DNA from: Nostoc sp. CENA543 | GTDB lineage: Bacteria > Cyanobacteriota > Cyanobacteriia > Cyanobacteriales > Nostocaceae | Assembly (NCBI RefSeq): GCF_002896875.1 | Contig: NZ_CP023278.1 | Location: forward strand, 2,790,001-2,854,000 | Length of the DNA stretch: 64,000 nucleotides | Reading direction: 5' to 3' | In this document: one piece after another, positions 1 to 64,000 of the stretch | Layout of the letters: each line of letters starts with the position of its first letter | Position numbering within the stretch: position 1 is the stretch's first letter | The notes under the pieces: generated by a model | The model's database searches: none | Told to the model about the DNA's origin: nothing | The model's input: only the letters and a program-made list of their open reading frames with translations | Program-made: the position numbers and the translations under genes

Positions 1-491
1 ATTTCGGCAATAATTTCGGCTACATCTGTGGTAATTAGTTTTTCTAAAGCATCCACATCTTTTGTTACCATTGCCATTAATGCCCCTGTACGCTTATTTT
101 CAAAAAAGCTGAGGGATAAAGTTTGGAGATGCTTGTATAACTCATTTCTGATATCAAATAGGGTTTTTTGTCCCACTAGAGACATCATGTAATTACGAGC
201 AAAATTTAAACTCCCAATCAGTAAGGTAATCACTGCAATCCCTAAACCCAACCAGGGGAGTAATTCAATTTTTCTTTGGGGGATAACTACATCTATAACA
301 TAGCGGGTAATTTGGGGAATGATGACTTGGAGAAATGAGAGGAAGAAAATTGTACTAGAAGCTAATATGAGTTGAATTTTGTGTTTCCAGACATAAGTAA
401 AAAAGCGTTTGTAGAGTGATATTGCAGATAAATTTACTTGAAATTCTGATGAGTCTTTTTGAGCAATTTGGCGGATGAAGTTGGCTTGCAT
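1..491 (-). CDS. ABC exporter, N-terminal membrane part (cut by window edge)
   Basis: The reading frame starts at an ATG at 491 and is still open at base 1, so only about 163 N-terminal residues are visible. After a polar N-terminus come two hydrophobic stretches (roughly residues 37-60 and 75-95), followed by a sequence (LQTLSLSFFENKRTGALMA) typical of the coupling-loop region of type I ABC exporter membrane domains. The ATPase domain must lie left of the window. It follows the PepSY gene by 31 bases on the same strand and is the last visible gene of the iron island. It may export a siderophore or work with the neighbouring ABC membrane subunit; the substrate is inference. Confidence 0.8.
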   Translation of the reverse strand, partial: MQANFIRQIAQKDSSEFQVNLSAISLYKRFFTYVWKHKIQLILASSTIFFLSFLQVIIPQITRYVIDVVIPQRKIELLPWLGLGIAVITLLIGSLNFARNYMMSLVGQKTLFDIRNELYKHLQTLSLSFFENKRTGALMAMVTKDVDALEKLITTDVAEIIAE

Positions 492-522
492 GGTTTTTTG
501 AAACGCAAAGGTAAGCTGAGGT

Positions 523-1614
523 TTACGCGGATGTACGCTGAGGTTTAGTTTTGTGGTTGCGTCCCCACCAAAGGGTAAAACCAGTGATGGATAATGCAGA
601 TGAGATGATACCAATTAATATATATAGTCCCATTGTTGCTAGTCCGCCGTAATTACCTGTATGTATCGCATCCATCCAGGCTTTTAGTTGTTCTACTTTG
701 GGGGTGTTAAAGAAGTTATCAATGCTGATAACTTCGCCAGTATATTGATTGATAAATACAAAACTTTTTCCTTCTGGGGTAATTTCGTGAGGTAAGCGAA
801 AACGTATCCTGACGGCAGCATTTTCATCTTTTGGGGTATGTAAAATTGTTGGCTGTCCTTGAGGAAGTGCGTTTTTAGCAGTTTGTAAAAACTGGTCTAG
901 GGTTAATTGTGAGTGATTATTTGATATGATAGAAATAGGCGGTGTAATTTTTGTTTGTCCTGTCATCCAATAAGCTAAACTTTTGATGGGTTTATCAAAT
1001 ACCATCACACTACCGCTAACAGCAATTAAGACGAGAAAGACTGCTGATAATACTCCGGCTACTTTGTGGATGTCATATTGTAGTATGCGCCATTTTGCTT
1101 GCCAACGAATTTTAAATCCAATAGAGAATTTTTTCCAACCATTCCACACAATTAAACCAGTCACAGTTAATATCAATAACGATACACCGCATACACCAAC
1201 GATAACAGCACCCACTTTACCTGCTAGTAAATGAGTGTGTAATTGACTGACAATTTTGATCATGGGTGTATCACGGGGATATATTCCTAGTAATTCTCCT
1301 GTATAAGTGTTGATATAAATATCTGATTTGATTTTGTTGGGATATTTAATCAACACATGGAATGGCTGATTAACAGTTTGAGGAATGGTAATAGATTCTA
1401 GTTTAGTGGTGGGATATTGTTGATGAATAATTGCAGCTACCTGTTGTAGTGTAATTTTCTCTTTTTGGGGTACAACTTGGTGAGTTTGCAGGTGTAGTAT
1501 AGGGTTAATTTCTTTATCAAAAACTAGAATGCTACCTGTCACACAGATAACAATCATCAACACACCGACAATAATACCAATAATTCGATGAATAGCAACC
1601 ATAGGGCGTTGCAT
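523..1614 (-). CDS. PepSY-associated TM helix protein
   Basis: The 363-residue membrane protein starts with a helix (about residues 9-30) after an MQRPMVAIHR leader. An extracytoplasmic PepSY-like segment (about 50-115) follows, then further helices near 135-155, 185-207 and 330-352, with another PepSY-like stretch ending INQYTGEVISI. This is the PepSY_TM architecture that often accompanies TonB-dependent iron receptors, where it is thought to act in ferric-siderophore reduction or handling. A strong ribosome site (AGGAGG) lies nine bases before the ATG and overlaps the end of the preceding gene, so the two are translationally close. The precise reaction is unknown. Confidence 0.8.
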   Translation of the reverse strand: MQRPMVAIHRIIGIIVGVLMIVICVTGSILVFDKEINPILHLQTHQVVPQKEKITLQQVAAIIHQQYPTTKLESITIPQTVNQPFHVLIKYPNKIKSDIYINTYTGELLGIYPRDTPMIKIVSQLHTHLLAGKVGAVIVGVCGVSLLILTVTGLIVWNGWKKFSIGFKIRWQAKWRILQYDIHKVAGVLSAVFLVLIAVSGSVMVFDKPIKSLAYWMTGQTKITPPISIISNNHSQLTLDQFLQTAKNALPQGQPTILHTPKDENAAVRIRFRLPHEITPEGKSFVFINQYTGEVISIDNFFNTPKVEQLKAWMDAIHTGNYGGLATMGLYILIGIISSALSITGFTLWWGRNHKTKPQRTSA

Positions 1615-1617
1615 TAA

Positions 1618-2574
1618 CTATACCTCCTGTTGGATTTGATGGTTAGCTGCAATTGTTGGACGTAATACTCGTAATAATGCCGGATAAGCTTCTCTGGCTT
1701 TGTTGTAAACTTTTACAATGTTCCCCAAGGGTTTAGAAAGGAGATTTAAATTACCCCAGAACAAAACTAAATCTCCAGCTTGAATTTCTTTCGGTACTAC
1801 ACCTATATGAAAAGCTGAAGAAAGTAAAACTAATACTAAAAGTCCAAACCAAGTTAATAAATCCATTAAGATTTCTGTTCCCGATTTGAACATTTCTAAG
1901 TGGATAGTATGGCGAAAAAATGACTCTTGATGCTCAATTAACTCTAATTTTTTCGCTTCGGTAGTAGACGCAGCAATATTTTCTTGAGCCGTGAGCATTT
2001 TCAGACTAGCTTTTTGAATAAATTGACCAAAAATAAATCCTATTAAAATCGGTGGAATCACAGCAATTAATAAAGCTGGTAGCCATGCTGGTGCTAAGGT
2101 AAGTTGCCAAATAACTACTGATATAGTCTGAGAAATAATTTTCCAAGAGTCTTTATGAATAATATCTAGTCCAGGTTTAGCACGGTTGCAATGATAGAGA
2201 ATATGAGAAATATCTTCAGCATCTCGTTCTTTTTCTCGTCTTTGTAAATAGGTGCGCTGTAAACAAATAATCAATCGAGTTTCAAAAATTTTATCGATGA
2301 TTTTGTCACCTAATTTAATTAAACCTAATCCCAGTAATAAACCACCAAACACCACAATATAATTCACCAGAGATGAATTAATTTCTATATCACCCTTTTT
2401 AAAATCGTCTACAACCTTTTTACCCATCCAAGCTAAACTAGGTTCTAAAGCTGCAACTACAATAGTAGATATAATTGCGGCTGCTAACCACTGGGGATAA
2501 GTCAGCAACACACGCAACATATCTACAAATAAAGACCAAGCCGGATTTAATTTGACTGATTTATTCATATTCAT
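1618..2574 (-). CDS. ABC transporter membrane domain without ATPase domain
   Basis: The 318 residues contain about six hydrophobic helices (near 30-50, 70-90, 150-190 and 235-260) and the general layout of an ABC exporter membrane domain, including a stretch ending in FGQFIQKASLKMLTAQENIAA. No Walker A, signature or Walker B motif follows. The stop comes soon after LRVLRPTIAA, where a linker to an ATPase domain would normally begin. It may be a stand-alone membrane subunit or a decayed half-transporter pairing with the exporter at 1-491. It is separated from the PepSY gene by only three bases, so the genes are co-transcribed. Confidence 0.7.
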   Translation of the reverse strand: MNMNKSVKLNPAWSLFVDMLRVLLTYPQWLAAAIISTIVVAALEPSLAWMGKKVVDDFKKGDIEINSSLVNYIVVFGGLLLGLGLIKLGDKIIDKIFETRLIICLQRTYLQRREKERDAEDISHILYHCNRAKPGLDIIHKDSWKIISQTISVVIWQLTLAPAWLPALLIAVIPPILIGFIFGQFIQKASLKMLTAQENIAASTTEAKKLELIEHQESFFRHTIHLEMFKSGTEILMDLLTWFGLLVLVLLSSAFHIGVVPKEIQAGDLVLFWGNLNLLSKPLGNIVKVYNKAREAYPALLRVLRPTIAANHQIQQEV

Positions 2575-2588
2575 GTAAACATAATTTT

Positions 2589-2637
2589 GTAGTCAGCACT
2601 TTAGTGCTTAGAATATCAGGACTAAAGTCCTTACTAC
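2589..2637. repeat. Dispersed hairpin repeat, imperfect copy
   Basis: A 17-base arm at 2589-2605 is nearly the reverse complement of 2621-2637 (ACTAAAGTCCTTACTAC). It is a diverged copy of the perfect palindrome at 3565-3613, and it also lies between two genes of the iron operon. Confidence 0.75.
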
Positions 2638-2641
2638 GAGT

Positions 2642-3538
2642 CTAATTTTGGGAATGTGGTAATACTTTTCCATCAATATCCAGAGAAATTACTTCTACTA
2701 CTTCACCATGATTCGTTCGTCTACCAACTCCATCTGCTTTAATGCGACTACCGATTTTAGCCACTTGATCTAATTGTTTAGCTAAGGGTTTAACTAAATG
2801 AACTTGTGTCCCAGATGTTAAAATTGCACCCCGCAGTTTACCATCATCATCAACTAACCAATGCTGCACCGTATCATTAATTTTGATTAAAGTTAAACTA
2901 TTTTCATCTACTTTATGCTTACGTTTTGGCTTACCTTTTTTTGTTACCACTGCTTTAGTTTCAGTATTAGTAATTACATTTCCTTCTATCTCTTGTCCAT
3001 AAACGCTAGGAGTACCTAATTTACCTACAACTTCTACTGTATCCCCTGGTTTAATAGCAGCTAATATTTGCTCATGGAGATGGGGAGGTAATGTAATTTG
3101 TTTAGCATTATGGAGTAAAATTCCATTTACTAAACCTTCTTTATTCAACAGATAACGTTCCACATTTCCAGTATGTTTTTTCTCTTTTTCTCCAGGAAGA
3201 ATCCCCACAGGAGAATCAGAATTAGTTTTACTAGTAAAGATTTGGTGATATCCCCATGCACCTACTATTAAAGTTACAGATGTGACAGCACATCCTAGCA
3301 AGGCTAGTTTTAATTTAGGATATTTTTTAGTAAACTTTAGTTGCCATTTTTTTTGTTTTTTAGCTTGAACTAAGTCTAGAGCTTGCTGAATAAATTCAGC
3401 CGGAATCTTAGCTTCTTCTCCAATTAATATTAATTCTTCTAGAGAATATTCTTGCTGTTTTTGGGCATATAATTCAGCAGCTAATTGAAAAACTTCTGGG
3501 GCTAATTCTCGATTAATACGTTGTTCTGGATTGTTCAT
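2642..3538 (-). CDS. Membrane-anchored protein with two OB-like repeats, function unknown
   Basis: I place the start at the ATG at 3538 (MNNPEQRINRELAPEVFQLA). The longer frame from a TTG at 3625 would translate a dispersed hairpin repeat. The 298 residues have a helical cytoplasmic-looking N-terminus (1-65), one membrane helix (about 77-97) and two similar beta-rich segments (about 128-185 and 230-292). Each repeat shows a pattern like KEGLVNGILL...GDTVEVVGKLG or DGKLRGAIL...GSRIKADGVG, which resembles a small OB-type barrel. The first 60 residues look like a helical scaffold, possibly for protein contacts. I do not recognise the family. Its place between the receptor and the ABC genes suggests a role in iron or siderophore handling, which is inference. 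Confidence 0.6.
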   Translation of the reverse strand: MNNPEQRINRELAPEVFQLAAELYAQKQQEYSLEELILIGEEAKIPAEFIQQALDLVQAKKQKKWQLKFTKKYPKLKLALLGCAVTSVTLIVGAWGYHQIFTSKTNSDSPVGILPGEKEKKHTGNVERYLLNKEGLVNGILLHNAKQITLPPHLHEQILAAIKPGDTVEVVGKLGTPSVYGQEIEGNVITNTETKAVVTKKGKPKRKHKVDENSLTLIKINDTVQHWLVDDDGKLRGAILTSGTQVHLVKPLAKQLDQVAKIGSRIKADGVGRRTNHGEVVEVISLDIDGKVLPHSQN

Positions 3539-3564
3539 GATTATTAATTCATAAATTTTAGTTT

Positions 3565-3613
3565 GTAGTAAGGACTTTAGTTCTGATTTTATAAGCACTA
3601 AAGTCCTTACTAC
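3565..3613. repeat. Dispersed perfect palindrome (17-bp arms)
   Basis: GTAGTAAGGACTTTAGT at 3565-3581 is exactly reverse-complementary to 3597-3613, with a 15-base loop. Related copies are at 2589-2637 and, as a half copy, at 43084. It sits between the receptor gene and the following gene, so it could also form an RNA hairpin in the operon transcript. Confidence 0.85.
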
Positions 3614-3634
3614 GAACTTAATCAATGCAGCAAT

Positions 3635-6052
3635 TTAAAATTGCCATGACAAACTAATCCCATACAATCTTTCTGCTGTTTCCCTCTCTATACGTGAATT
3701 TTCAAATACGCCTGTAGAACTGAACACAGTCCTGTCTTTACTTCTTTCAGCCGCTAATAAGTTTTTACCAAATAAACTCAGTTGCACATTATCAGCTAAC
3801 CGAAAAGCCATGTAAGCATCTAAACTGTTTTCTCCAGCTTGTTTAGTTACCTCCGTTTTTCCATCTTTAAGTTCTCTATTTTCAAACCCAGGAAGAATGT
3901 TATAAGTTAAACCGAAATTCATTCCCCATTCTGGAATTACATAATCAAAACCTAAGTTAGCGACGTATGCAGGTTGTTCTTTAAAACGGCGAATTTCTCT
4001 AGTTCTTTGGTCTTCTACTTCTGAACCAAGGAAAGAAACGTTACCAAATAAAGTTAAGTTTGGTAAGCCGAGAAAAGGTGTGCGGGTTTGTACATCGAGT
4101 CTCAAACCATAAACTTTGCCATCGCCTACGTTTCTTGGTGATTGTTCAAAGCGATTGTTTTCAGGGTTGAAATTGACTTCATTTTCAATTTTGTCATCTA
4201 CCCACCGATAAAAAGCATTTAATCCAAATGCACCAGTATTATTTCCCCAAGATTGTTCAATTCCTGTTTCTAAACCTAGGGAAGTTTCTGGTTTGAGTAG
4301 AGGATTTCCAATCACATCTGGTTGGAGTAAAGTTCCATTTTTGGTGTCGCGGAAGGGAATGAAATCATCAAATTTAGGACGGCGAATTGTCCTAGCTGCG
4401 CTGAGGCGAAAAACTGTTGTGGGAAACACTCGATATTTGTAATGCAATGACGGGTTAAATGTTGTTCCCGATTGTTCAATTGTGCTACTATCGCCGGCGG
4501 TAGCTTTGTTGTCTACCATCTCCATTCGTAACCCGGCGGTGAGGGTATGCTTTTCACCTAGGCGAATTTCATCTTGAATGAAAACATTGAGTTGATTTTC
4601 TTCAATGGTGTAGATGTCTTTGGGTGCAGTTCTCTCTACAGCAGGGGTGAGTGTGGGGACTGTTTGCTGTTCGGTGGTGATTTTCTTTTTCTCGCGATCG
4701 CGCAAACTCCCCTCGAACCCAACTATAATTTTGTGGTTCTCCCACGGCTGAAAGTTAAAGGTTAATGTCCCTAGTAATTCTTCGTCTGTTTTCGTCTCTG
4801 ATTCCCGCTTAATCGTACCTGTATTTCTCCTCTGGTTTAAAGGACTACCAGCAGCATTGCGAAAAGTATTGGTGATACCCTCGGTAATTTCTACCTTGTC
4901 TTTGGTTTCATCGGTACTTTGAAACAACAAGCCCAATTTCATGTCCGCAGTCGCACTGAGTTGACGTTCCCAACTACCACCTAAACGCCAACCTGTAATT
5001 GTCTTATCTTCGTCAATTTTGACGGTTTGCTCTTGCAGTTCTTGCAGTCTACCACTAGGAGCAAAGAACCTTTGATTATTGACGTTGCGAGTTGCGTCTT
5101 TCTCTTCCTCGGTTTGCAAAAATAGAGGATCAAAAGTCAAGGTATCTCTTGATGAAACCCGCCAGACAAAACGGGGTGCGATGCTAATATCAAGCTGACT
5201 CTTGTCCTCATTTTCCCGTTCTGTTTGAGTGGGGCGATTCTGAATATCTAAGGTTTGCTTAAATTTATCCTTGGGTGCTTCCCGTTGCTGAACTCCCGCA
5301 CTGATTAAATAACTAAAATCTCCCTGTTTATCACCATAAAGTAAGCTGACACCACCAAATGGCCCTACTGTTTCTGAGGTTGTCCCCGTAATGGTGAGGT
5401 CAGAAATCCGGCTATCTGGTGCTTTCTTGAGGATAATATTGATAGTCCCCGCTACACCTTGGGAATTTTGGGTGGCGGTAGGGTTACTAATAATTTCTAT
5501 TCTTTCAACAAGACTGACAGGAATCCTGTCTACTTTAAACTCTCGGTTTTCACCACCATCGGGGAAACGCTGACCGTTAATTAAAATTTGGGTGTATTCT
5601 TTGGGTAAACCCAATAGTCGCACATCTTTATCTTCCCCTGGGGGGCCTCCTAACACTACACCAGGTTGACGACGCAGCACCTCACCCACAGTTCTGTAAT
5701 TAAACCGTTGAATTTCTTTCTGATCGAGAATAATTACTCCTGTGGGAGATTGTTGACGTTCTTCGATAAAGTTCACCAGTGGTGTACCAATTACATCTAG
5801 TTCAATATCTGCATCTTGGTTGGCTTCTGGTGTCTCTGGTGTATCCTCCGTGTCTTGAGTTAATAACTGGGCGTTAGTGGGAGGAAGTTGTATATCCTTG
5901 AGGTGGGGAATCTGATCGTTAATTTGAGGCTGAGTCGCTTTAGGTGTGACTTTTTCTGTCTCAACGGCTGAAACGGGAGGAACAGCAACGGCTACCGACA
6001 TACAAAAAATTATCAACAATTCTCTGTTGAAAAAAATCAGATTGCTTTGCAT
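3635..6052 (-). CDS. TonB-dependent outer-membrane receptor
   Basis: The frame stays open up to a TTG at 6145, but the ATG at 6052 gives a clean signal peptide (MQSNLIFFNRELLIIFCM followed by a short hydrophobic run and PPVSA). The longer form would run into a palindrome that looks regulatory, so I prefer 6052 (805 residues). After an acidic, Pro/Thr-rich linker comes a plug domain (about 100-210), with PTGVIILDQKEIQRFNYRTV and the end motif GVAGTINIILKK. A beta-barrel follows and ends in the aromatic LYGISLSWQF, as expected for outer-membrane insertion. It should import a ferric chelate or similar ligand, powered by TonB. FTR1, PepSY and ABC neighbours support iron; the actual ligand cannot be read from sequence. 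Confidence 0.88.
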   Translation of the reverse strand: MQSNLIFFNRELLIIFCMSVAVAVPPVSAVETEKVTPKATQPQINDQIPHLKDIQLPPTNAQLLTQDTEDTPETPEANQDADIELDVIGTPLVNFIEERQQSPTGVIILDQKEIQRFNYRTVGEVLRRQPGVVLGGPPGEDKDVRLLGLPKEYTQILINGQRFPDGGENREFKVDRIPVSLVERIEIISNPTATQNSQGVAGTINIILKKAPDSRISDLTITGTTSETVGPFGGVSLLYGDKQGDFSYLISAGVQQREAPKDKFKQTLDIQNRPTQTERENEDKSQLDISIAPRFVWRVSSRDTLTFDPLFLQTEEEKDATRNVNNQRFFAPSGRLQELQEQTVKIDEDKTITGWRLGGSWERQLSATADMKLGLLFQSTDETKDKVEITEGITNTFRNAAGSPLNQRRNTGTIKRESETKTDEELLGTLTFNFQPWENHKIIVGFEGSLRDREKKKITTEQQTVPTLTPAVERTAPKDIYTIEENQLNVFIQDEIRLGEKHTLTAGLRMEMVDNKATAGDSSTIEQSGTTFNPSLHYKYRVFPTTVFRLSAARTIRRPKFDDFIPFRDTKNGTLLQPDVIGNPLLKPETSLGLETGIEQSWGNNTGAFGLNAFYRWVDDKIENEVNFNPENNRFEQSPRNVGDGKVYGLRLDVQTRTPFLGLPNLTLFGNVSFLGSEVEDQRTREIRRFKEQPAYVANLGFDYVIPEWGMNFGLTYNILPGFENRELKDGKTEVTKQAGENSLDAYMAFRLADNVQLSLFGKNLLAAERSKDRTVFSSTGVFENSRIERETAERLYGISLSWQF

Positions 6053-6137
6053 ACTAGAAGATGAAATCAATAAATTTTCGGGCAAGTTGACAGCTTGCCT
6101 TTTTTTCTGACTTGAATTTGTCAGAAAACCAATAATA

Positions 6138-6159
6138 TTTCTCAATTAATCTTGAGAAA
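6138..6159. promoter_or_regulatory. Fur-box-like palindrome before the receptor gene
   Basis: TTTCTCAA (6138-6145) and TTGAGAAA (6152-6159) form an exact inverted repeat around TTAATC, 86 bases upstream of the receptor ATG. The 6053-6399 stretch holds no gene. It is AT-rich and has a second short palindrome, GATAAATTTATC, at 6276-6287, also reminiscent of AT-rich Fur sites. Binding by FurA is inferred from this look and from the iron-related neighbours. Confidence 0.4.
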
Positions 6160-6399
6160 AATCCCGATTTATAGCTATTAATGACAGTTAAACAGCACAA
6201 AATGACTAGCTATAAATCTAGTAATTTGTGATGCTAATTGACGTATTCAATAGCAGTTAATTGAGAGTTATTGGCGATAAATTTATCATGATTAACCTCT
6301 AGAATGCAACTGTTTATGTCTTGATGTATTAATGCTTCAAAAAGATTTCTCAATACATAGACACAAAGCAGAAAATATTGAGTTTTAATTCACAAAAAA

Positions 6400-7320
6400 T
6401 CAAGCATTAGGAACTGTTTTTAGTTGTGTAGGTTGGCGAAGACTGCGGAAGTATAAGCTACCAACTATCAACCAAAACAGCAGATAAGCGATCGCCTGTA
6501 CAAGATATAGTTTTTGGGTATAGCCAAATAAGGTTTTGAACAAAATCCCTGGAAACTGTCTATCAGGTAAGATTCCTGATAAATCCCAAATTTGAAAGCC
6601 GAGAAGACAAGATGTATTATCTAGTCCGCAAGTATAAGAGATAGTGGGATTGATGTGGTTAAATGCAACAGCAGCAGCATCCAGATGTCGCAAAGCCGAA
6701 ATTACTAACCCAGAGACAATTAATAGCAGTAAGACACCCATTGCTTGGAAAAATTGCTGCAAATTAATCTTGATGCTCCATTTAAATAGCAGCATACCAA
6801 TTAACACTGCCATACCTAGTCCGGCGATCGCACCCAATACAGGTGTCAACCCATCTTGAAACTTAGCAACGATAAACACAGCCGTTTCCAAGCCTTCCCG
6901 AAAGACAGCGATAAAAATCAGGCTAAAAATTCCCCAAGCGGCGTGGTGATCTTGAACTAAAGCATTTTTAACAGCATCGGTGATTTCTGCTTTGAGGAAT
7001 TTGGCTTGTTTAGTCATCCAAATTAACATCCAACTGAGCATAGCGATCGCAATTACACCCAATCCCATCTCAAATAATTGCTTGAACACAGGTGCATAGA
7101 TATACTCAGATGTCTGCAATCCTTGGATACCTAAATTGAGTAATAAACCAACCGCAAAACTAGCTATGGCGGCGGTAACAATGCCTAAATATACCCAACG
7201 GTGCAGTTTTTGTTGTTCAGCTTGCTGTAGACAGGCCAAAACAATACCCACAACTAAAGCAGCTTCTACACCTTCTCTAAAAGTAATCAAAAAAGTTGGT
7301 AATGCAGCACTCCAATTCAT
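6400..7320 (-). CDS. FTR1-family iron permease
   Basis: The 306-residue polytopic membrane protein carries two REGxE motifs, REGVE at 15-19 and REGLE at 141-145, the iron-binding signature of the FTR1/EfeU family. There are about seven hydrophobic helices. Characterised relatives move Fe(III) across the cytoplasmic membrane, often with a periplasmic partner (EfeO/EfeB or P19-like); no such partner gene is seen here. Instead a small His/Lys-rich exported protein lies 15 bases upstream and is probably co-transcribed. The start ATG at 7320 places the first REGxE motif in helix 1, as expected. The receptor gene follows after 347 bases that include a Fur-like palindrome. Confidence 0.9.
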   Translation of the reverse strand: MNWSAALPTFLITFREGVEAALVVGIVLACLQQAEQQKLHRWVYLGIVTAAIASFAVGLLLNLGIQGLQTSEYIYAPVFKQLFEMGLGVIAIAMLSWMLIWMTKQAKFLKAEITDAVKNALVQDHHAAWGIFSLIFIAVFREGLETAVFIVAKFQDGLTPVLGAIAGLGMAVLIGMLLFKWSIKINLQQFFQAMGVLLLLIVSGLVISALRHLDAAAVAFNHINPTISYTCGLDNTSCLLGFQIWDLSGILPDRQFPGILFKTLFGYTQKLYLVQAIAYLLFWLIVGSLYFRSLRQPTQLKTVPNA

Positions 7321-7335
7321 AGTAATTCCTATGGA

Positions 7336-7632
7336 TTACATTACTTCTGTAGGAGAACCTGCGGGTTGATTGATCTTTGCAGGCTCTTCGTTAGTGCTGG
7401 TAGCTGATGGTTCTGGTTGGGGATGTGATTTTTTAGCTTGATGTTTGTGTGCGTCTTCAGTCTTAGCTGCAATCTCGTCTTTCTTGGCGTGGTGTTTGGA
7501 CTTTTTCGACTTATGTTTATGTTCTTTGGCTTGATGTTCTGAAGGTTTCGCCAAAGCTGCTGCGGGAAAAAGTAGTGTAGCAGTTGTTGTTGCGATCGCT
7601 ATTACTTGTCCTAAAAAAACTCTCCGGTACAT
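7336..7632 (-). CDS. Small exported His/Lys-rich protein
   Basis: 98 residues. Residues 1-28 form a signal peptide (RRVFLGQ, a hydrophobic run, then AALAKP). The mature part is extremely rich in His and Lys between about 32 and 70 (for example EHKHKSKKSKHHAKK), followed by a Pro/Ser/Thr tail. There are no cysteines. The composition suggests metal binding in the periplasm, and the gene abuts the FTR1 permease on the same strand (15-base gap). It could act as an iron or nickel/zinc buffer feeding FTR1. I know of no named family; function is inference from composition and context. Confidence 0.65.
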   Translation of the reverse strand: MYRRVFLGQVIAIATTTATLLFPAAALAKPSEHQAKEHKHKSKKSKHHAKKDEIAAKTEDAHKHQAKKSHPQPEPSATSTNEEPAKINQPAGSPTEVM

Positions 7633-7706
7633 AGCTTGATAACCCTAATAGCTCTACATACCAAGAGTTTGGCAGATAAACATAACAGAAAAATAACACC
7701 AGAAAT

Positions 7707-8543
7707 TTATCGCTGTTCTAACCAAGCCTGTAAATCAGCCACACAGGTAAAATCTAACAATGCCTCACTCAAATCCTCCAACACAGGTAAAGGTAAACCA
7801 GTAATTGAAGAGCGCATTTCCTCAGAAAGTTCGCCAAACCGCTTAGTTAATTGTCGAATGACGAGTTGAAGTGTTGCTTCCTCCCGTCCTTCTTCCTTGA
7901 TTTCGCGGTAAACTCTGGTTTCTTTGAGCGTGATTCCCAACATAGACTCAACCTCCATTCTGCTTAATCGTTCAAACTTGTACACCATAATTGTTGTGAT
8001 CATCTCCATTATGGCGCGACTGGCTGATTCAGTGACTTCCTGAGTTGTTCTGCTTAATAAATACTTAGCCGCTTCTGGTGCTTGTTCTTCCTCTACTGTC
8101 GTCAGTACCATTAGGGCTACCCAAATAGGTAAAGAACGAATATCACCCAATTCATCTAAATAGATTCTATGTACTTGTTCACCGTTGAGTAATGAGCGAT
8201 GGGGATGAATATCCCTCTGTTCGGTAGTGCGCGATGGGTAGATAATTACTGCTTGCCAATCAGTGAATCTATTGCGGTTACGATAGAAATATAGCGAAGA
8301 TTCTGCAAATACTCTTTCGTAAAGCTGTTCATCTGTTTGGAATTGTACTTCGCAAAAATATACAACTCCTGCACCTTGATTTTCTGGTGGGAGAAACACA
8401 CCATCAATTTCAAATCTGGGTTCTTTGACAGCTACCGAATCGAATCGGTAAGCATCTGCATTACTTGGGGGTGTTGCTAGTAACTCAAACAACAATGTAG
8501 GAGATTGTTGAAACAATTTGTAAAAGATAGAATCTCGACGCAT
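7707..8543 (-). CDS. Rpn-family (PD-(D/E)XK) nuclease / DUF2887-DUF4351 protein
   Basis: The 278 residues begin MRRDSIFYKLFQQSPTLLFE, typical of the DUF2887/Rpn recombination-promoting nuclease group. The nuclease core is around VYFCEVQFQTDEQLYERVF (E-x-Q as in PD-(D/E)XK folds), and the C-terminal 50 residues (LVIRQLTKRFGELSEEMRSS onward) match the DUF4351 helical tail. Such genes are present in many copies in filamentous cyanobacteria and relate to transposase-like nucleases. It lies between the iron island and the two-component genes, on the same strand as both; no functional link to them is visible. Confidence 0.8.
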   Translation of the reverse strand: MRRDSIFYKLFQQSPTLLFELLATPPSNADAYRFDSVAVKEPRFEIDGVFLPPENQGAGVVYFCEVQFQTDEQLYERVFAESSLYFYRNRNRFTDWQAVIIYPSRTTEQRDIHPHRSLLNGEQVHRIYLDELGDIRSLPIWVALMVLTTVEEEQAPEAAKYLLSRTTQEVTESASRAIMEMITTIMVYKFERLSRMEVESMLGITLKETRVYREIKEEGREEATLQLVIRQLTKRFGELSEEMRSSITGLPLPVLEDLSEALLDFTCVADLQAWLEQR

Positions 8544-8572
8544 GAAGTCATATTTATCACCTACTCAAAATC

Positions 8573-9871
8573 TTACCAGTCAACAGTTAACAGTTCAATT
8601 TGAAAGCAAGACCCCTGACCAAAATCACTAGTGACGGTAATTTTACCTTTGTGAGCTTGGATAATTTGTAGTGCGATCGCTAAACCCAAACCAAAGCCAT
8701 TATGTGTTCTATGCACATCACTACGATAGAATTGCTCAAAAATATAAGGTAAATCGGCTGCGGGAATCCCTGTACCGTTGTCTTTTATTTGAATCTTCAC
8801 ACTGCGGGTATCTTTGATGAGTCTTAATTCCACAGTCCCACCAGGAGCAGTATATTTAATCGCATTGCTAATTAAATTTAATACAGCCTGACGTAATAAA
8901 TCTGGTTCTACTAATACTTTTACTGAGTTTTGTGGTAAATTAATTTGTAAATGTAATTCTTTTTCTTCACAGTAAATCAATTGTTCTTGAGCCAAATTAT
9001 CGATTAACTCTACCAAATCGATATATTTAAGCACTTGAGGATTTAATTCTCCTTCATGCCGTGCCAAAAATAATAAATCACTCACAAGATTGCTAATAGT
9101 TTTAGTAGTTTTAATAATCGTATGCAAACGAGAACGAGCTTCACACTCAGGCTCTACTAAAGTCATTAAACCTAATTGAGCATGGCTTAATACTTTCGCC
9201 AGTGGGTTTCTCAGTTCATGGGAAGCGTAGGCGGTAAATCGATTGAGTCGTTCATAGGATTCATAAATCGGCTGCATAGCCAAACCACCTAACACCCATC
9301 CTGTCACAGCGATCGCCCCTATTCCTAAAGGCACACCAACAGCTAATAATAAGCAAAGTTGTGTGAGTGTTTCTTGCACAGGAGTCAGGGGAGAAGCTAT
9401 TTGTAAGTATCCTAACAATATTTCATCCTGTAATACTGGCAGAGTGACTTGGCGTAACCATCTCTGCGATTTCGCGCCTACTTCTCCACTCTGTATTTGT
9501 AATGTTTCAAATCCTGGGGAAATTTTGACAAATTCGGGGGGTTTTTCCTTCACAAACAACAATAACTTACCTTCTGGAGAGTACCAGCGAGCGTAAGCAA
9601 TTTCACTTTCTAATCTTTCTATATATAAAGTATTACTACCCAATAAAGGAACATCATCAAGTTTGACACGCCATTGACCTTGTTGCAGACGATAGCGAAT
9701 ACCCGCAGCCATCACCCGACTTTTACTATAAAGTTCCTCATCAAAGGCTTTTTGGCGGTCATGAACTACACCAATATAAATTCCACAGGCAAAAACTACT
9801 AAAATACTCCCCATAGAAAGAGTAAACCAACGTGCTAAATTACGACGACTGCTGTGAAATATATTGGACAT
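8573..9871 (-). CDS. Two-component sensor histidine kinase
   Basis: The 432-residue protein has a membrane helix at about 17-36, an extracytoplasmic sensor region (37-170) and a second helix at 171-195. The H-box follows ([11 protein letters not shown], phospho-His near 218), then N-box [11 protein letters not shown]1 DNGTGIP, an F-box (YIFEQFYRS) and G2 GFGLGLA, all intact. It should autophosphorylate and pass phosphate to the regulator encoded 72 bases upstream in the same operon. Arrangement and kinase length resemble the RppA/RppB and NrsR/NrsS pairs of cyanobacteria, but the signal cannot be read from sequence. Nearness to iron genes makes metal or redox sensing a reasonable guess. Confidence 0.9.
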
Positions 9872-9910
9872 GGAAATCTTTTTTATTTTTGAAGCAATAA
9901 GTAATCGGTA

Positions 9911-9940
9911 TTACTCATTACTCATTACTCATTACTCATT
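9911..9940. repeat. Heptad tandem repeat (TTACTCA x4)
   Basis: Four exact copies of TTACTCA lie between the response regulator and kinase genes. It is a short tandemly repeated repetitive sequence of the type common in heterocystous cyanobacteria. Confidence 0.9.
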
Positions 9941-9943
9941 TCA

Positions 9944-10624
9944 TTAATTGACATCTAATTTAATCAAACGATAACCTAAACCATAAACTGTTTCAATCCA
10001 GTGATCTGCTTCTAATGGCTGTAAACGTTGCCGGAGTCGTCGAATTTGCACAGTGATAGCATTAGTTCCTAAGTCTGTATCCCATGTCCACAAAGCTTGC
10101 TCTAACTGGTCACGGCTGAGAATTTGTTGGGGATGACGCAAAAAGTATTCTAGCAATTGACATTCACGCACAGAAAGTTGGACTTGTTGCTGTTGTCGTT
10201 GTGCTGTGTGGGTATCTAAATTGAGTTGTAAGTCAGCAAACTTTAATATTTGGTCTTGCCAAACAGGGGATCTTCTGGCTAAGGCGCGCACTCTTGCTAG
10301 TAACTCCAACATATCTACAGGTTTTACAAGATAGTCATCTGCACCTGCATCTAGTCCCTTGACCTTATCTGCAATACTGTCTTTTGCAGTGAGCATCAAG
10401 ACTGGAGATGTTTTCCCTATATAGCGATACTGTTGACATAGGTAAATCCCGCTTCCTGTTGGTAGCATCCAATCTAGAATGAGCAAGTCATAATCTTGTT
10501 GAGATATTAAGTCGGTAGCTAGTTCGCAGCTAGCAACCCCATCAACAATGTGTCCGGCTCTTGAAAGCACTGTATTGAGAGGTTCTAGGAGTTCTAGATC
10601 ATCCTCAACTACCAATATTTTCAT
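9944..10624 (-). CDS. OmpR-family response regulator
   Basis: Start set at the ATG at 10624 (MKILVVEDDLELLEPLN) rather than an in-frame TTG four codons upstream, because receiver domains begin exactly at this beta strand. The 226 residues comprise a receiver domain with acidic pocket EDD (7-9), phosphoacceptor Asp near 51 (LILDWMLP) and Lys in DDYLVKPVD, then a winged-helix DNA-binding domain ending TVYGLGYRLIKLD. It is the partner of the downstream kinase gene. The sequence resembles the RppA type of cyanobacterial regulators. Targets are unknown; the divergent gene at 10716 shares the intergenic region and may be one. Confidence 0.9.
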   Translation of the reverse strand: MKILVVEDDLELLEPLNTVLSRAGHIVDGVASCELATDLISQQDYDLLILDWMLPTGSGIYLCQQYRYIGKTSPVLMLTAKDSIADKVKGLDAGADDYLVKPVDMLELLARVRALARRSPVWQDQILKFADLQLNLDTHTAQRQQQQVQLSVRECQLLEYFLRHPQQILSRDQLEQALWTWDTDLGTNAITVQIRRLRQRLQPLEADHWIETVYGLGYRLIKLDVN

Positions 10625-10715
10625 GACGACTATCAAAACCTTACAGGCAACGATGAGAGTATTTTCTGATAATATTGCTGATTATTCTCAATAAATTATA
10701 AATTTTTTGTGATCT

Positions 10716-11144
10716 ATGCCTGACCAGAATCCGCTTTTTAAGGTGTGGCAATCTCTAAAAACCAACAGTTATAAAACTACGCTTTTGGCTTTAGGATTAG
10801 AATTTTGGCTACCATTACCGCTAATCGGAGTCAGTATTTGGTTGGGAGGCAAGAGTATTGCTAACCAAATGTTAAGTCACAAATACAACACTAATTCCTA
10901 TTTAGCAGCCAATAACCAAGTGAAGGTGAATTTATCTGTTGCAGTATTAGCGATTAAGGCAGAGATTAAGCAAAAGGGAGGATTTACAAAGGTTAGTATT
11001 AGAACTTCAGACTCAGCTATCAAAAATTTAGAAATGGAATTACCTAGCACAGATATTACTGCCATTGAAGCAGGGATCATTGAAGAGTTGGGATTAGATG
11101 TCACTACAGTTAAACGTATTACCCGTTACCAATTCGTTGAATAG
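10716..11144 (+). CDS. Small membrane-anchored protein, unknown
   Basis: 142 residues: a cytoplasmic start, one hydrophobic helix (about 22-46, ALGLEFWLPLPLIGVSIWLGG) and a soluble domain (60-142) with alternating strands and helices. No catalytic motif is evident. It is divergent from the response regulator, with 91 bases between the start codons, so regulation by it is possible. I do not recognise the family. Confidence 0.6.
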   Translation: MPDQNPLFKVWQSLKTNSYKTTLLALGLEFWLPLPLIGVSIWLGGKSIANQMLSHKYNTNSYLAANNQVKVNLSVAVLAIKAEIKQKGGFTKVSIRTSDSAIKNLEMELPSTDITAIEAGIIEELGLDVTTVKRITRYQFVE

Positions 11145-11438
11145 TATCTTTTGATAACTATAGTAATCAAAGATACTATTAGACTGCGATCGCTCACACC
11201 CTCTGTTTCAGTCCCCAATCCCTATCACCAGTCCCCAGCCTTTCAATTTTGGATTTGGGATTGGCGATTTTGGATTGGATTCAATCTAAAATCCAAAATT
11301 CCTAGTCCCCAGTCCCTATTCCCTAGTACCTATTCCCCAATCTCCTTGGGCAGACTACAGAGTCCGTTATAGATTAGTAAGTGTATCTGTATCACCTGAC
11401 TAATTCGGGCTTGGTCTTTCACAGCGAAGGGTTTGGAA

Positions 11439-12920
11439 ATGTTTACTTCGTCAGAGACTCCTATTATTGGGACAATTTTATTAGTGGCTTTTGCCATTTT
11501 AGGTTGGGGCTTTTATCGCGCCAGACCTTTTGGAAAACTGGGAATCTTAGCCTGGTTGCAGTCGGTGGTGTTAATGACTCCCTGGCTGTTATTCTTCGGT
11601 TTGTTTGCAGCCGGAATTTACATCAACATAGTCGGAATTTTATTCTTGGTGGTCGGTTCGGCTGGACTGTACATCTACTTGGGTAAACAATTACGTGCTG
11701 CTGGTCAAGATGCTATCCTCAAGCAACGCGCCACAGACAGGCTAACGGCGGCAGAATCCTCCTCTGCAACAGAAAATCCTCCACAACCAGCAGCCGTGGT
11801 ATTGGAAATCATGCCAATTCCAGAAGAAGACTTAAATGTGATTAGAAGTGTTTTTGGCATTGATACATTTTTTGCCACAGAAACGATCGCCTACCAAGAA
11901 GGTGCTATCTTCAAAGGCAATCTACGCGGCGAACCCCAAGAAGTTCACACTCGTTTAACTGCGAGTTTAAAAGAAAAGCTGGGTGAGAAATATCGTTTGT
12001 TCTTAGTGGAAAACAACGATGGTAAACCTGTAGTGATTGTTCTTCCTAGCAGCAACGACCCACGCCCCGCCATGTTAGCGCAAAAGGTCTTTGCAGCTAT
12101 TTTGGGAATCGCCACTGTTGGCACTAGCCTAGAAACAGGGGGATTATTACTCAATTTTGATTTCTTGGCGCATCCCGAAAGGTTACAAGAGACTTTACCC
12201 ATCGGTTTGGGCATATTTGCCATTTTAATCGCCCATGAAATTGGGCATTGGTTACTGGCGCGTCGTTATCAAGTACGTCTTAGCTGGCCTTTCTTCTTAC
12301 CAGCAGTGCAAATCGGCTCTTTTGGGGCAATTACGCGCTTTGAGTCGTTGTTACCTAATCGCACCGCTTTATTCGACATTGCCGTAGCCGGGCCGATCGC
12401 TGGTGGTATTGTATCTTTACTGATGTTAATTGCCGGTTTGTTGTTATCTCATCCTGGCAGTTTATTTCAGTTACCCAATCAATTTTTCCAAGGTTCGATT
12501 TTAGTCGGTAGCCTAGCAAGGGTGGTTTTAGGTTCAGCATTGCAATCACCCTTAGTCAATATTCACCCCCTCGTAGTAATTGGTTGGCTAGGTTTGGTCA
12601 TCACTGCTTTAAACTTAATGCCAGCCGGACAATTAGACGGTGGACGTATTGTCCAAGCCATTTACGGACGCAAAACCGCCAATCGAGCCACCATAGCCAC
12701 GTTAATTGTCTTAGGTTTGGTAGGCTTGGCGAATCCTCTAGCATTATATTGGCTGATCGTGATTGTCTTCCTACAACGGGACTTAGAACGCCCCAGTTTA
12801 AACGAAGTTAGCGAACCCGACGACGCTAGAGCCGCAATTGGTCTATTAGTATTGTTCTTAATGATTACCACCCTTTTACCCTTAACTCCTGGTTTAGCAG
12901 GTAGGTTAGGAATTGGGTAA
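11439..12920 (+). CDS. Site-2-type intramembrane metalloprotease (M50)
   Basis: Start taken as the ATG at 11439; a TTG two codons earlier is less likely. The roughly 493-residue protein has N-terminal helices (about 10-80), a soluble domain (100-215) and a multi-helix M50 core. The zinc motif HEIGHW lies near residue 266 in a membrane segment, and the third ligand is in NLMPAGQLDGGR near 399. This matches cyanobacterial and plastid EGY-like site-2 proteases that cut membrane-bound regulators. No NPDG form is present; the LDGG version is common in this subgroup. The gene stands alone on the plus strand; substrates are unknown. Upstream, 11145-11438 holds only repeats and AT-rich sequence. Confidence 0.88.
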   Translation: MFTSSETPIIGTILLVAFAILGWGFYRARPFGKLGILAWLQSVVLMTPWLLFFGLFAAGIYINIVGILFLVVGSAGLYIYLGKQLRAAGQDAILKQRATDRLTAAESSSATENPPQPAAVVLEIMPIPEEDLNVIRSVFGIDTFFATETIAYQEGAIFKGNLRGEPQEVHTRLTASLKEKLGEKYRLFLVENNDGKPVVIVLPSSNDPRPAMLAQKVFAAILGIATVGTSLETGGLLLNFDFLAHPERLQETLPIGLGIFAILIAHEIGHWLLARRYQVRLSWPFFLPAVQIGSFGAITRFESLLPNRTALFDIAVAGPIAGGIVSLLMLIAGLLLSHPGSLFQLPNQFFQGSILVGSLARVVLGSALQSPLVNIHPLVVIGWLGLVITALNLMPAGQLDGGRIVQAIYGRKTANRATIATLIVLGLVGLANPLALYWLIVIVFLQRDLERPSLNEVSEPDDARAAIGLLVLFLMITTLLPLTPGLAGRLGIG

Positions 12921-13060
12921 TAGGGCATGGGGCATGGGGCAAGCAGGAAGTGTGGGAGGGGTGGGAGGATAGGGAGGATAGGGAAGAAATCTTTCCCCCC
13001 ACACTCCCCACACTCCCCACACTCCCCCATCTCCCCAGTCCCAATTCCTCAGTCCCCAAT

Positions 13061-14287
13061 CTACGCTTTCCACCCTGTCAACAAGTTAGGATACTTAGCT
13101 GGTTTGGGGAAGATTTTTTGTAAGGCTGTCTGACGTTCTAGAGGTTGTTCTTTCGCTAAGTTCCACAGGGTTTCATAGAAGAAGAAGGAAACTCCGGCGA
13201 AATTGCGATCGCGTGTTTTTTGGACTTGGGTTTGTATTTGCTGCATGGTAATGGGTTTATTTTTTAAGCCGGTTAAAATTCCCACACTCACGGGTATATG
13301 TTTCTGGGCGGCTTTGACTTCTGGATACTCTAATTCCTTGACGAAAACATTGAGATCATCACGGTAAATCTGCAATACCAATTCTTCAACTAGCCCCATC
13401 CGTTCCCACTTTTGCCAGTCTGCAAGGAAGAATTCGTAAGAAAAACGCTGTGGGTTGGGTGCGACGGAAACTAAACAATCTTTTTTCGCGGCTTTGATGG
13501 CTGTAAATACTCGCTTCATGAAATCAGTGATTTTGCTGGCTCGCCAACGCACCCATTCTGGATCTTTGGGATTTTTAGAAGGTGCTTGCCCACGGTGTTC
13601 TTTTTTGTATAAAGCTACGGTGTAGGCATCATAGCCGAGTTCTGAAGGTAAGCCAAAATGGTCGTCAAATTGAATACCATCAATATCGTAGTTTCTGACG
13701 ATTTCGACGATTAAATCTTGGATGAATTGCTGTACATCAGGACGAAAGGGACTTAACCATACACGGTCATGTGTACCTTCTTTGACAATGCGTGTACCAT
13801 CACTACGATTGGTGAGCCATTGGGGACGATTTTTGGCTAAGAGAGAGTCAGCAGGAGCCATAAAACCGAATTCAAACCAGGGAATAACAGTTAAACCTTG
13901 CTTGTGTCCCTCAGTGACAATTTCTTTGAGGATATCTCGCCCTTGTAATCCAGGGGTAGGATCAAGCGATCGCCCAATCACTTTTGCGGCTACTCGGCTG
14001 GGATAAAGTGTATATCCCCAATTCCATACTGCTGGGTAGACAGTGTTAAAGTTCAGTTCATCTAATTTTTGCAAAGCTTGACGCAGGCGATCGCGCCCAA
14101 ACAGCACATCACTATCAATATTCGTTAGCCACACCCCTCTCAATTCTGTGGCTGATGATGAGTTAGGACTGATTTGGGCGTTTAAAGGTAACGATAAAAT
14201 TACCGTAGCCACCACAGTTAAAACCCACATCACTGCTAAAAATACGGGCTTATTTTTTTTGGTAAAATTATGTAACAAAAACCTCAT
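13061..14287 (-). CDS. Exported GH10-like (GHL10/DUF187) glycoside hydrolase
   Basis: A 408-residue protein with an N-terminal signal or anchor helix (about 17-36, FLAVMWVLTVVATVILSLPL). The catalytic barrel starts at ELRGVWLTNIDSDVLF, the hallmark of the family-10-like YngK group. Other motifs are LDELNFNTVYPAVWNWGYT, WLSPFRPDVQQFI, DGIQFDDHFG and YDAYT. Relatives are thought to act on cell-wall or exopolysaccharide glycans; the substrate here is unknown. It converges with the site-2 protease gene, and the 140 bases between them are G/C-rich heptad-like repeat tracts. Confidence 0.85.
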   Translation of the reverse strand: MRFLLHNFTKKNKPVFLAVMWVLTVVATVILSLPLNAQISPNSSSATELRGVWLTNIDSDVLFGRDRLRQALQKLDELNFNTVYPAVWNWGYTLYPSRVAAKVIGRSLDPTPGLQGRDILKEIVTEGHKQGLTVIPWFEFGFMAPADSLLAKNRPQWLTNRSDGTRIVKEGTHDRVWLSPFRPDVQQFIQDLIVEIVRNYDIDGIQFDDHFGLPSELGYDAYTVALYKKEHRGQAPSKNPKDPEWVRWRASKITDFMKRVFTAIKAAKKDCLVSVAPNPQRFSYEFFLADWQKWERMGLVEELVLQIYRDDLNVFVKELEYPEVKAAQKHIPVSVGILTGLKNKPITMQQIQTQVQKTRDRNFAGVSFFFYETLWNLAKEQPLERQTALQKIFPKPAKYPNLLTGWKA

Positions 14288-14689
14288 ACACCACTTTCTA
14301 AGTATTCCATAAAATTTTACATGAGCAGGAAATAACTTAGTTAAATGGACGTGTTCAATAGCTAAAAGTTGCTCTGGAGAAGATTTATAGACAAGGGTAA
14401 GATTCTGGATACGGTGCTATCAAGATAAATCTTTATCTTGTTTTTACATTGTTATTTAAAAATTTCATATTGTTTATCTGTTAATATCGATACATTCTCC
14501 GCATATTTGTTTCGACAATGTGAATAATACAACTTATACTTGACTGTTAATGTATATTTATGATTATGCTATGTATTAACGAGTAAATCTCGATTTACCT
14601 ACTGAGTGATACTTAAACAGTAAATAGCTTGTAAGTAGTAATTTTACGGTTATGCTGACAGCTTTTCACTTAAAATCGCAAATTTAGTA
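14288..14689. other. Intergenic region, promoter side of two divergent genes
   Basis: 402 AT-rich bases with no credible gene. A short palindrome GTAAATC-tc-GATTTAC lies at 14583-14598, about 90 bases before the next gene; it could be an operator but nothing identifies its binder. Confidence 0.5.
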
Positions 14690-15187
14690 ATGAAAACCTT
14701 GAGTAATTCACCAGATCATCTTGCACAAACAACAGCAGCCACTCAGAGATTAGAGAGGGCAATTATGCTGGCTGCGGGTGATTTTGCGTTGATATTAGCT
14801 TGTTGTAACTCGCCTCAAAAGCAACAGCAGATTTTAAATTTATTAACTCCATCTTCAGCACTAAAGATACAAGAGATTGTGCTGCAAGCGACTGACGAAA
14901 CACTATACACAACCATTCAAGATCAAATTGGCAATCTTCACCCAGACGTATTGATGATTACGGGTTTAGAATCTGTAGTGGCTATTAACCAACTCATTGC
15001 TAGTACCAACATCATGCGGGATGAGTTTCGTAAATCTTTTCATTTTCCAGTGGTGTTATGGCTCAATGATGAAATCCTCAGTAAATTAGTGTGGTTAGCA
15101 CCTGATTTAAAAAATTGGTCAGCTAACACCATTCGTTTTGATTTCCCCCAGCACCAGTTGATTAATAATCCTATTCTGATTGCTTGA
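14690..15187 (+). pseudogene. Truncated N-terminal domain of a larger cyanobacterial protein
   Basis: 165 residues, starting at ATG 14690. The sequence LILACCNSPQKQQQIL, then PDVLMITGLESV and FPVVLWLNDEILSKLVWLAP, resembles the N-terminal domain of the large cyanobacterial TPR/ATPase proteins. In those, this domain is followed by hundreds more residues. Here the frame ends at a TGA three bases before an IS200/IS605-type end (15190). No downstream remainder is visible. I infer truncation by insertion and later loss of the element body. A genuine short stand-alone version is the alternative. Confidence 0.55.
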
Positions 15188-15189
15188 TA

Positions 15190-15232
15190 TTGACACTCCC
15201 CACGGTGAACGCGGGGAATTCTTGGGTTCACA
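15190..15232 (-). mobile_element. Solo right-end remnant of an IS200/IS605-type element
   Basis: TTGACACTCCCC, a short GC hairpin (CCCC-a-CG / CG-c-GGGG) and TTCTTGGGTTCA match, in the same order, the element end at 52724 (TTGACACTCCCC, hairpin, GGATTCTTGGTTCA). No transposase remains next to it. Positioned immediately after the truncated gene at 14690-15187. Confidence 0.7.
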
Positions 15233-15272
15233 TTCCCATCTTTTCCCGCAGCATTCTACATCATTTATCAAC

Positions 15273-16973
15273 TCAAATTATATTAGAATCATTATCCCTA
15301 TTCCTACTTTGCAAACTGCTAATATTCCGGCTAGTAACATCAGCACTAATCCCCCATAAAATTAAACCTAAATAATCAGAGAAAGGTCTAGAGCCAAAGG
15401 TGACACCGTTATCTACATATAACGAACCAAGACCGACTAAAGATAAACCTACCAGTAAAGTCAGTGATAAAAAAGGTCGGATGAGAAAAACGGTAGCACC
15501 GATGCGAACATCATCAGAAACACCAGATATTAGTATGAGTAAATCTTGCATACGGACTTCCCATTTAGAAGGGTTGGGTAAATCTTGAGGAGAAACTGCA
15601 TCAGCACGAATTAATAATTCATTCACACTACTGGCTAACTCCAGAGGTAAAAAATTTTCACTTAATTTCAGACTATCTTTACCATTTATCTGGTAATAGA
15701 GATTTGCTAAATCTTTCATCACTGCTTGCATCAATCTATTAGCAGCAATATCATTTTTCTGAGCTATGAAAACACGAATTTTAGCAATATTATTATGTAA
15801 CACTTGCAGTATCTTTTCTAAATTAGACTCATTTTCCATCTCCATTAATTTATTTTCTATTTCTCGGAGCTTACTTAAAGCCTCTAGTCGTGATTCAATA
15901 GCATCTATTTCAGCAAAGGCTTTATCAATTTTTTCCCATCGAATTAACTGTTCTACCCAATCAATCATCCGTTCTAATATTCTTTGGTCATCTGGGTGTT
16001 CTACTTCTTTTTTAATACGAGATTTGAGACGATAAACTGCTTTGATGGCTCTGGTAATATCACCGCCAGATTCTTGCATATATTTAAATAAACGTCCCAA
16101 AAGCACACCAAAAATTAACACCAACAAAGGTAAAATCGGCCCAGAACGCATTTTTAAATCAACTGGAATGATTAATCGTTGATTTTGTCCTGACAATGTT
16201 AAGTAAATTGCTCCGATGTAACGGTCTGGGGGAATAACACAGCGATTGATATTGAGAGGTAAACTGATAATGCGATCGCTGGCTATATTGATATCCCCTT
16301 TGGGTAAACTTACGGCTTGTGTGGTGATTTGGTATCCTGTTTGTTCACCTTTGAGGATGACTTTACTATCAATGATGGTGACTGGTGCTTGGGTAGGGTT
16401 ATCAAATTGCAGTTCCCATTGATTTAAAAATGCACTTGCTGGCAGTAAACCCCTAGCAATAGAACAATCAATCCAACCCAGCCAACCATCACAGTTGACT
16501 AGACGCAATTGTATCTGTTCTGTGTCACCGACAGGAATCAGATTTGGCCTAACTTTGGCAATTACCTCAACGGGAATCGTTTCTACTGGCTGTTGGGATT
16601 GACTGGGAAGAAATATTTGCACTGTCCCTTCATAAGTTCCTGGTAGGGTAATATGATTTACCCGCACTTGGAAATCTTGGGGAATTCCTGCTGACAGTTG
16701 TGGTTCACCGATGATGGTAATTTGTTGACGGTTGACGATTTCACCGCCTTCTTTCCGGCGCAAATCGGAAGTTAAAAATACAACTTTCTCAATATTTTCA
16801 CCTGGAGCAGTCAAGCGCAAATTGCCAATTAAAGCACTTTCTTCACCTAACCAACCAGTAATCTGAAGTGATTGATTACTAGGTTCAATAACTATATTAC
16901 TAGCCGCCTGTACTGCGAAAGGATGAGCAATTACCACCACAGGCAATAATATAGACAATATCCAATATTTCAT
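15273..16973 (-). CDS. Exported/membrane protein with coiled-coil middle, unknown
   Basis: 566 residues. A signal peptide (1-24, ending AVQAAS) leads an extracytoplasmic beta-rich half (25-275) with paired Cys near 167/176 and 249. A membrane helix follows (about 280-300, GPILPLLVLIFGVLLGRLF), then a cytoplasmic helical and coiled-coil region (310-430, rich in Glu/Lys/Ile). Two closing hydrophobic stretches are near 500-520 and 535-550. This looks like a sensor or scaffold spanning the membrane. I do not recognise the family. It reads toward the IS remnant at its 3' end but appears intact, with a normal stop. Confidence 0.7.
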   Translation of the reverse strand: MKYWILSILLPVVVIAHPFAVQAASNIVIEPSNQSLQITGWLGEESALIGNLRLTAPGENIEKVVFLTSDLRRKEGGEIVNRQQITIIGEPQLSAGIPQDFQVRVNHITLPGTYEGTVQIFLPSQSQQPVETIPVEVIAKVRPNLIPVGDTEQIQLRLVNCDGWLGWIDCSIARGLLPASAFLNQWELQFDNPTQAPVTIIDSKVILKGEQTGYQITTQAVSLPKGDINIASDRIISLPLNINRCVIPPDRYIGAIYLTLSGQNQRLIIPVDLKMRSGPILPLLVLIFGVLLGRLFKYMQESGGDITRAIKAVYRLKSRIKKEVEHPDDQRILERMIDWVEQLIRWEKIDKAFAEIDAIESRLEALSKLREIENKLMEMENESNLEKILQVLHNNIAKIRVFIAQKNDIAANRLMQAVMKDLANLYYQINGKDSLKLSENFLPLELASSVNELLIRADAVSPQDLPNPSKWEVRMQDLLILISGVSDDVRIGATVFLIRPFLSLTLLVGLSLVGLGSLYVDNGVTFGSRPFSDYLGLILWGISADVTSRNISSLQSRNRDNDSNII

Positions 16974-17444
16974 AGCTATTCTCAGGATTTAGAAGCTGTT
17001 ATCAATCTTGCGAGTCTTCAGCCCTGAAAATATCTGCACAGTAAAATTACTACCTAGAACACCAAATTAACTATTTCGAGAATAACCCCTCCTTTGCAAA
17101 AAAAGAGAAGTTTTGTTCCCCATTCCCTTGTAGGGAAGGGGGTTAGGGGGTTAGGTTTTTAATGATGAATTGATGTTATGGTACTGAAGCAACTCGCCAC
17201 AATCACAGGACTTTCCATCATCATCAAGTACGACTTTGTCGTGCGATCGCTTTCCTCAATTCGCAGTGAAAAAAATACTTAATAATTCAGTCAGTCCTCA
17301 ACCTTCTAGCACCTAATTAAATTCTAATCCAGTTGGACGAAGATGTGGGACTTTTAGGCAGGGGGCAGGGGAGACAAGGTAGACAAGGTAGAATTTCTTA
17401 CCCAATGCCCTATTCCCTATTCCCTATTCCCTATTCCCTATTTA
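16974..17444. repeat. Repeat-rich intergenic region
   Basis: No gene seen in 471 bases. It contains a GC-rich dispersed hairpin (TTCCCT-tgt-AGGGAA with G/C flanks, 17117-17141) and five exact tandem copies of CCCTATT at 17408-17442, directly downstream of the coiled-coil gene. Confidence 0.7.
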
Positions 17445-18002
17445 CTAGTCATACAACCAAGTATTTGAAGAAAAATCATCTTTTGATTCATTTGTCTGCA
17501 CTACCGGATATTGTTCCGGTGTGCGATGAGATTTTCTATAAAGAACTGGTTGATGGGGTTTTGGTTGTTTTGCCTTTTCTTTTTCTTGTTGTTTTTGCAG
17601 TTGTGCTTCCTGTTCTTGTTTAACAGATTTATTTTCTTCTATTAGTTGAGAATTCGCTTCAGCAAGTTGCAGTGCAGTTTGTTTTGTTTCGTGGAGTTCT
17701 TTTGTCACTCTTTCTACCGTCGCTTTTTGTTCAGCTAAGGCTGATTGCAAATTGGCTATTTCTTGCTGAAGAGTTTTTTCGTTTTGTTGAGATGCAGCTA
17801 AATCAGCTTGTAACTCCTTGATAGTGACTTCTAAATCGGCTTTGGTGGGATTGCTACGTTTAGTAGCTGATGCTTCTGCTGTTGGTTTTGTATCTTCTTC
17901 TACTGCTTGAGCCGACACCTCAATTGTTGGTTCGCCGGCTGAAGGTTCAAATTTTTGTGCTTCTGCTTGAATTAAGTCAGAAAGACTCTGTTTTCTAGCC
18001 AT
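17445..18002 (-). CDS. Gln-rich coiled-coil protein, partner of ParA (McdB-like candidate)
   Basis: The ATG at 18002 is preceded by GGAGG and overlaps the TAA of the ParA gene, so the two are translationally coupled. The 185 residues start [16 protein letters not shown]. An acidic, Thr/Ala-rich disordered stretch (20-55) follows, then a long coiled coil (about 55-140, Glu/Gln/Lys-rich heptads) and a basic tail. The protein ends SSNTWLYD, with a single Trp four residues from the C-terminus. McdB proteins, which partner McdA to space carboxysomes, are described as having a disordered, Gln-rich coiled-coil plan and an invariant C-terminal Trp. That match plus the ParA neighbour is the basis for the proposal; it is inference. 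Confidence 0.55.
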   Translation of the reverse strand: MARKQSLSDLIQAEAQKFEPSAGEPTIEVSAQAVEEDTKPTAEASATKRSNPTKADLEVTIKELQADLAASQQNEKTLQQEIANLQSALAEQKATVERVTKELHETKQTALQLAEANSQLIEENKSVKQEQEAQLQKQQEKEKAKQPKPHQPVLYRKSHRTPEQYPVVQTNESKDDFSSNTWLYD

Positions 18003-18634
18003 TATTTCCTCCAATCACGCTGTATTTCTTCTGCTACGCGGCGGTAGTCTGATTCCGCCTCTCTAGCGTTTTTGCCTCGCCATTGATGAATCGCTACACC
18101 CTCCAAAGCGGCTCTTTCGTGGGCTTTATAGATCCGAATGAAAGACTTGCAAGCCGGAATTCCTAAACGTTGGAGAGTATTTTGAGCTTCTATTGCTTCA
18201 TTTATACTCCGTGTATCGACTTTTGTGAGTAATACCCGATGGGGAACGCCAGCAGGAACTACAGCCGCTTTGACTGTTTCAATCAAGGCGGCTAAATCCA
18301 TAGCGGCTGGAGGTGTAGGTAACACTAGATAATCTGCGATCGCAACTACTGTCGTCAAGGCTTCTGAGTGCAGTGCCGGCGGCGTATCTACTACTACTAA
18401 ATCGTAACCTTGGATGGTTTTCAACCGACTTAAAAGTTGGGGATTGGTTTCTTGGGAAAGGTCAAATCCCATACCATTTTGATTGCGCCCAAACCACCAA
18501 CTAGCTGAACCTTGAATATCTGTATCAACGAGAATAACTTTTTTCTTCTTCCCAAACTGAGCAGCTAAATTAACTGCGGTAGTCGTTTTACCGACTCCTC
18601 CTTTACCGTTGAGAATAGCGACGATTTTTGGCAC
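18002..18634 (-). CDS. ParA/MinD-type ATPase (McdA-like candidate)
   Basis: A 210-residue P-loop ATPase with deviant Walker A KGGVGKTT at 11-18, signature lysine present. Walker A' is VDTDIQGS (39-42 region) and Walker B is LVVVDTPPA. There is no plasmid replication, partition site or DNA-binding partner nearby; the only companion is the overlapping coiled-coil gene. Orphan ParA proteins of this size position cargo such as carboxysomes, chemoreceptor arrays or division sites on the nucleoid. The neighbour's McdB-like features favour carboxysomes, but plasmid-type or other cargo roles are not excluded. Confidence 0.85.
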
Positions 18635-18719
18635 TGCTGACTCCCGACCCTGACTTACATGAATATACCGCTTTCTTTAATTCAAAATCCAAAATTGAAA
18701 TTTTCCGAAAATTATTTTT

Positions 18720-18895
18720 TTAGAGTTTAGGGGATTGGGGATTGGGGACTGGGGACTGGGGATTGCGAATTGCGTTAGCAAAGCGGGACGAAGTCCATTG
18801 CGTTAGCGTAGCGGGATGTTCGCGTTAGCGTCTCGGAGAGAAGTCCATTGCGAATTGCGGATTGCGAATTGCGAATTGCGAATTGCGTTGACGGT
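18720..18895. repeat. Composite intergenic repeat tract
   Basis: The gap 18635-18959 contains no gene but stacked repeats: GGGGATT/GGGGACT heptads (18730-18765), then a mosaic built of GCGTTAGC, AGCGGGA, GTCTCGGAGAGAAGTCC and CATTGCG units (18770-18855), then GCGAATT copies (18850-18888). A near-identical mosaic is at 43187-43300, and fragments occur near 33835, 42720 and 51105. Confidence 0.85.
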
Positions 18896-18959
18896 TTTCG
18901 TCTCCAGCTACGAAAAAAATCGTAACAATAGAAGGCGATAGCGATGAACTCTAATTCAG

Positions 18960-20342
18960 ATGATGGTTACTTACAACTTACCCGACGGGCCGAAACTCCC
19001 TTATTTTGTGCGGCTGTTTAAATTCATTACTCACCCAACAGAGTATTTAGAAGATTTTGCCCGTGTTTATGGTGATAATTTCACTATCTGGAGACAGAAT
19101 AAGGAAAATCAAATAGTTTATTTCAGCCATCCCCAAGCTTTAGAGCAGATTTTCACAGCTGATGGTAAATACTTTCAAAATGGGGGAGGGGGCGGTCTTT
19201 TAAAAGTTTTGTTGGGTGATAACTCTCTGATTTTATTAGATGGCGATCGCCACCAGCGTCAACGGCAATTACTCACCCCGCCTTTTCATGGTGAAAGAAT
19301 GCGGGCTTACGGTCAAGCCATCCAAGAAATCACCCAACAAGTCAGCAGCGAGTGGGAAATTGGCAAACCCTTTAATATTCGTAACTCCATGCAGGAAATT
19401 ACCATGCGCGTGATTTTGCGGGTAGTTTTTGGCGTGGATGAGGGGGAAATGTACCAAAAATTGCGGGGGTTGCTGACTTCTGTTTTAGATTTAATGGGTT
19501 CTGCTGTGTTTTCTACAGCCCTGTTTTTCAACTTCATGCAGAAAGATTTAGGCGCGTGGAGTCCTTGGGGGCGAGTGCTGCGCCTCATTCAACAAATTGA
19601 CGAGTTAATTTATGCGTTAATTGCCCAGCGTCGCACGGAATCAGGGGAAAATCGCCAAGATATCCTGAGTTTATTAATCTCGGCTCGTTATGAAGATGGT
19701 CAGCCGATGTCAGATGCCCAATTACGTGATGAATTAATGACAATGCTAGTTGCAGGACATGAAACCACCGCTTCTGCATTAACTTGGGCGTTTTATTGGC
19801 TTGACCAATTGCCAGATGTGCGCGAAAAGTTATTACAGGAGTTAGTTACCCTTGGTGTTAATCCAGAACCTAGTCAAATTTCCCACTTACCTTATTTAAC
19901 AGCAGTTTGCCAAGAAACTTTGAGAATATATCCTATTGTCTTGGCTGGATTTTTAAGGATTGTCAAATCGCCAATAGAAATTATGGGTTATCACCTACCC
20001 AAAGGAACATTAGTAGTTCCTAGTATTTATTTAGCCCATTACCGCGAATCAGTATATCCGCAGTCTAAACAATTCCAACCAGAAAGATTTTTACAAAGGC
20101 AATTTTCCCCTTACGAATATTTACCATTTGGCGGGGGGAATCGTCGGTGTATAGGTTTGGCTTTTGCTCAGTATGAAATGAAAATTGTTTTGGCGACAGT
20201 TTTAGCTCAATATCAAGTTTCTCTAGTGAATAAACGTCCTGTGCGTCCTGTGCGCCGTGGTTTAACCTTAGCTGCACCAGCCGGAATGCGAATGGTTGCA
20301 ACACGGCAATTAATCTCCGTAAATACATCTGTAACAGTGTAA
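18960..20342 (+). CDS. Cytochrome P450, CYP110-type
   Basis: 460 residues. The family markers are intact: I-helix AGHETTAS (oxygen activation), ExxR in ETLRIYP, and the heme loop FGGGNRRCIG with the Cys ligand near 397. The N-terminus (MMVTYNLPDGPKLPYFVRLF) lacks a membrane anchor, as usual for soluble cyanobacterial P450s. The overall sequence is like the CYP110 family, which is nearly confined to cyanobacteria and hydroxylates fatty acids, alkanes or terpenes. Two ATGs follow each other at 18960 and 18963; either may start. No redox partner or terpene synthase lies nearby, so the substrate cannot be inferred. Confidence 0.9.
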   Translation: MMVTYNLPDGPKLPYFVRLFKFITHPTEYLEDFARVYGDNFTIWRQNKENQIVYFSHPQALEQIFTADGKYFQNGGGGGLLKVLLGDNSLILLDGDRHQRQRQLLTPPFHGERMRAYGQAIQEITQQVSSEWEIGKPFNIRNSMQEITMRVILRVVFGVDEGEMYQKLRGLLTSVLDLMGSAVFSTALFFNFMQKDLGAWSPWGRVLRLIQQIDELIYALIAQRRTESGENRQDILSLLISARYEDGQPMSDAQLRDELMTMLVAGHETTASALTWAFYWLDQLPDVREKLLQELVTLGVNPEPSQISHLPYLTAVCQETLRIYPIVLAGFLRIVKSPIEIMGYHLPKGTLVVPSIYLAHYRESVYPQSKQFQPERFLQRQFSPYEYLPFGGGNRRCIGLAFAQYEMKIVLATVLAQYQVSLVNKRPVRPVRRGLTLAAPAGMRMVATRQLISVNTSVTV

Positions 20343-20560
20343 ACACCGTAGTTTGACGATCGCTCTAGGCGAATGATGGCAATTGCTTCTACCCTTAAAA
20401 TAAGAGGCAGGGGGCAGGGGGCAGGGGGAAATTAAAGTTACAAACCGAACTACTTTCTGCTCCGCTAACACCCGCAAGTGGCGTAATTTTTCTCCCAGCT
20501 CCCTTGCTCCCTGCTCCCTTACTTTTTCATGGCGATCGTGAACTGCGTAAACCAGCACAG

Positions 20561-22222
20561 ATGAAAAATTCCTCACCTCACCGCCCCCGATTTTTCCGCT
20601 TCTCCATCAGCAGAAGCAGAAAATCTCTGTTACTAACTTTGAGTTGGATATTGCTGTCAATTGGTACGTCAATTCTGATTATTTTGACACAACCAATAGC
20701 ACCAGCCCCCGCCCAAACGCCAAATACTGAAAATAGCACCCCAGCCAACTCAGAGACATCATCAGACGAAACACTTCGGGATACACTCAGGCGATCGCGT
20801 CAATCTCCAGATACTCCCCCACCTGACCCAGCAGAAATCGCTCGGTTGCTCAAACTCCAAGAAGCCGACAAGCTATATTTAGCAGGTAAAGTTGCCGAAG
20901 CGCAAAAGCTTTACCGCGAAGCCAAAGCACCGTTTAACAAAACAAGTGAAGCTGCTCCAGAACTCAAACCAGCCATCACTGACCCCTCCCTACTTTCACC
21001 CGCAGGTAGGGTATACTGGCGCGAAGCACAAGACGGTATCGCTAAAAAGCTGCAAACCAAAGCTCTAGTACCTCTGCAATTATTAGTTGAGCAGAATCCC
21101 GAATTTATTCCTGGTCATATCCGCTACGCTGAGGTTTTAACTCAATACGATCGCACTAAAGAAGCATTAGATGTTTTAGAACGGGGTTCTTCGCTGTACC
21201 CTGACCAACCAGAATTAATTAAAGCGAGGGTGACAGCCTTAGCCAACGCCAAGAAATGGATGGAAGCATCCATCGCCGCCCGTCAATTTGCCATTCTTTA
21301 CCCCCAAAATCCCCAAGCGTCGGAATTTAACGAACTAGCGGAAACCAATCTCAAACGTTACAAATCGCATATTCGCTCAGAAATTCGAGGTAATGTGATT
21401 AGTAATGTGATTACTGGGGCATTAGGTTACGCCGTTACGGGTAGTTTATTGGGGCCATTTTCCGCCCTGGATTCGACGATTTTGCTGTTACAGGGAGAAG
21501 GTTCTATCGGGGAATCGGTGGCAAAACAAGCGAAAAAACAACTACCTTTAGTCATAGATGAGCCGACCTTGGCTTATGTCAATGATATTGGGCAGAAATT
21601 AGCCAAAATCGCAGGTAGAAAAGAATTTAAATATGAGTTTTTCGTCATTCCTGAAGAAGACCTCAACGCCTTTGCTCTTCCTGGGGGGAAAATATTTATT
21701 AACGCAGGTGCGATCGCTAAAACTAACTCCGAAGCCGAATTAGCCGGATTAATCGGACACGAACTATCTCACGTAGTTTTATCCCACGGCTTTCAACTAG
21801 TTACCCAAGGTAATCTCATTTCCAACGTTACCCAATATTTACCTTTTGGCGGCACCATCGGACAACTATTTGCATTAACTTACAGCCGCGAAATGGAACG
21901 ACAAGCCGATATTCTCGGTACACGCTTAATAGTTGCTAGCGGTTATGCGGCTGATGGCTTGCGTAACTTAATGGTGACATTAGATAAACAAAAGAAATTT
22001 AGCATTCCTACTTGGTTATCCTCCCACCCAGGCGGAAACGAACGAGTCGATTATCTAGAAAAAATGATTACTCGTAATAGTTACAACCGTTATGCTTTTG
22101 AAGGCGTAGAACGTCACACAGAAATTAAAGCTAGGGTGAAGAAACTGCTCAAAGAGAGAAAAGAACAAGCAGAAAAAAAGCAACCAACTGATGAATCAAA
22201 AGACAAAATTTTGCGTCAATGA
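20561..22222 (+). CDS. M48-family metalloprotease with TPR-like N-terminal region
   Basis: I start at the ATG at 20561 (MKNSSPHRPRFF); an upstream TTG at 20504 lies in repeat sequence. The 553-residue protein has a signal or anchor helix (about 22-45), an Ala/Pro/Thr-rich linker and TPR-like helices (110-260, for example ADKLYLAGKVAEAQKLYREA). A membrane-associated loop and the M48 catalytic core follow. The zinc motif HELSH is near residue 400, and the third ligand lies in the EMERQADILG segment. BepA-like proteases of this plan act in envelope protein quality control. It lies between the P450 and the COP23 gene on the same strand, probably not as one operon. Confidence 0.87.
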   Translation: MKNSSPHRPRFFRFSISRSRKSLLLTLSWILLSIGTSILIILTQPIAPAPAQTPNTENSTPANSETSSDETLRDTLRRSRQSPDTPPPDPAEIARLLKLQEADKLYLAGKVAEAQKLYREAKAPFNKTSEAAPELKPAITDPSLLSPAGRVYWREAQDGIAKKLQTKALVPLQLLVEQNPEFIPGHIRYAEVLTQYDRTKEALDVLERGSSLYPDQPELIKARVTALANAKKWMEASIAARQFAILYPQNPQASEFNELAETNLKRYKSHIRSEIRGNVISNVITGALGYAVTGSLLGPFSALDSTILLLQGEGSIGESVAKQAKKQLPLVIDEPTLAYVNDIGQKLAKIAGRKEFKYEFFVIPEEDLNAFALPGGKIFINAGAIAKTNSEAELAGLIGHELSHVVLSHGFQLVTQGNLISNVTQYLPFGGTIGQLFALTYSREMERQADILGTRLIVASGYAADGLRNLMVTLDKQKKFSIPTWLSSHPGGNERVDYLEKMITRNSYNRYAFEGVERHTEIKARVKKLLKERKEQAEKKQPTDESKDKILRQ

Positions 22223-22350
22223 AAATATTAAACCAATTCGCAATTCGCAATTCGCAATTCGCAATTACGTTTTGTAATGGGGACTTAAAACCCAGTGATC
22301 ACTGATAACTGATTTAATTCCCCATTCTGTGTCCACTGGAGGAGCATTTT

Positions 22351-23136
22351 ATGTTGTCAAAAAGCTGGAATTTAGCCTGTTTGGGTGGTTTGGGTTTGTC
22401 TTTGTTGTTAGGTAACGGTGTGGCATTAGCTCAGTATGATACATCTAGTGATGTAACCGTACCAACTGTACCTTCAGGTTCATCCACACCCACAACTACC
22501 CCTACTACAACTACACCTTATCCCACAGACACCAACGCCACCAATACACCTAATGCTGTCGGTGGCGCAAGATTTTTCTGTCAACAATATAACGGTCAAT
22601 ACACCGTCATGTACCAGCCAGAAAGTCAACCCGGACAATACTTCCCTTGGGCTGCGCCTGGTACTTTAGGCGGTGGTTGGAATCCCCAAGCACGTTGTCA
22701 AACTATTGCTACCCGCCTAGAATCATACCGCCCAGATGGACTGCAAGAACTCCAGATTAGTCGGGAAAATAACGAAAATATCGTTTGCGTCACCACCGAA
22801 GCCAATTCTAGATGTCGAATTGTGCTAACCGTACCTCGCAACAAAGACCCCTACACAGTTCGTAATAGTATTTTCCAAAACCTCACGTCTGCTGATAGCG
22901 GTCAACAAACCACAGCAGTCAACACCTATACTAATCGTGGCGGAGACGAACTATATAATATAGGTCGTACCTTACTAGGTAGCGGAAATCAAGTCACTTC
23001 CTTAAGAAGTGGAATTAATCTCAAACCTTACCTTGATGTAAAAGACGGCGGAACAGGTACAAACTTAAGAAACGGTGTAGCCATTCGTCGTTCATCTCAA
23101 ACAGGCGTTCGCTTAAATCCCAATAAATTCCGGTAA
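22351..23136 (+). CDS. COP23-domain exported protein
   Basis: 261 residues with an ATG seven bases after a clear GGAGGA site. The signal peptide (about 1-27) ends at GVALAQ, followed by a Thr/Pro-rich linker (30-75). The conserved domain starts at ARFFCQQYNGQYTVMYQP, contains four Cys (in FFCQQ, QARCQT, IVCVTT and SRCRI) and LTVPRNKDPYTV. This matches COP23, named after a circadian-oscillating protein of Cyanothece, role unknown. The Gly/Asn-rich tail (RGGDELYNIGRTLLG onward) is typical. Stand-alone gene followed by a terminator-like hairpin. Confidence 0.85.
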   Translation: MLSKSWNLACLGGLGLSLLLGNGVALAQYDTSSDVTVPTVPSGSSTPTTTPTTTTPYPTDTNATNTPNAVGGARFFCQQYNGQYTVMYQPESQPGQYFPWAAPGTLGGGWNPQARCQTIATRLESYRPDGLQELQISRENNENIVCVTTEANSRCRIVLTVPRNKDPYTVRNSIFQNLTSADSGQQTTAVNTYTNRGGDELYNIGRTLLGSGNQVTSLRSGINLKPYLDVKDGGTGTNLRNGVAIRRSSQTGVRLNPNKFR

Positions 23137-23230
23137 GGATGAAACAGGGTAAAAGTCAAAAAAAAAGCAATTATTAGACCTCTTGCACGAATAATTGAAC
23201 ACTCCGAATACATAAATTCCAGAGTTATCT

Positions 23231-23270
23231 TTCTGCGTTCTTCTTTGCGTCTTTGCGCCTTTGCGTGAGC
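23231..23270. repeat. Dispersed T/GCG repeat
   Basis: CTTTGCGTCTTTGCGCCTTTGCG-type sequence; the same core (TCTTTGCGTCTTTGCGCC) occurs at 51191-51208. A widely dispersed intergenic repeat of cyanobacteria. Confidence 0.75.
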
Positions 23271-23354
23271 TTTTAAATAGTATTTTTAGCAACACCAAAG
23301 TATTTATGCAAGAAGTCTATTGATAGGTAAATACTGTTCACATCAGACCACAAT

Positions 23355-23402
23355 AGTCATGAAACAATGCAATCAAAGCATTGTTTCATGACTTTTTAAT
23401 TT
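23355..23402 (+). terminator. Rho-independent terminator-like hairpin
   Basis: AGTCATGAAACAATGC (23355-23370) pairs perfectly with 23378-23393 across a 7-base loop and is followed on the plus strand by TTTTAATTTTT. It would end transcription from the COP23 gene and separates it from the convergent Uma2 gene. Confidence 0.65.
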
Positions 23403-24031
23403 TTGCCTAAATGTCGTTTCAAATCGCGGATAGCTGCGCTGGTGTTACGTTCATAAGCTATCTGCACACAACGAGCAATCAAACTTGCTAAATCAAAATC
23501 GGGAAAATAGCGGCTGTAAGTTTGCAATTGATATTCTGCACCTTGTAATTGATAAATCAATAATTGTTGTTTTTTGAAAAACCAAACTTCAGGCACTTTA
23601 AAAGGAAGATAATCCTGTATATCAGAATAACTGGTGACATCAATTTCAATCACTAAATCGGGTGGAGGATCTTCTCCCCAGTCAATGCGTTTTTTACCAG
23701 ATACCGCTTCCCAATTGTCAATATAAAAGCAATAATCTGGCTCAATTCCGCTTTCTTGGGGTAAGCTCATAGTGACGGGGGTAAACGCATCATATTCTCG
23801 CCCATTGTGGTCTAAAAGGGTTTTAACAATATCAGCCAGTAGATTAGCATCTCGGCCATGTATTGGTAATGGCGACATCAGCAATACTTCTCCATTGCGA
23901 TATTTGAGGCGCGGAATTGAACCATCTCCCCGTTGTTCACACAAACGCTGATACTCTTCCCAAGTCGCAGGTAAGCGCACCACAGAACCAGGAGGTAATT
24001 GAGTTTTTTCTGGGGAAACGAGAGCAAACAT
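23396..24031 (-). CDS. Uma2-family endonuclease (DUF820)
   Basis: 211 residues. Typical Uma2 elements: ATWEEYQRLCEQRGDG at the start, RYRNG-type strand (LKYRNGEVLLMSP), HG motif (PIHGRDANLLADIV), EPDYCFYIDN, and the catalytic PDLVIEIDVTS (PD-(D/E)XK fold) followed by YLPFKVPEVWFF. These restriction-like nucleases occur in dozens of copies per filamentous cyanobacterial genome with unclear roles, possibly related to mobile DNA. It lies as a single gene; no partner is visible. Confidence 0.88.
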   Translation of the reverse strand: MFALVSPEKTQLPPGSVVRLPATWEEYQRLCEQRGDGSIPRLKYRNGEVLLMSPLPIHGRDANLLADIVKTLLDHNGREYDAFTPVTMSLPQESGIEPDYCFYIDNWEAVSGKKRIDWGEDPPPDLVIEIDVTSYSDIQDYLPFKVPEVWFFKKQQLLIYQLQGAEYQLQTYSRYFPDFDLASLIARCVQIAYERNTSAAIRDLKRHLGKN

Positions 24032-24508
24032 GACTGATACTTCCTTTGACAGTCGCTTCCCTTCATGATAGTGGCTAAAGTCTGGAGAAAATAATGAATG
24101 CGTCGGAACTATTTACGAATGAATAACTTTAACCATTTGCTAGCAATTTCTTAATCTAGCTGGGATAGGTTGAAATTTAGCAATCCGAATAAATACTGAA
24201 TTAAGGTCAATAGCTGGTTGTCTGGCAATTGCCTTAATTTTCTGTGAGGGTTGAGCGATCGCCTTTTATGTAAACATACACCTTTAATTACCTAAAAGCA
24301 TGACACTTACACTTCCAACCCTCTTCACTTCGGATGTTAGAGGTGGTATTTGTGCTGTCGTTAGTAGCCCAAATTCTTCGCTATCCCATGAATTAATGCA
24401 GATATCTCACGTTCATCTACTCATCACGAATTCTGTCAAATCAAGCCCTAGATGAAAAATTAAACGCTGTCGTAAATCTTCCTAAATTTGCAAATTTTAA
24501 TTGCTATT
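24032..24508. other. Intergenic region upstream of the large phosphohydrolase gene
   Basis: 477 bases without a credible gene. It has TTTAACC-, CTTAAT- and TTAATTACC-like words that vaguely recall Pho boxes, but not the regular 8-base spacing needed to call one. Confidence 0.45.
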
Positions 24509-27500
24509 ATGACTAACTCAACAATTCGCTTTTCTCAATTTAACGCGTCTCTCAACCGTAATGCTGAAGGTCAGCTAGTCAGTGATTTATCTACTCCTGA
24601 CAACACCCAAGCCAAGGCTGTGGCGGAAATTATTCAGCGCAATAACCCTGATGTCCTGTTAATTAATGAATTCGACTATGTTGCAGCAAATCCTTTAGAG
24701 CCAGTCCAATTATTCCAACAAAATTATTTAAGTGTCAGTCAAAATGGTGCAACCCCAGTTGAGTATCCCTATGTTTATATTGCACCTTCCAATACAGGAA
24801 TCGCTTCAGGATTTGACTTAGATAATGATGGCTCAGTTGGTGGTGGAAATGATGCTTTTGGCTTTGGCAATTTCCCCGGACAGTTTGGGATGCTGTTGTT
24901 ATCAAAATATCCTATAGACACTGCCAATATCCGCACCTTCCAAAATTTCTTGTGGAAGGATATGCCAGGAAATCTGTTAACTAATGACCCGACGGTAGAT
25001 AATCCTAATACTGCGGTAAACGAAAATCTCAACGGCTTTTATTCACCAGAAGAAATTAATATACTGCGTCTTTCTTCTAAGAGTCATTGGGATGTACCGA
25101 TTCAGGTGAATGGTGAAACAATTCATGTTTTAGTCAGTCATCCTACACCCCCAGTTTTTGATACTACAGAAGACCGCAACGGCAAACGCAACCATGACGA
25201 AATTCGCTTTTGGGCAGATTATATAACTCCAGATCAAGGTGATTATATCTACGATGATGCGGGGAATATAGGCGGTTTAACGGCTGGTTCAAGTTTTGTA
25301 ATTATGGGTGATCAAAATGCTGACCCTTACGATGGGGACAGCTACGATAACGCCGTTCTCCAACTGTTGCAAAACCCCAATATCAATACTAATTTCATTC
25401 CTACTAGTCTCGGCGCACCCCAGCAAGGGGCTTTACAAGGTGGTGCAAACGCCAATCACCAAGGGAATCCGTATTTTGACACGGCTGATTTTGCTGATAC
25501 TACTCCTGGTAACTTGCGTGCAGATTATGTTCTACCCTCTACAGATTTGCAGATTAGCAACTCAGGGGTGTTTTGGCCTGTGAATAGCGACCCAACATTT
25601 GCACCTGTAGGAACTTTCCCTTTCCCTAGTTCCGACCATCGTTTGGTGTATGTAGATGTAGAAGTAGGCGCGACACCAGCAGGTAATACTATTCCTGAAG
25701 CGGAATTTGTAGAACAAGCAACCTTTCCTACAGGTTTTATTCCAGCAGGTGCAGCAGGAACAGTTAATGGTGTACCAACTCAGGTAGGGGGTTTATCTGG
25801 TGTTACTTACGATGCGGTCAATAATGTTTATTATGCAATTTCAGACGATCGCTCGCAAATCGCCCCAGCCCGTTTTTATACGTTTACTAACGATGGCGAG
25901 GTGAAGTTTACCAATGTCACCACCCTTAAAGATATTAATGGTAATACTTTTCCCGCCCTCAGTCTTGACCCTGAAGGAATCGCTTTAACTAAAAATGGGA
26001 CAGTATTTATCTCCTCTGAAGGGGAAGCAAATCCTAATGCTGGTCGTGTGAGTAACCCTTGGATTAAAGAGTTTAGCTTAACTACAGGTCAGGAATTACG
26101 CTCATTATCTGTACCTGTGAAGTTTTTACCAGTCGTCCAAGATACTAACAATGATGGGATTGTCAATGCAGGTGATACGCAGACATCAGGGATAAGAAAT
26201 AACCTAGCTTTTGAAAGTTTGACTATTTCCCCTGACCAAAAAACCTTATATACAGCCACCGAAAACGCCCTATTTCAAGATGGTGCGAGGGCTTCTTTAA
26301 CTGGTGGTAGTCGTTCTCGGATTCTGCAATATAACTTAGTCAGTGGTCAGCCAGAAAAAGAATATCTCTATATTACCGATGCGATCGCAGATGTTCCTAA
26401 CCCCTCCACAGGTGCAGCAGATAACGGTTTAGTAGATTTATTAGCAATTGATAATCGCGGTACTCTTTTGGCTGTAGAACGTTCCTTTGCTCAAGGTGTG
26501 GGTAATACCATCAAAATCTATGAGGTATCTTTGCAAGGGGCGACAGATATCAGCACTATTGACTTTTTAGCTAGTCTCACTGAAGCAGAATTAACAGCCC
26601 TCAGACCCGCTAGCAAGCGTTTAGTATTGAATTTAAACGACCTCGATTTACCGACAGGTACAGATAACATTGAAGGGATTACTTTCGGCCCCAAATTAGC
26701 TGATGGTCGTCAATCAATTGTCTTGGTGAGTGATAACAACTTCAGTACAGCCCAATTTACCCAAATCCTTACCTTAAGTGCAGAGGTGATTCCCACCGTT
26801 ACCCCGACGGTAGAAACTCGCCCCGACTTATTTGATGATGACGATGCTAGTATCCCCGAAGTTGACCAGAACGCGGATGCTGATGACCCAGCAATTTACG
26901 TTAACGCTAGCGACCCCTCAGCCAGCATTGTCTTGACAGTAGCGAAAAATGCAGGTTTGCGGGTTTATGACTTGTCAGGAAATCTCCTGCAAACCTATAA
27001 CCCTGGGGATATCCGCTACAACAACATAGATTTGCAGTATGGGTTTAACTTGGGTGGCGAATCTATTGATATCGCCGTGGCGAGCGATCGCAATAACGAC
27101 AAGCTGGTAATCTTTAAAATTAACGCCAACCCCACCACCCCCGGTCAATATCTGGAAGACATCACCGATAGCAGTATCGGGACTCTCTTCCAAGGCGCGC
27201 CTTTTGCACCACCTTACTCAACATCTTCCCGCAGTGCTTACGGTGTGGCTATGTATCGTAGCCCCATCACTAATGATTATTACGTCTTTGTCAATCGCCG
27301 CCAAACTGGGGATGTTGCCCAATTTAAACTCATCGACCAAGGTAACGGTAAAATTGGCGCGGAAAGGGTGCGGGAGTTCACCATCCCCACCGAGTCAGGA
27401 ATTGACCCCCAAACCGAGGGAATGGTTGCTGACCAAGAAATGGGTTATCTCTACATCGGTCAAGAAAATGTGGGAATTTGGAAATTTGACGCTGAACCCA

Positions 27501-30500
27501 ACGGGCGCAATACCGGTAAACTCATCGATAAAATCAAAGATTTGGGCGGTTCTTACCTCACCGACGATGTGGAAGGCTTGACTATTTACTATGGACAGAA
27601 TGGTCAAGGTTACTTGCTGGTATCTAGTCAAGGTGACAATACCTTTGCAGTCTACAACCGTGGCGGTGATAACGAATATTTAGGTAGGTTCGCTGTCGGA
27701 AATAATGGCTCAATTGACAGCGTACAGGAATCTGACGGTGCAGATGTGGTCAACGTCCCACTGGGGCCAAATTTTCCCTATGGTTTATTCGTCACTCAAG
27801 ACGGTTCCAACGACCCCGCCAGACTGGTAGAAGATGATGGCGAACTGGAAAACGTCAACACCAATTTTAAATTTGTTCCTTGGGAAAATATCGCCCAAGC
27901 CTTTACCAACCCCTTAATTATTGACACCGACAGTTACAATCCGCGTAATCCCCAAGCGATGATTCCACCCAAATTAACACTCAAAGGTTTCGCCGTTCTT
28001 CCTGCTGACAGCTTTGCAGCAGGCCCACCATCTGGTAATTTCATCACGGGTACTACCAACGGTAGACCGATCCCATTTGCTAGCCAACCCATCCAAGGCT
28101 TTAGCGCAGTCCAAGTAGCTGATGATAATTCCTACTGGTTCTTATCCGACAATGGTTTTGGTAGTAAAGCCAATAGTGCAGATTACCTGCTGCGGATTTA
28201 TCGCTTAGACCCCAGTTTCCAGGGTACAGAAAACGGTGACAAATCCGTCAATGTCTTAAGTTTCATTCAACTATCTGACCCAGATCAGAAAATACCCTTC
28301 CAGATTGTCAACGAAAATACTAGCGATCGTCTCCTCACGGGTGCAGATTTCGATATTGAATCCTTTGTAATTGCGGAAGATGGCACACTTTGGATAGGCG
28401 ACGAATTCGGCCCCTATCTGTTACACGTCGATGCTACAGGTAAATTATTAGATGCACCCATCCCCACACCCAACATTACCAATCTCAAGACTCTGACTGG
28501 CGAAGCACCGTTAGTAATTGGACACCGAGGCGCAAGCGGTGAACTCCCAGAACATACCCTGGAATCCTACAAGTTAGCGATTGAACGCGGTGCGGATTTC
28601 ATCGAACCCGACATAGTGACCACCAAAGACGGCGTATTAATCGCCCGTCACGAACCGAATTTAATTAACACTACCAATGTTGCAGACTTACCACAGTTTG
28701 CAGACCGCCGCAAAACAAAAGTTGTTGATGGGGTGGCGGAAGAAGGTTTCTTTGCAGAAGACTTCACCCTCGCGGAAATTAAGACTCTACGCGCCAGAAT
28801 TCAACCGAGTTTCCGTGACCAAAGCTTTAATGATTTGTATGAAATTCCCACACTGGCTGAAATCATCGCTTTGGTAAGACAGGTAGAAGCCGATACAGGT
28901 AAAAAAATCGGCATCTATCCCGAAACCAAACACCCGACTTACTTTTTACAGCAAGGCTACGATATCAGCCAGAATTTAATTGATACTCTCGTAGCTAATG
29001 ATTTTACTGACCCATCCCGCATCTTTATTCAGTCTTTCGAGACAGCCAATCTCAAAGCTTTGAATAATGTCATTATGCCTGCGGCTAAGGTTGATATACC
29101 TTTAGTGCAGTTACTAGACGCATTTGATGTTAATTTAGATGGTTCATTGCAAGAGGTTCGCCCCTACGATTTTGTAGTTAGTGGTGATACTCGCACCTAT
29201 GGAGATTTACGGTCAGCCGCAGGTTTAGCGGAAATTGCTACCTACGCCGATGGGATTGGCCCTTGGAAGCGGATGATTAGATCAGTGCAAGGTGTTGATG
29301 CTAATGGTGATGGTCAAGCTGATGATGTTAATGGGGATGGTTTAGTTAACGACGCAGATAAAACCCTGACTCCACCCACAACTTTAATTCAAGAGGCACA
29401 CGCAGCTGGCTTATTTGTCCATGCTTACACCTTCCGTAATGAAGGCCGTTACTTAGCAGCAGACTACAACAACAACCCCGAAGCTGAGTACAGAGATTTC
29501 ATTCAGCTAGGTGTTGATGGCTACTTCACAGACTTTCCAGGTACAGGCGATCGCGTCCGTGATTTGTTGGCGGGTGATTTTGTGCGATCGCCTGATCACC
29601 CCGATTTCCTCACCGAACCATCTAATCCTAACCTGTCTCGCTCCCGTGGCTTTGAAGGGATGGCTATCAGCTTAGATCAGCAAACCCTATACCCTATGTT
29701 GGAAGGGACGGTGACTGGTGATCCTGCTAATTCCCTACGAATTTATGAATTTGACGTTGCATCTAAGCAGTATCAAGGTTTAGTCGGCTACTACTACTTA
29801 GAAAATCCCAGTCACGCCATTGGGGATATTACTGTTATCAACGAGAATGAGTTTCTAGTCATTGAACGTGATAATGGTCAAGGTGCGACGGCACAATTTA
29901 AGAAGTTATTTAAAGTTGACTTCTCGAAGAAAGACGCAAATGGTTTTGTCAGCAAGGAAGAAATTGGTGACTTACTCAATATCGCCGACCCCAATGATTT
30001 AAACGGCGATGGTAACACCAAATTTACCTTCCCCTTCCAAACCATCGAGTCTGTAGTAGTGCTGGATGAAAAAACCATACTCCTGGCTAACGATAATAAC
30101 TATCCTTTCTCTATCGGTCGTCCTCCAGGGATTGACAATAACGAATTCATCATTCTGGAACTAGACCAACCCCTCAATATTCCTACCCCAATAATTAGTC
30201 TCACTACTACCACACCAAACATTACTGAAGGTAATTCGACACCAGGAGTTTTCCGCATCTCGCGTGTAGGAAATACCAGCAAATCGCTGACAGTGGAATA
30301 CACTGTAGAAGGTACTGCTACCAATGGTAGTGATTACAACAACCTCACAGGGAAAGCCACCATCGCCGCCGGACAAACCTACGTTGATATTGCCATTACC
30401 CCTGTTGATGATGCGTTAGCAGAAGTGACGGAAACCCTAATTCTTAATGTCACTGATGGCAGTAATTATGATTTAGGTGCTAACGCCTCTGCCACCATCA

Positions 30501-30925
30501 ACATCCTTGATAACGATTTCAATAACATCAACGGTAATGGTAAACGTGACCCCATCATTGGCACTGATGCCAATGACCGAATTGTCGGTGGTATTGGTCG
30601 CAAAACCATCACTACAGGCGGAGGTTACGACGAATTAGTTTACACCAGCCTGCGAGAAATGGGTCATACCATCACCGATTTTGAGGTAGGTAAAGACAAG
30701 ATTGTGCTGACACAATTACTAGATAGCATCATCCGTGGTGGTTATCAGGGAACTAATGCGATCGCAGATGGTTATGTACGCTTAGTCCAAGGTAGCACTC
30801 CTAACACCACCTTCGTGCAAGTTGATAACGGCGGACTTCCCGGCCGTGGCGTTCTCAGTCCATTCCTAGTATTGGAAAACGTCACCCCAGCAGCGATGGC
30901 TAATCCTGATAACTTTGTGTTTTAG
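24509..30925 (+). CDS. Giant multidomain extracellular phosphoester hydrolase
   Basis: The start is the ATG at 24509 ([16 protein letters not shown]); the upstream in-frame codons are not credible. Domains in order over 2138 residues: endonuclease/exonuclease/phosphatase (1-390; [26 protein letters not shown]); esterase-like-phytase propeller (about 396-760); beta-propeller phytase (about 770-1130; [19 protein letters not shown]); first part of a second esterase-like propeller (1153-1325); glycerophosphodiester phosphodiesterase (1333-1686; [26 protein letters not shown]); rest of that propeller (1690-1890); Calx-beta (1892-2004); C-terminal segment resembling RTX-secreted proteins. There is no N-terminal signal, so type I export by the C-terminus is likely. 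Together it could release phosphate from nucleotides, phytate-like esters and glycerophosphodiesters. Domain limits are approximate. Confidence 0.85.
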
Positions 30926-31027
30926 GGACTAGGGAGAAGGCAGGGGGGCAGGGTGCAGGGAGAAATGGGGAAATTCTTCTCCCCCCTGCACCCTGCACCC
31001 TGCCCCAATTCCTCTTCTATGCTTTTC

Positions 31028-33016
31028 TCAAAACCCAATTTCAATGGTCAAACTGCGAATTTTGCCGGTGTCGGCTTGGGCTTTGTCTGCTACTTCTAAA
31101 GTCCAGTTACCTTGGGGAATTTTGCCTTTGAATCCTGCTAGTTCGGGGACGTTGATTTCGTCATAGGTTGTTTTGATGTTATCTGCCGCACCACCGAGGC
31201 GATTATGCAGAATTACTGGTGATACTCCCGTTTCTGTGGGGGGAATGAGGGTAACAATTAAATCTCCTATGTAGGTATGCTCAATGTCTACCGTTACTTT
31301 GATAGATTTAATGGGGTTGGTGTTAGCGATCGCTAAACTAAGTGTAGATGTCTGCAAATCTTGAATGGGGACATCCTGCACTGCTGTGAAAATGCCCACT
31401 GGGTCGATTTGGGGCGGGGAAGCTAATTCTACGGCTTTGAGGGCATTGACGCGACCGTAACCGTAAAAAGGGCTGCGTCCGTCAGCATCATAATTACCGC
31501 CACTTTCATCAATGCGATCGCAAGAGCGTTTAATGATATCTTTGACTTCATCCCAGCGTAAATTCGGGTTACGGGAAAGAATTAAAGCCGCTACTCCAGC
31601 TACCCCAGGACAAGCACTAGAAGTACCACCAAAACTATTGGTATAGTTGCCTGCTTGGTCGCCCTGGCTAACAGTGCCATTATTGTAACCAAATCGTCCG
31701 GTGCGATCTGTTGTCCAAATGCCGGGAGTTTGGGAACTGTAGCCGTTATTGCTGGGGAAAGCGCACCAGACGGCTTTACCAAAGTCACTGTAAGCACTTC
31801 TTCTGTTAAAGTCATTACAAGCAGCCACCGCAATTACTTTGGGATAGCTGGCGTAACCGTCGTTATCAACACTCTCATTGCCATTTCCCGCCGCAAATAA
31901 AATTACACAGCCTTTGCCATTACGCCCTTTTGTGAAGGCGTATTCCATTGCTAACCGTGTAGAGTCTGGGAGAGGGACTTTTTGCAGGTGGCCGGGGTCG
32001 GTGGGTTCCCACCAAATCCCATCCGGTGGCCCCCAACTACAGGAAATCACATCTGCACCATTTTGCGCCGCCCAGACGAAAGCCTCAGCTTCATCTACGG
32101 AACCCAAGGCTGATACAAAACGAATTGGCATTAATTTGGCTTTTGGTGCTACACCCGACGCGCCGAAGTTCCCATCCCCACAGGCTACCCCTGCACAGGC
32201 TGTCCCATGATTGTCTGAGTTACCTGGTCTGGGGTTATTGTTTTTGCGTGTTACATCCCTGGGGGCGACAATCTTACCGGAGGAACGAAATTCCTCATGG
32301 TCAATATCTACACCATCATCAATAATGGCGATAGTTGTACCTGCACCTTCACTTAATTTCCAAGCAGCTTCTACATAGGCATGAGCATTAATATTCTTAG
32401 CATTAATGGTGGTTTCCTTGAGATGCCATTGCTGCGGGAAAGCTTGACGTTGACGAAATTCTCTGACTAATTCAGGATGACAAAGTTCTACTGTTTCTTC
32501 ATTGAGTAGTGTTTCAGCGAGGTCAAATATCGCTAAACCCGTATTAGCTGGCGCACTCACGAAATAAGCATTACGGGCATATTCTAGTTGACGTTTAATC
32601 GTCAAATTATAACGTCCTAAAACTGCCTCACAGGTGCTAGCTTCTTCTTCATCATCAAACTTGACAAAGAGGTTTTCCGTGTAGATTACTGGTTGTCGCG
32701 ACTGCGGGTCAATCAATACCCGTCCGGCAAATTGGATTTCTGGTTCTTGATTTAAAATTTCCTTGGCTTGATCACGTAAAGCACCGTCTTGATTTGGTGC
32801 TTTTAATTGCAAAACTTCTACACCTGCTTGCCGAAATCGCGTTACCAAGTCAAACTGATTGAGGATACTACGGGCTTCCGGTGATACAGATGCTACTTCA
32901 AACGGGCGATCGCCTACAAGCACACTGCGGTTTTGAGTACGAACTACAATATGATCCTCACTAATGACCAGTTCATACTGTTCACCATTCTGTCCGCCAT
33001 AGCGAACCTGAACCAT
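31028..33016 (-). CDS. prcA: Calcium-dependent subtilisin-type protease with P-domain
   Basis: 662 residues, the length of the Anabaena calcium-dependent protease PrcA. There is an N-terminal prosegment-like part (1-195), then the S8 kexin-like core: Asp near 233 (AIIDDGVDIDHEEF), His near 270 (DNHGTACAG), oxyanion Asn in FAAGNGN and Ser near 465 (GGTSSACPG). A C-terminal P-domain (about 545-662) includes THxGDL-like HTYIGDLIVTL and ends GNWTLEVADKA...LTIEIGF. No classical signal peptide is seen. An AGGAG site precedes the ATG. PrcA is a Ca2+-activated protease linked to heterocyst differentiation, though reported not to be essential for it. The divergent neighbour at 33275 resembles its prosegment. 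Confidence 0.88.
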   Translation of the reverse strand: MVQVRYGGQNGEQYELVISEDHIVVRTQNRSVLVGDRPFEVASVSPEARSILNQFDLVTRFRQAGVEVLQLKAPNQDGALRDQAKEILNQEPEIQFAGRVLIDPQSRQPVIYTENLFVKFDDEEEASTCEAVLGRYNLTIKRQLEYARNAYFVSAPANTGLAIFDLAETLLNEETVELCHPELVREFRQRQAFPQQWHLKETTINAKNINAHAYVEAAWKLSEGAGTTIAIIDDGVDIDHEEFRSSGKIVAPRDVTRKNNNPRPGNSDNHGTACAGVACGDGNFGASGVAPKAKLMPIRFVSALGSVDEAEAFVWAAQNGADVISCSWGPPDGIWWEPTDPGHLQKVPLPDSTRLAMEYAFTKGRNGKGCVILFAAGNGNESVDNDGYASYPKVIAVAACNDFNRRSAYSDFGKAVWCAFPSNNGYSSQTPGIWTTDRTGRFGYNNGTVSQGDQAGNYTNSFGGTSSACPGVAGVAALILSRNPNLRWDEVKDIIKRSCDRIDESGGNYDADGRSPFYGYGRVNALKAVELASPPQIDPVGIFTAVQDVPIQDLQTSTLSLAIANTNPIKSIKVTVDIEHTYIGDLIVTLIPPTETGVSPVILHNRLGGAADNIKTTYDEINVPELAGFKGKIPQGNWTLEVADKAQADTGKIRSLTIEIGF

Positions 33017-33274
33017 AAATTAATCTCCTGAGATTTAGTTAAATCTAAGCCTCTGGCTAGCGTGTGCATATCTGGAAAGCATCACCCGCAAGCCGCAGCT
33101 TAGAAAGCATTTAGTATTAACCACTAAATACAAACTAGCCCCCGATTTTTCCAGAATATCTGCCCAAAAAGTTACAAAATGTAAGTAAAAAGTAACTTTA
33201 GCCCACTTTCTGCCGTCTATACAGACAGTCCCTATTCCCTGTTCCCTGTTCCCTGTTAGTAGAATTGAAGCAAG

Positions 33275-33811
33275 ATGATCGAATTTTTTCTCCAGGCTTA
33301 TTCTCTACCCCTAATTGCTGAAGTGAGATTTTCATCAGACTACTTTAGTGAATATCCCCAACAAATTTCTGTTGGCAAAGATGCGGTGAGTTTATTTAGC
33401 CAACAGCCTGGATATTATGCTATACACTACAAACAACCAAATACAGCCAATTCCACCGCAATTTTATTGTTGAATGAAGGTAAAATTGCTGTCTTTGCAG
33501 GTGAACCACCACCGACAATTACAGATACAATCAGCCCCGTTTATACCTTACCAGGGGGTTTACTAGCTGTCCCCACAGGTTTAGTCTTTATTCGCTTTCC
33601 AGAAAATATTGTCGTTGAGTCACAACAAGCAGCTATTCAGCAAGCAGGTTATGAAATTGCTCAAATTTTAGCTTACGCGCCTCATGCAGCTTGGTTAAGT
33701 GCTAAATCAGGTAAAATCAGCGATGCCTTACAAGGAATTACTCAATTAAAAGCAATATCAAATATAGAAAATGTCGAACCTCAATTATTAATGGAAAGAA
33801 GACAACGTTAA
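33275..33811 (+). CDS. Stand-alone protein resembling the PrcA prosegment
   Basis: 178 residues, divergent from prcA, starts 258 bases apart. The second half (LVFIRFPENIVVESQQAAIQ, then YEIAQILAYAPHAAWLSA, LKAISNIENVEPQLLMERRQ) aligns by eye with residues about 116-191 of PrcA (LFVKFDDEEEASTCE, KRQLEYARNAYFVSAPAN, TVELCHPELVREFRQRQ). The first half (YYAIHYKQPNT...KIAVFAGEPP) recalls the PrcA start. It lacks any protease domain. I infer an inhibitor or folding helper for PrcA or a paralogue. The alternative is a decayed protease gene whose remainder is lost. Confidence 0.6.
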   Translation: MIEFFLQAYSLPLIAEVRFSSDYFSEYPQQISVGKDAVSLFSQQPGYYAIHYKQPNTANSTAILLLNEGKIAVFAGEPPPTITDTISPVYTLPGGLLAVPTGLVFIRFPENIVVESQQAAIQQAGYEIAQILAYAPHAAWLSAKSGKISDALQGITQLKAISNIENVEPQLLMERRQR

Positions 33812-34168
33812 GAAACTCATAGCAATTCGCAATGGACTAACGTCCCGCTACGCCTAAGCGCAGCTATGCCGCAGGCTTTACGCAATTAAAAAACTTAGAT
33901 GCAGCAAGGATTTTAGAGTTTACATCTGTATCAGGTTTTTCGTGAAATGGTATGACTGATAGCGATCGCCTGACTGTAAATCCAACAAATGTTACTTCCA
34001 AACCCCCTGTAATATATAACTTTCTTAATTTTGAATTGTGAATTTGTATTACGCAGTATCAGAGTCGGAAATAGGGTTTTAGGGTTCTAGGGGTATAGGA
34101 TGGTATACCGAACTTTTCAATTACGGTTTCTACTACAAAATTATTTTGTCAAGTATTTGCAAAAAATA
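33812..34168. other. Intergenic region with dispersed repeat
   Basis: No gene. 33830-33885 carries a CGTCCCGCTACGCCTAAGCG-type mosaic repeat; the rest is AT-rich and includes a GCGATCGC site near 33962 and the promoter zone of the high-light operon. Confidence 0.55.
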
Positions 34169-34196
34169 TTTACATAATGTTATATTTAGTTACATA
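34169..34196 (+). promoter_or_regulatory. Triple HLR1-like direct repeat (RpaB site)
   Basis: TTTACATA (34169-34176), GTTATATT (34179-34186) and GTTACATA (34189-34196) are spaced by two bases each. The HLR1 element bound by RpaB in cyanobacterial light-stress genes is two (G/T)TTACA(A/T)(A/T) units with a two-base spacer; here there are three units, the middle one with one mismatch. It ends 24 bases before the high-light-inducible gene, a position more consistent with repression under low light. Confidence 0.7.
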
Positions 34197-34220
34197 ACAA
34201 GCAAGGGAAACAAAAACATC

Positions 34221-34430
34221 ATGAACAAAGGCTTTACTATGAACGAACTTGGCCAACTCAATAACTTTGCAATTGAACCGAAAGTGTATGTAGATCAAAC
34301 CCCAAGGGTAGGTTTTACTGAGTATGCAGAAAAACTCAATGGACGTTTAGCAATGCTTGGCTTTGTCGCACTCATCGCTGTAGAAGTGATCACAGGACAA
34401 GGCTTGATTGGATGGTTAACAAACCTGTAG
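34221..34430 (+). CDS. High-light-inducible protein (one-helix LHC-like)
   Basis: Start at ATG 34221 ([13 protein letters not shown]), which follows AAGGGA; a second in-frame ATG six codons later is possible. The 69-residue protein carries the chlorophyll-binding helix [20 protein letters not shown], with the ExxNGRxAMxGF motif, then GQGLIGWL. Such single-helix proteins bind chlorophyll and carotenoid at photosystem II assembly sites and dissipate energy. Three HLR1-like units upstream indicate light-stress control. It forms a likely operon with the 79-residue gene downstream, closed by a strong terminator. Confidence 0.9.
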
Positions 34431-34482
34431 ACAATTTTGACTCACTAAGAATTTTGTCCACTAATAATAAGGAAAGAAATTT

Positions 34483-34722
34483 ATGAGAACTGATTTTGAT
34501 TTTCCCAAAAAAGATTTAATCGGCCCTGTTGTTTTTCGTCCTGAATTTAACGAATTTAAAACTATCAATGCTAACGAAGCTTGGTCATTATTTTTCAGTG
34601 CAGGTCAGGATGATAAAGGATTGGGAGAACAACCAGAATTAGGTAGATTTTTCACTAACCTTTTAATTGCTGTAGGCGTAGCAGGAACTATTTGGGCAAG
34701 TGTCTTTAGCAATTTGGGATAA
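34483..34722 (+). CDS. Small single-helix protein in the high-light operon
   Basis: 79 residues with a good AAGGAAAG ribosome site. The soluble N-terminus (MRTDFDFPKKDLIGPVVF) and middle (NEAWSLFFSAGQDDKGLG) lead to one C-terminal helix (about 58-76, FFTNLLIAVGVAGTIWASVF). It lacks the ExxNxR chlorophyll-binding signature. It follows the high-light-inducible gene by 52 bases and precedes the terminator, so it is probably co-induced by light stress. The family is not recognised; a partner or membrane docking factor for the Hli protein is a guess. Confidence 0.75.
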   Translation: MRTDFDFPKKDLIGPVVFRPEFNEFKTINANEAWSLFFSAGQDDKGLGEQPELGRFFTNLLIAVGVAGTIWASVFSNLG

Positions 34723-34738
34723 ATTTAAGCAACTTATT

Positions 34739-34772
34739 AGAAGTCTTAGTTATCTTGACTAAGACTTCTTTT
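34739..34772 (+). terminator. Rho-independent terminator of the high-light operon
   Basis: AGAAGTCTTAGT (34739-34750) pairs with ACTAAGACTTCT (34758-34769) across a seven-base loop and runs into a T tract. Confidence 0.8.
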
Positions 34773-34809
34773 AGTCATTATTGTCAAAAATATATATTTT
34801 CTAGCATTG

Positions 34810-35209
34810 CTACGGTAACTTATAGCTAGCAACGCGTATATTCAATTCGCCGCTTTGTGGATTGTGGCTAAATACAAACGCGCCTTCTTCCCTTTCTCCT
34901 CCAGATAAAAAATCAATTTGTTGTTCTCCTGTTTCTTCTACCTGGCTGCTAACTTTTAAAGTGGCGATAATCTGTACTGATTCAGCCGTTTCTCCACCAG
35001 AGTTGACAACTTCAAAGGGAACATAAAATTGACCGTTGACTTTTCTAATAGTTTGCTTTTTATTGACAGAAATAATTGGTGGTTGATTTTTTTTCGTTAA
35101 TCCAAATATATCCTACTAGACTAATAATAATTGCCAGGATAAATAAGGAGATGCTCAAAGTTATCCACTCGGCTGGAGTGCGTTCTGCTTTTGATTCTGA
35201 TCGACTCAT
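34810..35209 (-). pseudogene. TIGR02588-type protein gene, frameshifted in an A8 run
   Basis: The ATG at 35209 overlaps the TGA of the preceding gene (ATGA). The frame begins MSRSESKAERTPAEWITL with a membrane helix (SLFILAIIISLVGYIW), then meets eight A residues (35094-35087) and soon stops. Removing one A restores an open frame to 34810 through NQPPIISVNKKQTIRK, YVPFEVVNSGGETAESVQII and FVFSHNPQSGELNIRVASYK. The 132-residue composite fits the TIGR02588 family, which is normally paired with TIGR02587. Either a real one-base mutation, slippage-dependent expression, or a sequencing error explains the break. Confidence 0.75.
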
Positions 35210-36072
35210 ATGGCTAACCTACCTGCTGCACCGCCAATAGTTGCAGGTAGTCCTAAAATTAAAGTATTTTCTAACCACATACTCCAAGGATTGGAGAAGC
35301 TTAATTTATGAAAAAACCACAGCATAAAAGCACTGGCTATTAACGAAACTAAATAAGAAATCACTGTTTCACTTAATGGTCTTTGAAAAATACCTTTTTG
35401 CTGTTTCCGCTTTTGCTGATCAGAAAAACCTGCTTGGAAAACAATTGCATAAGAAATTACCAAAGATGCTGCAATAATTGCCAAAAGCCACGGTGCTGAA
35501 ACCGCAGCTACAATCATAGGCACTTCATCTGTAGGAGCAATATTAAATGCAATGACGGTTGCACCAATTAGAGTAGCACCTAAATCTGCAAAAGTGGCGT
35601 TCAAATTACTCGGTTTCTGGTGATTGTTGTGACTGGATTCTTGATTATTATTACTTTCGCCTAGAAATTGGTTAGCTAGTGCGACACCGAAAGTAAAAGG
35701 AACACTTTCAAAAATGATTTTACCAATCGCTTCTTTTAGGGAAGTTGCAATTGTGATTTCTCGTAATAATATCAACATCAAAGCAGAACAAATGATGCCA
35801 ATAGCTATTGCTTCTATTGTATCTGTGATGACTTCATAAGGTCGTTGACGACGTTGAAGTTTACGAAATCCTTCTGTTTTATTGAGTAGAAACACCACAA
35901 CAAACATTAAAGCGATCGCACTCATCATTAGTTGAGCTTTGACGAGCGATCCTACCCACCAAACTTCCATAGTATATAACAAGGGGATGCCAAATAAAAA
36001 ACCTCCACAAGCACCCCGAACAATATCATTTAGCTCACTTTTAAAAATATTCTGCTGACGCTTGAGTGCCAA
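35206..36072 (-). CDS. TIGR02587-family integral membrane protein
   Basis: 288 residues with about seven hydrophobic helices and a soluble insert (SNNNQESSHNNHQKPS). The start SELNDIVRGACGGFLFGIPL followed by LYTMEVWW is typical of the TIGR02587 family of unknown function. Its stop overlaps the start of the TIGR02588-type gene by ATGA, so the two are translationally coupled. It converges on the high-light operon, and its promoter side faces the susA regulatory region. Confidence 0.85.
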   Translation of the reverse strand: MALKRQQNIFKSELNDIVRGACGGFLFGIPLLYTMEVWWVGSLVKAQLMMSAIALMFVVVFLLNKTEGFRKLQRRQRPYEVITDTIEAIAIGIICSALMLILLREITIATSLKEAIGKIIFESVPFTFGVALANQFLGESNNNQESSHNNHQKPSNLNATFADLGATLIGATVIAFNIAPTDEVPMIVAAVSAPWLLAIIAASLVISYAIVFQAGFSDQQKRKQQKGIFQRPLSETVISYLVSLIASAFMLWFFHKLSFSNPWSMWLENTLILGLPATIGGAAGRLAI

Positions 36073-36395
36073 TCTTACTATTTCCTTTGCCTAACTCATG
36101 ATGATTAAACTCTGATATTTTTATTTTTTATTCATCTCTCTGGGGTAATTAAATTATGAGACAGGTAATCTATCTAAAGACAGTTATCTATTAGCCCGTT
36201 AAATACACAACTGAATGACCACAGACTAAGAAAGTAAAATTGATGACACATCATTGTCATAGTAATGACATATGCAAGTAATTAAAAACCGAAAATTTTA
36301 TGAAAATTAGCTATTTTCTGTCTTTAGTCAGACTTAAAACCACTTGTTTTTATTTATTCTACGTAAATAACGGCACGATTAAATACACATATAAC

Positions 36396-36423
36396 AACAC
36401 AGATAAAGCAATTTATCTGTGTT
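36396..36423. promoter_or_regulatory. Perfect 12-bp palindrome upstream of susA
   Basis: AACACAGATAAA (36396-36407) and TTTATCTGTGTT (36412-36423) are exact inverted repeats with a GCAA loop, 82 bases before the susA ATG. The whole gap 36073-36504 has no gene and further holds TGATGACACATCA and ATTGTCATAGTAATGACAT, also inverted repeats (about 36240-36272). They could be operators or an RNA hairpin in the leader; no known regulator is identified. Confidence 0.55.
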
Positions 36424-36504
36424 TATTTAAGTTTTTACGTGTCTAAAATCTAGGTTGGCAGCTTACGCTACCCTAGAAAGCAAAATTATCATTTAGAGGT
36501 TACT

Positions 36505-38925
36505 ATGTCAGAATTGATTCAGGCAATACTGGATAGTGAAGAAAAAAGTGATTTACGTTGCTTTGTGAGCCAATTACGCCAAAAGGAACAGAATTATTTA
36601 CTGCGTAATGACATCTTGAATGAGTATAAAGAATACTGCACTAAATTTGATAAACCAGAGACGTTTTATACTTCTTCTCATTTGGGTAAATTAATTTACT
36701 ACACCCAAGAGATTATTCAAGAAGATTCAAATTTGTGTTTTATTATTCGTGCCAAAATTGCGAGTCAAGAAGTGTATCGACTCACAGCAGACTTAGATGT
36801 AGAAGCGATGACGGCACAGGATTTATTAGATTTGCGCGATCGCTTCGTCAATAAGTTTCATCCCCAAGATGGTGATCTGCTAGAGTTAGACTTTGGCCCT
36901 TTTTACGACTACACTCCAGTCATTCGCGACCCGAAAAATATCGGTAAGGGTGTACAGTTCCTCAACCGCTACCTCTCCAGCAAACTATTTCAAGATGCAA
37001 GACAATGGCTAGAAAGTCTATTTAACTTCCTCCGCCTACATCACTACAACGGTGTCCAACTATTAATCAACGATCGCATTCAATCACAACAACAACTCTC
37101 ACAGCAAGTTAAAAAAGCCATCAACTTTGTCAATGACCGACCCAACGATGAACCCTATGAACGCTTCCGTCTGGAATTGCAAACTATGGGTTTTGAACCA
37201 GGTTGGGGTAACACAGCTTCCCGTGTACGAGACACCCTAAATATTCTCGATGAATTAATCGACTCACCAGACCCCCACACCCTAGAGGCTTTCATTTCTC
37301 GTGTCCCGATGATTTTTAGAATCGTCTTAGTATCGGCACATGGTTGGTTTGGACAAGAAGGGGTTTTAGGTCGTCCTGACACTGGTGGTCAGGTGGTGTA
37401 TGTTCTCGACCAAGCCAAGAATTTAGAAAAGCAACTACAAGAAGATGCTATCCTCGCCGGTTTAGAGGGGTTAAATGTCCAACCCAGAGTCATCATTCTG
37501 ACGCGTCTGATTCCCAACAGCGATGGGACGCTTTGTAACCAACGTCTCGAAAAAGTCCACGGAACAGAAAACGCCTGGATTTTGCGTGTCCCTTTGCGGG
37601 AATTTAACCCCAACATGACACAAAACTGGATTTCCCGATTTGAGTTTTGGCCTTATCTAGAAACCTTCGCCATTGACGCGGAACGGGAACTACTAGCAGA
37701 ATTCCACGGGACACCAGATTTAATTGTGGGTAACTATACCGACGGGAATTTAGTAGCGTTTTTGTTAGCGCGACGGATGAAAGTCACCCAATGTAATATC
37801 GCCCATGCTTTAGAAAAATCCAAATACTTGTTTAGTAACTTGTATTGGCAAGATTTGGAAGATAAATATCATTTCTCTTTGCAATTTACGGCTGATTTAA
37901 TTGCAATGAACGCAGCTAACTTCATCATCAGCAGTACCTATCAAGAAATCGTCGGGACAGCAGATAGCATCGGACAGTACGAATCTTACAAATGTTTCAC
38001 CATGCCTGAGTTATATCATGTGGTGAACGGGATTGAATTATTTAGTCCCAAGTTTAATGTCGTACCCCCAGGGGTGAACGAAAACGCCTATTTTCCCTAT
38101 ACACGCCACGAAGATAGGGTAGAAAGCGATCGCGATCGCCTCGCCGAAATGCTATTTACTTTAGAAGACCCTAGCCAAATCTTCGGCAAACTCGATGACC
38201 CCCACAAGCGTCCGATTTTCTCAATGGCGCGTCTCGACCGCATTAAAAACCTGACTGGTTTAGCCGAATGTTTTGGACGTAGCAAAGAATTACAAGCACA
38301 TTGCAACTTAATTTTAATTGCTGGTAAGTTGCGGGTAGAAGAATCAGACGACAATGAAGAACGGGACGAAATCGTCAAACTTTATCATATTATTGACGAA
38401 TATAATCTGCACGGCAAAATTCGCTGGCTAGGGGTGCGCCTCTCAAAAACTGACTCTGGAGAAGTGTATCGCGTCATTGCAGATCATCAAGGAATCTTCG
38501 TCCAACCAGCATTATTTGAAGCTTTTGGTTTAACAATTCTAGAAGCAATGATTTCTGGACTACCAACTTTTGCGACTCAATTTGGGGGGCCATTAGAAAT
38601 CATTCAAAATCAAGCCAATGGTTTTTACATTAACCCCACCCATGTAGAAGAAACAGCCGAGAAAATTCTCGAATTCGTCATGAAATGTCAAGAGAATCCC
38701 CAATATTGGAATGTAGTTTCTCAAAAAGCCATTGACAGAGTATACAGCACCTACACTTGGAAGATTCACACCACCAAGCTATTATCTTTAGCCAGAATTT
38801 ATGGTTTCTGGAACTTCACATCCAAAGAAAAACGGGAGGATTTGTTGCGCTACCTAGAGGCTTTATTCTATTTAATTTACAAACCCAGAGCGCAACAACT
38901 TTTAGCACAGCATCAATATCGATAA
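36505..38925 (+). CDS. susA: Sucrose synthase
   Basis: 806 residues, the same length as Anabaena SusA. The N-terminal cellular-targeting and EPBD-like regions (1-260) precede a GT-B glycosyltransferase of family GT4. Motifs are VLVSAHGWFGQEGVLGRPDT and GGQVVYVLDQ in the acceptor half, FVQPALFEAFGLTILEAM with the E-x7-E nucleotide-sugar motif, and SMARLDRIKNLTGLAE. It catalyses sucrose + NDP to NDP-glucose + fructose, in Anabaena mainly in the cleavage direction. It links sucrose imported by heterocysts, or stored, to glycogen and polysaccharide pools. AAAG/GAGG sequence lies before the ATG. Confidence 0.95.
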   Translation: MSELIQAILDSEEKSDLRCFVSQLRQKEQNYLLRNDILNEYKEYCTKFDKPETFYTSSHLGKLIYYTQEIIQEDSNLCFIIRAKIASQEVYRLTADLDVEAMTAQDLLDLRDRFVNKFHPQDGDLLELDFGPFYDYTPVIRDPKNIGKGVQFLNRYLSSKLFQDARQWLESLFNFLRLHHYNGVQLLINDRIQSQQQLSQQVKKAINFVNDRPNDEPYERFRLELQTMGFEPGWGNTASRVRDTLNILDELIDSPDPHTLEAFISRVPMIFRIVLVSAHGWFGQEGVLGRPDTGGQVVYVLDQAKNLEKQLQEDAILAGLEGLNVQPRVIILTRLIPNSDGTLCNQRLEKVHGTENAWILRVPLREFNPNMTQNWISRFEFWPYLETFAIDAERELLAEFHGTPDLIVGNYTDGNLVAFLLARRMKVTQCNIAHALEKSKYLFSNLYWQDLEDKYHFSLQFTADLIAMNAANFIISSTYQEIVGTADSIGQYESYKCFTMPELYHVVNGIELFSPKFNVVPPGVNENAYFPYTRHEDRVESDRDRLAEMLFTLEDPSQIFGKLDDPHKRPIFSMARLDRIKNLTGLAECFGRSKELQAHCNLILIAGKLRVEESDDNEERDEIVKLYHIIDEYNLHGKIRWLGVRLSKTDSGEVYRVIADHQGIFVQPALFEAFGLTILEAMISGLPTFATQFGGPLEIIQNQANGFYINPTHVEETAEKILEFVMKCQENPQYWNVVSQKAIDRVYSTYTWKIHTTKLLSLARIYGFWNFTSKEKREDLLRYLEALFYLIYKPRAQQLLAQHQYR

Positions 38926-38960
38926 TTATTAATTTAGTAATGGGTTATACCCATTACTAA

Positions 38961-39563
38961 TTATCTGGAATATGCAGTTAATGAATACCAAGTTCTTGGC
39001 CCCACTACGCCATCCGCTTGCAGATTTCGCCGCACTTGAAAGGCTTTAACTGCACTTTCTGTAAATGCTCCATATACCCCATCAATTGGAACACGATAGC
39101 CATTCGCCACCAATAATCTTTGTAAGACTCTAACAGCACTACCGGAGTTACCAAAACGTAAATTTGGTACATTACGAACAGACCTAGAAGTGCGTCTAGC
39201 AATCAAAATTTTACTTTGCGTTTGTTGTGCAATTAGCATGGGTTGACGTGGCGATTTCAGCCGCACAGCCTGAAAATTTTGAAATTCATCTACACTGTAA
39301 ATATCCTTTTTTACAGGTGTTTGTCTACTTGGCGTGTGTGAATTTTCGGTGTTGAAAGCTAATTTAATACTTGCGGAACTGTTACTTAGCGGCACAAATT
39401 CAGGCGGCGTGGTTTTTGCAGATGACACTAACTGATCTGACTCAATAGATGTAGCTTTTTTCACGCCATTGTCAAGCTGAATTACAGGCTGCTTGGGTAC
39501 AATCGACGGAGATGGTTGCTGGATTGCTAATACACCCGTCATCAGCAGGACAATATCATTCAT
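38961..39563 (-). CDS. Peptidoglycan-binding (PG_binding_1) protein
   Basis: Start chosen at ATG 39563 (MNDIVLLMTGVLAIQQ); a GTG seven codons earlier is possible. The 200-residue protein has a short hydrophobic N-terminus (signal or anchor), a low-complexity Ser/Thr/Lys linker (20-130) and a C-terminal PG_binding_1 domain (about 138-196; LRFGNSGSAVRVLQRLL, GVYGAFTESAVKAFQ, DGVVGPRTWYSL). Such domains dock on the cell wall; no catalytic domain accompanies it. Convergent with susA; 35 bases separate the ends. Confidence 0.82.
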   Translation of the reverse strand: MNDIVLLMTGVLAIQQPSPSIVPKQPVIQLDNGVKKATSIESDQLVSSAKTTPPEFVPLSNSSASIKLAFNTENSHTPSRQTPVKKDIYSVDEFQNFQAVRLKSPRQPMLIAQQTQSKILIARRTSRSVRNVPNLRFGNSGSAVRVLQRLLVANGYRVPIDGVYGAFTESAVKAFQVRRNLQADGVVGPRTWYSLTAYSR

Positions 39564-40042
39564 GTTATTTGATATCACTATCACCCATAATTCCTTTGAC
39601 AGAAAAAAATCATCTATTCCGGAATAGTGATTACTGAAATTTCAGGAGTTAAATTTTGAGCAATTGCCAAAAATCAATAAATCATCAATAAAGCATGAAA
39701 CATTTTCATCCCATCAGTTTTGGATGTTCCAAATTTTAGATGTAGCAGTATTTAAATTGTGATTAGTGATTTTTTTATCATCCAAATCACAAATTTAGCC
39801 ATTGAATTAGCTGTGAAATTACCTCAATGGAAAATTTTCTATATAGTCAACTTGATCAAGAATAATAAACTCTATATATCAAGGAAATTATTCCACCTTA
39901 AGCAGTATATATATATGTATATTTTTTTAATTGGAGTATAATATAATAATGTGGCTCGCTGGATAAATCCTAATAATAATAATGGAAGCAGATAGGTTAA
40001 ACTCTGCTTCCAAGCATTTTGATTGAACTCACAGCCAAATTT
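39564..40042. other. AT-rich intergenic region with a terminator-like hairpin
   Basis: 479 bases, no credible gene. GGAAGCAGA (39984-39992) pairs with TCTGCTTCC (40003-40011); read on the minus strand it is followed by ATTATTATTATT and may end the 38-residue gene at 40043. A run of TATATATATATG lies near 39907. Confidence 0.5.
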
Positions 40043-40159
40043 TTAAAACAGTCCTAGTAGAAAAATCATCGTCAAACCACAGAACGCTAATAAGGTAATA
40101 ATCAAAATATTGCCTATACTGTGGTCAGTAGTGGTGATTTTGTGGGTATGTTCAGACAT
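40043..40159 (-). CDS. 38-residue single-helix membrane protein
   Basis: MSEHTHKITTTDHSIGNILI, then a hydrophobic helix to the end (ITLLAFCGLTMIFLLGLF). An in-frame ATG two codons upstream (40165) is the alternative start and is preceded by GGGG. The His-rich cytoplasmic face and one helix resemble small photosystem or cytochrome subunits in layout, but I cannot match it to any. A hairpin downstream (39984-40011) would serve as terminator, and a palindrome lies upstream, which together support a genuine gene. Confidence 0.55.
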   Translation of the reverse strand: MSEHTHKITTTDHSIGNILIITLLAFCGLTMIFLLGLF

Positions 40160-40177
40160 ACGCATCGACCCCATTTT

Positions 40178-40194
40178 GATGACAATGTGTCATC
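40178..40194. promoter_or_regulatory. Palindrome GATGACA-atg-TGTCATC
   Basis: Exact 7-base arms with a 3-base spacer, 13 bases upstream of the longer start of the small membrane gene and within the space shared with recQ. A similar TGATGACACATCATTGTCAT arrangement occurs upstream of susA (about 36240). It might be a shared operator. Confidence 0.4.
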
Positions 40195-40357
40195 AACACT
40201 TTGATAACTGTGTTGATGGTAACTTTAATCTAACATTGGCAATTGGGGGCTGTAGTCTGATGTACAAAAGCGATCGCAAATCGTAATCTCTGGAAAAACA
40301 GCGTAGAAATCCTTCGCGTTCTAGGCACAGAGGAGTTAGCATATAACTTGTGCTTTG

Positions 40358-42562
40358 ATGATATCAGTATCAATACCCACAAAGAACGCAGTTAGACAAG
40401 CGATCGCTATGCTTCAGTATCCCAATCTCGAACAAGCGTTAAAATATCACTTCGGTTATGATAACTTTCGTCCAGGACAACGGCAAATTATCCAAGACGC
40501 GCTGCAAAATCGGGATTTATTGATAGTGATGCCTACGGGTGGGGGAAAATCTTTGTGCTTTCAGTTACCTGCACTGATGAAAACAGGACTGACTGTCGTG
40601 GTATCACCGTTAATTGCCCTGATGCAAGACCAAGTAGAAGCACTGCGAAATAATAATATCTCAGCTACCTTCCTCAATAGTAGTTTGAATCCCTACCAAG
40701 TGCGATCGCGGGAAGAAGCCATTGTCAATGGTAAGGTAAAATTGCTCTACGTCGCCCCAGAAAAGCTGCTGAGTGAAAGATTTCTCCCTTTTCTGGATTT
40801 AGTTCATGAAAAAATTGGGATATCGATATTTGCAATTGATGAAGCGCACTGTGTTTCGGAATGGGGACATGATTTTCGGCCAGAATATCGTCAGTTAAAG
40901 TTACTGCGAAAGCGTTACGCCAATGTTCCCATGCTGGCGTTGACAGCAACCGCCACAGACCGCGTCCGGTCTGATATCATTCAACAATTAGGCTTAAAAC
41001 AGCCGAGTATTCATCTTGCTAGTTTTAATCGGCAAAATTTATATTACGAAGTCCGCGCCAAAAGTAAGCAAGCTTACGCCGAATTATTAGAATTAATTCG
41101 GGATACGGAAGGCTCAGTTATTGTTTATTGTTTAACGCGTAAAAAGGTTGAAGAACTAACTTTTAAACTGCAAAATGATAAGGTTTCCGTCTTACCTTAT
41201 CACGCCGGTTTACCTGATGATGAACGGAGTAAAAATCAAACGCGATTTATTCGGGATGATGTGCGGGTGATGGTGGCAACTATCGCCTTTGGGATGGGAA
41301 TTAATAAACCTGATGTGCGGTTAGTGGTTCATTTTGATATTCCCCGAAATTTAGAGAGTTACTATCAAGAATCAGGTAGGGCGGGAAGAGACGGCGAACC
41401 ATCACGATGTACAATCTTTTTTAGTTTTGCTGATATTAAAACCATTGAATGGAGTATTGAACAAAAAACCGAACCCCAGGAACAATTGATTGCCAGGCAA
41501 CAACTCCGGCAAATGATAGACTATGCTGAAGGGACAGATTGTCGGCGGACAATTCAACTAGGTTATTTTGGCGAACGCTTTGCAGGTAATTGTGCTAACT
41601 GTGATAATTGTCGCCATCCCAAACCTTTAGAAGATTGGACAATTGAAGCCATGAAGTTTTTATCTTGTGTGGCGCGATGTAAAGAAAGATTTGGGATGTT
41701 ACACATTATTGATGTGTTGCGTGGGGCGAAAAAAGAGAAGATTATGCAATATGAACATGATAAACTTTCTACCTACGGTATAGGTAAAGATAGAACCGCA
41801 GATGAATGGCGAATTTTGGGAAGATCGCTTTTACATCAAGGTTTATTAGAACAAACTACCGATGGTTATTCTGTACTGAAATTAAATGCGTTAAGTTGGG
41901 AAGTAATGCGCCGTCAACGCCAAGTTTTATTATCTGTTCCTGTGGCGCAAAAAGTGCGGTTAGTCCCCGATAATCCCAAAGCTGAGATTGCAGAAGCATT
42001 ATTACAGAGATTACGATCGCTGCGTAAACAACTAGCCGATGAACAGTCTGTACCTCCTTATGTAGTCTTTCACGATTCTACTTTGAAATTAATGGCACAG
42101 GTACAGCCGAAAAATTTAGCCGAATTCGGTAAACTTTCTGGTGTAGGTAGTCATAAACTCGCCCAATATGGGGAAAAATTTCTCTCAGAAATTCGCGCCT
42201 ATATTCAAGAAGAAAATTCGACAACTAAATCACTTGAATATACACCCTCACTCAGCTTAGTTTCTGGGACTGAATTACAGACATTACAGTTACACCAGCA
42301 AGGCTTAAATATTGCTCAAATCGCCCAAAAACGCAATTTAAGCCCAGCTACTATTGCTAGTCATTTAGAAAAACTCATCGAAAAAAATCAGCCTGTAGAC
42401 TTAAATCAATTAGTCCCTTTGGAACATCAGCAAAAGATTTGGCAAGTTTTAGAAGTTCTGGGTGATATTCCCTTAACCCCAATTAAAGAACAGTTAGGCA
42501 ATAGTTATACCTTTGATGAGATTCGCCTAGTGCGGGAAAAATGGCGACGACAACGCAAGTAG
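40358..42562 (+). CDS. recQ: ATP-dependent DNA helicase RecQ
   Basis: Start placed at ATG 40358, with a possible shorter start at ATG 40409 (MLQYPNLEQALKYHFG), where RecQ homology begins. About 734 residues: helicase domain with Walker A MPTGGGKSLCFQLP and DEAH box AIDEAHCVSEWGHDF; helicase C-domain with ESGRAGRDGEPSRC; RecQ zinc site with Cys in DCRRTIQLGYF and CANCDNC; RQC; HRDC domain (about 545-625); and a C-terminal helix-turn-helix extension (LHQQGLNIAQIAQKRNLSPA). It unwinds forks and recombination intermediates. The longer C-terminal helix-turn-helix tail is common in cyanobacterial RecQ. Confidence 0.93.
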   Translation: MISVSIPTKNAVRQAIAMLQYPNLEQALKYHFGYDNFRPGQRQIIQDALQNRDLLIVMPTGGGKSLCFQLPALMKTGLTVVVSPLIALMQDQVEALRNNNISATFLNSSLNPYQVRSREEAIVNGKVKLLYVAPEKLLSERFLPFLDLVHEKIGISIFAIDEAHCVSEWGHDFRPEYRQLKLLRKRYANVPMLALTATATDRVRSDIIQQLGLKQPSIHLASFNRQNLYYEVRAKSKQAYAELLELIRDTEGSVIVYCLTRKKVEELTFKLQNDKVSVLPYHAGLPDDERSKNQTRFIRDDVRVMVATIAFGMGINKPDVRLVVHFDIPRNLESYYQESGRAGRDGEPSRCTIFFSFADIKTIEWSIEQKTEPQEQLIARQQLRQMIDYAEGTDCRRTIQLGYFGERFAGNCANCDNCRHPKPLEDWTIEAMKFLSCVARCKERFGMLHIIDVLRGAKKEKIMQYEHDKLSTYGIGKDRTADEWRILGRSLLHQGLLEQTTDGYSVLKLNALSWEVMRRQRQVLLSVPVAQKVRLVPDNPKAEIAEALLQRLRSLRKQLADEQSVPPYVVFHDSTLKLMAQVQPKNLAEFGKLSGVGSHKLAQYGEKFLSEIRAYIQEENSTTKSLEYTPSLSLVSGTELQTLQLHQQGLNIAQIAQKRNLSPATIASHLEKLIEKNQPVDLNQLVPLEHQQKIWQVLEVLGDIPLTPIKEQLGNSYTFDEIRLVREKWRRQRK

Positions 42563-42752
42563 TTTAAAGGGATTGGGGATTGGGTATTGGGGATTGGGGA
42601 TTAGGGACTGGGGATTAATTTAGCGATCGCATCCTTGAAAACTACTGTCGTAGAGAAATTGTTTGTTTGTAGCTTTTTTTGGTGATTTGCAATTGTTAAC
42701 TTTTGAGGTGCGATCAGCTACGCTGGGCGGAACGCCATCGCTGGCTGCTATT

Positions 42753-42932
42753 CTAAGAAGCTATATCTACATAACTGGGAATACTAGAACCAGCATCTTG
42801 TAATTCTGTGGCAGATTTTGATGTACTGGGTTTCTGACTTTTTGTAGCTAAAACTACAGACAGGAGTTTTGGCAACGTCAGACACACAACTGTATTTACT
42901 AGAGTCAAGAGGACACCATCAATTGAACTCAT
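42753..42932 (-). CDS. Small protein with N-terminal helix, family A copy 1
   Basis: 59 residues from an ATG preceded by a strong GAGGGG site. Residues 8-28 form a helix (LLTLVNTVVCLTLPKLLSVV), followed by a Ser/Thr/Lys-rich tail ending SYVDIAS. It is related to the frame at 43454-43702: LLTLVNTVVCLTLPKLLSVV versus LLTLINVIACLGLPKLLSLI, including the preceding I/LDG/A. No function is recognised. It lies between recQ and the repeat tract, on the minus strand. Confidence 0.65.
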   Translation of the reverse strand: MSSIDGVLLTLVNTVVCLTLPKLLSVVLATKSQKPSTSKSATELQDAGSSIPSYVDIAS

Positions 42933-43083
42933 AGATTTACCCCTCTTTACAAATTTTTTGTCTAATTCTTATCTTAGTGTGAATTGCCAGTTGCATCATT
43001 GATTACATATTTTGATTTTCTTCTGATATCTATAAGTTTCTTCTATATATATTTTTGTGAAGTACACTTCAAAATTAAAGTTT

Positions 43084-43310
43084 GTAGTAAGGACTTTAGT
43101 CCTGAGATGAGGACGGATACCAATTCACTAAAGTTCTGATATAGATCCCAATCCAGAAATCCTTGTCAATTCAGGATTTATCAATTGCGTTAGCGTAGCG
43201 GGACGTTCGCGTTAGCGTCTCGGAGAGAAGTCCATTGCGTTAGCGGAGCGGGGCGTTAGCCCATTGCGAATTGCGAATTGTGAATTGTGAATTGGTATTA
43301 AACCCTATTG
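43084..43310. repeat. Composite repeat tract (second copy of the 18.7-kb mosaic)
   Basis: The 42933-43453 gap has no other gene. 43084-43100 is a half copy of GTAGTAAGGACTTTAGT. 43187-43262 repeats the mosaic (GCGTTAGCGTAGCGGGACG, then GTCTCGGAGAGAAGTCC), and 43263-43296 has GCGAATT/GTGAATT heptads. Confidence 0.85.
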
Positions 43311-43453
43311 CATTAAAAATACCTTGTGACTACTTCATGAAAATCCTGACAAGATTATCATCATGAAATAATTACAAGGTAGAACTTGAAAAATGCTCTA
43401 GAAATAAAATGTTCAGCGAATTGATGTTAGTAAATATAATCGGAAACAATCCA

Positions 43454-43702
43454 TCAATGCGGAGAACATCTAGCACAAAAATGTGGGCTAAACTTACAAA
43501 AATGATTACCAGTCAACTTATAAGTTGTGCAGTAAGGAAAACTGGTAATCCCCCTACTAGGTTGATGCAATTTTACATCCTTGAGTAATTTGTAACGCTG
43601 TTTGTCTCTTGGTGGAGAGAGAATCAATGATAAAAGTTTAGGTAAACCTAAACAGGCGATAACATTGATGAGAGTCAACAAGAAAGCATCTAGTAACGCT
43701 AT
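43454..43702 (-). pseudogene. Small protein family A copy 2, start codon changed to ATA
   Basis: Frame GCG-TTA-CTA-GAT-GCT-TTC then LLTLINVIACLGLPKLLSLI aligns with the 59-residue protein at 42753. Where copy 1 has its ATG behind GAGGGG, this copy has ATA (43700-43702) behind GGGGG and a similar spacer, so the start seems lost or moved to TTG codons at 43681 and 43678. The C-terminal part differs (RDKQRYKLLKDVKLHQPSRG then a Cys/His-rich end FCKFSPHFCARCSPH) and is open to 43454. Either a decayed paralogue or a gene using a rare start. Confidence 0.5.
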
Positions 43703-44077
43703 AGGTAATCACCCCCATACAATTATTAGGTGGTCGCTATTGATAGTGGAAAATTGGATTTAGCAGTCAGAATTCTAGAGTCAGATTTAATTGCCTATAC
43801 TGGTAGATGATTTTCCTGATGAGTTGAGCAACCATACCAAAATGCTGAGAGATCAGCAGTTCTGACTTCTGTATCCTGAATCCCTAAAGCATAGATAAAG
43901 CACAGCCATTGATTTTGCTTTATATAAATTAACTTTAGCATAAACTTATATCAATCCAAATGTTGAAGTTGCGAAACTGACTACATAGTGAGTGATGTAG
44001 ATCAATAGAAGCGGTATTGTAGCGTAATAGCAGAACTAATTTAGACAAAGCCTATTTACAGTTGAGGTGATATTTAC
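43703..44077. other. Promoter region of the acyl synthetase gene
   Basis: 375 bases without a convincing gene. A short open stretch near 43734-43807 (VAIDSGKLDLAVRIL) is too small to call. Confidence 0.4.
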
Positions 44078-46054
44078 ATGGTCAGCACTACAACGGGGTC
44101 TTCTTTCCTGGCTAACATTACTAAGCAAGAAAGTTTATCAATACAGCGTTTGGTAGATTACAGCAGTATCGAGTCACTCTCAGAAATCTGGCCGTTGGCC
44201 GCCAAACAATTTGGTAACATTGTGGCACTACACAATCCCCATGTTAAACCAGAGGTAAAAATTACCTACGCGCAGTTAGCTGAAAAAATTCAACAATTTG
44301 GGGCTGGTTTGCAAGCTTTGGGAGTACAAGCTGGCGATCGCGTCTCTCTAGTCGCAGATAATAGTCCACGTTGGTTTATTGCAGATCAAGGGATTATCAC
44401 CGCAGGCGGAGTAGATGCAGTGCGGAGTTCCCAAGCCGAACGGGAAGAATTATTATTTATCGTGGCTAATAGCGGCAGCATAGCGTTAGTAGTTGAAGAT
44501 TTAAAAACCCTCCAAAAACTCCGCGAACGTCTTCACAACTTACCCATCCAGTTCATTATTCTGCTTTCTGACGAAACGCCACCTGCTGAGGAAACTATCA
44601 AAATCCTCAACTATAACCAATTACTAGAACTGGGCAGTAAGCATACCCTAGTGAGAGTTAAGCAAACACTACAAGACCTAGCTACCTTAATTTACACCTC
44701 CGGCACTACAGGAAAACCCAAGGGTGTCATGTTATCTCACGGTAACTTATTGCACCAAGTCAAAACCTTGGGAACAGTCGTACAACCCCAACCAGAAGAT
44801 ATAGTTTTGAGTATTCTACCGACTTGGCACAGCTATGAACGGAGTGGGGAGTATTTCTTACTTTCTCAAGGTTGTACGCAAGTTTACACAAATATACGTT
44901 CTGTAAAAAAAGATTTAAAAGACTTCAAACCCCATTACATGATTGCTGTTCCCAGATTGTGGGAATCCATTCATGAAGGCGTGCAGAAGCAGTTCCGCGA
45001 ACAACCAGCCAAAAAACAACGCCTAATATACTTTTTGTTGGGCGTAAGTGAAAGATATATTAAAGCCAAGAGAATTGCCGCAGGCTTAAGTTTAGATCAT
45101 CTCCACGCCTCACCAGTGCAGAAATTATTTGCCAAAATAGTCGCAGCTGTTTTGTCTCCCATACATAATCTTGGAGAAAAACAAGTTTACGGCAAAGTCC
45201 GGGAAGCTACAGGGGGACGTTTCAAACACATCATTAGCGGTGGTGGCGCATTACCCCGACATATAGATACATTTTTTGAGATTGTGGGTGTAGAAATTTT
45301 ACAAGGTTACGGTTTAACAGAAACCTCACCTGTAACTAATGCGCGTCGTCCTTGGCACAATTTACGCGGTTCATCCGGACAACCAATAGCCGGTACAGAA
45401 GTGAAAATTGTAGACCCAGAAACTCGCAGACCTTTACCCAACGGCCAACGAGGTTTGGTGTTATTGCGAGGCCCACAAATCATGCAAGGTTATTACCAAA
45501 ATCCCGAAGCCACAGCCAAAGTTCTGGACGCTGACGGTTGGTTTGATAGCGGTGACTTGGGCTGGGTAACGCCATATAATGACCTCGTATTAACAGGCAG
45601 GGCTAAAGATACGATTGTCTTGACTAACGGAGAGAATATTGAGCCGCAACCCATCGAGGATGCTTGCTTGCGATCGCCCTACATCGACCAGATTATGCTA
45701 GTGGGACAAGACCAACGCTGTATCGGTGCTTTGATTGTCCCCAATGTGGAAGCCTTGGAAAAATGGGCGGAGGCGCAAAATCTCACTTTAGTCACAGACG
45801 ACAATAATTTAACCTCTTCATCAGGTGAAACCATTACCCTGGAGAGTAAAATGATCCAGGATTTATTCCGTCAAGAATTGAATCGGGAAGTGCAGAACCG
45901 TCCAGGTTATCGTCCAGATGACCGTGTAGGGCCATTTCGACTGATTCAAGAGCCATTTTCCATCGAAAACGGCTTAATGACGCAAACACTAAAAATCAGG
46001 CGGCACGTTGTCATGGAACGCTACCAAGCTATAATTGCCGCCATGTTTGGCTAA
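44078..46054 (+). CDS. aas: AMP-dependent long-chain acyl-ACP/CoA synthetase
   Basis: 658 residues. ANL superfamily motifs are intact: P-loop TLIYTSGTTGKPKGVMLSHG (about 205-225), SILPTWHSYERSGEYF, GYGLTETSPVTNARR, WFDSGDLGWV and the hinge LTGRAKDTIVLTNGENIEP. The length and the AMP-binding type match the cyanobacterial Aas/FadD-like enzyme that recycles free fatty acids onto ACP (or CoA) at the membrane. Choice between ACP and CoA is by family knowledge. GTTGAGGTGA precedes the ATG, and the YlqD gene follows 43 bases after the stop, likely in one transcript. Confidence 0.88.
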   Translation: MVSTTTGSSFLANITKQESLSIQRLVDYSSIESLSEIWPLAAKQFGNIVALHNPHVKPEVKITYAQLAEKIQQFGAGLQALGVQAGDRVSLVADNSPRWFIADQGIITAGGVDAVRSSQAEREELLFIVANSGSIALVVEDLKTLQKLRERLHNLPIQFIILLSDETPPAEETIKILNYNQLLELGSKHTLVRVKQTLQDLATLIYTSGTTGKPKGVMLSHGNLLHQVKTLGTVVQPQPEDIVLSILPTWHSYERSGEYFLLSQGCTQVYTNIRSVKKDLKDFKPHYMIAVPRLWESIHEGVQKQFREQPAKKQRLIYFLLGVSERYIKAKRIAAGLSLDHLHASPVQKLFAKIVAAVLSPIHNLGEKQVYGKVREATGGRFKHIISGGGALPRHIDTFFEIVGVEILQGYGLTETSPVTNARRPWHNLRGSSGQPIAGTEVKIVDPETRRPLPNGQRGLVLLRGPQIMQGYYQNPEATAKVLDADGWFDSGDLGWVTPYNDLVLTGRAKDTIVLTNGENIEPQPIEDACLRSPYIDQIMLVGQDQRCIGALIVPNVEALEKWAEAQNLTLVTDDNNLTSSSGETITLESKMIQDLFRQELNREVQNRPGYRPDDRVGPFRLIQEPFSIENGLMTQTLKIRRHVVMERYQAIIAAMFG

Positions 46055-46096
46055 TAATTCCACACCTACCAACTATCGAGTGAACGTGAAACTTTT

Positions 46097-46549
46097 ATGA
46101 CAGATGTCTCCAATTCTCATTTGCTTCTCAAGCGCGTCATTAACATCAAAGTGATTGTTACCCCCCTCTGGAAAGAGGAAATGCAGCAACAACTGCAAGC
46201 CCAAATCAATCAACTTGATCAGCAATTGCAACAGTTAGACATTGAAGGACAAAGAGCGATCGCCGCTATTCAAAAACAAAGTCTCCAGCCACCAGGGCCT
46301 CAAACCCTGCAACAAATCGATAACATCCAACTGCAAGTTAATCAAAAGAAAAGCGAATTCTTAGAACAGAAAAACCAAATGCTGCAAAACCTCCAGCAAG
46401 TACAACTGCTGGAATTAGATCAAGAAGTCAATCAAGGTCAAATGGAAAGCTTTTTCCGTGTCGAACGAGGCGATAACTTAATCAGCAAAATCCAAGTAGA
46501 AATTGTGTTGCGTGATGGAGTTGTCGAAGACATTCGCGGCGATGTCTAG
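46097..46549 (+). CDS. YlqD-family coiled-coil protein
   Basis: 150 residues. The N-terminal strand (LLLKRVINIKVIVTPLWKEE), a long Gln-rich coiled coil (about 30-110) and a beta-rich C-terminus (FFRVERGDNLISKIQVEIVL then DGVVEDIRGD) are the layout of YlqD, conserved in Firmicutes and cyanobacteria without a defined role. It probably shares a transcript with the acyl synthetase. Confidence 0.8.
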   Translation: MTDVSNSHLLLKRVINIKVIVTPLWKEEMQQQLQAQINQLDQQLQQLDIEGQRAIAAIQKQSLQPPGPQTLQQIDNIQLQVNQKKSEFLEQKNQMLQNLQQVQLLELDQEVNQGQMESFFRVERGDNLISKIQVEIVLRDGVVEDIRGDV

Positions 46550-46554
46550 GTAGA

Positions 46555-46705
46555 AGGGATTGGGGACTGGGGATTGGGGACTTATCAATTCAAAATTCAA
46601 AATTCAAAATTCAAAATTAAAGAATTGATTACGAAACACTCATTACTCAGCACCGGCTAAACGCCGCGCTACCGCTAACACCACTCACTACTCATTACTC
46701 ATTAC
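46555..46705. repeat. Heptad-type tandem repeats
   Basis: GGGGACT/GGGGATT copies, four AAATTCA-type units (about 46589-46620), a CTAAACGCCGCGCTACCGCT mosaic and TACTCAT copies fill the gap between convergent genes. Confidence 0.85.
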
Positions 46706-47275
46706 TCAGCACCCTTTATCAAACCCATCTTGCACAAGCTTGGTGGGGGTTTTTAATTTGGGATTATTTTTTGGGATCAGGTTTTTGGTAGGACATTGAA
46801 CTTGAGAACCTACCCACACAATACGCCAAATCGGGGGCGAACTGGATAAGAGCGATCGCCCGAAGCTATTCATCTCCAAGCGATATTTCATCACCTCAGA
46901 TGCAGCATCTTGAGACTTGGTTTTTTGAATCACCGTGACTATAGACTGATGCGGCTGTGGGTATGCAACTTCTATTTTGCGATCGCCTTTGGAGGGTCTG
47001 ACATCATCTAAAAAATTCTGTGCCAGCTTGATTGGATCACTCCCTTGTAAAATAGAGTTCAGATTTTCCAAAGGCATATTTTGGTATTTTTCGCGTTCCA
47101 AATCTTCCACAACCGCTTGAGTTTGCTGCACAGGTGATAACTGCTGTGGTGGCTGAGTAGTAACAGTGTCTGGAATTGGCATAGCTGTTTGATGCTGAAT
47201 CAGATATACACCAGCACCAGCAGTAGCAATCACACTGAGCATCAAAATCAAAAAAAACTTCAGTTTTACTGGCAT
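46706..47275 (-). CDS. Membrane-anchored periplasmic protein, unknown
   Basis: 189 residues: anchor helix (about 7-26, FFLILMLSVIATAGAGVYLI), a Pro/Gln/Thr-rich linker (30-50) and a soluble domain (55-189) with the pattern MPLENLNSILQGSDPIKLAQ, EVAYPQPHQSIVTVIQKT and RIVWVGSQVQC. Two Cys (QVQCPT, DKGC at the end) may pair in the periplasm. It occurs as a single gene convergent with ylqD. Family not recognised. Confidence 0.65.
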   Translation of the reverse strand: MPVKLKFFLILMLSVIATAGAGVYLIQHQTAMPIPDTVTTQPPQQLSPVQQTQAVVEDLEREKYQNMPLENLNSILQGSDPIKLAQNFLDDVRPSKGDRKIEVAYPQPHQSIVTVIQKTKSQDAASEVMKYRLEMNSFGRSLLSSSPPIWRIVWVGSQVQCPTKNLIPKNNPKLKTPTKLVQDGFDKGC

Positions 47276-47752
47276 AAAACTAAACAGGTATTTTAAAAGT
47301 CAATATTCAAAGGTCAAAATTGCTAACTTTATGATTTTTTAACTATCCTTCGATGGTAACTTGATTTTGGACAACATAATCGTCTGTAACAATTGGTGAC
47401 AAGAGATACAAAATTACACAAAACTTTGAATGTGAACCGTGAAAAATTGATTCCACTAAGCGATCGCCAGCACCAACAGCGAATCAACGACATGAAAGCA
47501 TAGACATAAAGCTTGCCTAGATGTTCCAGTGAGGCAGGGAGCAGAGGAGGCAGGGGGGCAGGGGGCAGGGAGCAGGGGGAGAAAAACTTTTGAATTTTGA
47601 GTTTTTCTGCCCAATCCCCAATCCCCAATCCCCAATCCCACCCGCTCGATTTAAAATAGAAAATCTTAAATATAAAACTCTCTAGCCAAGATACAATTCG
47701 ATCTGGCAAAAGCTGTTAAAGTCCATAAACCCATTGATTCTAGAACCACCAT
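47276..47752. other. Intergenic region with GC-rich repeats
   Basis: 477 bases; the small open frames here run through G/C tracts (GGCAGGGGGCAGGGAGCAGG, CCCAATCCCCAATCC heptads at about 47610-47640) and are not credible. The last 60 bases are the leader of the E2 gene. Confidence 0.6.
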
Positions 47753-49051
47753 ATGAGCATTCACGAAATATTCATGCCAGCCCTGAGTTCCACCATGACG
47801 GAAGGTAAAATTGTTTCCTGGGTCAAATCGCCAGGGGATAAAGTGGAAAAAGGCGAAACAGTGGTGGTTGTGGAGTCAGATAAGGCAGATATGGATGTAG
47901 AAACCTTCTATGAAGGGTATCTCGCACATATCGTAGTGCAAGCCGGTGACAGTGCGCCTGTAGGAGCTGCGATCGCTTATGTGGCTGAAACTGAAGCGGA
48001 AATTGAAGCTGCTAAATCTATGGGTAATTCCGGTGCGGCGGCTGCGGCTACTCCCACCCCCGAACCAATTCCTGCTACAGCCTTAGTTGGTGCAACCACT
48101 ACAGCATCTCAAAACGGTTCTAACCACAAAGAAGGTAGACTTGTAGCATCACCCAGAGCGCGGAAGTTAGCCAAAGAATTAAAAGTAGATTTAAACAGCC
48201 TCAAAGGTAGCGGCCCCTACGGTCGGATTGTCGCTGGTGATGTCGAATCTGCCGTTGGTAAAACTCCTGCACCAGTTGCACCAGTTGCACCAGTCACTCC
48301 CGCACCCAGCATTACCCCAGTTGCACCAGCAGCACCCGCACCCCGCACACCCGCACCTGCACCAGTTGCAGCCGTTCCTGGTCAAATCGCCCCATTCAAT
48401 ACTCTGCAAAATGCCGTCATTCGGAATATGGTTGCTAGCCTAGCAGTACCAGAATTCCGTGTGGGTTACACAATCACCACTGATGGATTAGACAAACTTT
48501 ACAAACAAATTAAATCGAAGGGTGTCACCATGACAGCCCTACTGGCGAAAGCAGTCGCAGTGACATTACAAAAACACCCACTTTTAAATGCTAGTTATTC
48601 AGATCAAGGTGTTGTTTACCACTCCGACATCAATATTTCTGTAGCTGTCGCAATGGATGATGGCGGTTTAATTACACCCGTATTAAAAAATGCTGATCAA
48701 GTAGACATTTACTCACTCTCACGCAACTGGAAATCTCTAGTAGACCGCGCTAGAGCTAAACAACTCCAACCAGATGAATACAACAGTGGCACTTTCACCG
48801 TGTCCAACTTAGGAATGTTCGGTGTAGATACATTTGATGCCATTTTACCCCCAGGACAAGGTTCAATCTTAGCGGTTGGTGCATCCCGTCCCCAAGTTGT
48901 CGCTAGTCCAGACGGCTTGTTTGCAGTCCGTCAACAAATGCAGGTCAATATCACTTGTGACCACCGCATTATTTACGGCGCACACGCAGCCGCATTCCTA
49001 CAAGATTTAGCCAAGTTGATTGAAACCGACGCTCAATCTTTGACTCTCTAA
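47753..49051 (+). CDS. pdhC: Pyruvate dehydrogenase E2 (dihydrolipoamide acetyltransferase)
   Basis: 432 residues. The lipoyl domain (1-75; lipoyl Lys in ESDKADMDVE near 44) and a linker precede the peripheral-subunit-binding domain (about 130-165; ASPRARKLAKELKVDL, GPYGRIVAGDV). A Pro/Ala/Val linker of short repeats (170-205) leads to the catalytic domain, ending in CDHRIIYGAHAAAFLQDL. The active-site motif has Tyr where the bacterial HRxxDG has Asp, as I recall for plastid-type E2, so it is probably not damage. It transfers the acetyl group from E1 to CoA for acetyl-CoA supply. No E1 or E3 gene is adjacent, as is common in cyanobacteria. Confidence 0.9.
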   Translation: MSIHEIFMPALSSTMTEGKIVSWVKSPGDKVEKGETVVVVESDKADMDVETFYEGYLAHIVVQAGDSAPVGAAIAYVAETEAEIEAAKSMGNSGAAAAATPTPEPIPATALVGATTTASQNGSNHKEGRLVASPRARKLAKELKVDLNSLKGSGPYGRIVAGDVESAVGKTPAPVAPVAPVTPAPSITPVAPAAPAPRTPAPAPVAAVPGQIAPFNTLQNAVIRNMVASLAVPEFRVGYTITTDGLDKLYKQIKSKGVTMTALLAKAVAVTLQKHPLLNASYSDQGVVYHSDINISVAVAMDDGGLITPVLKNADQVDIYSLSRNWKSLVDRARAKQLQPDEYNSGTFTVSNLGMFGVDTFDAILPPGQGSILAVGASRPQVVASPDGLFAVRQQMQVNITCDHRIIYGAHAAAFLQDLAKLIETDAQSLTL

Positions 49052-49090
49052 GGGAACAGGGAACAGGGAACAGGGAACAGGGAATGGGGA
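49052..49090. repeat. Heptad repeats GGGAACA / GGGGAAT
   Basis: Four GGGAACA copies followed by GGGGAAT copies directly after the E2 stop; AGTCCCC-type units follow near 49128-49145. Confidence 0.9.
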
Positions 49091-49219
49091 ATGGGGAATA
49101 GTGAACAAGTAAGTGATAACCCCAGCCCCCAGTCCCCAGTCCCCAACTTTTGACTTAAATCAAGGACTTACCAAAAAGCAAAGAATACGCTGAGAGCATG
49201 AAGAGTTGAGAAACGAACT

Positions 49220-50854
49220 ATGTTCTGTAACCAGTGTGAACAAACTACCCGTGGCGATGTCTGTCATCAGTGGGGAGCTTGTGGTAAAAGTCCAGAAGTA
49301 GACGCTTTACAAGATTTGTTGGTGCATTGTTTGCGGGGATTGTCCCAGGTGGCTCTACAAGCTAATTCTTTGGGAATCGCTACCCGTGATACCGATGAGT
49401 TTACCTGTGAAATGCTCTTCTCCACGCTGACAAATGTGAACTTTGCGGCGGATGATTTTGTAGCATTTATAAATCGCGCGATCGCTTTACGTGATAGTCT
49501 CAAGTTAAAAATTCAAGCAATCAGTAATACTGTTGTTAATTCGGCGATTGCTAATTTTCAACCTGCTAGTAATCTCCAAGCGCAAATTCAGCAGGGAAAA
49601 GACCTAGAATTTGAATTTATCAGTCAATCGGCTAAAAATATAGATATTTTCTCCCTCAAGCTCACCGTATTATATGGACTCAAGGGTGTAGCTGCTTATG
49701 CTTTCCATGCTCTGGAACTTAAAGAGCATGATGAAGACCTCTACAGATTTTTCCATGAAGTATTGGCACACCTCGACGACCAAGATGAAACTTTACAGCA
49801 TTGGTTAGATTTAGCCCTAAAAGTTGGGCAAATGAACCTCAAAGCAATGGAATTACTGGATGCTGGCAATACAGAAACCTTTGGTCATCCTATACCAACA
49901 TCTGTACCTCTGGGACATATTGCAGGTAAAGCCATCCTGGTTTCAGGACACGATTTATTAGCATTGAAAGCGATTCTCGAACAAACAGTGGGAACTGATA
50001 TTAAAGTTTATACCCACGGTGAATTACTGCCAGCACATGGCTATCCCAAACTCAAGCAGACTTACCCACACCTCTACGGACATTACGGCACTGCATGGCA
50101 AAATCAAACACATGAATTTGAAAAATTCCCTGGTGCGATCGCCATGACTACCAATTGTCTCATGCCTCCCCATGAATCTTACAAACATAAAGTATTCACA
50201 TTGGGGCCTGTTGGTTTTCCTGGGTTGCCAAATATTAGTATTCGTGACGTTTCGCCAATCATTGAGAAAGCCTCAGCACTACCAGGATTTGTTGATGAAC
50301 AAGACGGCGGTAATGTAACTACAGGTTTTGCGCGCAATGCCGTGTTGAGTGTTGCCGATACAGTAATTGAGGGTGTGAAGCAAGGTCAAATCAAACACTT
50401 CTTCTTAATTGGTGGTTGTGATGGTGCCAAACCAGGACGCAATTACTACACCGAACTCGTGGAAAAAATGCCGAGTGATTGTATTGTTTTAACGTTAGGT
50501 TGTGGTAAATTCCGTTTCTTTGACAGAAATTTGGGTGATATCGGCGGAATTCCACGACTACTAGATTTAGGTCAATGTAACGATGCTTACTCAGCCATTC
50601 AGATTGCTGTAGCTTTAGCCAATGCCTTTGGTGTCAGTGTCAATCAATTGCCATTATCCTTAGTATTATCTTGGTATGAACAGAAAGCGATCGCGGTTCT
50701 ATTGACACTACTGCACCTTGGTATTCAAAATATTCGCATCGGCCCGACACTGCCAGCTTTCCTCACACCTAATGTAGTCAAGTTACTGTCACAAACCTAT
50801 AATCTCAAGCTGATTACTACCCCAGAACAAGATTTAGCAGCGTGTTTGTCTTGA
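49220..50854 (+). CDS. hcp: Hybrid-cluster protein (hydroxylamine reductase)
   Basis: 544 residues. The N-terminal cluster ligands are Cys 3, 6, 15 and 21 (MFCNQCEQT...VCHQWGACGKS). The hybrid cluster residues lie in the C-terminal half (TTNCLMPP, GGCDGAKPGRNYYTE, TLGCGKFRF, and a glutamate in the final third). Hcp acts on hydroxylamine and, as shown in other bacteria, on nitric oxide. In a nitrogen-fixing cyanobacterium it would protect against nitrogen-oxide stress. Usually paired with a reductase Hcr, which is not adjacent. Stand-alone gene. Confidence 0.93.
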   Translation: MFCNQCEQTTRGDVCHQWGACGKSPEVDALQDLLVHCLRGLSQVALQANSLGIATRDTDEFTCEMLFSTLTNVNFAADDFVAFINRAIALRDSLKLKIQAISNTVVNSAIANFQPASNLQAQIQQGKDLEFEFISQSAKNIDIFSLKLTVLYGLKGVAAYAFHALELKEHDEDLYRFFHEVLAHLDDQDETLQHWLDLALKVGQMNLKAMELLDAGNTETFGHPIPTSVPLGHIAGKAILVSGHDLLALKAILEQTVGTDIKVYTHGELLPAHGYPKLKQTYPHLYGHYGTAWQNQTHEFEKFPGAIAMTTNCLMPPHESYKHKVFTLGPVGFPGLPNISIRDVSPIIEKASALPGFVDEQDGGNVTTGFARNAVLSVADTVIEGVKQGQIKHFFLIGGCDGAKPGRNYYTELVEKMPSDCIVLTLGCGKFRFFDRNLGDIGGIPRLLDLGQCNDAYSAIQIAVALANAFGVSVNQLPLSLVLSWYEQKAIAVLLTLLHLGIQNIRIGPTLPAFLTPNVVKLLSQTYNLKLITTPEQDLAACLS

Positions 50855-51426
50855 CCCTGTAAATTTTAGATTTTGGATTTTAGATTTTGGATTTTTGCGA
50901 AGGCTGACTTATTCATTCTGAGAACAGTTCAACCATGAGGACAAAAGCGTTAACCAGATAGCGATAAGGTGCGAAAAGTTATACCAATTTGAAAAATGAT
51001 TGCGACAGATGGATTTCTGAAAAGCTCACCAGTAAACCATCTCAAAATCCGAAATCCAAAATCTAAGTAGATAGGCGTAAAAATAAAACACCTTCCATCA
51101 TTGCGATCGCGAAGCGTCTCGTAGAGAGCGAAGCGAACGCAATGACATTTTATATTTGGCGTTGCCTTTTAAACAAAGTGAAATATCGACTCTTTGCGTC
51201 TTTGCGCCTTTGCGCGAAACAAAAATCATCCCACTAATCAGCAACGCCTTATATTTAATTATGCCTGCCTACTTAAAATCCAAAATGGTATTAGCGTGAC
51301 CTTTGCCTAAATCCACGAACTTCTAGTTTGTGGAGTGGCTCGAAAATCCTGTGATCCCCCCATGTCAATTGATGAGAAATTTTGTATTCTTCGTAAATAT
51401 CACCTGCAAACCCGCACAAGAAGACC
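50855..51426. repeat. Repeat-rich intergenic region
   Basis: 572 bases without a convincing gene. Contents: GATTTTGGATTTTAGATTTTGG heptad-like copies cut here by position (50866-50895), an inverted match of AAATCC words at 51048-51064, a GCGATCGCGAAGCGTCTCG mosaic (51102-51142) and the dispersed TCTTTGCGTCTTTGCGCC repeat (51191-51220). Confidence 0.7.
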
Positions 51427-52521
51427 ATGCCAAAAAATTGGGCTTTGAAAGTAGACCAGTTTTTCAATGCAACTTCCAATTGCATCATCACTACCTCCCA
51501 TACCGACAAGAGGTTTACACGCTCAGGTAACTCTACTTTATCGTTAATCAATCGCAGACAATTTTTGCAATGTCTGGGTGGAGGAGGAGCAAGTTTACTG
51601 CTATCTGTCGTAGGGCATCCAGTCAGTGCAAATTCCCGCCAAAATGGCAATACAGAACTCAATCCTAATTCCACTCCGTTACAAAATTTTGAGTTTGAAA
51701 CAGTCAGAGTCAATGCCCAGGGTAGAATCACTGCCAGAGCTAGGCGAACAGGACAACATTTTGTAGAAAATTTAGGTAATGGCGTGGCACTGGAAATGGT
51801 GGCGATTCCTGGTGGTGCTTTTATTATGGGTTCACTAGAATCAGAGGCAGGACGAAACGCAGATGAAAGTCCTCAGCATCATGTCACACTGAAACCTTTT
51901 TTCATGGGCAAATATCAAATTACCCAAGCACAGTATCAAACAATTATGGGAAATAATCCCGCCATTTTCAAAGGTGAAAATAGACCTGTAGAACAAATAA
52001 GTTGGGATGATGCGGTAGAGTTCTGTAAAAAGTTAAGCAATATCACAGGTCGCAATTATCGCTTGCCTAGTGAGGCGGAATGGGAGTATGCCTGTAGAGC
52101 AGGAACAAATACACCCTTTCATTTTGGGGAAACCATTACAGCAGATTTAGCTAATTATGATGCTAGTCAAACTTATGCTTCTGCACCCCAAGGACTATTT
52201 CGACAGCAAACAACACCAGTAGGCAGTTTCCCTGCTAATGCCTTTGGTTTATATGATATGCACGGTAATGTTTTGGAGTGGTGTCAAGACGGTTGGCATG
52301 AGAATTATCATGGCGCACCTGTAGATGGTAGTGTTTGGATAAATGAGAACGACAATCTAATTGGGGTGCTGCGCGGTGGTTTTTTGAGCTTCAGTCCTGT
52401 ATACTGCCGTTCTGCTACTCGCTACTCATACTACCGCGATGAGCGCGTCAACTATTTCGGTTTTCGGGTTGTGTGTGATGGTGGGGAGGCGAGGACTACT
52501 GAATCCCAGAAGAATCATTAA
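51427..52521 (+). CDS. Formylglycine-generating-enzyme-family (SUMF1) protein with Tat signal
   Basis: 364 residues from ATG 51427. A Tat-like signal near 43-68 (NRRQFLQCLGGGGASLLLS, then a cleavage-like VSANS) follows an extended N-region, so export folded is likely. The SUMF1 domain (about 115-358) has VAIPGGAFIMGS, YQITQAQYQTIMGNNP, PVEQISWDDAVEFCKKLS, YRLPSEAEWEYACRAGT, GNVLEWCQDGWH and the end YFGFRVVCD. True formylglycine generators need a Cys pair in the active site. Most cyanobacterial members are binding or iron-type relatives (EgtB-like, effector domains), so catalysis is uncertain. Alternative starts inside the N-region cannot be excluded. Confidence 0.8.
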   Translation: MPKNWALKVDQFFNATSNCIITTSHTDKRFTRSGNSTLSLINRRQFLQCLGGGGASLLLSVVGHPVSANSRQNGNTELNPNSTPLQNFEFETVRVNAQGRITARARRTGQHFVENLGNGVALEMVAIPGGAFIMGSLESEAGRNADESPQHHVTLKPFFMGKYQITQAQYQTIMGNNPAIFKGENRPVEQISWDDAVEFCKKLSNITGRNYRLPSEAEWEYACRAGTNTPFHFGETITADLANYDASQTYASAPQGLFRQQTTPVGSFPANAFGLYDMHGNVLEWCQDGWHENYHGAPVDGSVWINENDNLIGVLRGGFLSFSPVYCRSATRYSYYRDERVNYFGFRVVCDGGEARTTESQKNH

Positions 52522-52720
52522 CTGTCATCGCCTCAAAACTACTATTTTGAAAATTTAATTGCGCTAGGAAATCTCTCGCTAATTGTTCTACAGTAGTGCT
52601 TTGCAAATCAGCAGTCAGATGCAAACCCAACACTAAACGCGCTGTATTTCCTATCTGTTGAATATTTGTCCAAGGTCGCACGAAAATGCCGATTTGCTCA
52701 AGCTGAATCATTAAACTAAT
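52496..52720 (-). pseudogene. C-terminal gene fragment flanking the IS200/IS605 element
   Basis: The open frame (about 75 residues outside the element) reads IISLMIQLEQIGIFVRPWTN, then ARLVLGLHLTADLQSTTVEQ, and ends NDSSGIQ. It has no start of its own apart from codons within the element end. It therefore looks like the 3' remnant of a gene interrupted by, or joined after, the element. It could be the lost tail of the RNA-repair-type gene at 55592, but the sequence does not obviously continue that domain. It overlaps the end of the formylglycine-family gene tail to tail by 26 bases. Confidence 0.5.
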
Positions 52721-52723
52721 GAT

Positions 52724-52801
52724 TTGACACTCCCCGAAATAGAATTTCGGGGATTCTTGGTTCACCGAGCCGACTTATCTGAACCTGTTGCCAGATCCTT
52801 T
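52724..52801 (-). ncRNA. Probable reRNA (omega RNA) region at the right end
   Basis: TnpB nucleases use a guide RNA transcribed through the 3' end of tnpB and the element's right end, with the guide taken from the flank. Here the hairpin right end directly follows the tnpB stop and the flank (52720 downward) would be the guide. The exact RNA 5' end cannot be read, and it likely starts within tnpB. Confidence 0.4.
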
Positions 52802-53465
52802 TCAGAGGTCGTTCTCTCCCCAAGCGTGAGTTCCGAAGTGTCCCGCCGTACTTAATCCTTTAGCCAAAATATTCAGTGCTGCATTTTCGTCTCGGTCTAA
52901 AACAGTTCCACAGTGGGGGCATTCATGGGTTCTAGTTGACAAAGTTTTAACAACAGTTTCCCCACAGTTAGAACAGTTTTGGCTTGTCCAGTGAGGTGGT
53001 GCAGCAATGGTTATTTTGCCGTATACTTTGCCAAAATATTCCAGCCAACACCGGAACTGATACCAAGAAGCATCACTAATACTTTTGGCTAGTTTGTGGT
53101 TTTTAAGCATGTTCCGCACTTGCAAGTCTTCATAAACAACCACGTCGTGAGACTGGATGACGCACCTTGCTAACTTCACAGCAAAGTCTTTACGCTGTCT
53201 ACTAACTTTCAAGTGTTTTCTTGCTAGCTTATTCCTAGCTTTTTTATAGTTATTGGATTGAGGCTTACCCTTTCTAAACTTCTTAGAAACTCGTTTTTGT
53301 AGGCGTTTTAATGCCTTCTCAGATTTTCTCAAGAATCTAGGGTTTTCTACCTTCTCTCCATTGGAATCAGTGTAGAAGTGGTTTAAACCAACATCCAACC
53401 CAATAACTTTTTTACTTGGTTCTACTTTAATTTCTCGGTCAACAGCAATACAAAATTGAGCGTAG
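52802..53465 (-). pseudogene. tnpB: TnpB, C-terminal part (split by insertion)
   Basis: About 219 residues from AQFCIAVDREIKVEP to the stop. The RuvC-type catalytic acids are all present: Asp in GLDVGLNHFY, Glu in VVVYEDLQVRNM and Asp in LDRDENAALNIL. The four-Cys zinc finger (CSNCGE...CPHCG) is also present. The first part is at 54855-55436. Rejoining across the insertion gives GYYAQFC in frame, so the gene was intact before the IS701-type insertion. Confidence 0.88.
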
Positions 53466-54854
53466 CCCTGTTTTGTCACTCTAGGCAGAGGAAAAGTAGA
53501 AATCAGGGTGAGTCAGGAAAATAAATATTGAACTGGTGAGGTGATAAATAATAGATTGAAGTTTAGAAAAACCCAAGGACAATTGGGGAATAGGAAAAAC
53601 TGTTAACCAGGGATATATTAGGTTAAATAAAGTAAAAGGTTGAATTATTAAACGGAGATTGTTAAGAATGTTCTTCCAACCCTTTCCATCATCCCACCAA
53701 GGATGAACAGCAAATTTTGATGGAGATTCAGGCACAGAAAACTGCATTTGTTCAGAGTGAAGGCTAACCATTAAATAGCTACTACAAACAATCTCCCACC
53801 AGCGTTCAATATCCGCATAGTGAGTCAGACGATAATCTGCCCAACCTAATTCATTCTTACTTTGCTTCAAGCCATATTCAACCCATGTTCTTAACCCATA
53901 GAAATTCCCAACTTCCCTGGGTGTAATATCGGGATATTTAGTCATGACATACCAAGTAGAGTTTCCTGGCAACTTTTCAACGTCTGTGGTGATCTGCCAA
54001 TATCTATGTTCGCTACGTTTTCCGTAAATTATTTCTCTAATATATCGATTTTCACTGTCGAGGTCAGAAAATACACGTTTAAATCTCTGCCACTCTAGAT
54101 ATTGAGTATGCTGTCGTGGAAGTAGCTTTACATCGTGGTTTGAGCGAATTGCCACTATATAGTTTAGATTCATTTCATCTAACACTGATACAAAATTAGT
54201 TCCGCTTTCTCCATACAAACTATCTGCCAATACTAAATTAAATTTAAAGCCTAGTGACTTGAGCTTTCTGATTAAATTAGCGGCTATTTGTGGCTTGGTT
54301 AGATACTTATCTTCTGGTTTTAATCTTTCACGCGGCTTGTATACTTCAAACAGCAGAGGAAAGGTCATTCCGCAGAATACACCGTATGCTGTAACCACTA
54401 CAATTCCATTGTCAACCTTTCCTAAGTTTCCTATATATTGTCTTTTGACATAATCTGTTGATGAGCCTTTCTTTCTATCTCCAGTTTCGTCAATAATTAA
54501 AACGATTGGTCTACCTTTTATGATTTCTAAAATTAGTTCTAAACGTAAAGCTCTTAGCTTCTCTATTTCCCAAGGTGATTTAGTTAAGAAATGATGTAAG
54601 CCTTGCTGATTATCTAATCCTACAATTTTGGCTATTTCTGGTAATGTTTTCCGTTTTAGTTCGGAAATGCAACCTATATGCAGGTATTTAAATGCTTCAA
54701 AGCTTCTAACATCTGAAAACAGACTTTTATACCACTGGCAATATTCGTCCACGAATTTGATCGTTTTCACGGGTGAACGAGGCTCTACCATTCTCTGTGC
54801 TTACGTTCTAGAGTTTTTACGTTCTTATACTACCGCGAAAGTGACAAATCAGGG
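53466..54854 (-). mobile_element. IS701-family insertion sequence with 4-bp target duplication
   Basis: 1389 bases bounded by inverted repeats CCCTGTTTTGTCACT (53466-53480) and the complement of CCCTGATTTGTCACT (54840-54854), 14 of 15 identical. It is flanked by GTAG at 53462-53465 and 54855-54858. The near-perfect ends and duplication indicate a recent insertion. It encodes one transposase. Confidence 0.92.
53481..54791 (-). CDS. IS701-family DDE transposase
   Basis: 436 residues, beginning MVEPRSPVKTIKFVDEY. The DDE elements are readable: first Asp in VLIIDETGDRKKGSSTDYV, second Asp in LVLADSLYGE, and Glu in GLRTWVEYGLKQSKNELGW with the following DYRLTHY. The stop is 15 bases from the element end, so the C-terminus is coded right up to the inverted repeat. 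The frame is intact, so the element may still be mobile. Confidence 0.9.
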   Translation of the reverse strand: MVEPRSPVKTIKFVDEYCQWYKSLFSDVRSFEAFKYLHIGCISELKRKTLPEIAKIVGLDNQQGLHHFLTKSPWEIEKLRALRLELILEIIKGRPIVLIIDETGDRKKGSSTDYVKRQYIGNLGKVDNGIVVVTAYGVFCGMTFPLLFEVYKPRERLKPEDKYLTKPQIAANLIRKLKSLGFKFNLVLADSLYGESGTNFVSVLDEMNLNYIVAIRSNHDVKLLPRQHTQYLEWQRFKRVFSDLDSENRYIREIIYGKRSEHRYWQITTDVEKLPGNSTWYVMTKYPDITPREVGNFYGLRTWVEYGLKQSKNELGWADYRLTHYADIERWWEIVCSSYLMVSLHSEQMQFSVPESPSKFAVHPWWDDGKGWKNILNNLRLIIQPFTLFNLIYPWLTVFPIPQLSLGFSKLQSIIYHLTSSIFIFLTHPDFYFSSA

Positions 54855-55436
54855 GTAGTAACCATCTGCACGTTTTACCAATCGGACACGCTTAATATCT
54901 TTGATCTGATAAAAATGCAGGTCATAAGTTCCTACTAATTTTAGTTTCCCAATCTCAAAACCGTCAGTCAGTGTGAGATATTTTCTATCTTCTGACAACT
55001 TCCATCCTGTGGTTTTGTACTCCACAGAATGTCCACGTTTTTTGAAAATTGGACAACCTTTCTTACCTGGAACTTTCTCTGTTACAAAGTTTGGAGCGGA
55101 GGAAGCCTCCGCTCCAACGCCAGTTGCCTGCGGCGGGAAACCCGTCCGCAGCACTGGCTCAACTTTGCGCTTCTTGCAGTTACTATAAAACCGAGAAATT
55201 GCAGCCCAAGCTCTGTCTGCTGATGCCTGCCTTGCCATTGAGTTGAGTTTACCCGCCCACTCAAAGTTAGCAGCCAATTCTTTGCAATATGCGCTTAAAT
55301 CGTATTTACCAACTTTTGGGTTATCCATCCAGTAACGAACACAAGAATTACGGACAAACAAAGCAGTCCTGATTGCTTCATCAATCAGATTAAACTGCTG
55401 CTGTTTACCTTTTAACTTGAACTCGTATACTAGCAA
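54855..55436 (-). pseudogene. tnpB: TnpB, N-terminal part with internal mini-element
   Basis: Starts at a TTG (55436) giving MLVYEFKLKGKQQQFNLIDE, the usual TnpB start. It then reads RNSCVRYWMDNPKVGKYDLS. Between NCKK and KVPGKKGCPIFKK, where TnpB proteins normally continue directly, there are about 31 extra residues (VEPVLRTGFPPQATGVGAEA and following). These are encoded by a palindromic repeat at 55085-55167. The frame is open until it meets the IS701-type insertion at 54854. Confidence 0.85.
55085..55167. repeat. Palindromic mini-element inserted in frame in tnpB
   Basis: 83 GC-rich bases bounded by CAAAGTT (55085-55091) and AACTTTG (55161-55167). Inside is a perfect hairpin, GGAGCGGAGG-aag-CCTCCGCTCC (55093-55115), plus an imperfect one (CTGCGGCGGG-aaa-CCCGTCCGCAG, about 55128-55151). 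Its composition is unlike the surrounding tnpB. It keeps the reading frame open. Confidence 0.8.
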
Positions 55437-55497
55437 TTGATAATTCTTACGCTATAATATCAGCATAATATATTTGGGATAATTAAACAACCCGCCA

Positions 55498-55589
55498 TGA
55501 CCGAATTTATTCGGTCATTCGCTTATATCCCCCACTTAAAAGACGTATGAAGCACAAAACCAATAAGTTTTGTGCTTCATACTTGGGGG
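55498..55589. repeat. Left-end palindromes of the IS200/IS605 element
   Basis: TGACCGAA-ttta-TTCGGTCA (55498-55517) and a perfect 16-base pair of arms, GTATGAAGCACAAAAC (55545-55560) and 55567-55582, with CCCCCA/TGGGGG outside (55529-55534, 55584-55589). Such structures are recognised as single strands by TnpA-type transposases. As RNA the second would also end transcription of the gene at 55592. Confidence 0.7.
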
Positions 55590-55591
55590 CT

Positions 55592-57268
55592 TTACGCATC
55601 ACGACTCGTAAAACTAACGGGATGCCATTGCGGTAACTCAGCTAAGGCAGCTTCGGGACTGGGAAATTGTCCGACGCTGAGGTGGGGAGTAAAACCTGCT
55701 TTTGTTTTGCTGCTTTGTTCGTTACATTGGGGAAATAGATTTTCCAGTACCGCCTGTAACTCATGCAATGCGTTTTCTGGCTGGACAACAGGACGTAACC
55801 AAGCTGTAGAACTTTTACGGTGTGTAAATATTTGGAAGTCGGCTAAGGTAATTTGAAATGGTTGTAGTTGAGCCAGTACAGGTGCAATAATTTCTACCGC
55901 CTCAGCAAAATAAGCTTCTGGTAGAAAACCGTAGAGTAAATTAATGTGAGCCATCCAACGCTCAACTCTAGCATCATAACGCTCACGGATGGCTTGGATA
56001 GCAGGTAAAACATGATCCGGTGGAATCACGACTACAGCACTTTGATAAACTGGGCGCACTGTACTTAAGGCGGAGGCTGGAAAAGACTTGGCAAATTTCA
56101 GAACTGCACGCACACCAAAATGATCGGATGGATAAATTTTCCCCTCTGTCCCTGCTATCGGTTCACAAGCGAACAAGTCAATTGACTGTGGTAGCCAATC
56201 ATGGTTTTGACTCCGCAGTAAAATGCGATCAAGTCTAACTGGTATTCCCTTTAAACTCATCAAAGCTGCTAAGGCGTTGCGTTGCGGGTCAAATGTATAA
56301 CCTGCTGCATCTGGATGTAGTTGTTCCCAAATATCAACACATCCAGCAGCCGTTAATATTTCTTCTTGTTCGTTACCTCGCGTATTGAAGTCACCAGCTA
56401 TTAAGCTATTTCCTGGGAGCTTTTGCAGATATGCCAATGTAGTAGCTAGCTGACGTTGGCGTTTTTCTAGGGCATTTTGGGCGTAATCACTGGTTAAATG
56501 CAGGACGGCAATATGCAGCAATTGACCGTTAATTGCACAACTTCCTACCAATACCCGTTTGTGTCCAGAAAATTGATGCTCAACCAGTGTAAAAGGTAGA
56601 CGCGACAATAATAAATTACCGTAAGGTTTTACCGTTGCGGCTTTGCTATCATCGGAGATGTAATAATTGCGTACCCAAGTTTGCGATAAAAGTAACTCTA
56701 ATAAAGATGGTGTTGCTTCTTGGATGGCGATAATATCAGCGTTACATTGACGTAACTGTTCAACAATTACTGGTAATCTTTTTTCAGTGGCGATTTTGTC
56801 TTTCTCATAGATATCACAAAGTACATTAAAACTAGCGATCGCTAAAGTTTCTAAGTTGACTGCGGTGGCTTTTTGTGTATCTGCTTGCCAACCTGAGATA
56901 TTGTATTTATAAACAGGTCGCGGCTTGAATATCGCTGTGCTATCTAATACAGTGACAACTTTCTCCCTTAGATTTTCTGTACTCTCGCTTTTCCACGCCG
57001 CCGCAGGTAAATCGCCAGAGGAAATCAAATCTAAATGCTGTTCTCGATCCCAAACAACCACGTCTCCACAACGGATATAGCGGATGCGATGCCAAGGAAT
57101 ATCCCCATCTGTCGCCCATTGTGCCAGAGGTTTTTCTCTAATACCTGTAGATGAAAGACGTTCTTGAAAACCGACAACAAAAGCATTGGTATCAAGGCGC
57201 ACATCCCAGATAATGCGATCGTAAACCTCGCGACTGGTAGCCATTCTTCTCTTTTCTGATTTTGACAT
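55592..57268 (-). CDS. RNA-repair-type fusion: MJ1316 + EEP nuclease + 2H phosphoesterase (3'-truncated)
   Basis: 558 residues. N-terminal MJ1316/DUF504 domain (about 10-85; SREVYDRIIWDVRLDTNAFV, IPWHRIRYIRCGDVVVWDR). The endonuclease/exonuclease/phosphatase domain covers about 140-390 (LAIASFNVLCD, IIAIQEATPSL, LIAGDFNTRG, YPSDHFGVRAVL). The 2H/LigT-like phosphoesterase covers about 405-558, with both His motifs (HINLLYGF, HLSVGQF). It should act on RNA ends such as 2',3'-cyclic phosphates. The 2H fold stops mid-sheet at HPVSFT, then SRDA, and the stop lies inside the IS left end, so the original C-terminus is lost. Possible starts: ATG 57268 or 57244. Confidence 0.8.
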   Translation of the reverse strand: MSKSEKRRMATSREVYDRIIWDVRLDTNAFVVGFQERLSSTGIREKPLAQWATDGDIPWHRIRYIRCGDVVVWDREQHLDLISSGDLPAAAWKSESTENLREKVVTVLDSTAIFKPRPVYKYNISGWQADTQKATAVNLETLAIASFNVLCDIYEKDKIATEKRLPVIVEQLRQCNADIIAIQEATPSLLELLLSQTWVRNYYISDDSKAATVKPYGNLLLSRLPFTLVEHQFSGHKRVLVGSCAINGQLLHIAVLHLTSDYAQNALEKRQRQLATTLAYLQKLPGNSLIAGDFNTRGNEQEEILTAAGCVDIWEQLHPDAAGYTFDPQRNALAALMSLKGIPVRLDRILLRSQNHDWLPQSIDLFACEPIAGTEGKIYPSDHFGVRAVLKFAKSFPASALSTVRPVYQSAVVVIPPDHVLPAIQAIRERYDARVERWMAHINLLYGFLPEAYFAEAVEIIAPVLAQLQPFQITLADFQIFTHRKSSTAWLRPVVQPENALHELQAVLENLFPQCNEQSSKTKAGFTPHLSVGQFPSPEAALAELPQWHPVSFTSRDA

Positions 57269-57381
57269 CTTCCAACGCTTAAACCCCCTATACCCCTAAT
57301 GAGCGTTGTTTACCCAAGGTATTACGCTCATAATACATCATACTTCATAAACTAGGGCAATCCCCAATCCCTAATTAATAG

Positions 57382-59385
57382 CTAAACTCTCAACCATTTC
57401 AATACTTTGGGGTCTTTGTTATAGCGGTAAGTCACGCCGTCCTTAGTAGTGATGGATTTTCCTTGACTGGCTCGGCTTCTAATTGTGCCGAGTGAATAGT
57501 CTGTTAATGTCTGCATTTCTTTGTGAGAAAAACCTGTGATTATGTTTGTTATTACAGTGGTTTCTTTAGGCAGGTTATTGATAGTAATTGGAACATTTTC
57601 TGGAGGAGGATTATTGACGATTTGTTTCTGCTTTTGATAATCTTCCACAGTCACAAGTTGCCAAGTAGAATTTTCCGATAGTTCTAGAACCCATTGATGA
57701 TATTGAAATAAACTTTCTCGGTGTCCAACACTAATAAACGTTGTTTTTGTCTCTTGCAATTGTTGATATAAATGCCCTTCATTAGTTAAATCTAAAGCAC
57801 TCGTTGCTTCATCTAATATAGTGAAGCTAGGATGAGTAATTAATAGTCTTGCAAATGCTAGCCGTTGCTGTTCTCCCAGCGATAATATATTCTCCCAAGG
57901 CACTTCTGTATCAAAGCCTTCGACGCGATTTAACACATTTTGTAGGTTAACTTTTTGTAAAACCTCTTTTAGTTGGGCATCGGTCAATTGAAGATTGGTA
58001 TTAGGATAAAGTAACTGTTCCCGCAGAGTGCCTAAAATGATGTAAGGACGTTGGGGTAAAAATAAGACCTCTTCTAGAGGCGGCCGGACTAAACGACCTG
58101 TTCCGGCGTTCCATAAACCTGCGATCGCTCTCAATAAAGAACTTTTACCACGACCACTCGGCCCCACGATTAATAAACCTTCTCCTGGCTGCACAGAAAG
58201 TGATAAATCCTCAACAATCACTTGTTCATAATTGGGTGTTTGTAAGGTGACATTTTCAAAAGTAAGATGGTTTTCTTCTACTGTTTTGATTGTACTAACA
58301 TTTGTTGGCTCTTTCGCCACTTCTTCTAAAGCAGAAGAAAACTCAGATAACCTCTCAACATATATAGAAAATCGACCGGAAACCCCAAATTCGTTGATTA
58401 ATTCCGCAAGAGAATTAGCAAACAAATATGCACACAATGAAGCTTGACTAATTTCTCCAAAGCCTAGTTGATTTGTAATATACAAGGGGCCTAAGATAAG
58501 AAATGGAAATATTTCAATTACAGCCTGATAGCCTCTATTAAAAATGTCTTGATTTCTTTCCCAGTCAATCCTGCGCTGAACATTTTTGACCAATTTAGTA
58601 AATCTTTTACCAATGATATTAGACTCTTGTTTCTCTCCCCGAAAAAAAGCCACTGATTCAGCATGGACTCTAACATGAGTCAGGCAATAGTTATAGTCAG
58701 CTTTAGATTGTAGTTCTTCTTGATTAATATTATTTAAATGTTGAGTCAAGTATACAGCAACCACATTACCTATAACTGTATAAATAACTAAGATAATGGC
58801 GACTTGATGAGAGATTGTCCAAATAATTACGATATAAGCTATGATTTCTAAGATTTTTTCCAAGAAAGTAGTGACAAAAGTCAAAGCATTATTAATAACC
58901 GGTTCGATTTCTTGAGACAACCGTTGGTCAGGATTATCAATATCAGATTTAAAATTTATTTTGTAGTATGCTCTTCCATACAAATATTTTGCGAGGATGT
59001 GATTATTAAGCCATTGATACCAATCAAGGGAAATTTGCTTCCTCACAAATTTAGAAAACCCGACAAAGGCTGTGACAAATATCAGGGCTACACTATAAAT
59101 CAATACGGTATCAAAAAACTTAGAAACATCCCTGCCTGTAATAGTAATATCAACTAAATATCGATAAAGAAAATTAGTAAATACATTTAGACTCACAAGT
59201 CCAATTATTAGTAGGATGAGGGTAATCAGCATTCCCCAGGAACGAATCACTGCTGAAAATGCTCTTCCTCCCGCCTTGGTCGGATACCAGTAAGGTTCAG
59301 TCAGGGCTTTGATATTTTCCCAAAATTGAGTTAAAGCTGAATAAGAGTTTGTTATGGGTTGATCGCGGGAAATTTGAGCTTGCAT
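57382..59385 (-). CDS. SbmA/BacA-type ABC exporter with C-terminal extension
   Basis: 667 residues. The ABC_membrane_2 domain (about 40-330) contains RAFSAVIRSWGMLITLILLI and later helices. The ATPase domain (about 380-560) has Walker A GPSGRGKSSL, signature LSLGEQQRLAFARLL and Walker B FTILDEATSALD. A short C-terminal extension (about 600-667) ends in a helix-turn-helix-like ETVITNIITGFSHKEMQT and LKWLRV. The family moves peptides or hydrophobic compounds. The NRPS gene lies directly upstream on the same strand (158 bases away, with a hairpin between). Export of the nonribosomal peptide is therefore likely. Confidence 0.87.
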   Translation of the reverse strand: MQAQISRDQPITNSYSALTQFWENIKALTEPYWYPTKAGGRAFSAVIRSWGMLITLILLIIGLVSLNVFTNFLYRYLVDITITGRDVSKFFDTVLIYSVALIFVTAFVGFSKFVRKQISLDWYQWLNNHILAKYLYGRAYYKINFKSDIDNPDQRLSQEIEPVINNALTFVTTFLEKILEIIAYIVIIWTISHQVAIILVIYTVIGNVVAVYLTQHLNNINQEELQSKADYNYCLTHVRVHAESVAFFRGEKQESNIIGKRFTKLVKNVQRRIDWERNQDIFNRGYQAVIEIFPFLILGPLYITNQLGFGEISQASLCAYLFANSLAELINEFGVSGRFSIYVERLSEFSSALEEVAKEPTNVSTIKTVEENHLTFENVTLQTPNYEQVIVEDLSLSVQPGEGLLIVGPSGRGKSSLLRAIAGLWNAGTGRLVRPPLEEVLFLPQRPYIILGTLREQLLYPNTNLQLTDAQLKEVLQKVNLQNVLNRVEGFDTEVPWENILSLGEQQRLAFARLLITHPSFTILDEATSALDLTNEGHLYQQLQETKTTFISVGHRESLFQYHQWVLELSENSTWQLVTVEDYQKQKQIVNNPPPENVPITINNLPKETTVITNIITGFSHKEMQTLTDYSLGTIRSRASQGKSITTKDGVTYRYNKDPKVLKWLRV

Positions 59386-59452
59386 ATTCTAAAAATCTTG
59401 TGATTTTGATTTGATGTATGGGAAGCAATTTAATCCTTGTTTGTCAAAGTGA

Positions 59453-59494
59453 ACAGGGGAAAGGGTAATAAAAGACTTTACCCTGCTCCCCTGT
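59453..59494 (-). promoter_or_regulatory. Hairpin between the NRPS and exporter genes
   Basis: ACAGGGG (59453-59459) and AGGGTAA (59462-59468) pair with TTACCCT (59478-59484) and CCCCTGT (59488-59494). No long T tract follows on the minus strand, so partial attenuation or an RNA processing site is more likely than full termination. Confidence 0.45.
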
Positions 59495-59543
59495 CCACCT
59501 TCATTTGGTAATTTGAGGTTGTCAAACTACTGTTTATTTATAG

Positions 59544-62500
59544 TTAGTTAGCCTTATTACCAAATGCCATTTGCTCTGTCATCAATTGGTCATCGATAAA
59601 ACCACTACTTATGAAGTAAGAAATGTAAGTTTTCAGTAGGTTTTGGTCTAATGCAGGATACATGATATCAGTATTTACTAACCCGTTCATAGTGTTTTGA
59701 TAGTCGAATTCTGGTTCTTTGTAAGTATCTGCTGTAGTTTTGGGTATGATATGAGACAAGAATCTTAAGTTATCTGGATCAGGCATCTGTTGATGATGTG
59801 TAATCTCTGAATGCCATTGCTCTACAGGAATCAGTTGCACAGGGTATCCTAAAGCACAAAGCAATTTAAACAAATGCTTAAGAGGAGTAGAGTCTGGATT
59901 AACTAGGTGAAATGCTTTTCCTAGAGATTGCTTTTGCCCTGATAGATGAACAATGATTTTGCTGACATAGTCTACGGGGGTCAGATTATCTTCTAAATCA
60001 ATATCAGGGGCTATTTTTGTTTGTAAACAACCTTTCACTAGCCTGCACAATAAATCATCTGTGTTACTCACCCCAGTTTGGCTGTGTCCTGTGATTCTTG
60101 CAGCTCGATAAATAGCCACAGGAAGTCCCAAATCACGGGCTTGCATCACTAACTGCTCTGCTACCCACTTGCTTTGGACATAGCCGTTATCAAGAACTTG
60201 ATATTGCTCAAGGGGGTCTGATTCCAGAATTAATCCATCTTCATTGGGAGACGATGCTAATAAAACAGATGTTGTGGAAATGAAATGCAAAGGTTTGACT
60301 GTGGTTTCACTAGCTAATCGGATAATTTCTTGTGTCCCCAGGACATTGGCTCCTTTTAAAACAGAGTAAGGATAGATCACATTGATCAAAGCACCACAGT
60401 GATAGATCACATCTATCTCACTAGCCAACTGCTGAAACTCTGATGTGGAAAGACCTAAATAGCTTTTTGCTAAGTCTCCAGCTACAGGAATGATCCGCTT
60501 TGTGTCAATTCCTTCCCAGAGTTTGTACAACTTAAGTTGACTTTGCAACCTCTGTTGTGCTTGTTGAGCATTGGTAGCTCGAATCAAGCAATAAATATCA
60601 GCCTGGGTTTGTTGTAGAAGTTCATCAAGCAAATGAATTCCTAGAAAACCTGTGGCCCCCGTTAAAAATATACGCTGGGGCTGGTGGTAATCATCACAAC
60701 GCTGTCTGGGGATGTGAATGTTGGGATCTAAGACAACTTCTGCTTTTAAATCTGGGATAGTGCCTCTGGTAATGGTATTCTTCTGGCTGATGTGTAAGCT
60801 ATCAACCCCTGCTGCCAGTTCTGCGATTGTGGGGTTTTCAAACAGATAACGTAGGGGTAAATCTAGTTGCAAAGCTTCTCTTAATAGAGACATCACCTGT
60901 ATCGCTCGTAAAGAATTTCCTCCTATGTCAAAAAAGTTGTTGCGAATACCTAGCTGTGTTGTGCCTAAAACACTGCTCCAAATATCTGCTATCAGTTTTT
61001 GTGTGGGAGTGGTGGGGAAAACAAAGTTGCTCAGGTCAATCTCTTGGGAGGGTGCGGGGAGGGCGCGACGGTCAACTTTGCCATTAGTCGTGACTGGCAA
61101 ACCCTCCAGCATCACAAAAGCTGTGGGAACCATGTAACTAGGTAGCTTTTGTTTCAAGAAGCTTTGTAATTCATTTTGGGTTAAGGATGGGTTATCAGAG
61201 ACAACATAAGCAACCAACTGTTTATTACCTGGTTGGTCTTCTCTGACCATGACCACCTGACAAATCACATCAGGATGCTGAACTAACAAACTTTCGACTT
61301 CTCCGATCGCAACACGAAAACCTCGGATTTTCACCACATCATCAAGGCGACCAATAAACTCGATGTTACCATCAGGTAAATAACGTGCCAAATCTCCAGT
61401 TTTATAGAGGCGATGGGATTTTTTATCTTTAAACGGGTGAGGAATAAATTTTTCTTGTGTCAAGTCTGGGCGGTTGAGATAACCCCGTGCTATCCGCACA
61501 CCACCAATGTATAATTCGCCTTTAACCCCAATTGGTACTGGTTGCAGATTAGAATCCAAGATGTAAATTTCTGTATTAGCGACAGGACGACCAATGGGGA
61601 CTGTATTGGTTTTTTCTGGGTGGAAGTTCTGCACATCATAGACTACGGCTGTCACCGAAGCTTCAGTGGGGCCGTAGGCATTGAGACAAGTGATTCTATC
61701 ACCTACAAATTGCTGCCACATAGCCACTGTTTCTGGTAAAACTGTATCCCCTCCTACAGTCAATAAACGTAGACTTTGCGGTACTGTGGCATAGGATTGA
61801 GATACTGCTACCATCCATTCATGCCAATAGGCGGAAGTGAGAGTCAAGACACTCAGCTGTTGTTGTTCAATAAACTCAGCAAAACTGGCGAAGGAAGAAA
61901 ACAATTGCGCTGGTCTTAACACGACTGTTCCACCTTTAAACCAGGTGGGGAAAATTTCTTCGACTGCGACATCAAAACCGAATGCCGCAAATTGTAAAAC
62001 GCGATCGCTACTTGTGAGACTAAAGGCTTCACTAATAGCACTACAATGACTTACTAAGGCGGCATGGGTCAACATCACACCTTTGGGTCTGCCGGTCGAA
62101 CCAGAAGTGTACAATACACAAGCTAAGTTTTCTGGTACTACTGCACTCACGGGATTTTCTTGATCTTGAGAATTTAGTACATCCCACTCTTGATGTAAGG
62201 CAATCACTTTCACCCCTACAACTGGCAAGGAGTTGAGTAAACTTTCCTGTGTAATCAATACTGAAATTTCTGAATCTTCCGAGATGTAAGCTAATCGCTG
62301 TTGGGGATAATCAACTTCTAGGGGAACATAACCGCCACCTGCTTTGAGGACGGCTAACAGTGCCACTATCATGGAGAGCGAACGCTCTAAATAAATTCCC
62401 ACTAATACCTCTGCTCTCACACCTAAAGACTGTAGGTAATGAGCTAATTGATTAGCTTGGGTGTTTAGCTGTTGGTAAGTCAGTTGTTCATTCTCAAACA

Positions 62501-64000
62501 CCACAGCCACAGCATCTGGTGTCAGTTCTGCTTGCTGTGCAAATAATTCATGCAGACATTTACCGACAGGATCATCAGCCTGAGTATCATTCCACTCAAG
62601 TAGTAACTTTTGTTGCTCAACTGCTGTTAATATGGGCAACTGGTCAATGGGTGCTTGGGGGTTACTCACCACTGCTTCTAACACAGTCACAAAATGACCA
62701 ATCATCCTCTCAATAGTGCTGTGGTCAAATAAATCAGTGTTGTATTCCCATACTCCCACTAGTCCGTTAGCAGTGTTCTGCATGAATAAGGTCATATCAA
62801 ATGCAGCTGTCACCCCTGGAATTGGCAGTGAACTAACAGTTAACCCATTTAACTCCAACTCCGACACAGGGGCATTTTGCAAGTTAAACATGACTTGGAA
62901 TAGTGGTGTATGGGATAAATCCCGTTCTGGTTGCAATGCTTCCACCAACATTTCAAAGGGCAGGTGTTGATGAGCATAAGCACCCAAAGCCATGTCCCGC
63001 ACACGAGTCAGCAATTCACTAAAGCTGGGATTACCTGCCAAATTGCTCCGCATGACCAAAGTATTGACAAAAAAGCCAATTAACCCTTCTACCTCCGCGC
63101 GATCGCGGTTTGCAATGGGTGAACCCACCAAAATATCTGATTGTCCCGTGTAGCGATACAGTAGGGTATCAAATGCTGCCAACAGTGTCATGAACAGGGT
63201 ACAACCTTGCTCCTGGCTGAGTTTCACTAATTGATCAGTTAACTCCACTGACAAGGCAAATTCATGAATCGCGCCAGTCACAGTTTGCACCGCAGGTCTG
63301 GGACGGTCAGTGGGTAGCGATAATACAGTTGGTGCGTCTTTTAATTGCTGTTCCCAGTACGCGAGTTGGTTTTGTAACACCTCCCCTTGTAGCCACTGTC
63401 TTTGCCACAATGCAAAATCTGCGTACTGAATTGCTAGTGGTGCTAGAGGTGAAGGCTGACCTTGAGAATAAGCGTTATATAGTTGTGTTAGTTCTTGAAC
63501 AAACACACCCATTGACCAACCATCAGAAACAATGTGGTGCATACACACTAACAAGATTTGCTCTGTCTGGTTCAGTAGTATTAATGTCGCTCTAATTAAC
63601 GTTTGTCTTACCAGGTCAAATCGTTCAAGTGCTTGCTGTTGCAAGAATTGTTGTACAGATGTTTCTTGTTCAGCAGTGGGTAGATGTTGCCAGTCAACAA
63701 TTGATAGTTGCCAATTAATTTGTGTTTGAATAACTTGAGTTGGTTGTTCGTTAATGGTGATGAAGTTGGTACGTAAAGCTTCGTGGCGATGAATAATTTC
63801 TTGTAAGCTTTGTTCGAGTACCTGAAGATTCAGTTTCCCTACCAGACGCAAAGCAGTGGGGATATTGTATAGGACACTATTCTGGTCGAATTGATCCAAG
63901 AACCACAAACGCTGTTGAGCAAAAGACATTGGTAACTCGGAAATCTCTGCCCTCGGTAAAATCTGCGGTGCAGATAGTTCTAGCTGTTCTGGCTGTAACT
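59544..64000 (-). CDS. NRPS terminal module C-A-PCP-reductase (5' end beyond window)
   Basis: The frame is still open at 64000 (it reads PQILPRAEISELPMSFAQQR upstream of the first in-window ATG at 63929). Counting from that ATG: condensation domain 1-440 (MHHIVSDGWS at 130); adenylation domain about 455-970 (ACVLYTSGSTGRPKGVML, AYGPTEASVTAVVYD, YKTGDLARYLPDGN); carrier domain about 990-1060 (FFDIGGNSLRAIQVMS); thioester reductase about 1095-1461 (FLTGATGFLGIHLLDELLQQ). The reductase ends the assembly line, releasing an aldehyde or alcohol instead of an acid. Read against GrsA, the adenylation pocket is D-V-E-A-L-V-A-V-T; I do not assign a substrate. The exporter downstream completes this end of the cluster. 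Confidence 0.92.
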   Translation of the reverse strand, partial: LQPEQLELSAPQILPRAEISELPMSFAQQRLWFLDQFDQNSVLYNIPTALRLVGKLNLQVLEQSLQEIIHRHEALRTNFITINEQPTQVIQTQINWQLSIVDWQHLPTAEQETSVQQFLQQQALERFDLVRQTLIRATLILLNQTEQILLVCMHHIVSDGWSMGVFVQELTQLYNAYSQGQPSPLAPLAIQYADFALWQRQWLQGEVLQNQLAYWEQQLKDAPTVLSLPTDRPRPAVQTVTGAIHEFALSVELTDQLVKLSQEQGCTLFMTLLAAFDTLLYRYTGQSDILVGSPIANRDRAEVEGLIGFFVNTLVMRSNLAGNPSFSELLTRVRDMALGAYAHQHLPFEMLVEALQPERDLSHTPLFQVMFNLQNAPVSELELNGLTVSSLPIPGVTAAFDMTLFMQNTANGLVGVWEYNTDLFDHSTIERMIGHFVTVLEAVVSNPQAPIDQLPILTAVEQQKLLLEWNDTQADDPVGKCLHELFAQQAELTPDAVAVVFENEQLTYQQLNTQANQLAHYLQSLGVRAEVLVGIYLERSLSMIVALLAVLKAGGGYVPLEVDYPQQRLAYISEDSEISVLITQESLLNSLPVVGVKVIALHQEWDVLNSQDQENPVSAVVPENLACVLYTSGSTGRPKGVMLTHAALVSHCSAISEAFSLTSSDRVLQFAAFGFDVAVEEIFPTWFKGGTVVLRPAQLFSSFASFAEFIEQQQLSVLTLTSAYWHEWMVAVSQSYATVPQSLRLLTVGGDTVLPETVAMWQQFVGDRITCLNAYGPTEASVTAVVYDVQNFHPEKTNTVPIGRPVANTEIYILDSNLQPVPIGVKGELYIGGVRIARGYLNRPDLTQEKFIPHPFKDKKSHRLYKTGDLARYLPDGNIEFIGRLDDVVKIRGFRVAIGEVESLLVQHPDVICQVVMVREDQPGNKQLVAYVVSDNPSLTQNELQSFLKQKLPSYMVPTAFVMLEGLPVTTNGKVDRRALPAPSQEIDLSNFVFPTTPTQKLIADIWSSVLGTTQLGIRNNFFDIGGNSLRAIQVMSLLREALQLDLPLRYLFENPTIAELAAGVDSLHISQKNTITRGTIPDLKAEVVLDPNIHIPRQRCDDYHQPQRIFLTGATGFLGIHLLDELLQQTQADIYCLIRATNAQQAQQRLQSQLKLYKLWEGIDTKRIIPVAGDLAKSYLGLSTSEFQQLASEIDVIYHCGALINVIYPYSVLKGANVLGTQEIIRLASETTVKPLHFISTTSVLLASSPNEDGLILESDPLEQYQVLDNGYVQSKWVAEQLVMQARDLGLPVAIYRAARITGHSQTGVSNTDDLLCRLVKGCLQTKIAPDIDLEDNLTPVDYVSKIIVHLSGQKQSLGKAFHLVNPDSTPLKHLFKLLCALGYPVQLIPVEQWHSEITHHQQMPDPDNLRFLSHIIPKTTADTYKEPEFDYQNTMNGLVNTDIMYPALDQNLLKTYISYFISSGFIDDQLMTEQMAFGNKAN

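Follow-up and report, generated by a model that had tools for sequence, protein, structure and literature searches.

A putative stand-alone propeptide-like protein dedicated to the calcium-dependent protease PrcA, encoded divergently from prcA in Nostoc sp. CENA543

Stand-alone prosegment-like regulators of subtilases exist in other organisms, as an earlier note on the DNA studied here had pointed out; SUB1-ProM (PMC6993865) and ORF2 (PMC5638518) are described examples. SUB1-ProM, a secretory protein of Plasmodium, is reported to be a stand-alone propeptide-like protein that selectively inhibits SUB1, the subtilase encoded beside it, and to be closest in structure to the propeptide that SUB1 itself keeps (PMC6993865). 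SUB1 is calcium-dependent, according to the title of a further paper (PMC4024747). In propeptide complexes as described with SUB1-ProM, acidic residues cap long helices in the catalytic domain, and the C-terminal tail occupies the groove of the active site (PMC6993865). ORF2 of Aeromonas sobria is encoded downstream of the gene for the kexin-like protease ASP, in one operon, and ASP is described, in the title of a 2015 paper, as having no propeptide of its own. ORF2 is reported to be required for ASP maturation and to inhibit ASP with an IC50 of 84 nM, and its C-terminal lysine seems to touch an ASP catalytic residue (PMC5638518). The stand-alone inhibitors of MEROPS family I9, which are small propeptide-fold proteins that inhibit subtilases, are described as including yeast peptidase B inhibitor, Pleurotus peptidase A inhibitor 1 and Arabidopsis propeptide-like inhibitor 1 (PMC6993865), and free propeptides are reported to be capable of selectivity for their own protease (PMC10580911).

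We analysed a window of 64,000 nucleotides from Nostoc sp. CENA543 (contig NZ_CP023278.1, positions 2,790,001 to 2,854,000 of the forward strand), in which a 178-aa open reading frame (hereafter the ORF) and prcA are divergent neighbours. The calcium-dependent protease of Anabaena was reportedly cloned by Maldener and others in 1991, and the folding of PrcA is said, in a 2001 paper, to be assisted by its propeptide. The features concerned are as follows, in window coordinates.

31028..33016, minus strand: prcA, with prosegment, S8 catalytic domain and P-domain, 662 aa; calcium-dependent protease by homology
32447..32680, minus strand: PrcA residues 113–190, the ORF-like portion of the prosegment; from profile–profile alignment
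33017..33274, no strand: region between the divergent prcA and ORF, 258 bp; from the coordinates of both genes
33275..33811, plus strand: the ORF, a stand-alone prosegment-like protein of 178 aa; ATG to TAA, frame intact
33275..33574, plus strand: N-terminal, mostly beta part, ORF residues 1–100; conserved in the family, without a PrcA match
33575..33808, plus strand: C-terminal domain with predicted propeptide fold, ORF residues 101–178; from hhalign, AlphaFold2 and VIA-align
33806..33808, plus strand: C-terminal Arg178 of the ORF, aligned to PrcA Arg190; an arginine or lysine stands here in 44 of 45 members of the family, the window ORF counted

The ORF is a separate gene product with no protease attached: it ends at its own stop codon (33809–33811), and the relatives translated from 44 related loci all have a stop of their own. 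Searches of its own genome found one copy of the ORF family, beside prcA, and 11 S8 matches; plasmids and viral contigs, both searched, contained no relatives. The window protein matched no family in Pfam or NCBIfam. Just one family, the Fervidolysin N-terminal prodomain PF22148, was hit by several members (4 of 38, best E value 0.069, non-significant), and the window protein gave no match to it up to an E value of 1; PF22148 domains are parts of proteases. A promoter scan of the intergenic stretch returned 2 sites against 2.4 expected, which is not above chance.

The C-terminal half of the ORF is homologous to the last part of the PrcA prosegment. The earlier note, aligning by eye, had let it follow PrcA residues of about 116–191 and had likened it to the prosegment without the protease; the positions were right to a few residues and the likeness is significant. 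Two-sequence BLASTP paired ORF residues 104–178 with PrcA 116–190 (27% identity, E value 0.002), and profile–profile comparison of 26 ORFs with 29 PrcA prosegments paired ORF 101–178 with PrcA 113–190 over 78 gapless columns (probability 91%, E value 1.1e-6), rising to a probability of 95% and an E value of 2.7e-8 when the C-terminal half was set against the corresponding PrcA part alone. In a control on the match columns, the real alignment scored 45.0, the best of 300 column shuffles 24.2 and the reversed profiles 11.2 and 13.9. An HMM built on that portion of the PrcA prosegment recovered the ORF among 493 open frames (E value 2.6e-4). Conversely, the C-terminal ORF profile was run against 99 open frames of at least 150 aa (drawn from the window, the PrcA locus and ten further subtilase loci, with the ORF itself excluded), and its top two matches, both within the prosegment, were PrcA and a paralogue, with weak single-sequence E values of 0.0016 and 0.0036. 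With hmmsearch the ORF profile reached only E values of 0.2 for PrcA and 0.063 for the paralogue, and in the own-genome search it did not find PrcA at E ≤ 10; the link requires profile against profile, or a PrcA profile. The paralogue (L079:3899-6055, equivalent to G000:C1:5275398-5277554) is a 719-aa protein with S8 and P-domain, whose prosegment is weakly ORF-like.

Shuffles, reversal and the ranking among the 99 open frames lead us to reject a chance similarity between the ORF and PrcA. The related idea, that an unrelated ferredoxin-like protein happens to adjoin prcA, could draw on the RRM domains in the fold search (see below) and on a single-sequence BLAST E value of only 0.002, but we hold it to be very improbable given profile E values of 1e-6 to 3e-8 with a shuffle control, the first rank of PrcA among the open frames and the co-occurrence of the two genes described below. 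The similarity stops at the middle of the protein. We rejected a full-length copy of the PrcA prosegment as the origin of the entire ORF, because the N-terminal halves do not match (probability 0.2–0.3%); the first ~100 residues of the ORF are kept across its family and have no PrcA match.

Structure prediction gives the ORF a C-terminal domain with a subtilase-propeptide fold. In the AlphaFold2 model (38 sequences; pLDDT 86, pTM 0.80; mean pLDDT lower, 60–83, in the other four models), the predicted propeptide fold spans residues 97–173, and pLDDT is 93–98 in blocks of residues 101–170 and 64 in residues 171–178. VIA-align of this model placed subtilase prodomains in nine of the ten best chains, with one RRM among the ten; the prodomain Z scores of 8.0–8.9 (8.9 for the PC1/3 prodomain, 8.4 for the Tk-subtilisin propeptide and 8.0 for the BPN′ prosegment) lie just above the value of 8 below which, as the tool warns, a match may be merely a common arrangement. 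Foldseek alone returned nothing at E ≤ 0.001 for the ORF model, and its best rows by E value were RRM proteins, because the ferredoxin-like fold is common; the prodomain 9fid appeared there with a probability of 1.00 and a target TM of 0.73. No prodomain was found among PDB sequences with the ORF-family profile A3. The PrcA model is of low confidence (mean pLDDT 45) and repeats the six elements of the ORF model with a shift of about 12 residues towards the C terminus, in agreement with the offset that the sequence alignment demands. We also considered the ORF as an RNA-binding protein, given that RRM domains have this fold and come first in the Foldseek list by E value; prodomains outrank RRMs in the realignment, although the fold alone is not decisive.

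The divergent pair is conserved in other genomes; of the two outcomes that the earlier note had named as speaking against its idea, a lack of profile similarity and a lack of conservation of the pair, neither was obtained. Among 59 relatives, PrcA was found in ten genomes and the ORF in the same ten; the corresponding numbers were 25 and 23 in 388 genomes of the order, and 10 and 9 in 386 genomes of the phylum, all ORF genomes lying within the PrcA genomes. The three samples overlap and share genomes; pooled and counted by hand, they hold 31 distinct PrcA genomes, 29 of which have the ORF, and no genome in the samples of 59, 388 and 386 has the ORF without PrcA. The cut-offs were E ≤ 1e-100 for PrcA and 1e-3 for the ORF, with up to 3 (PrcA) and 8–9 (ORF) candidates scored per genome in the order and phylum samples; the ORF was searched for with profile A3 in the phylum sample and with one protein sequence in the other two. 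All 29 genomes with both have them as divergent neighbours, with 152–802 bp between the matches. PrcA stands without a detected ORF in G268, where prcA has an intact frame in a different context, and in G310, a 76% complete genome in which PrcA (57% identity) lies beside apparent ATP synthase genes.

A second collection of 46 named loci, which repeats some of these genomes, gave the same arrangement throughout. PrcA is divergent within the locus in 43 (232–817 bp away); in the remaining three it shares the contig with the ORF and is again divergent, at distances of 5.0, 7.7 and 8.2 kb. None of the 46 loci has the two genes unlinked: L118 and L122, with inserts of 7.7 and 5.0 kb, also keep the pair divergent on one contig. 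In one of the 43 (L131, Nostoc NMS4), the ORF match covers the last 21 residues only and the prcA frame is intact. The outer neighbours vary: the loci with enough sequence on the respective side sort into 14 groups on the ORF side (40 loci) and 17 on the PrcA side (39 loci), and the largest groups comprise 22 and 19 Nostoc loci, respectively. The two genes share a contig in every locus examined, so that their inheritance as one block accounts for some of the co-occurrence; the variability of the outer neighbours and the existence of three inserts argue for selection that maintains the linkage. Two of these inserts separate prcA from the ORF in Nostoc NMS7 (5.0 kb; L160, G407) and Nostoc JL33 (7.7 kb; L159, G406). 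By eye, the JL33 insert contains an IS607-like resolvase/TnpB pair. In the MAG Synechococcales C42_A2020_086, the 8.2 kb that separate the divergent prcA and ORF include a CRISPR array with a 36-bp repeat, of which 51 copies were counted in the part of the contig analysed (L154:7154-11001, on a contig shared with L125).

The pair also occurs at some distance from Nostoc. In G630 and G636, it has surroundings of ~70% G+C, with identities of 39–42% for the ORF and 65–67% for PrcA. A Pyrinomonadaceae MAG (L126, Acidobacteriota) has a divergent pair on a 214-kb contig (ORF 47%, PrcA 68% identity), which may reflect transfer or misbinning. Trees of the ORF and PrcA (24 rows each) have the main Nostoc groups in common and differ in places; the acidobacterial row has a long branch in both, and its placement is unsure.

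The ORF is under purifying selection. Its dN/dS ratios are 0.14–0.34 in seven pairs (PrcA, 0.07–0.13), and in six of the seven the C-terminal half has a lower ratio than the N-terminal one. Prosegment homology and adjacency to prcA are what a relic of a duplicated prcA 5′ end would also leave behind, but a functionless relic is disfavoured by these ratios and by open frames of at least 165 aa in 44 of 46 loci (the exceptions being L128, with a run of N, and the stub in L131), and we give it hardly any weight. Within the family, both glutamates of the motif VExVE(P/L)Q (V or I) are present in all 45 members. The ORF ends where the PrcA prosegment ends, at a conserved basic residue: the position facing PrcA R190 is arginine in 41 of 45 members, lysine in three and altered in one with a changed tail (L121), a count that omits L128 and L131. 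The protein stops exactly at this residue in 15 of the 45, three residues later in 21 and many more later in two; with extra residues in part of the family, the end of the ORF is not always product-like.

PrcA itself may offer a site into which such a tail could fit. The solved structures nearest to it by sequence are kexin (E value 1e-39), mirolase, Aeromonas ASP and furin, the ASP matches being 3hjr (E value 7e-29) and 3wqb chain A (2.8e-28). Arginine 190 does not vary among 23 PrcA rows, and the kexin match begins at PrcA residue 192, so that autoprocessing near R190 is likely. D332, also invariant in the 23 rows, aligns with the aspartate of the kexin motif SWGPAD, which we take to line S1 and to select a basic P1 residue in kexin and furin; a D332 that serves as S1 residue for basic P1 would fit the conserved C-terminal arginine of the ORF.

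We therefore propose, with somewhat better than even confidence, that the ORF encodes a free-standing relative of subtilase propeptides whose dedicated partner is PrcA, on which it would act in trans as a product-like inhibitor. The protein would dock onto the catalytic domain of PrcA in the manner of the protease's own prosegment, with its C-terminal basic residue in the S1 pocket much as the end of a cleaved prosegment would be, and would thereby hold back PrcA molecules whose own prosegment is gone; a weaker role as a folding helper may accompany inhibition. Against this, PrcA already carries a prosegment (29 of 29 aligned rows). A putative external chaperone that helps PrcA to fold or mature in trans, with inhibition secondary, ranks second and is in our estimate unlikely. 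It gains from the Aeromonas system: ASP is homologous to PrcA over the catalytic and P-domains (3wqb_A, E value 2.8e-28), its maturation is reported to require ORF2 (PMC5638518), and ORF2 (3wqb_B) is among the VIA-align matches of the ORF model, with the longest alignment of the 50 matches listed (92 residues over ORF 29–178, r.m.s.d. 2.6), but its Z score of 6.6 is tied with many RRM rows. The prosegment in every PrcA row also speaks against such a chaperone, and the intact prcA frames without an intact ORF in G268 and Nostoc NMS4 argue against an obligatory one. Taken with PrcA's own prosegment, the one-way dependence in the samples, with the ORF never found without PrcA and PrcA sometimes without the ORF, favours the inhibitor over an obligatory chaperone.

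The ORF shares with SUB1-ProM its stand-alone, propeptide-like nature, its gene position beside a subtilase and a partner that keeps its own propeptide (PMC6993865), whereas SUB1-ProM is eukaryotic, secretory and was measured to inhibit; the two are likened by description, not sequence. The I9 examples are similarly eukaryotic and likened by description, not sequence. ORF2 is bacterial like the ORF and has a basic C-terminal residue that seems to reach the active site (PMC5638518); its fold may be comparable, and its gene adjoins that of a kexin-like protease homologous to PrcA. The two differ in that they have no sequence match, that PrcA retains the prosegment that ASP is described as lacking, and that the ORF is divergent from prcA (29 of 29 genomes, 46 of 46 loci) rather than downstream in an operon.

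Both proteins may be found outside the cell in a related strain. The exoproteome reported for Anabaena PCC 7120 includes All1380, recorded as ‘no similarity’, in nitrate and ammonium media and Alr1381, a calcium-dependent protease, in nitrate medium, and all1380 and alr1381 are noted there as contiguous, divergent genes (PMC4390845); Alr1381 is named prcA elsewhere (PMC3610870). From its gene position, All1380 is probably the counterpart of the ORF; cell lysis may explain the cytoplasmic proteins in that exoproteome. If All1380 is the ORF protein, the detection of both (PMC4390845) would also suit a different job, in which a propeptide-derived fold binds PrcA or a PrcA substrate as an adaptor, localization factor or activator, and the extra, family-conserved N-terminal half of ~100 residues without a PrcA match points the same way. 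We rate this as quite unlikely: we found no feature that indicates a third partner, and the VExVE(P/L)Q motif and the basic end sit where, by analogy, propeptides meet the protease.

The ORF is thus probably a dedicated, if putative, regulator of PrcA. Such a regulator had been expected to be new. We found no mention of one for PrcA in the open-access papers searched; its kind is already known elsewhere. What is new relative to the ORF2 system is that the bacterial partner protease retains its own prosegment and that the window protein falls outside every Pfam model. The finding stands, and more strongly than a reader of the sequence could know. Beyond the inhibitor proposal we offer, tentatively and at slightly less than even confidence, a wider picture in which PrcA is under two propeptides: its own, which would act in cis on folding, and a second, expressed from a separate gene and extended by an N-terminal domain, which would clamp the mature protease in trans. 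The divergent pair would be an old cyanobacterial module that rearrangements and inserts have not broken up and that at least one other phylum has acquired as a whole. If true, PrcA would be a bacterial example of a protease served by one propeptide in cis and another in trans, and a function would be assigned to the conserved protein recorded as All1380. A dedicated protein partner makes the control of PrcA directly testable in laboratory strains.

Adjoining prcA in the window is a 2,145-aa protein (24488–30925, plus strand) with endonuclease/exonuclease/phosphatase, phytase-like, phytase, GDPD and Calx-beta domains. Beyond the ORF lie two small open reading frames (34221–34430 and 34483–34722, both plus strand); the domain search gave no match for the second, and the first matched the chlorophyll a-b binding family (E value 2.8e-5), a match that is also given by high-light-inducible proteins. 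Sucrose synthase is encoded at 36505–38925 on the plus strand.
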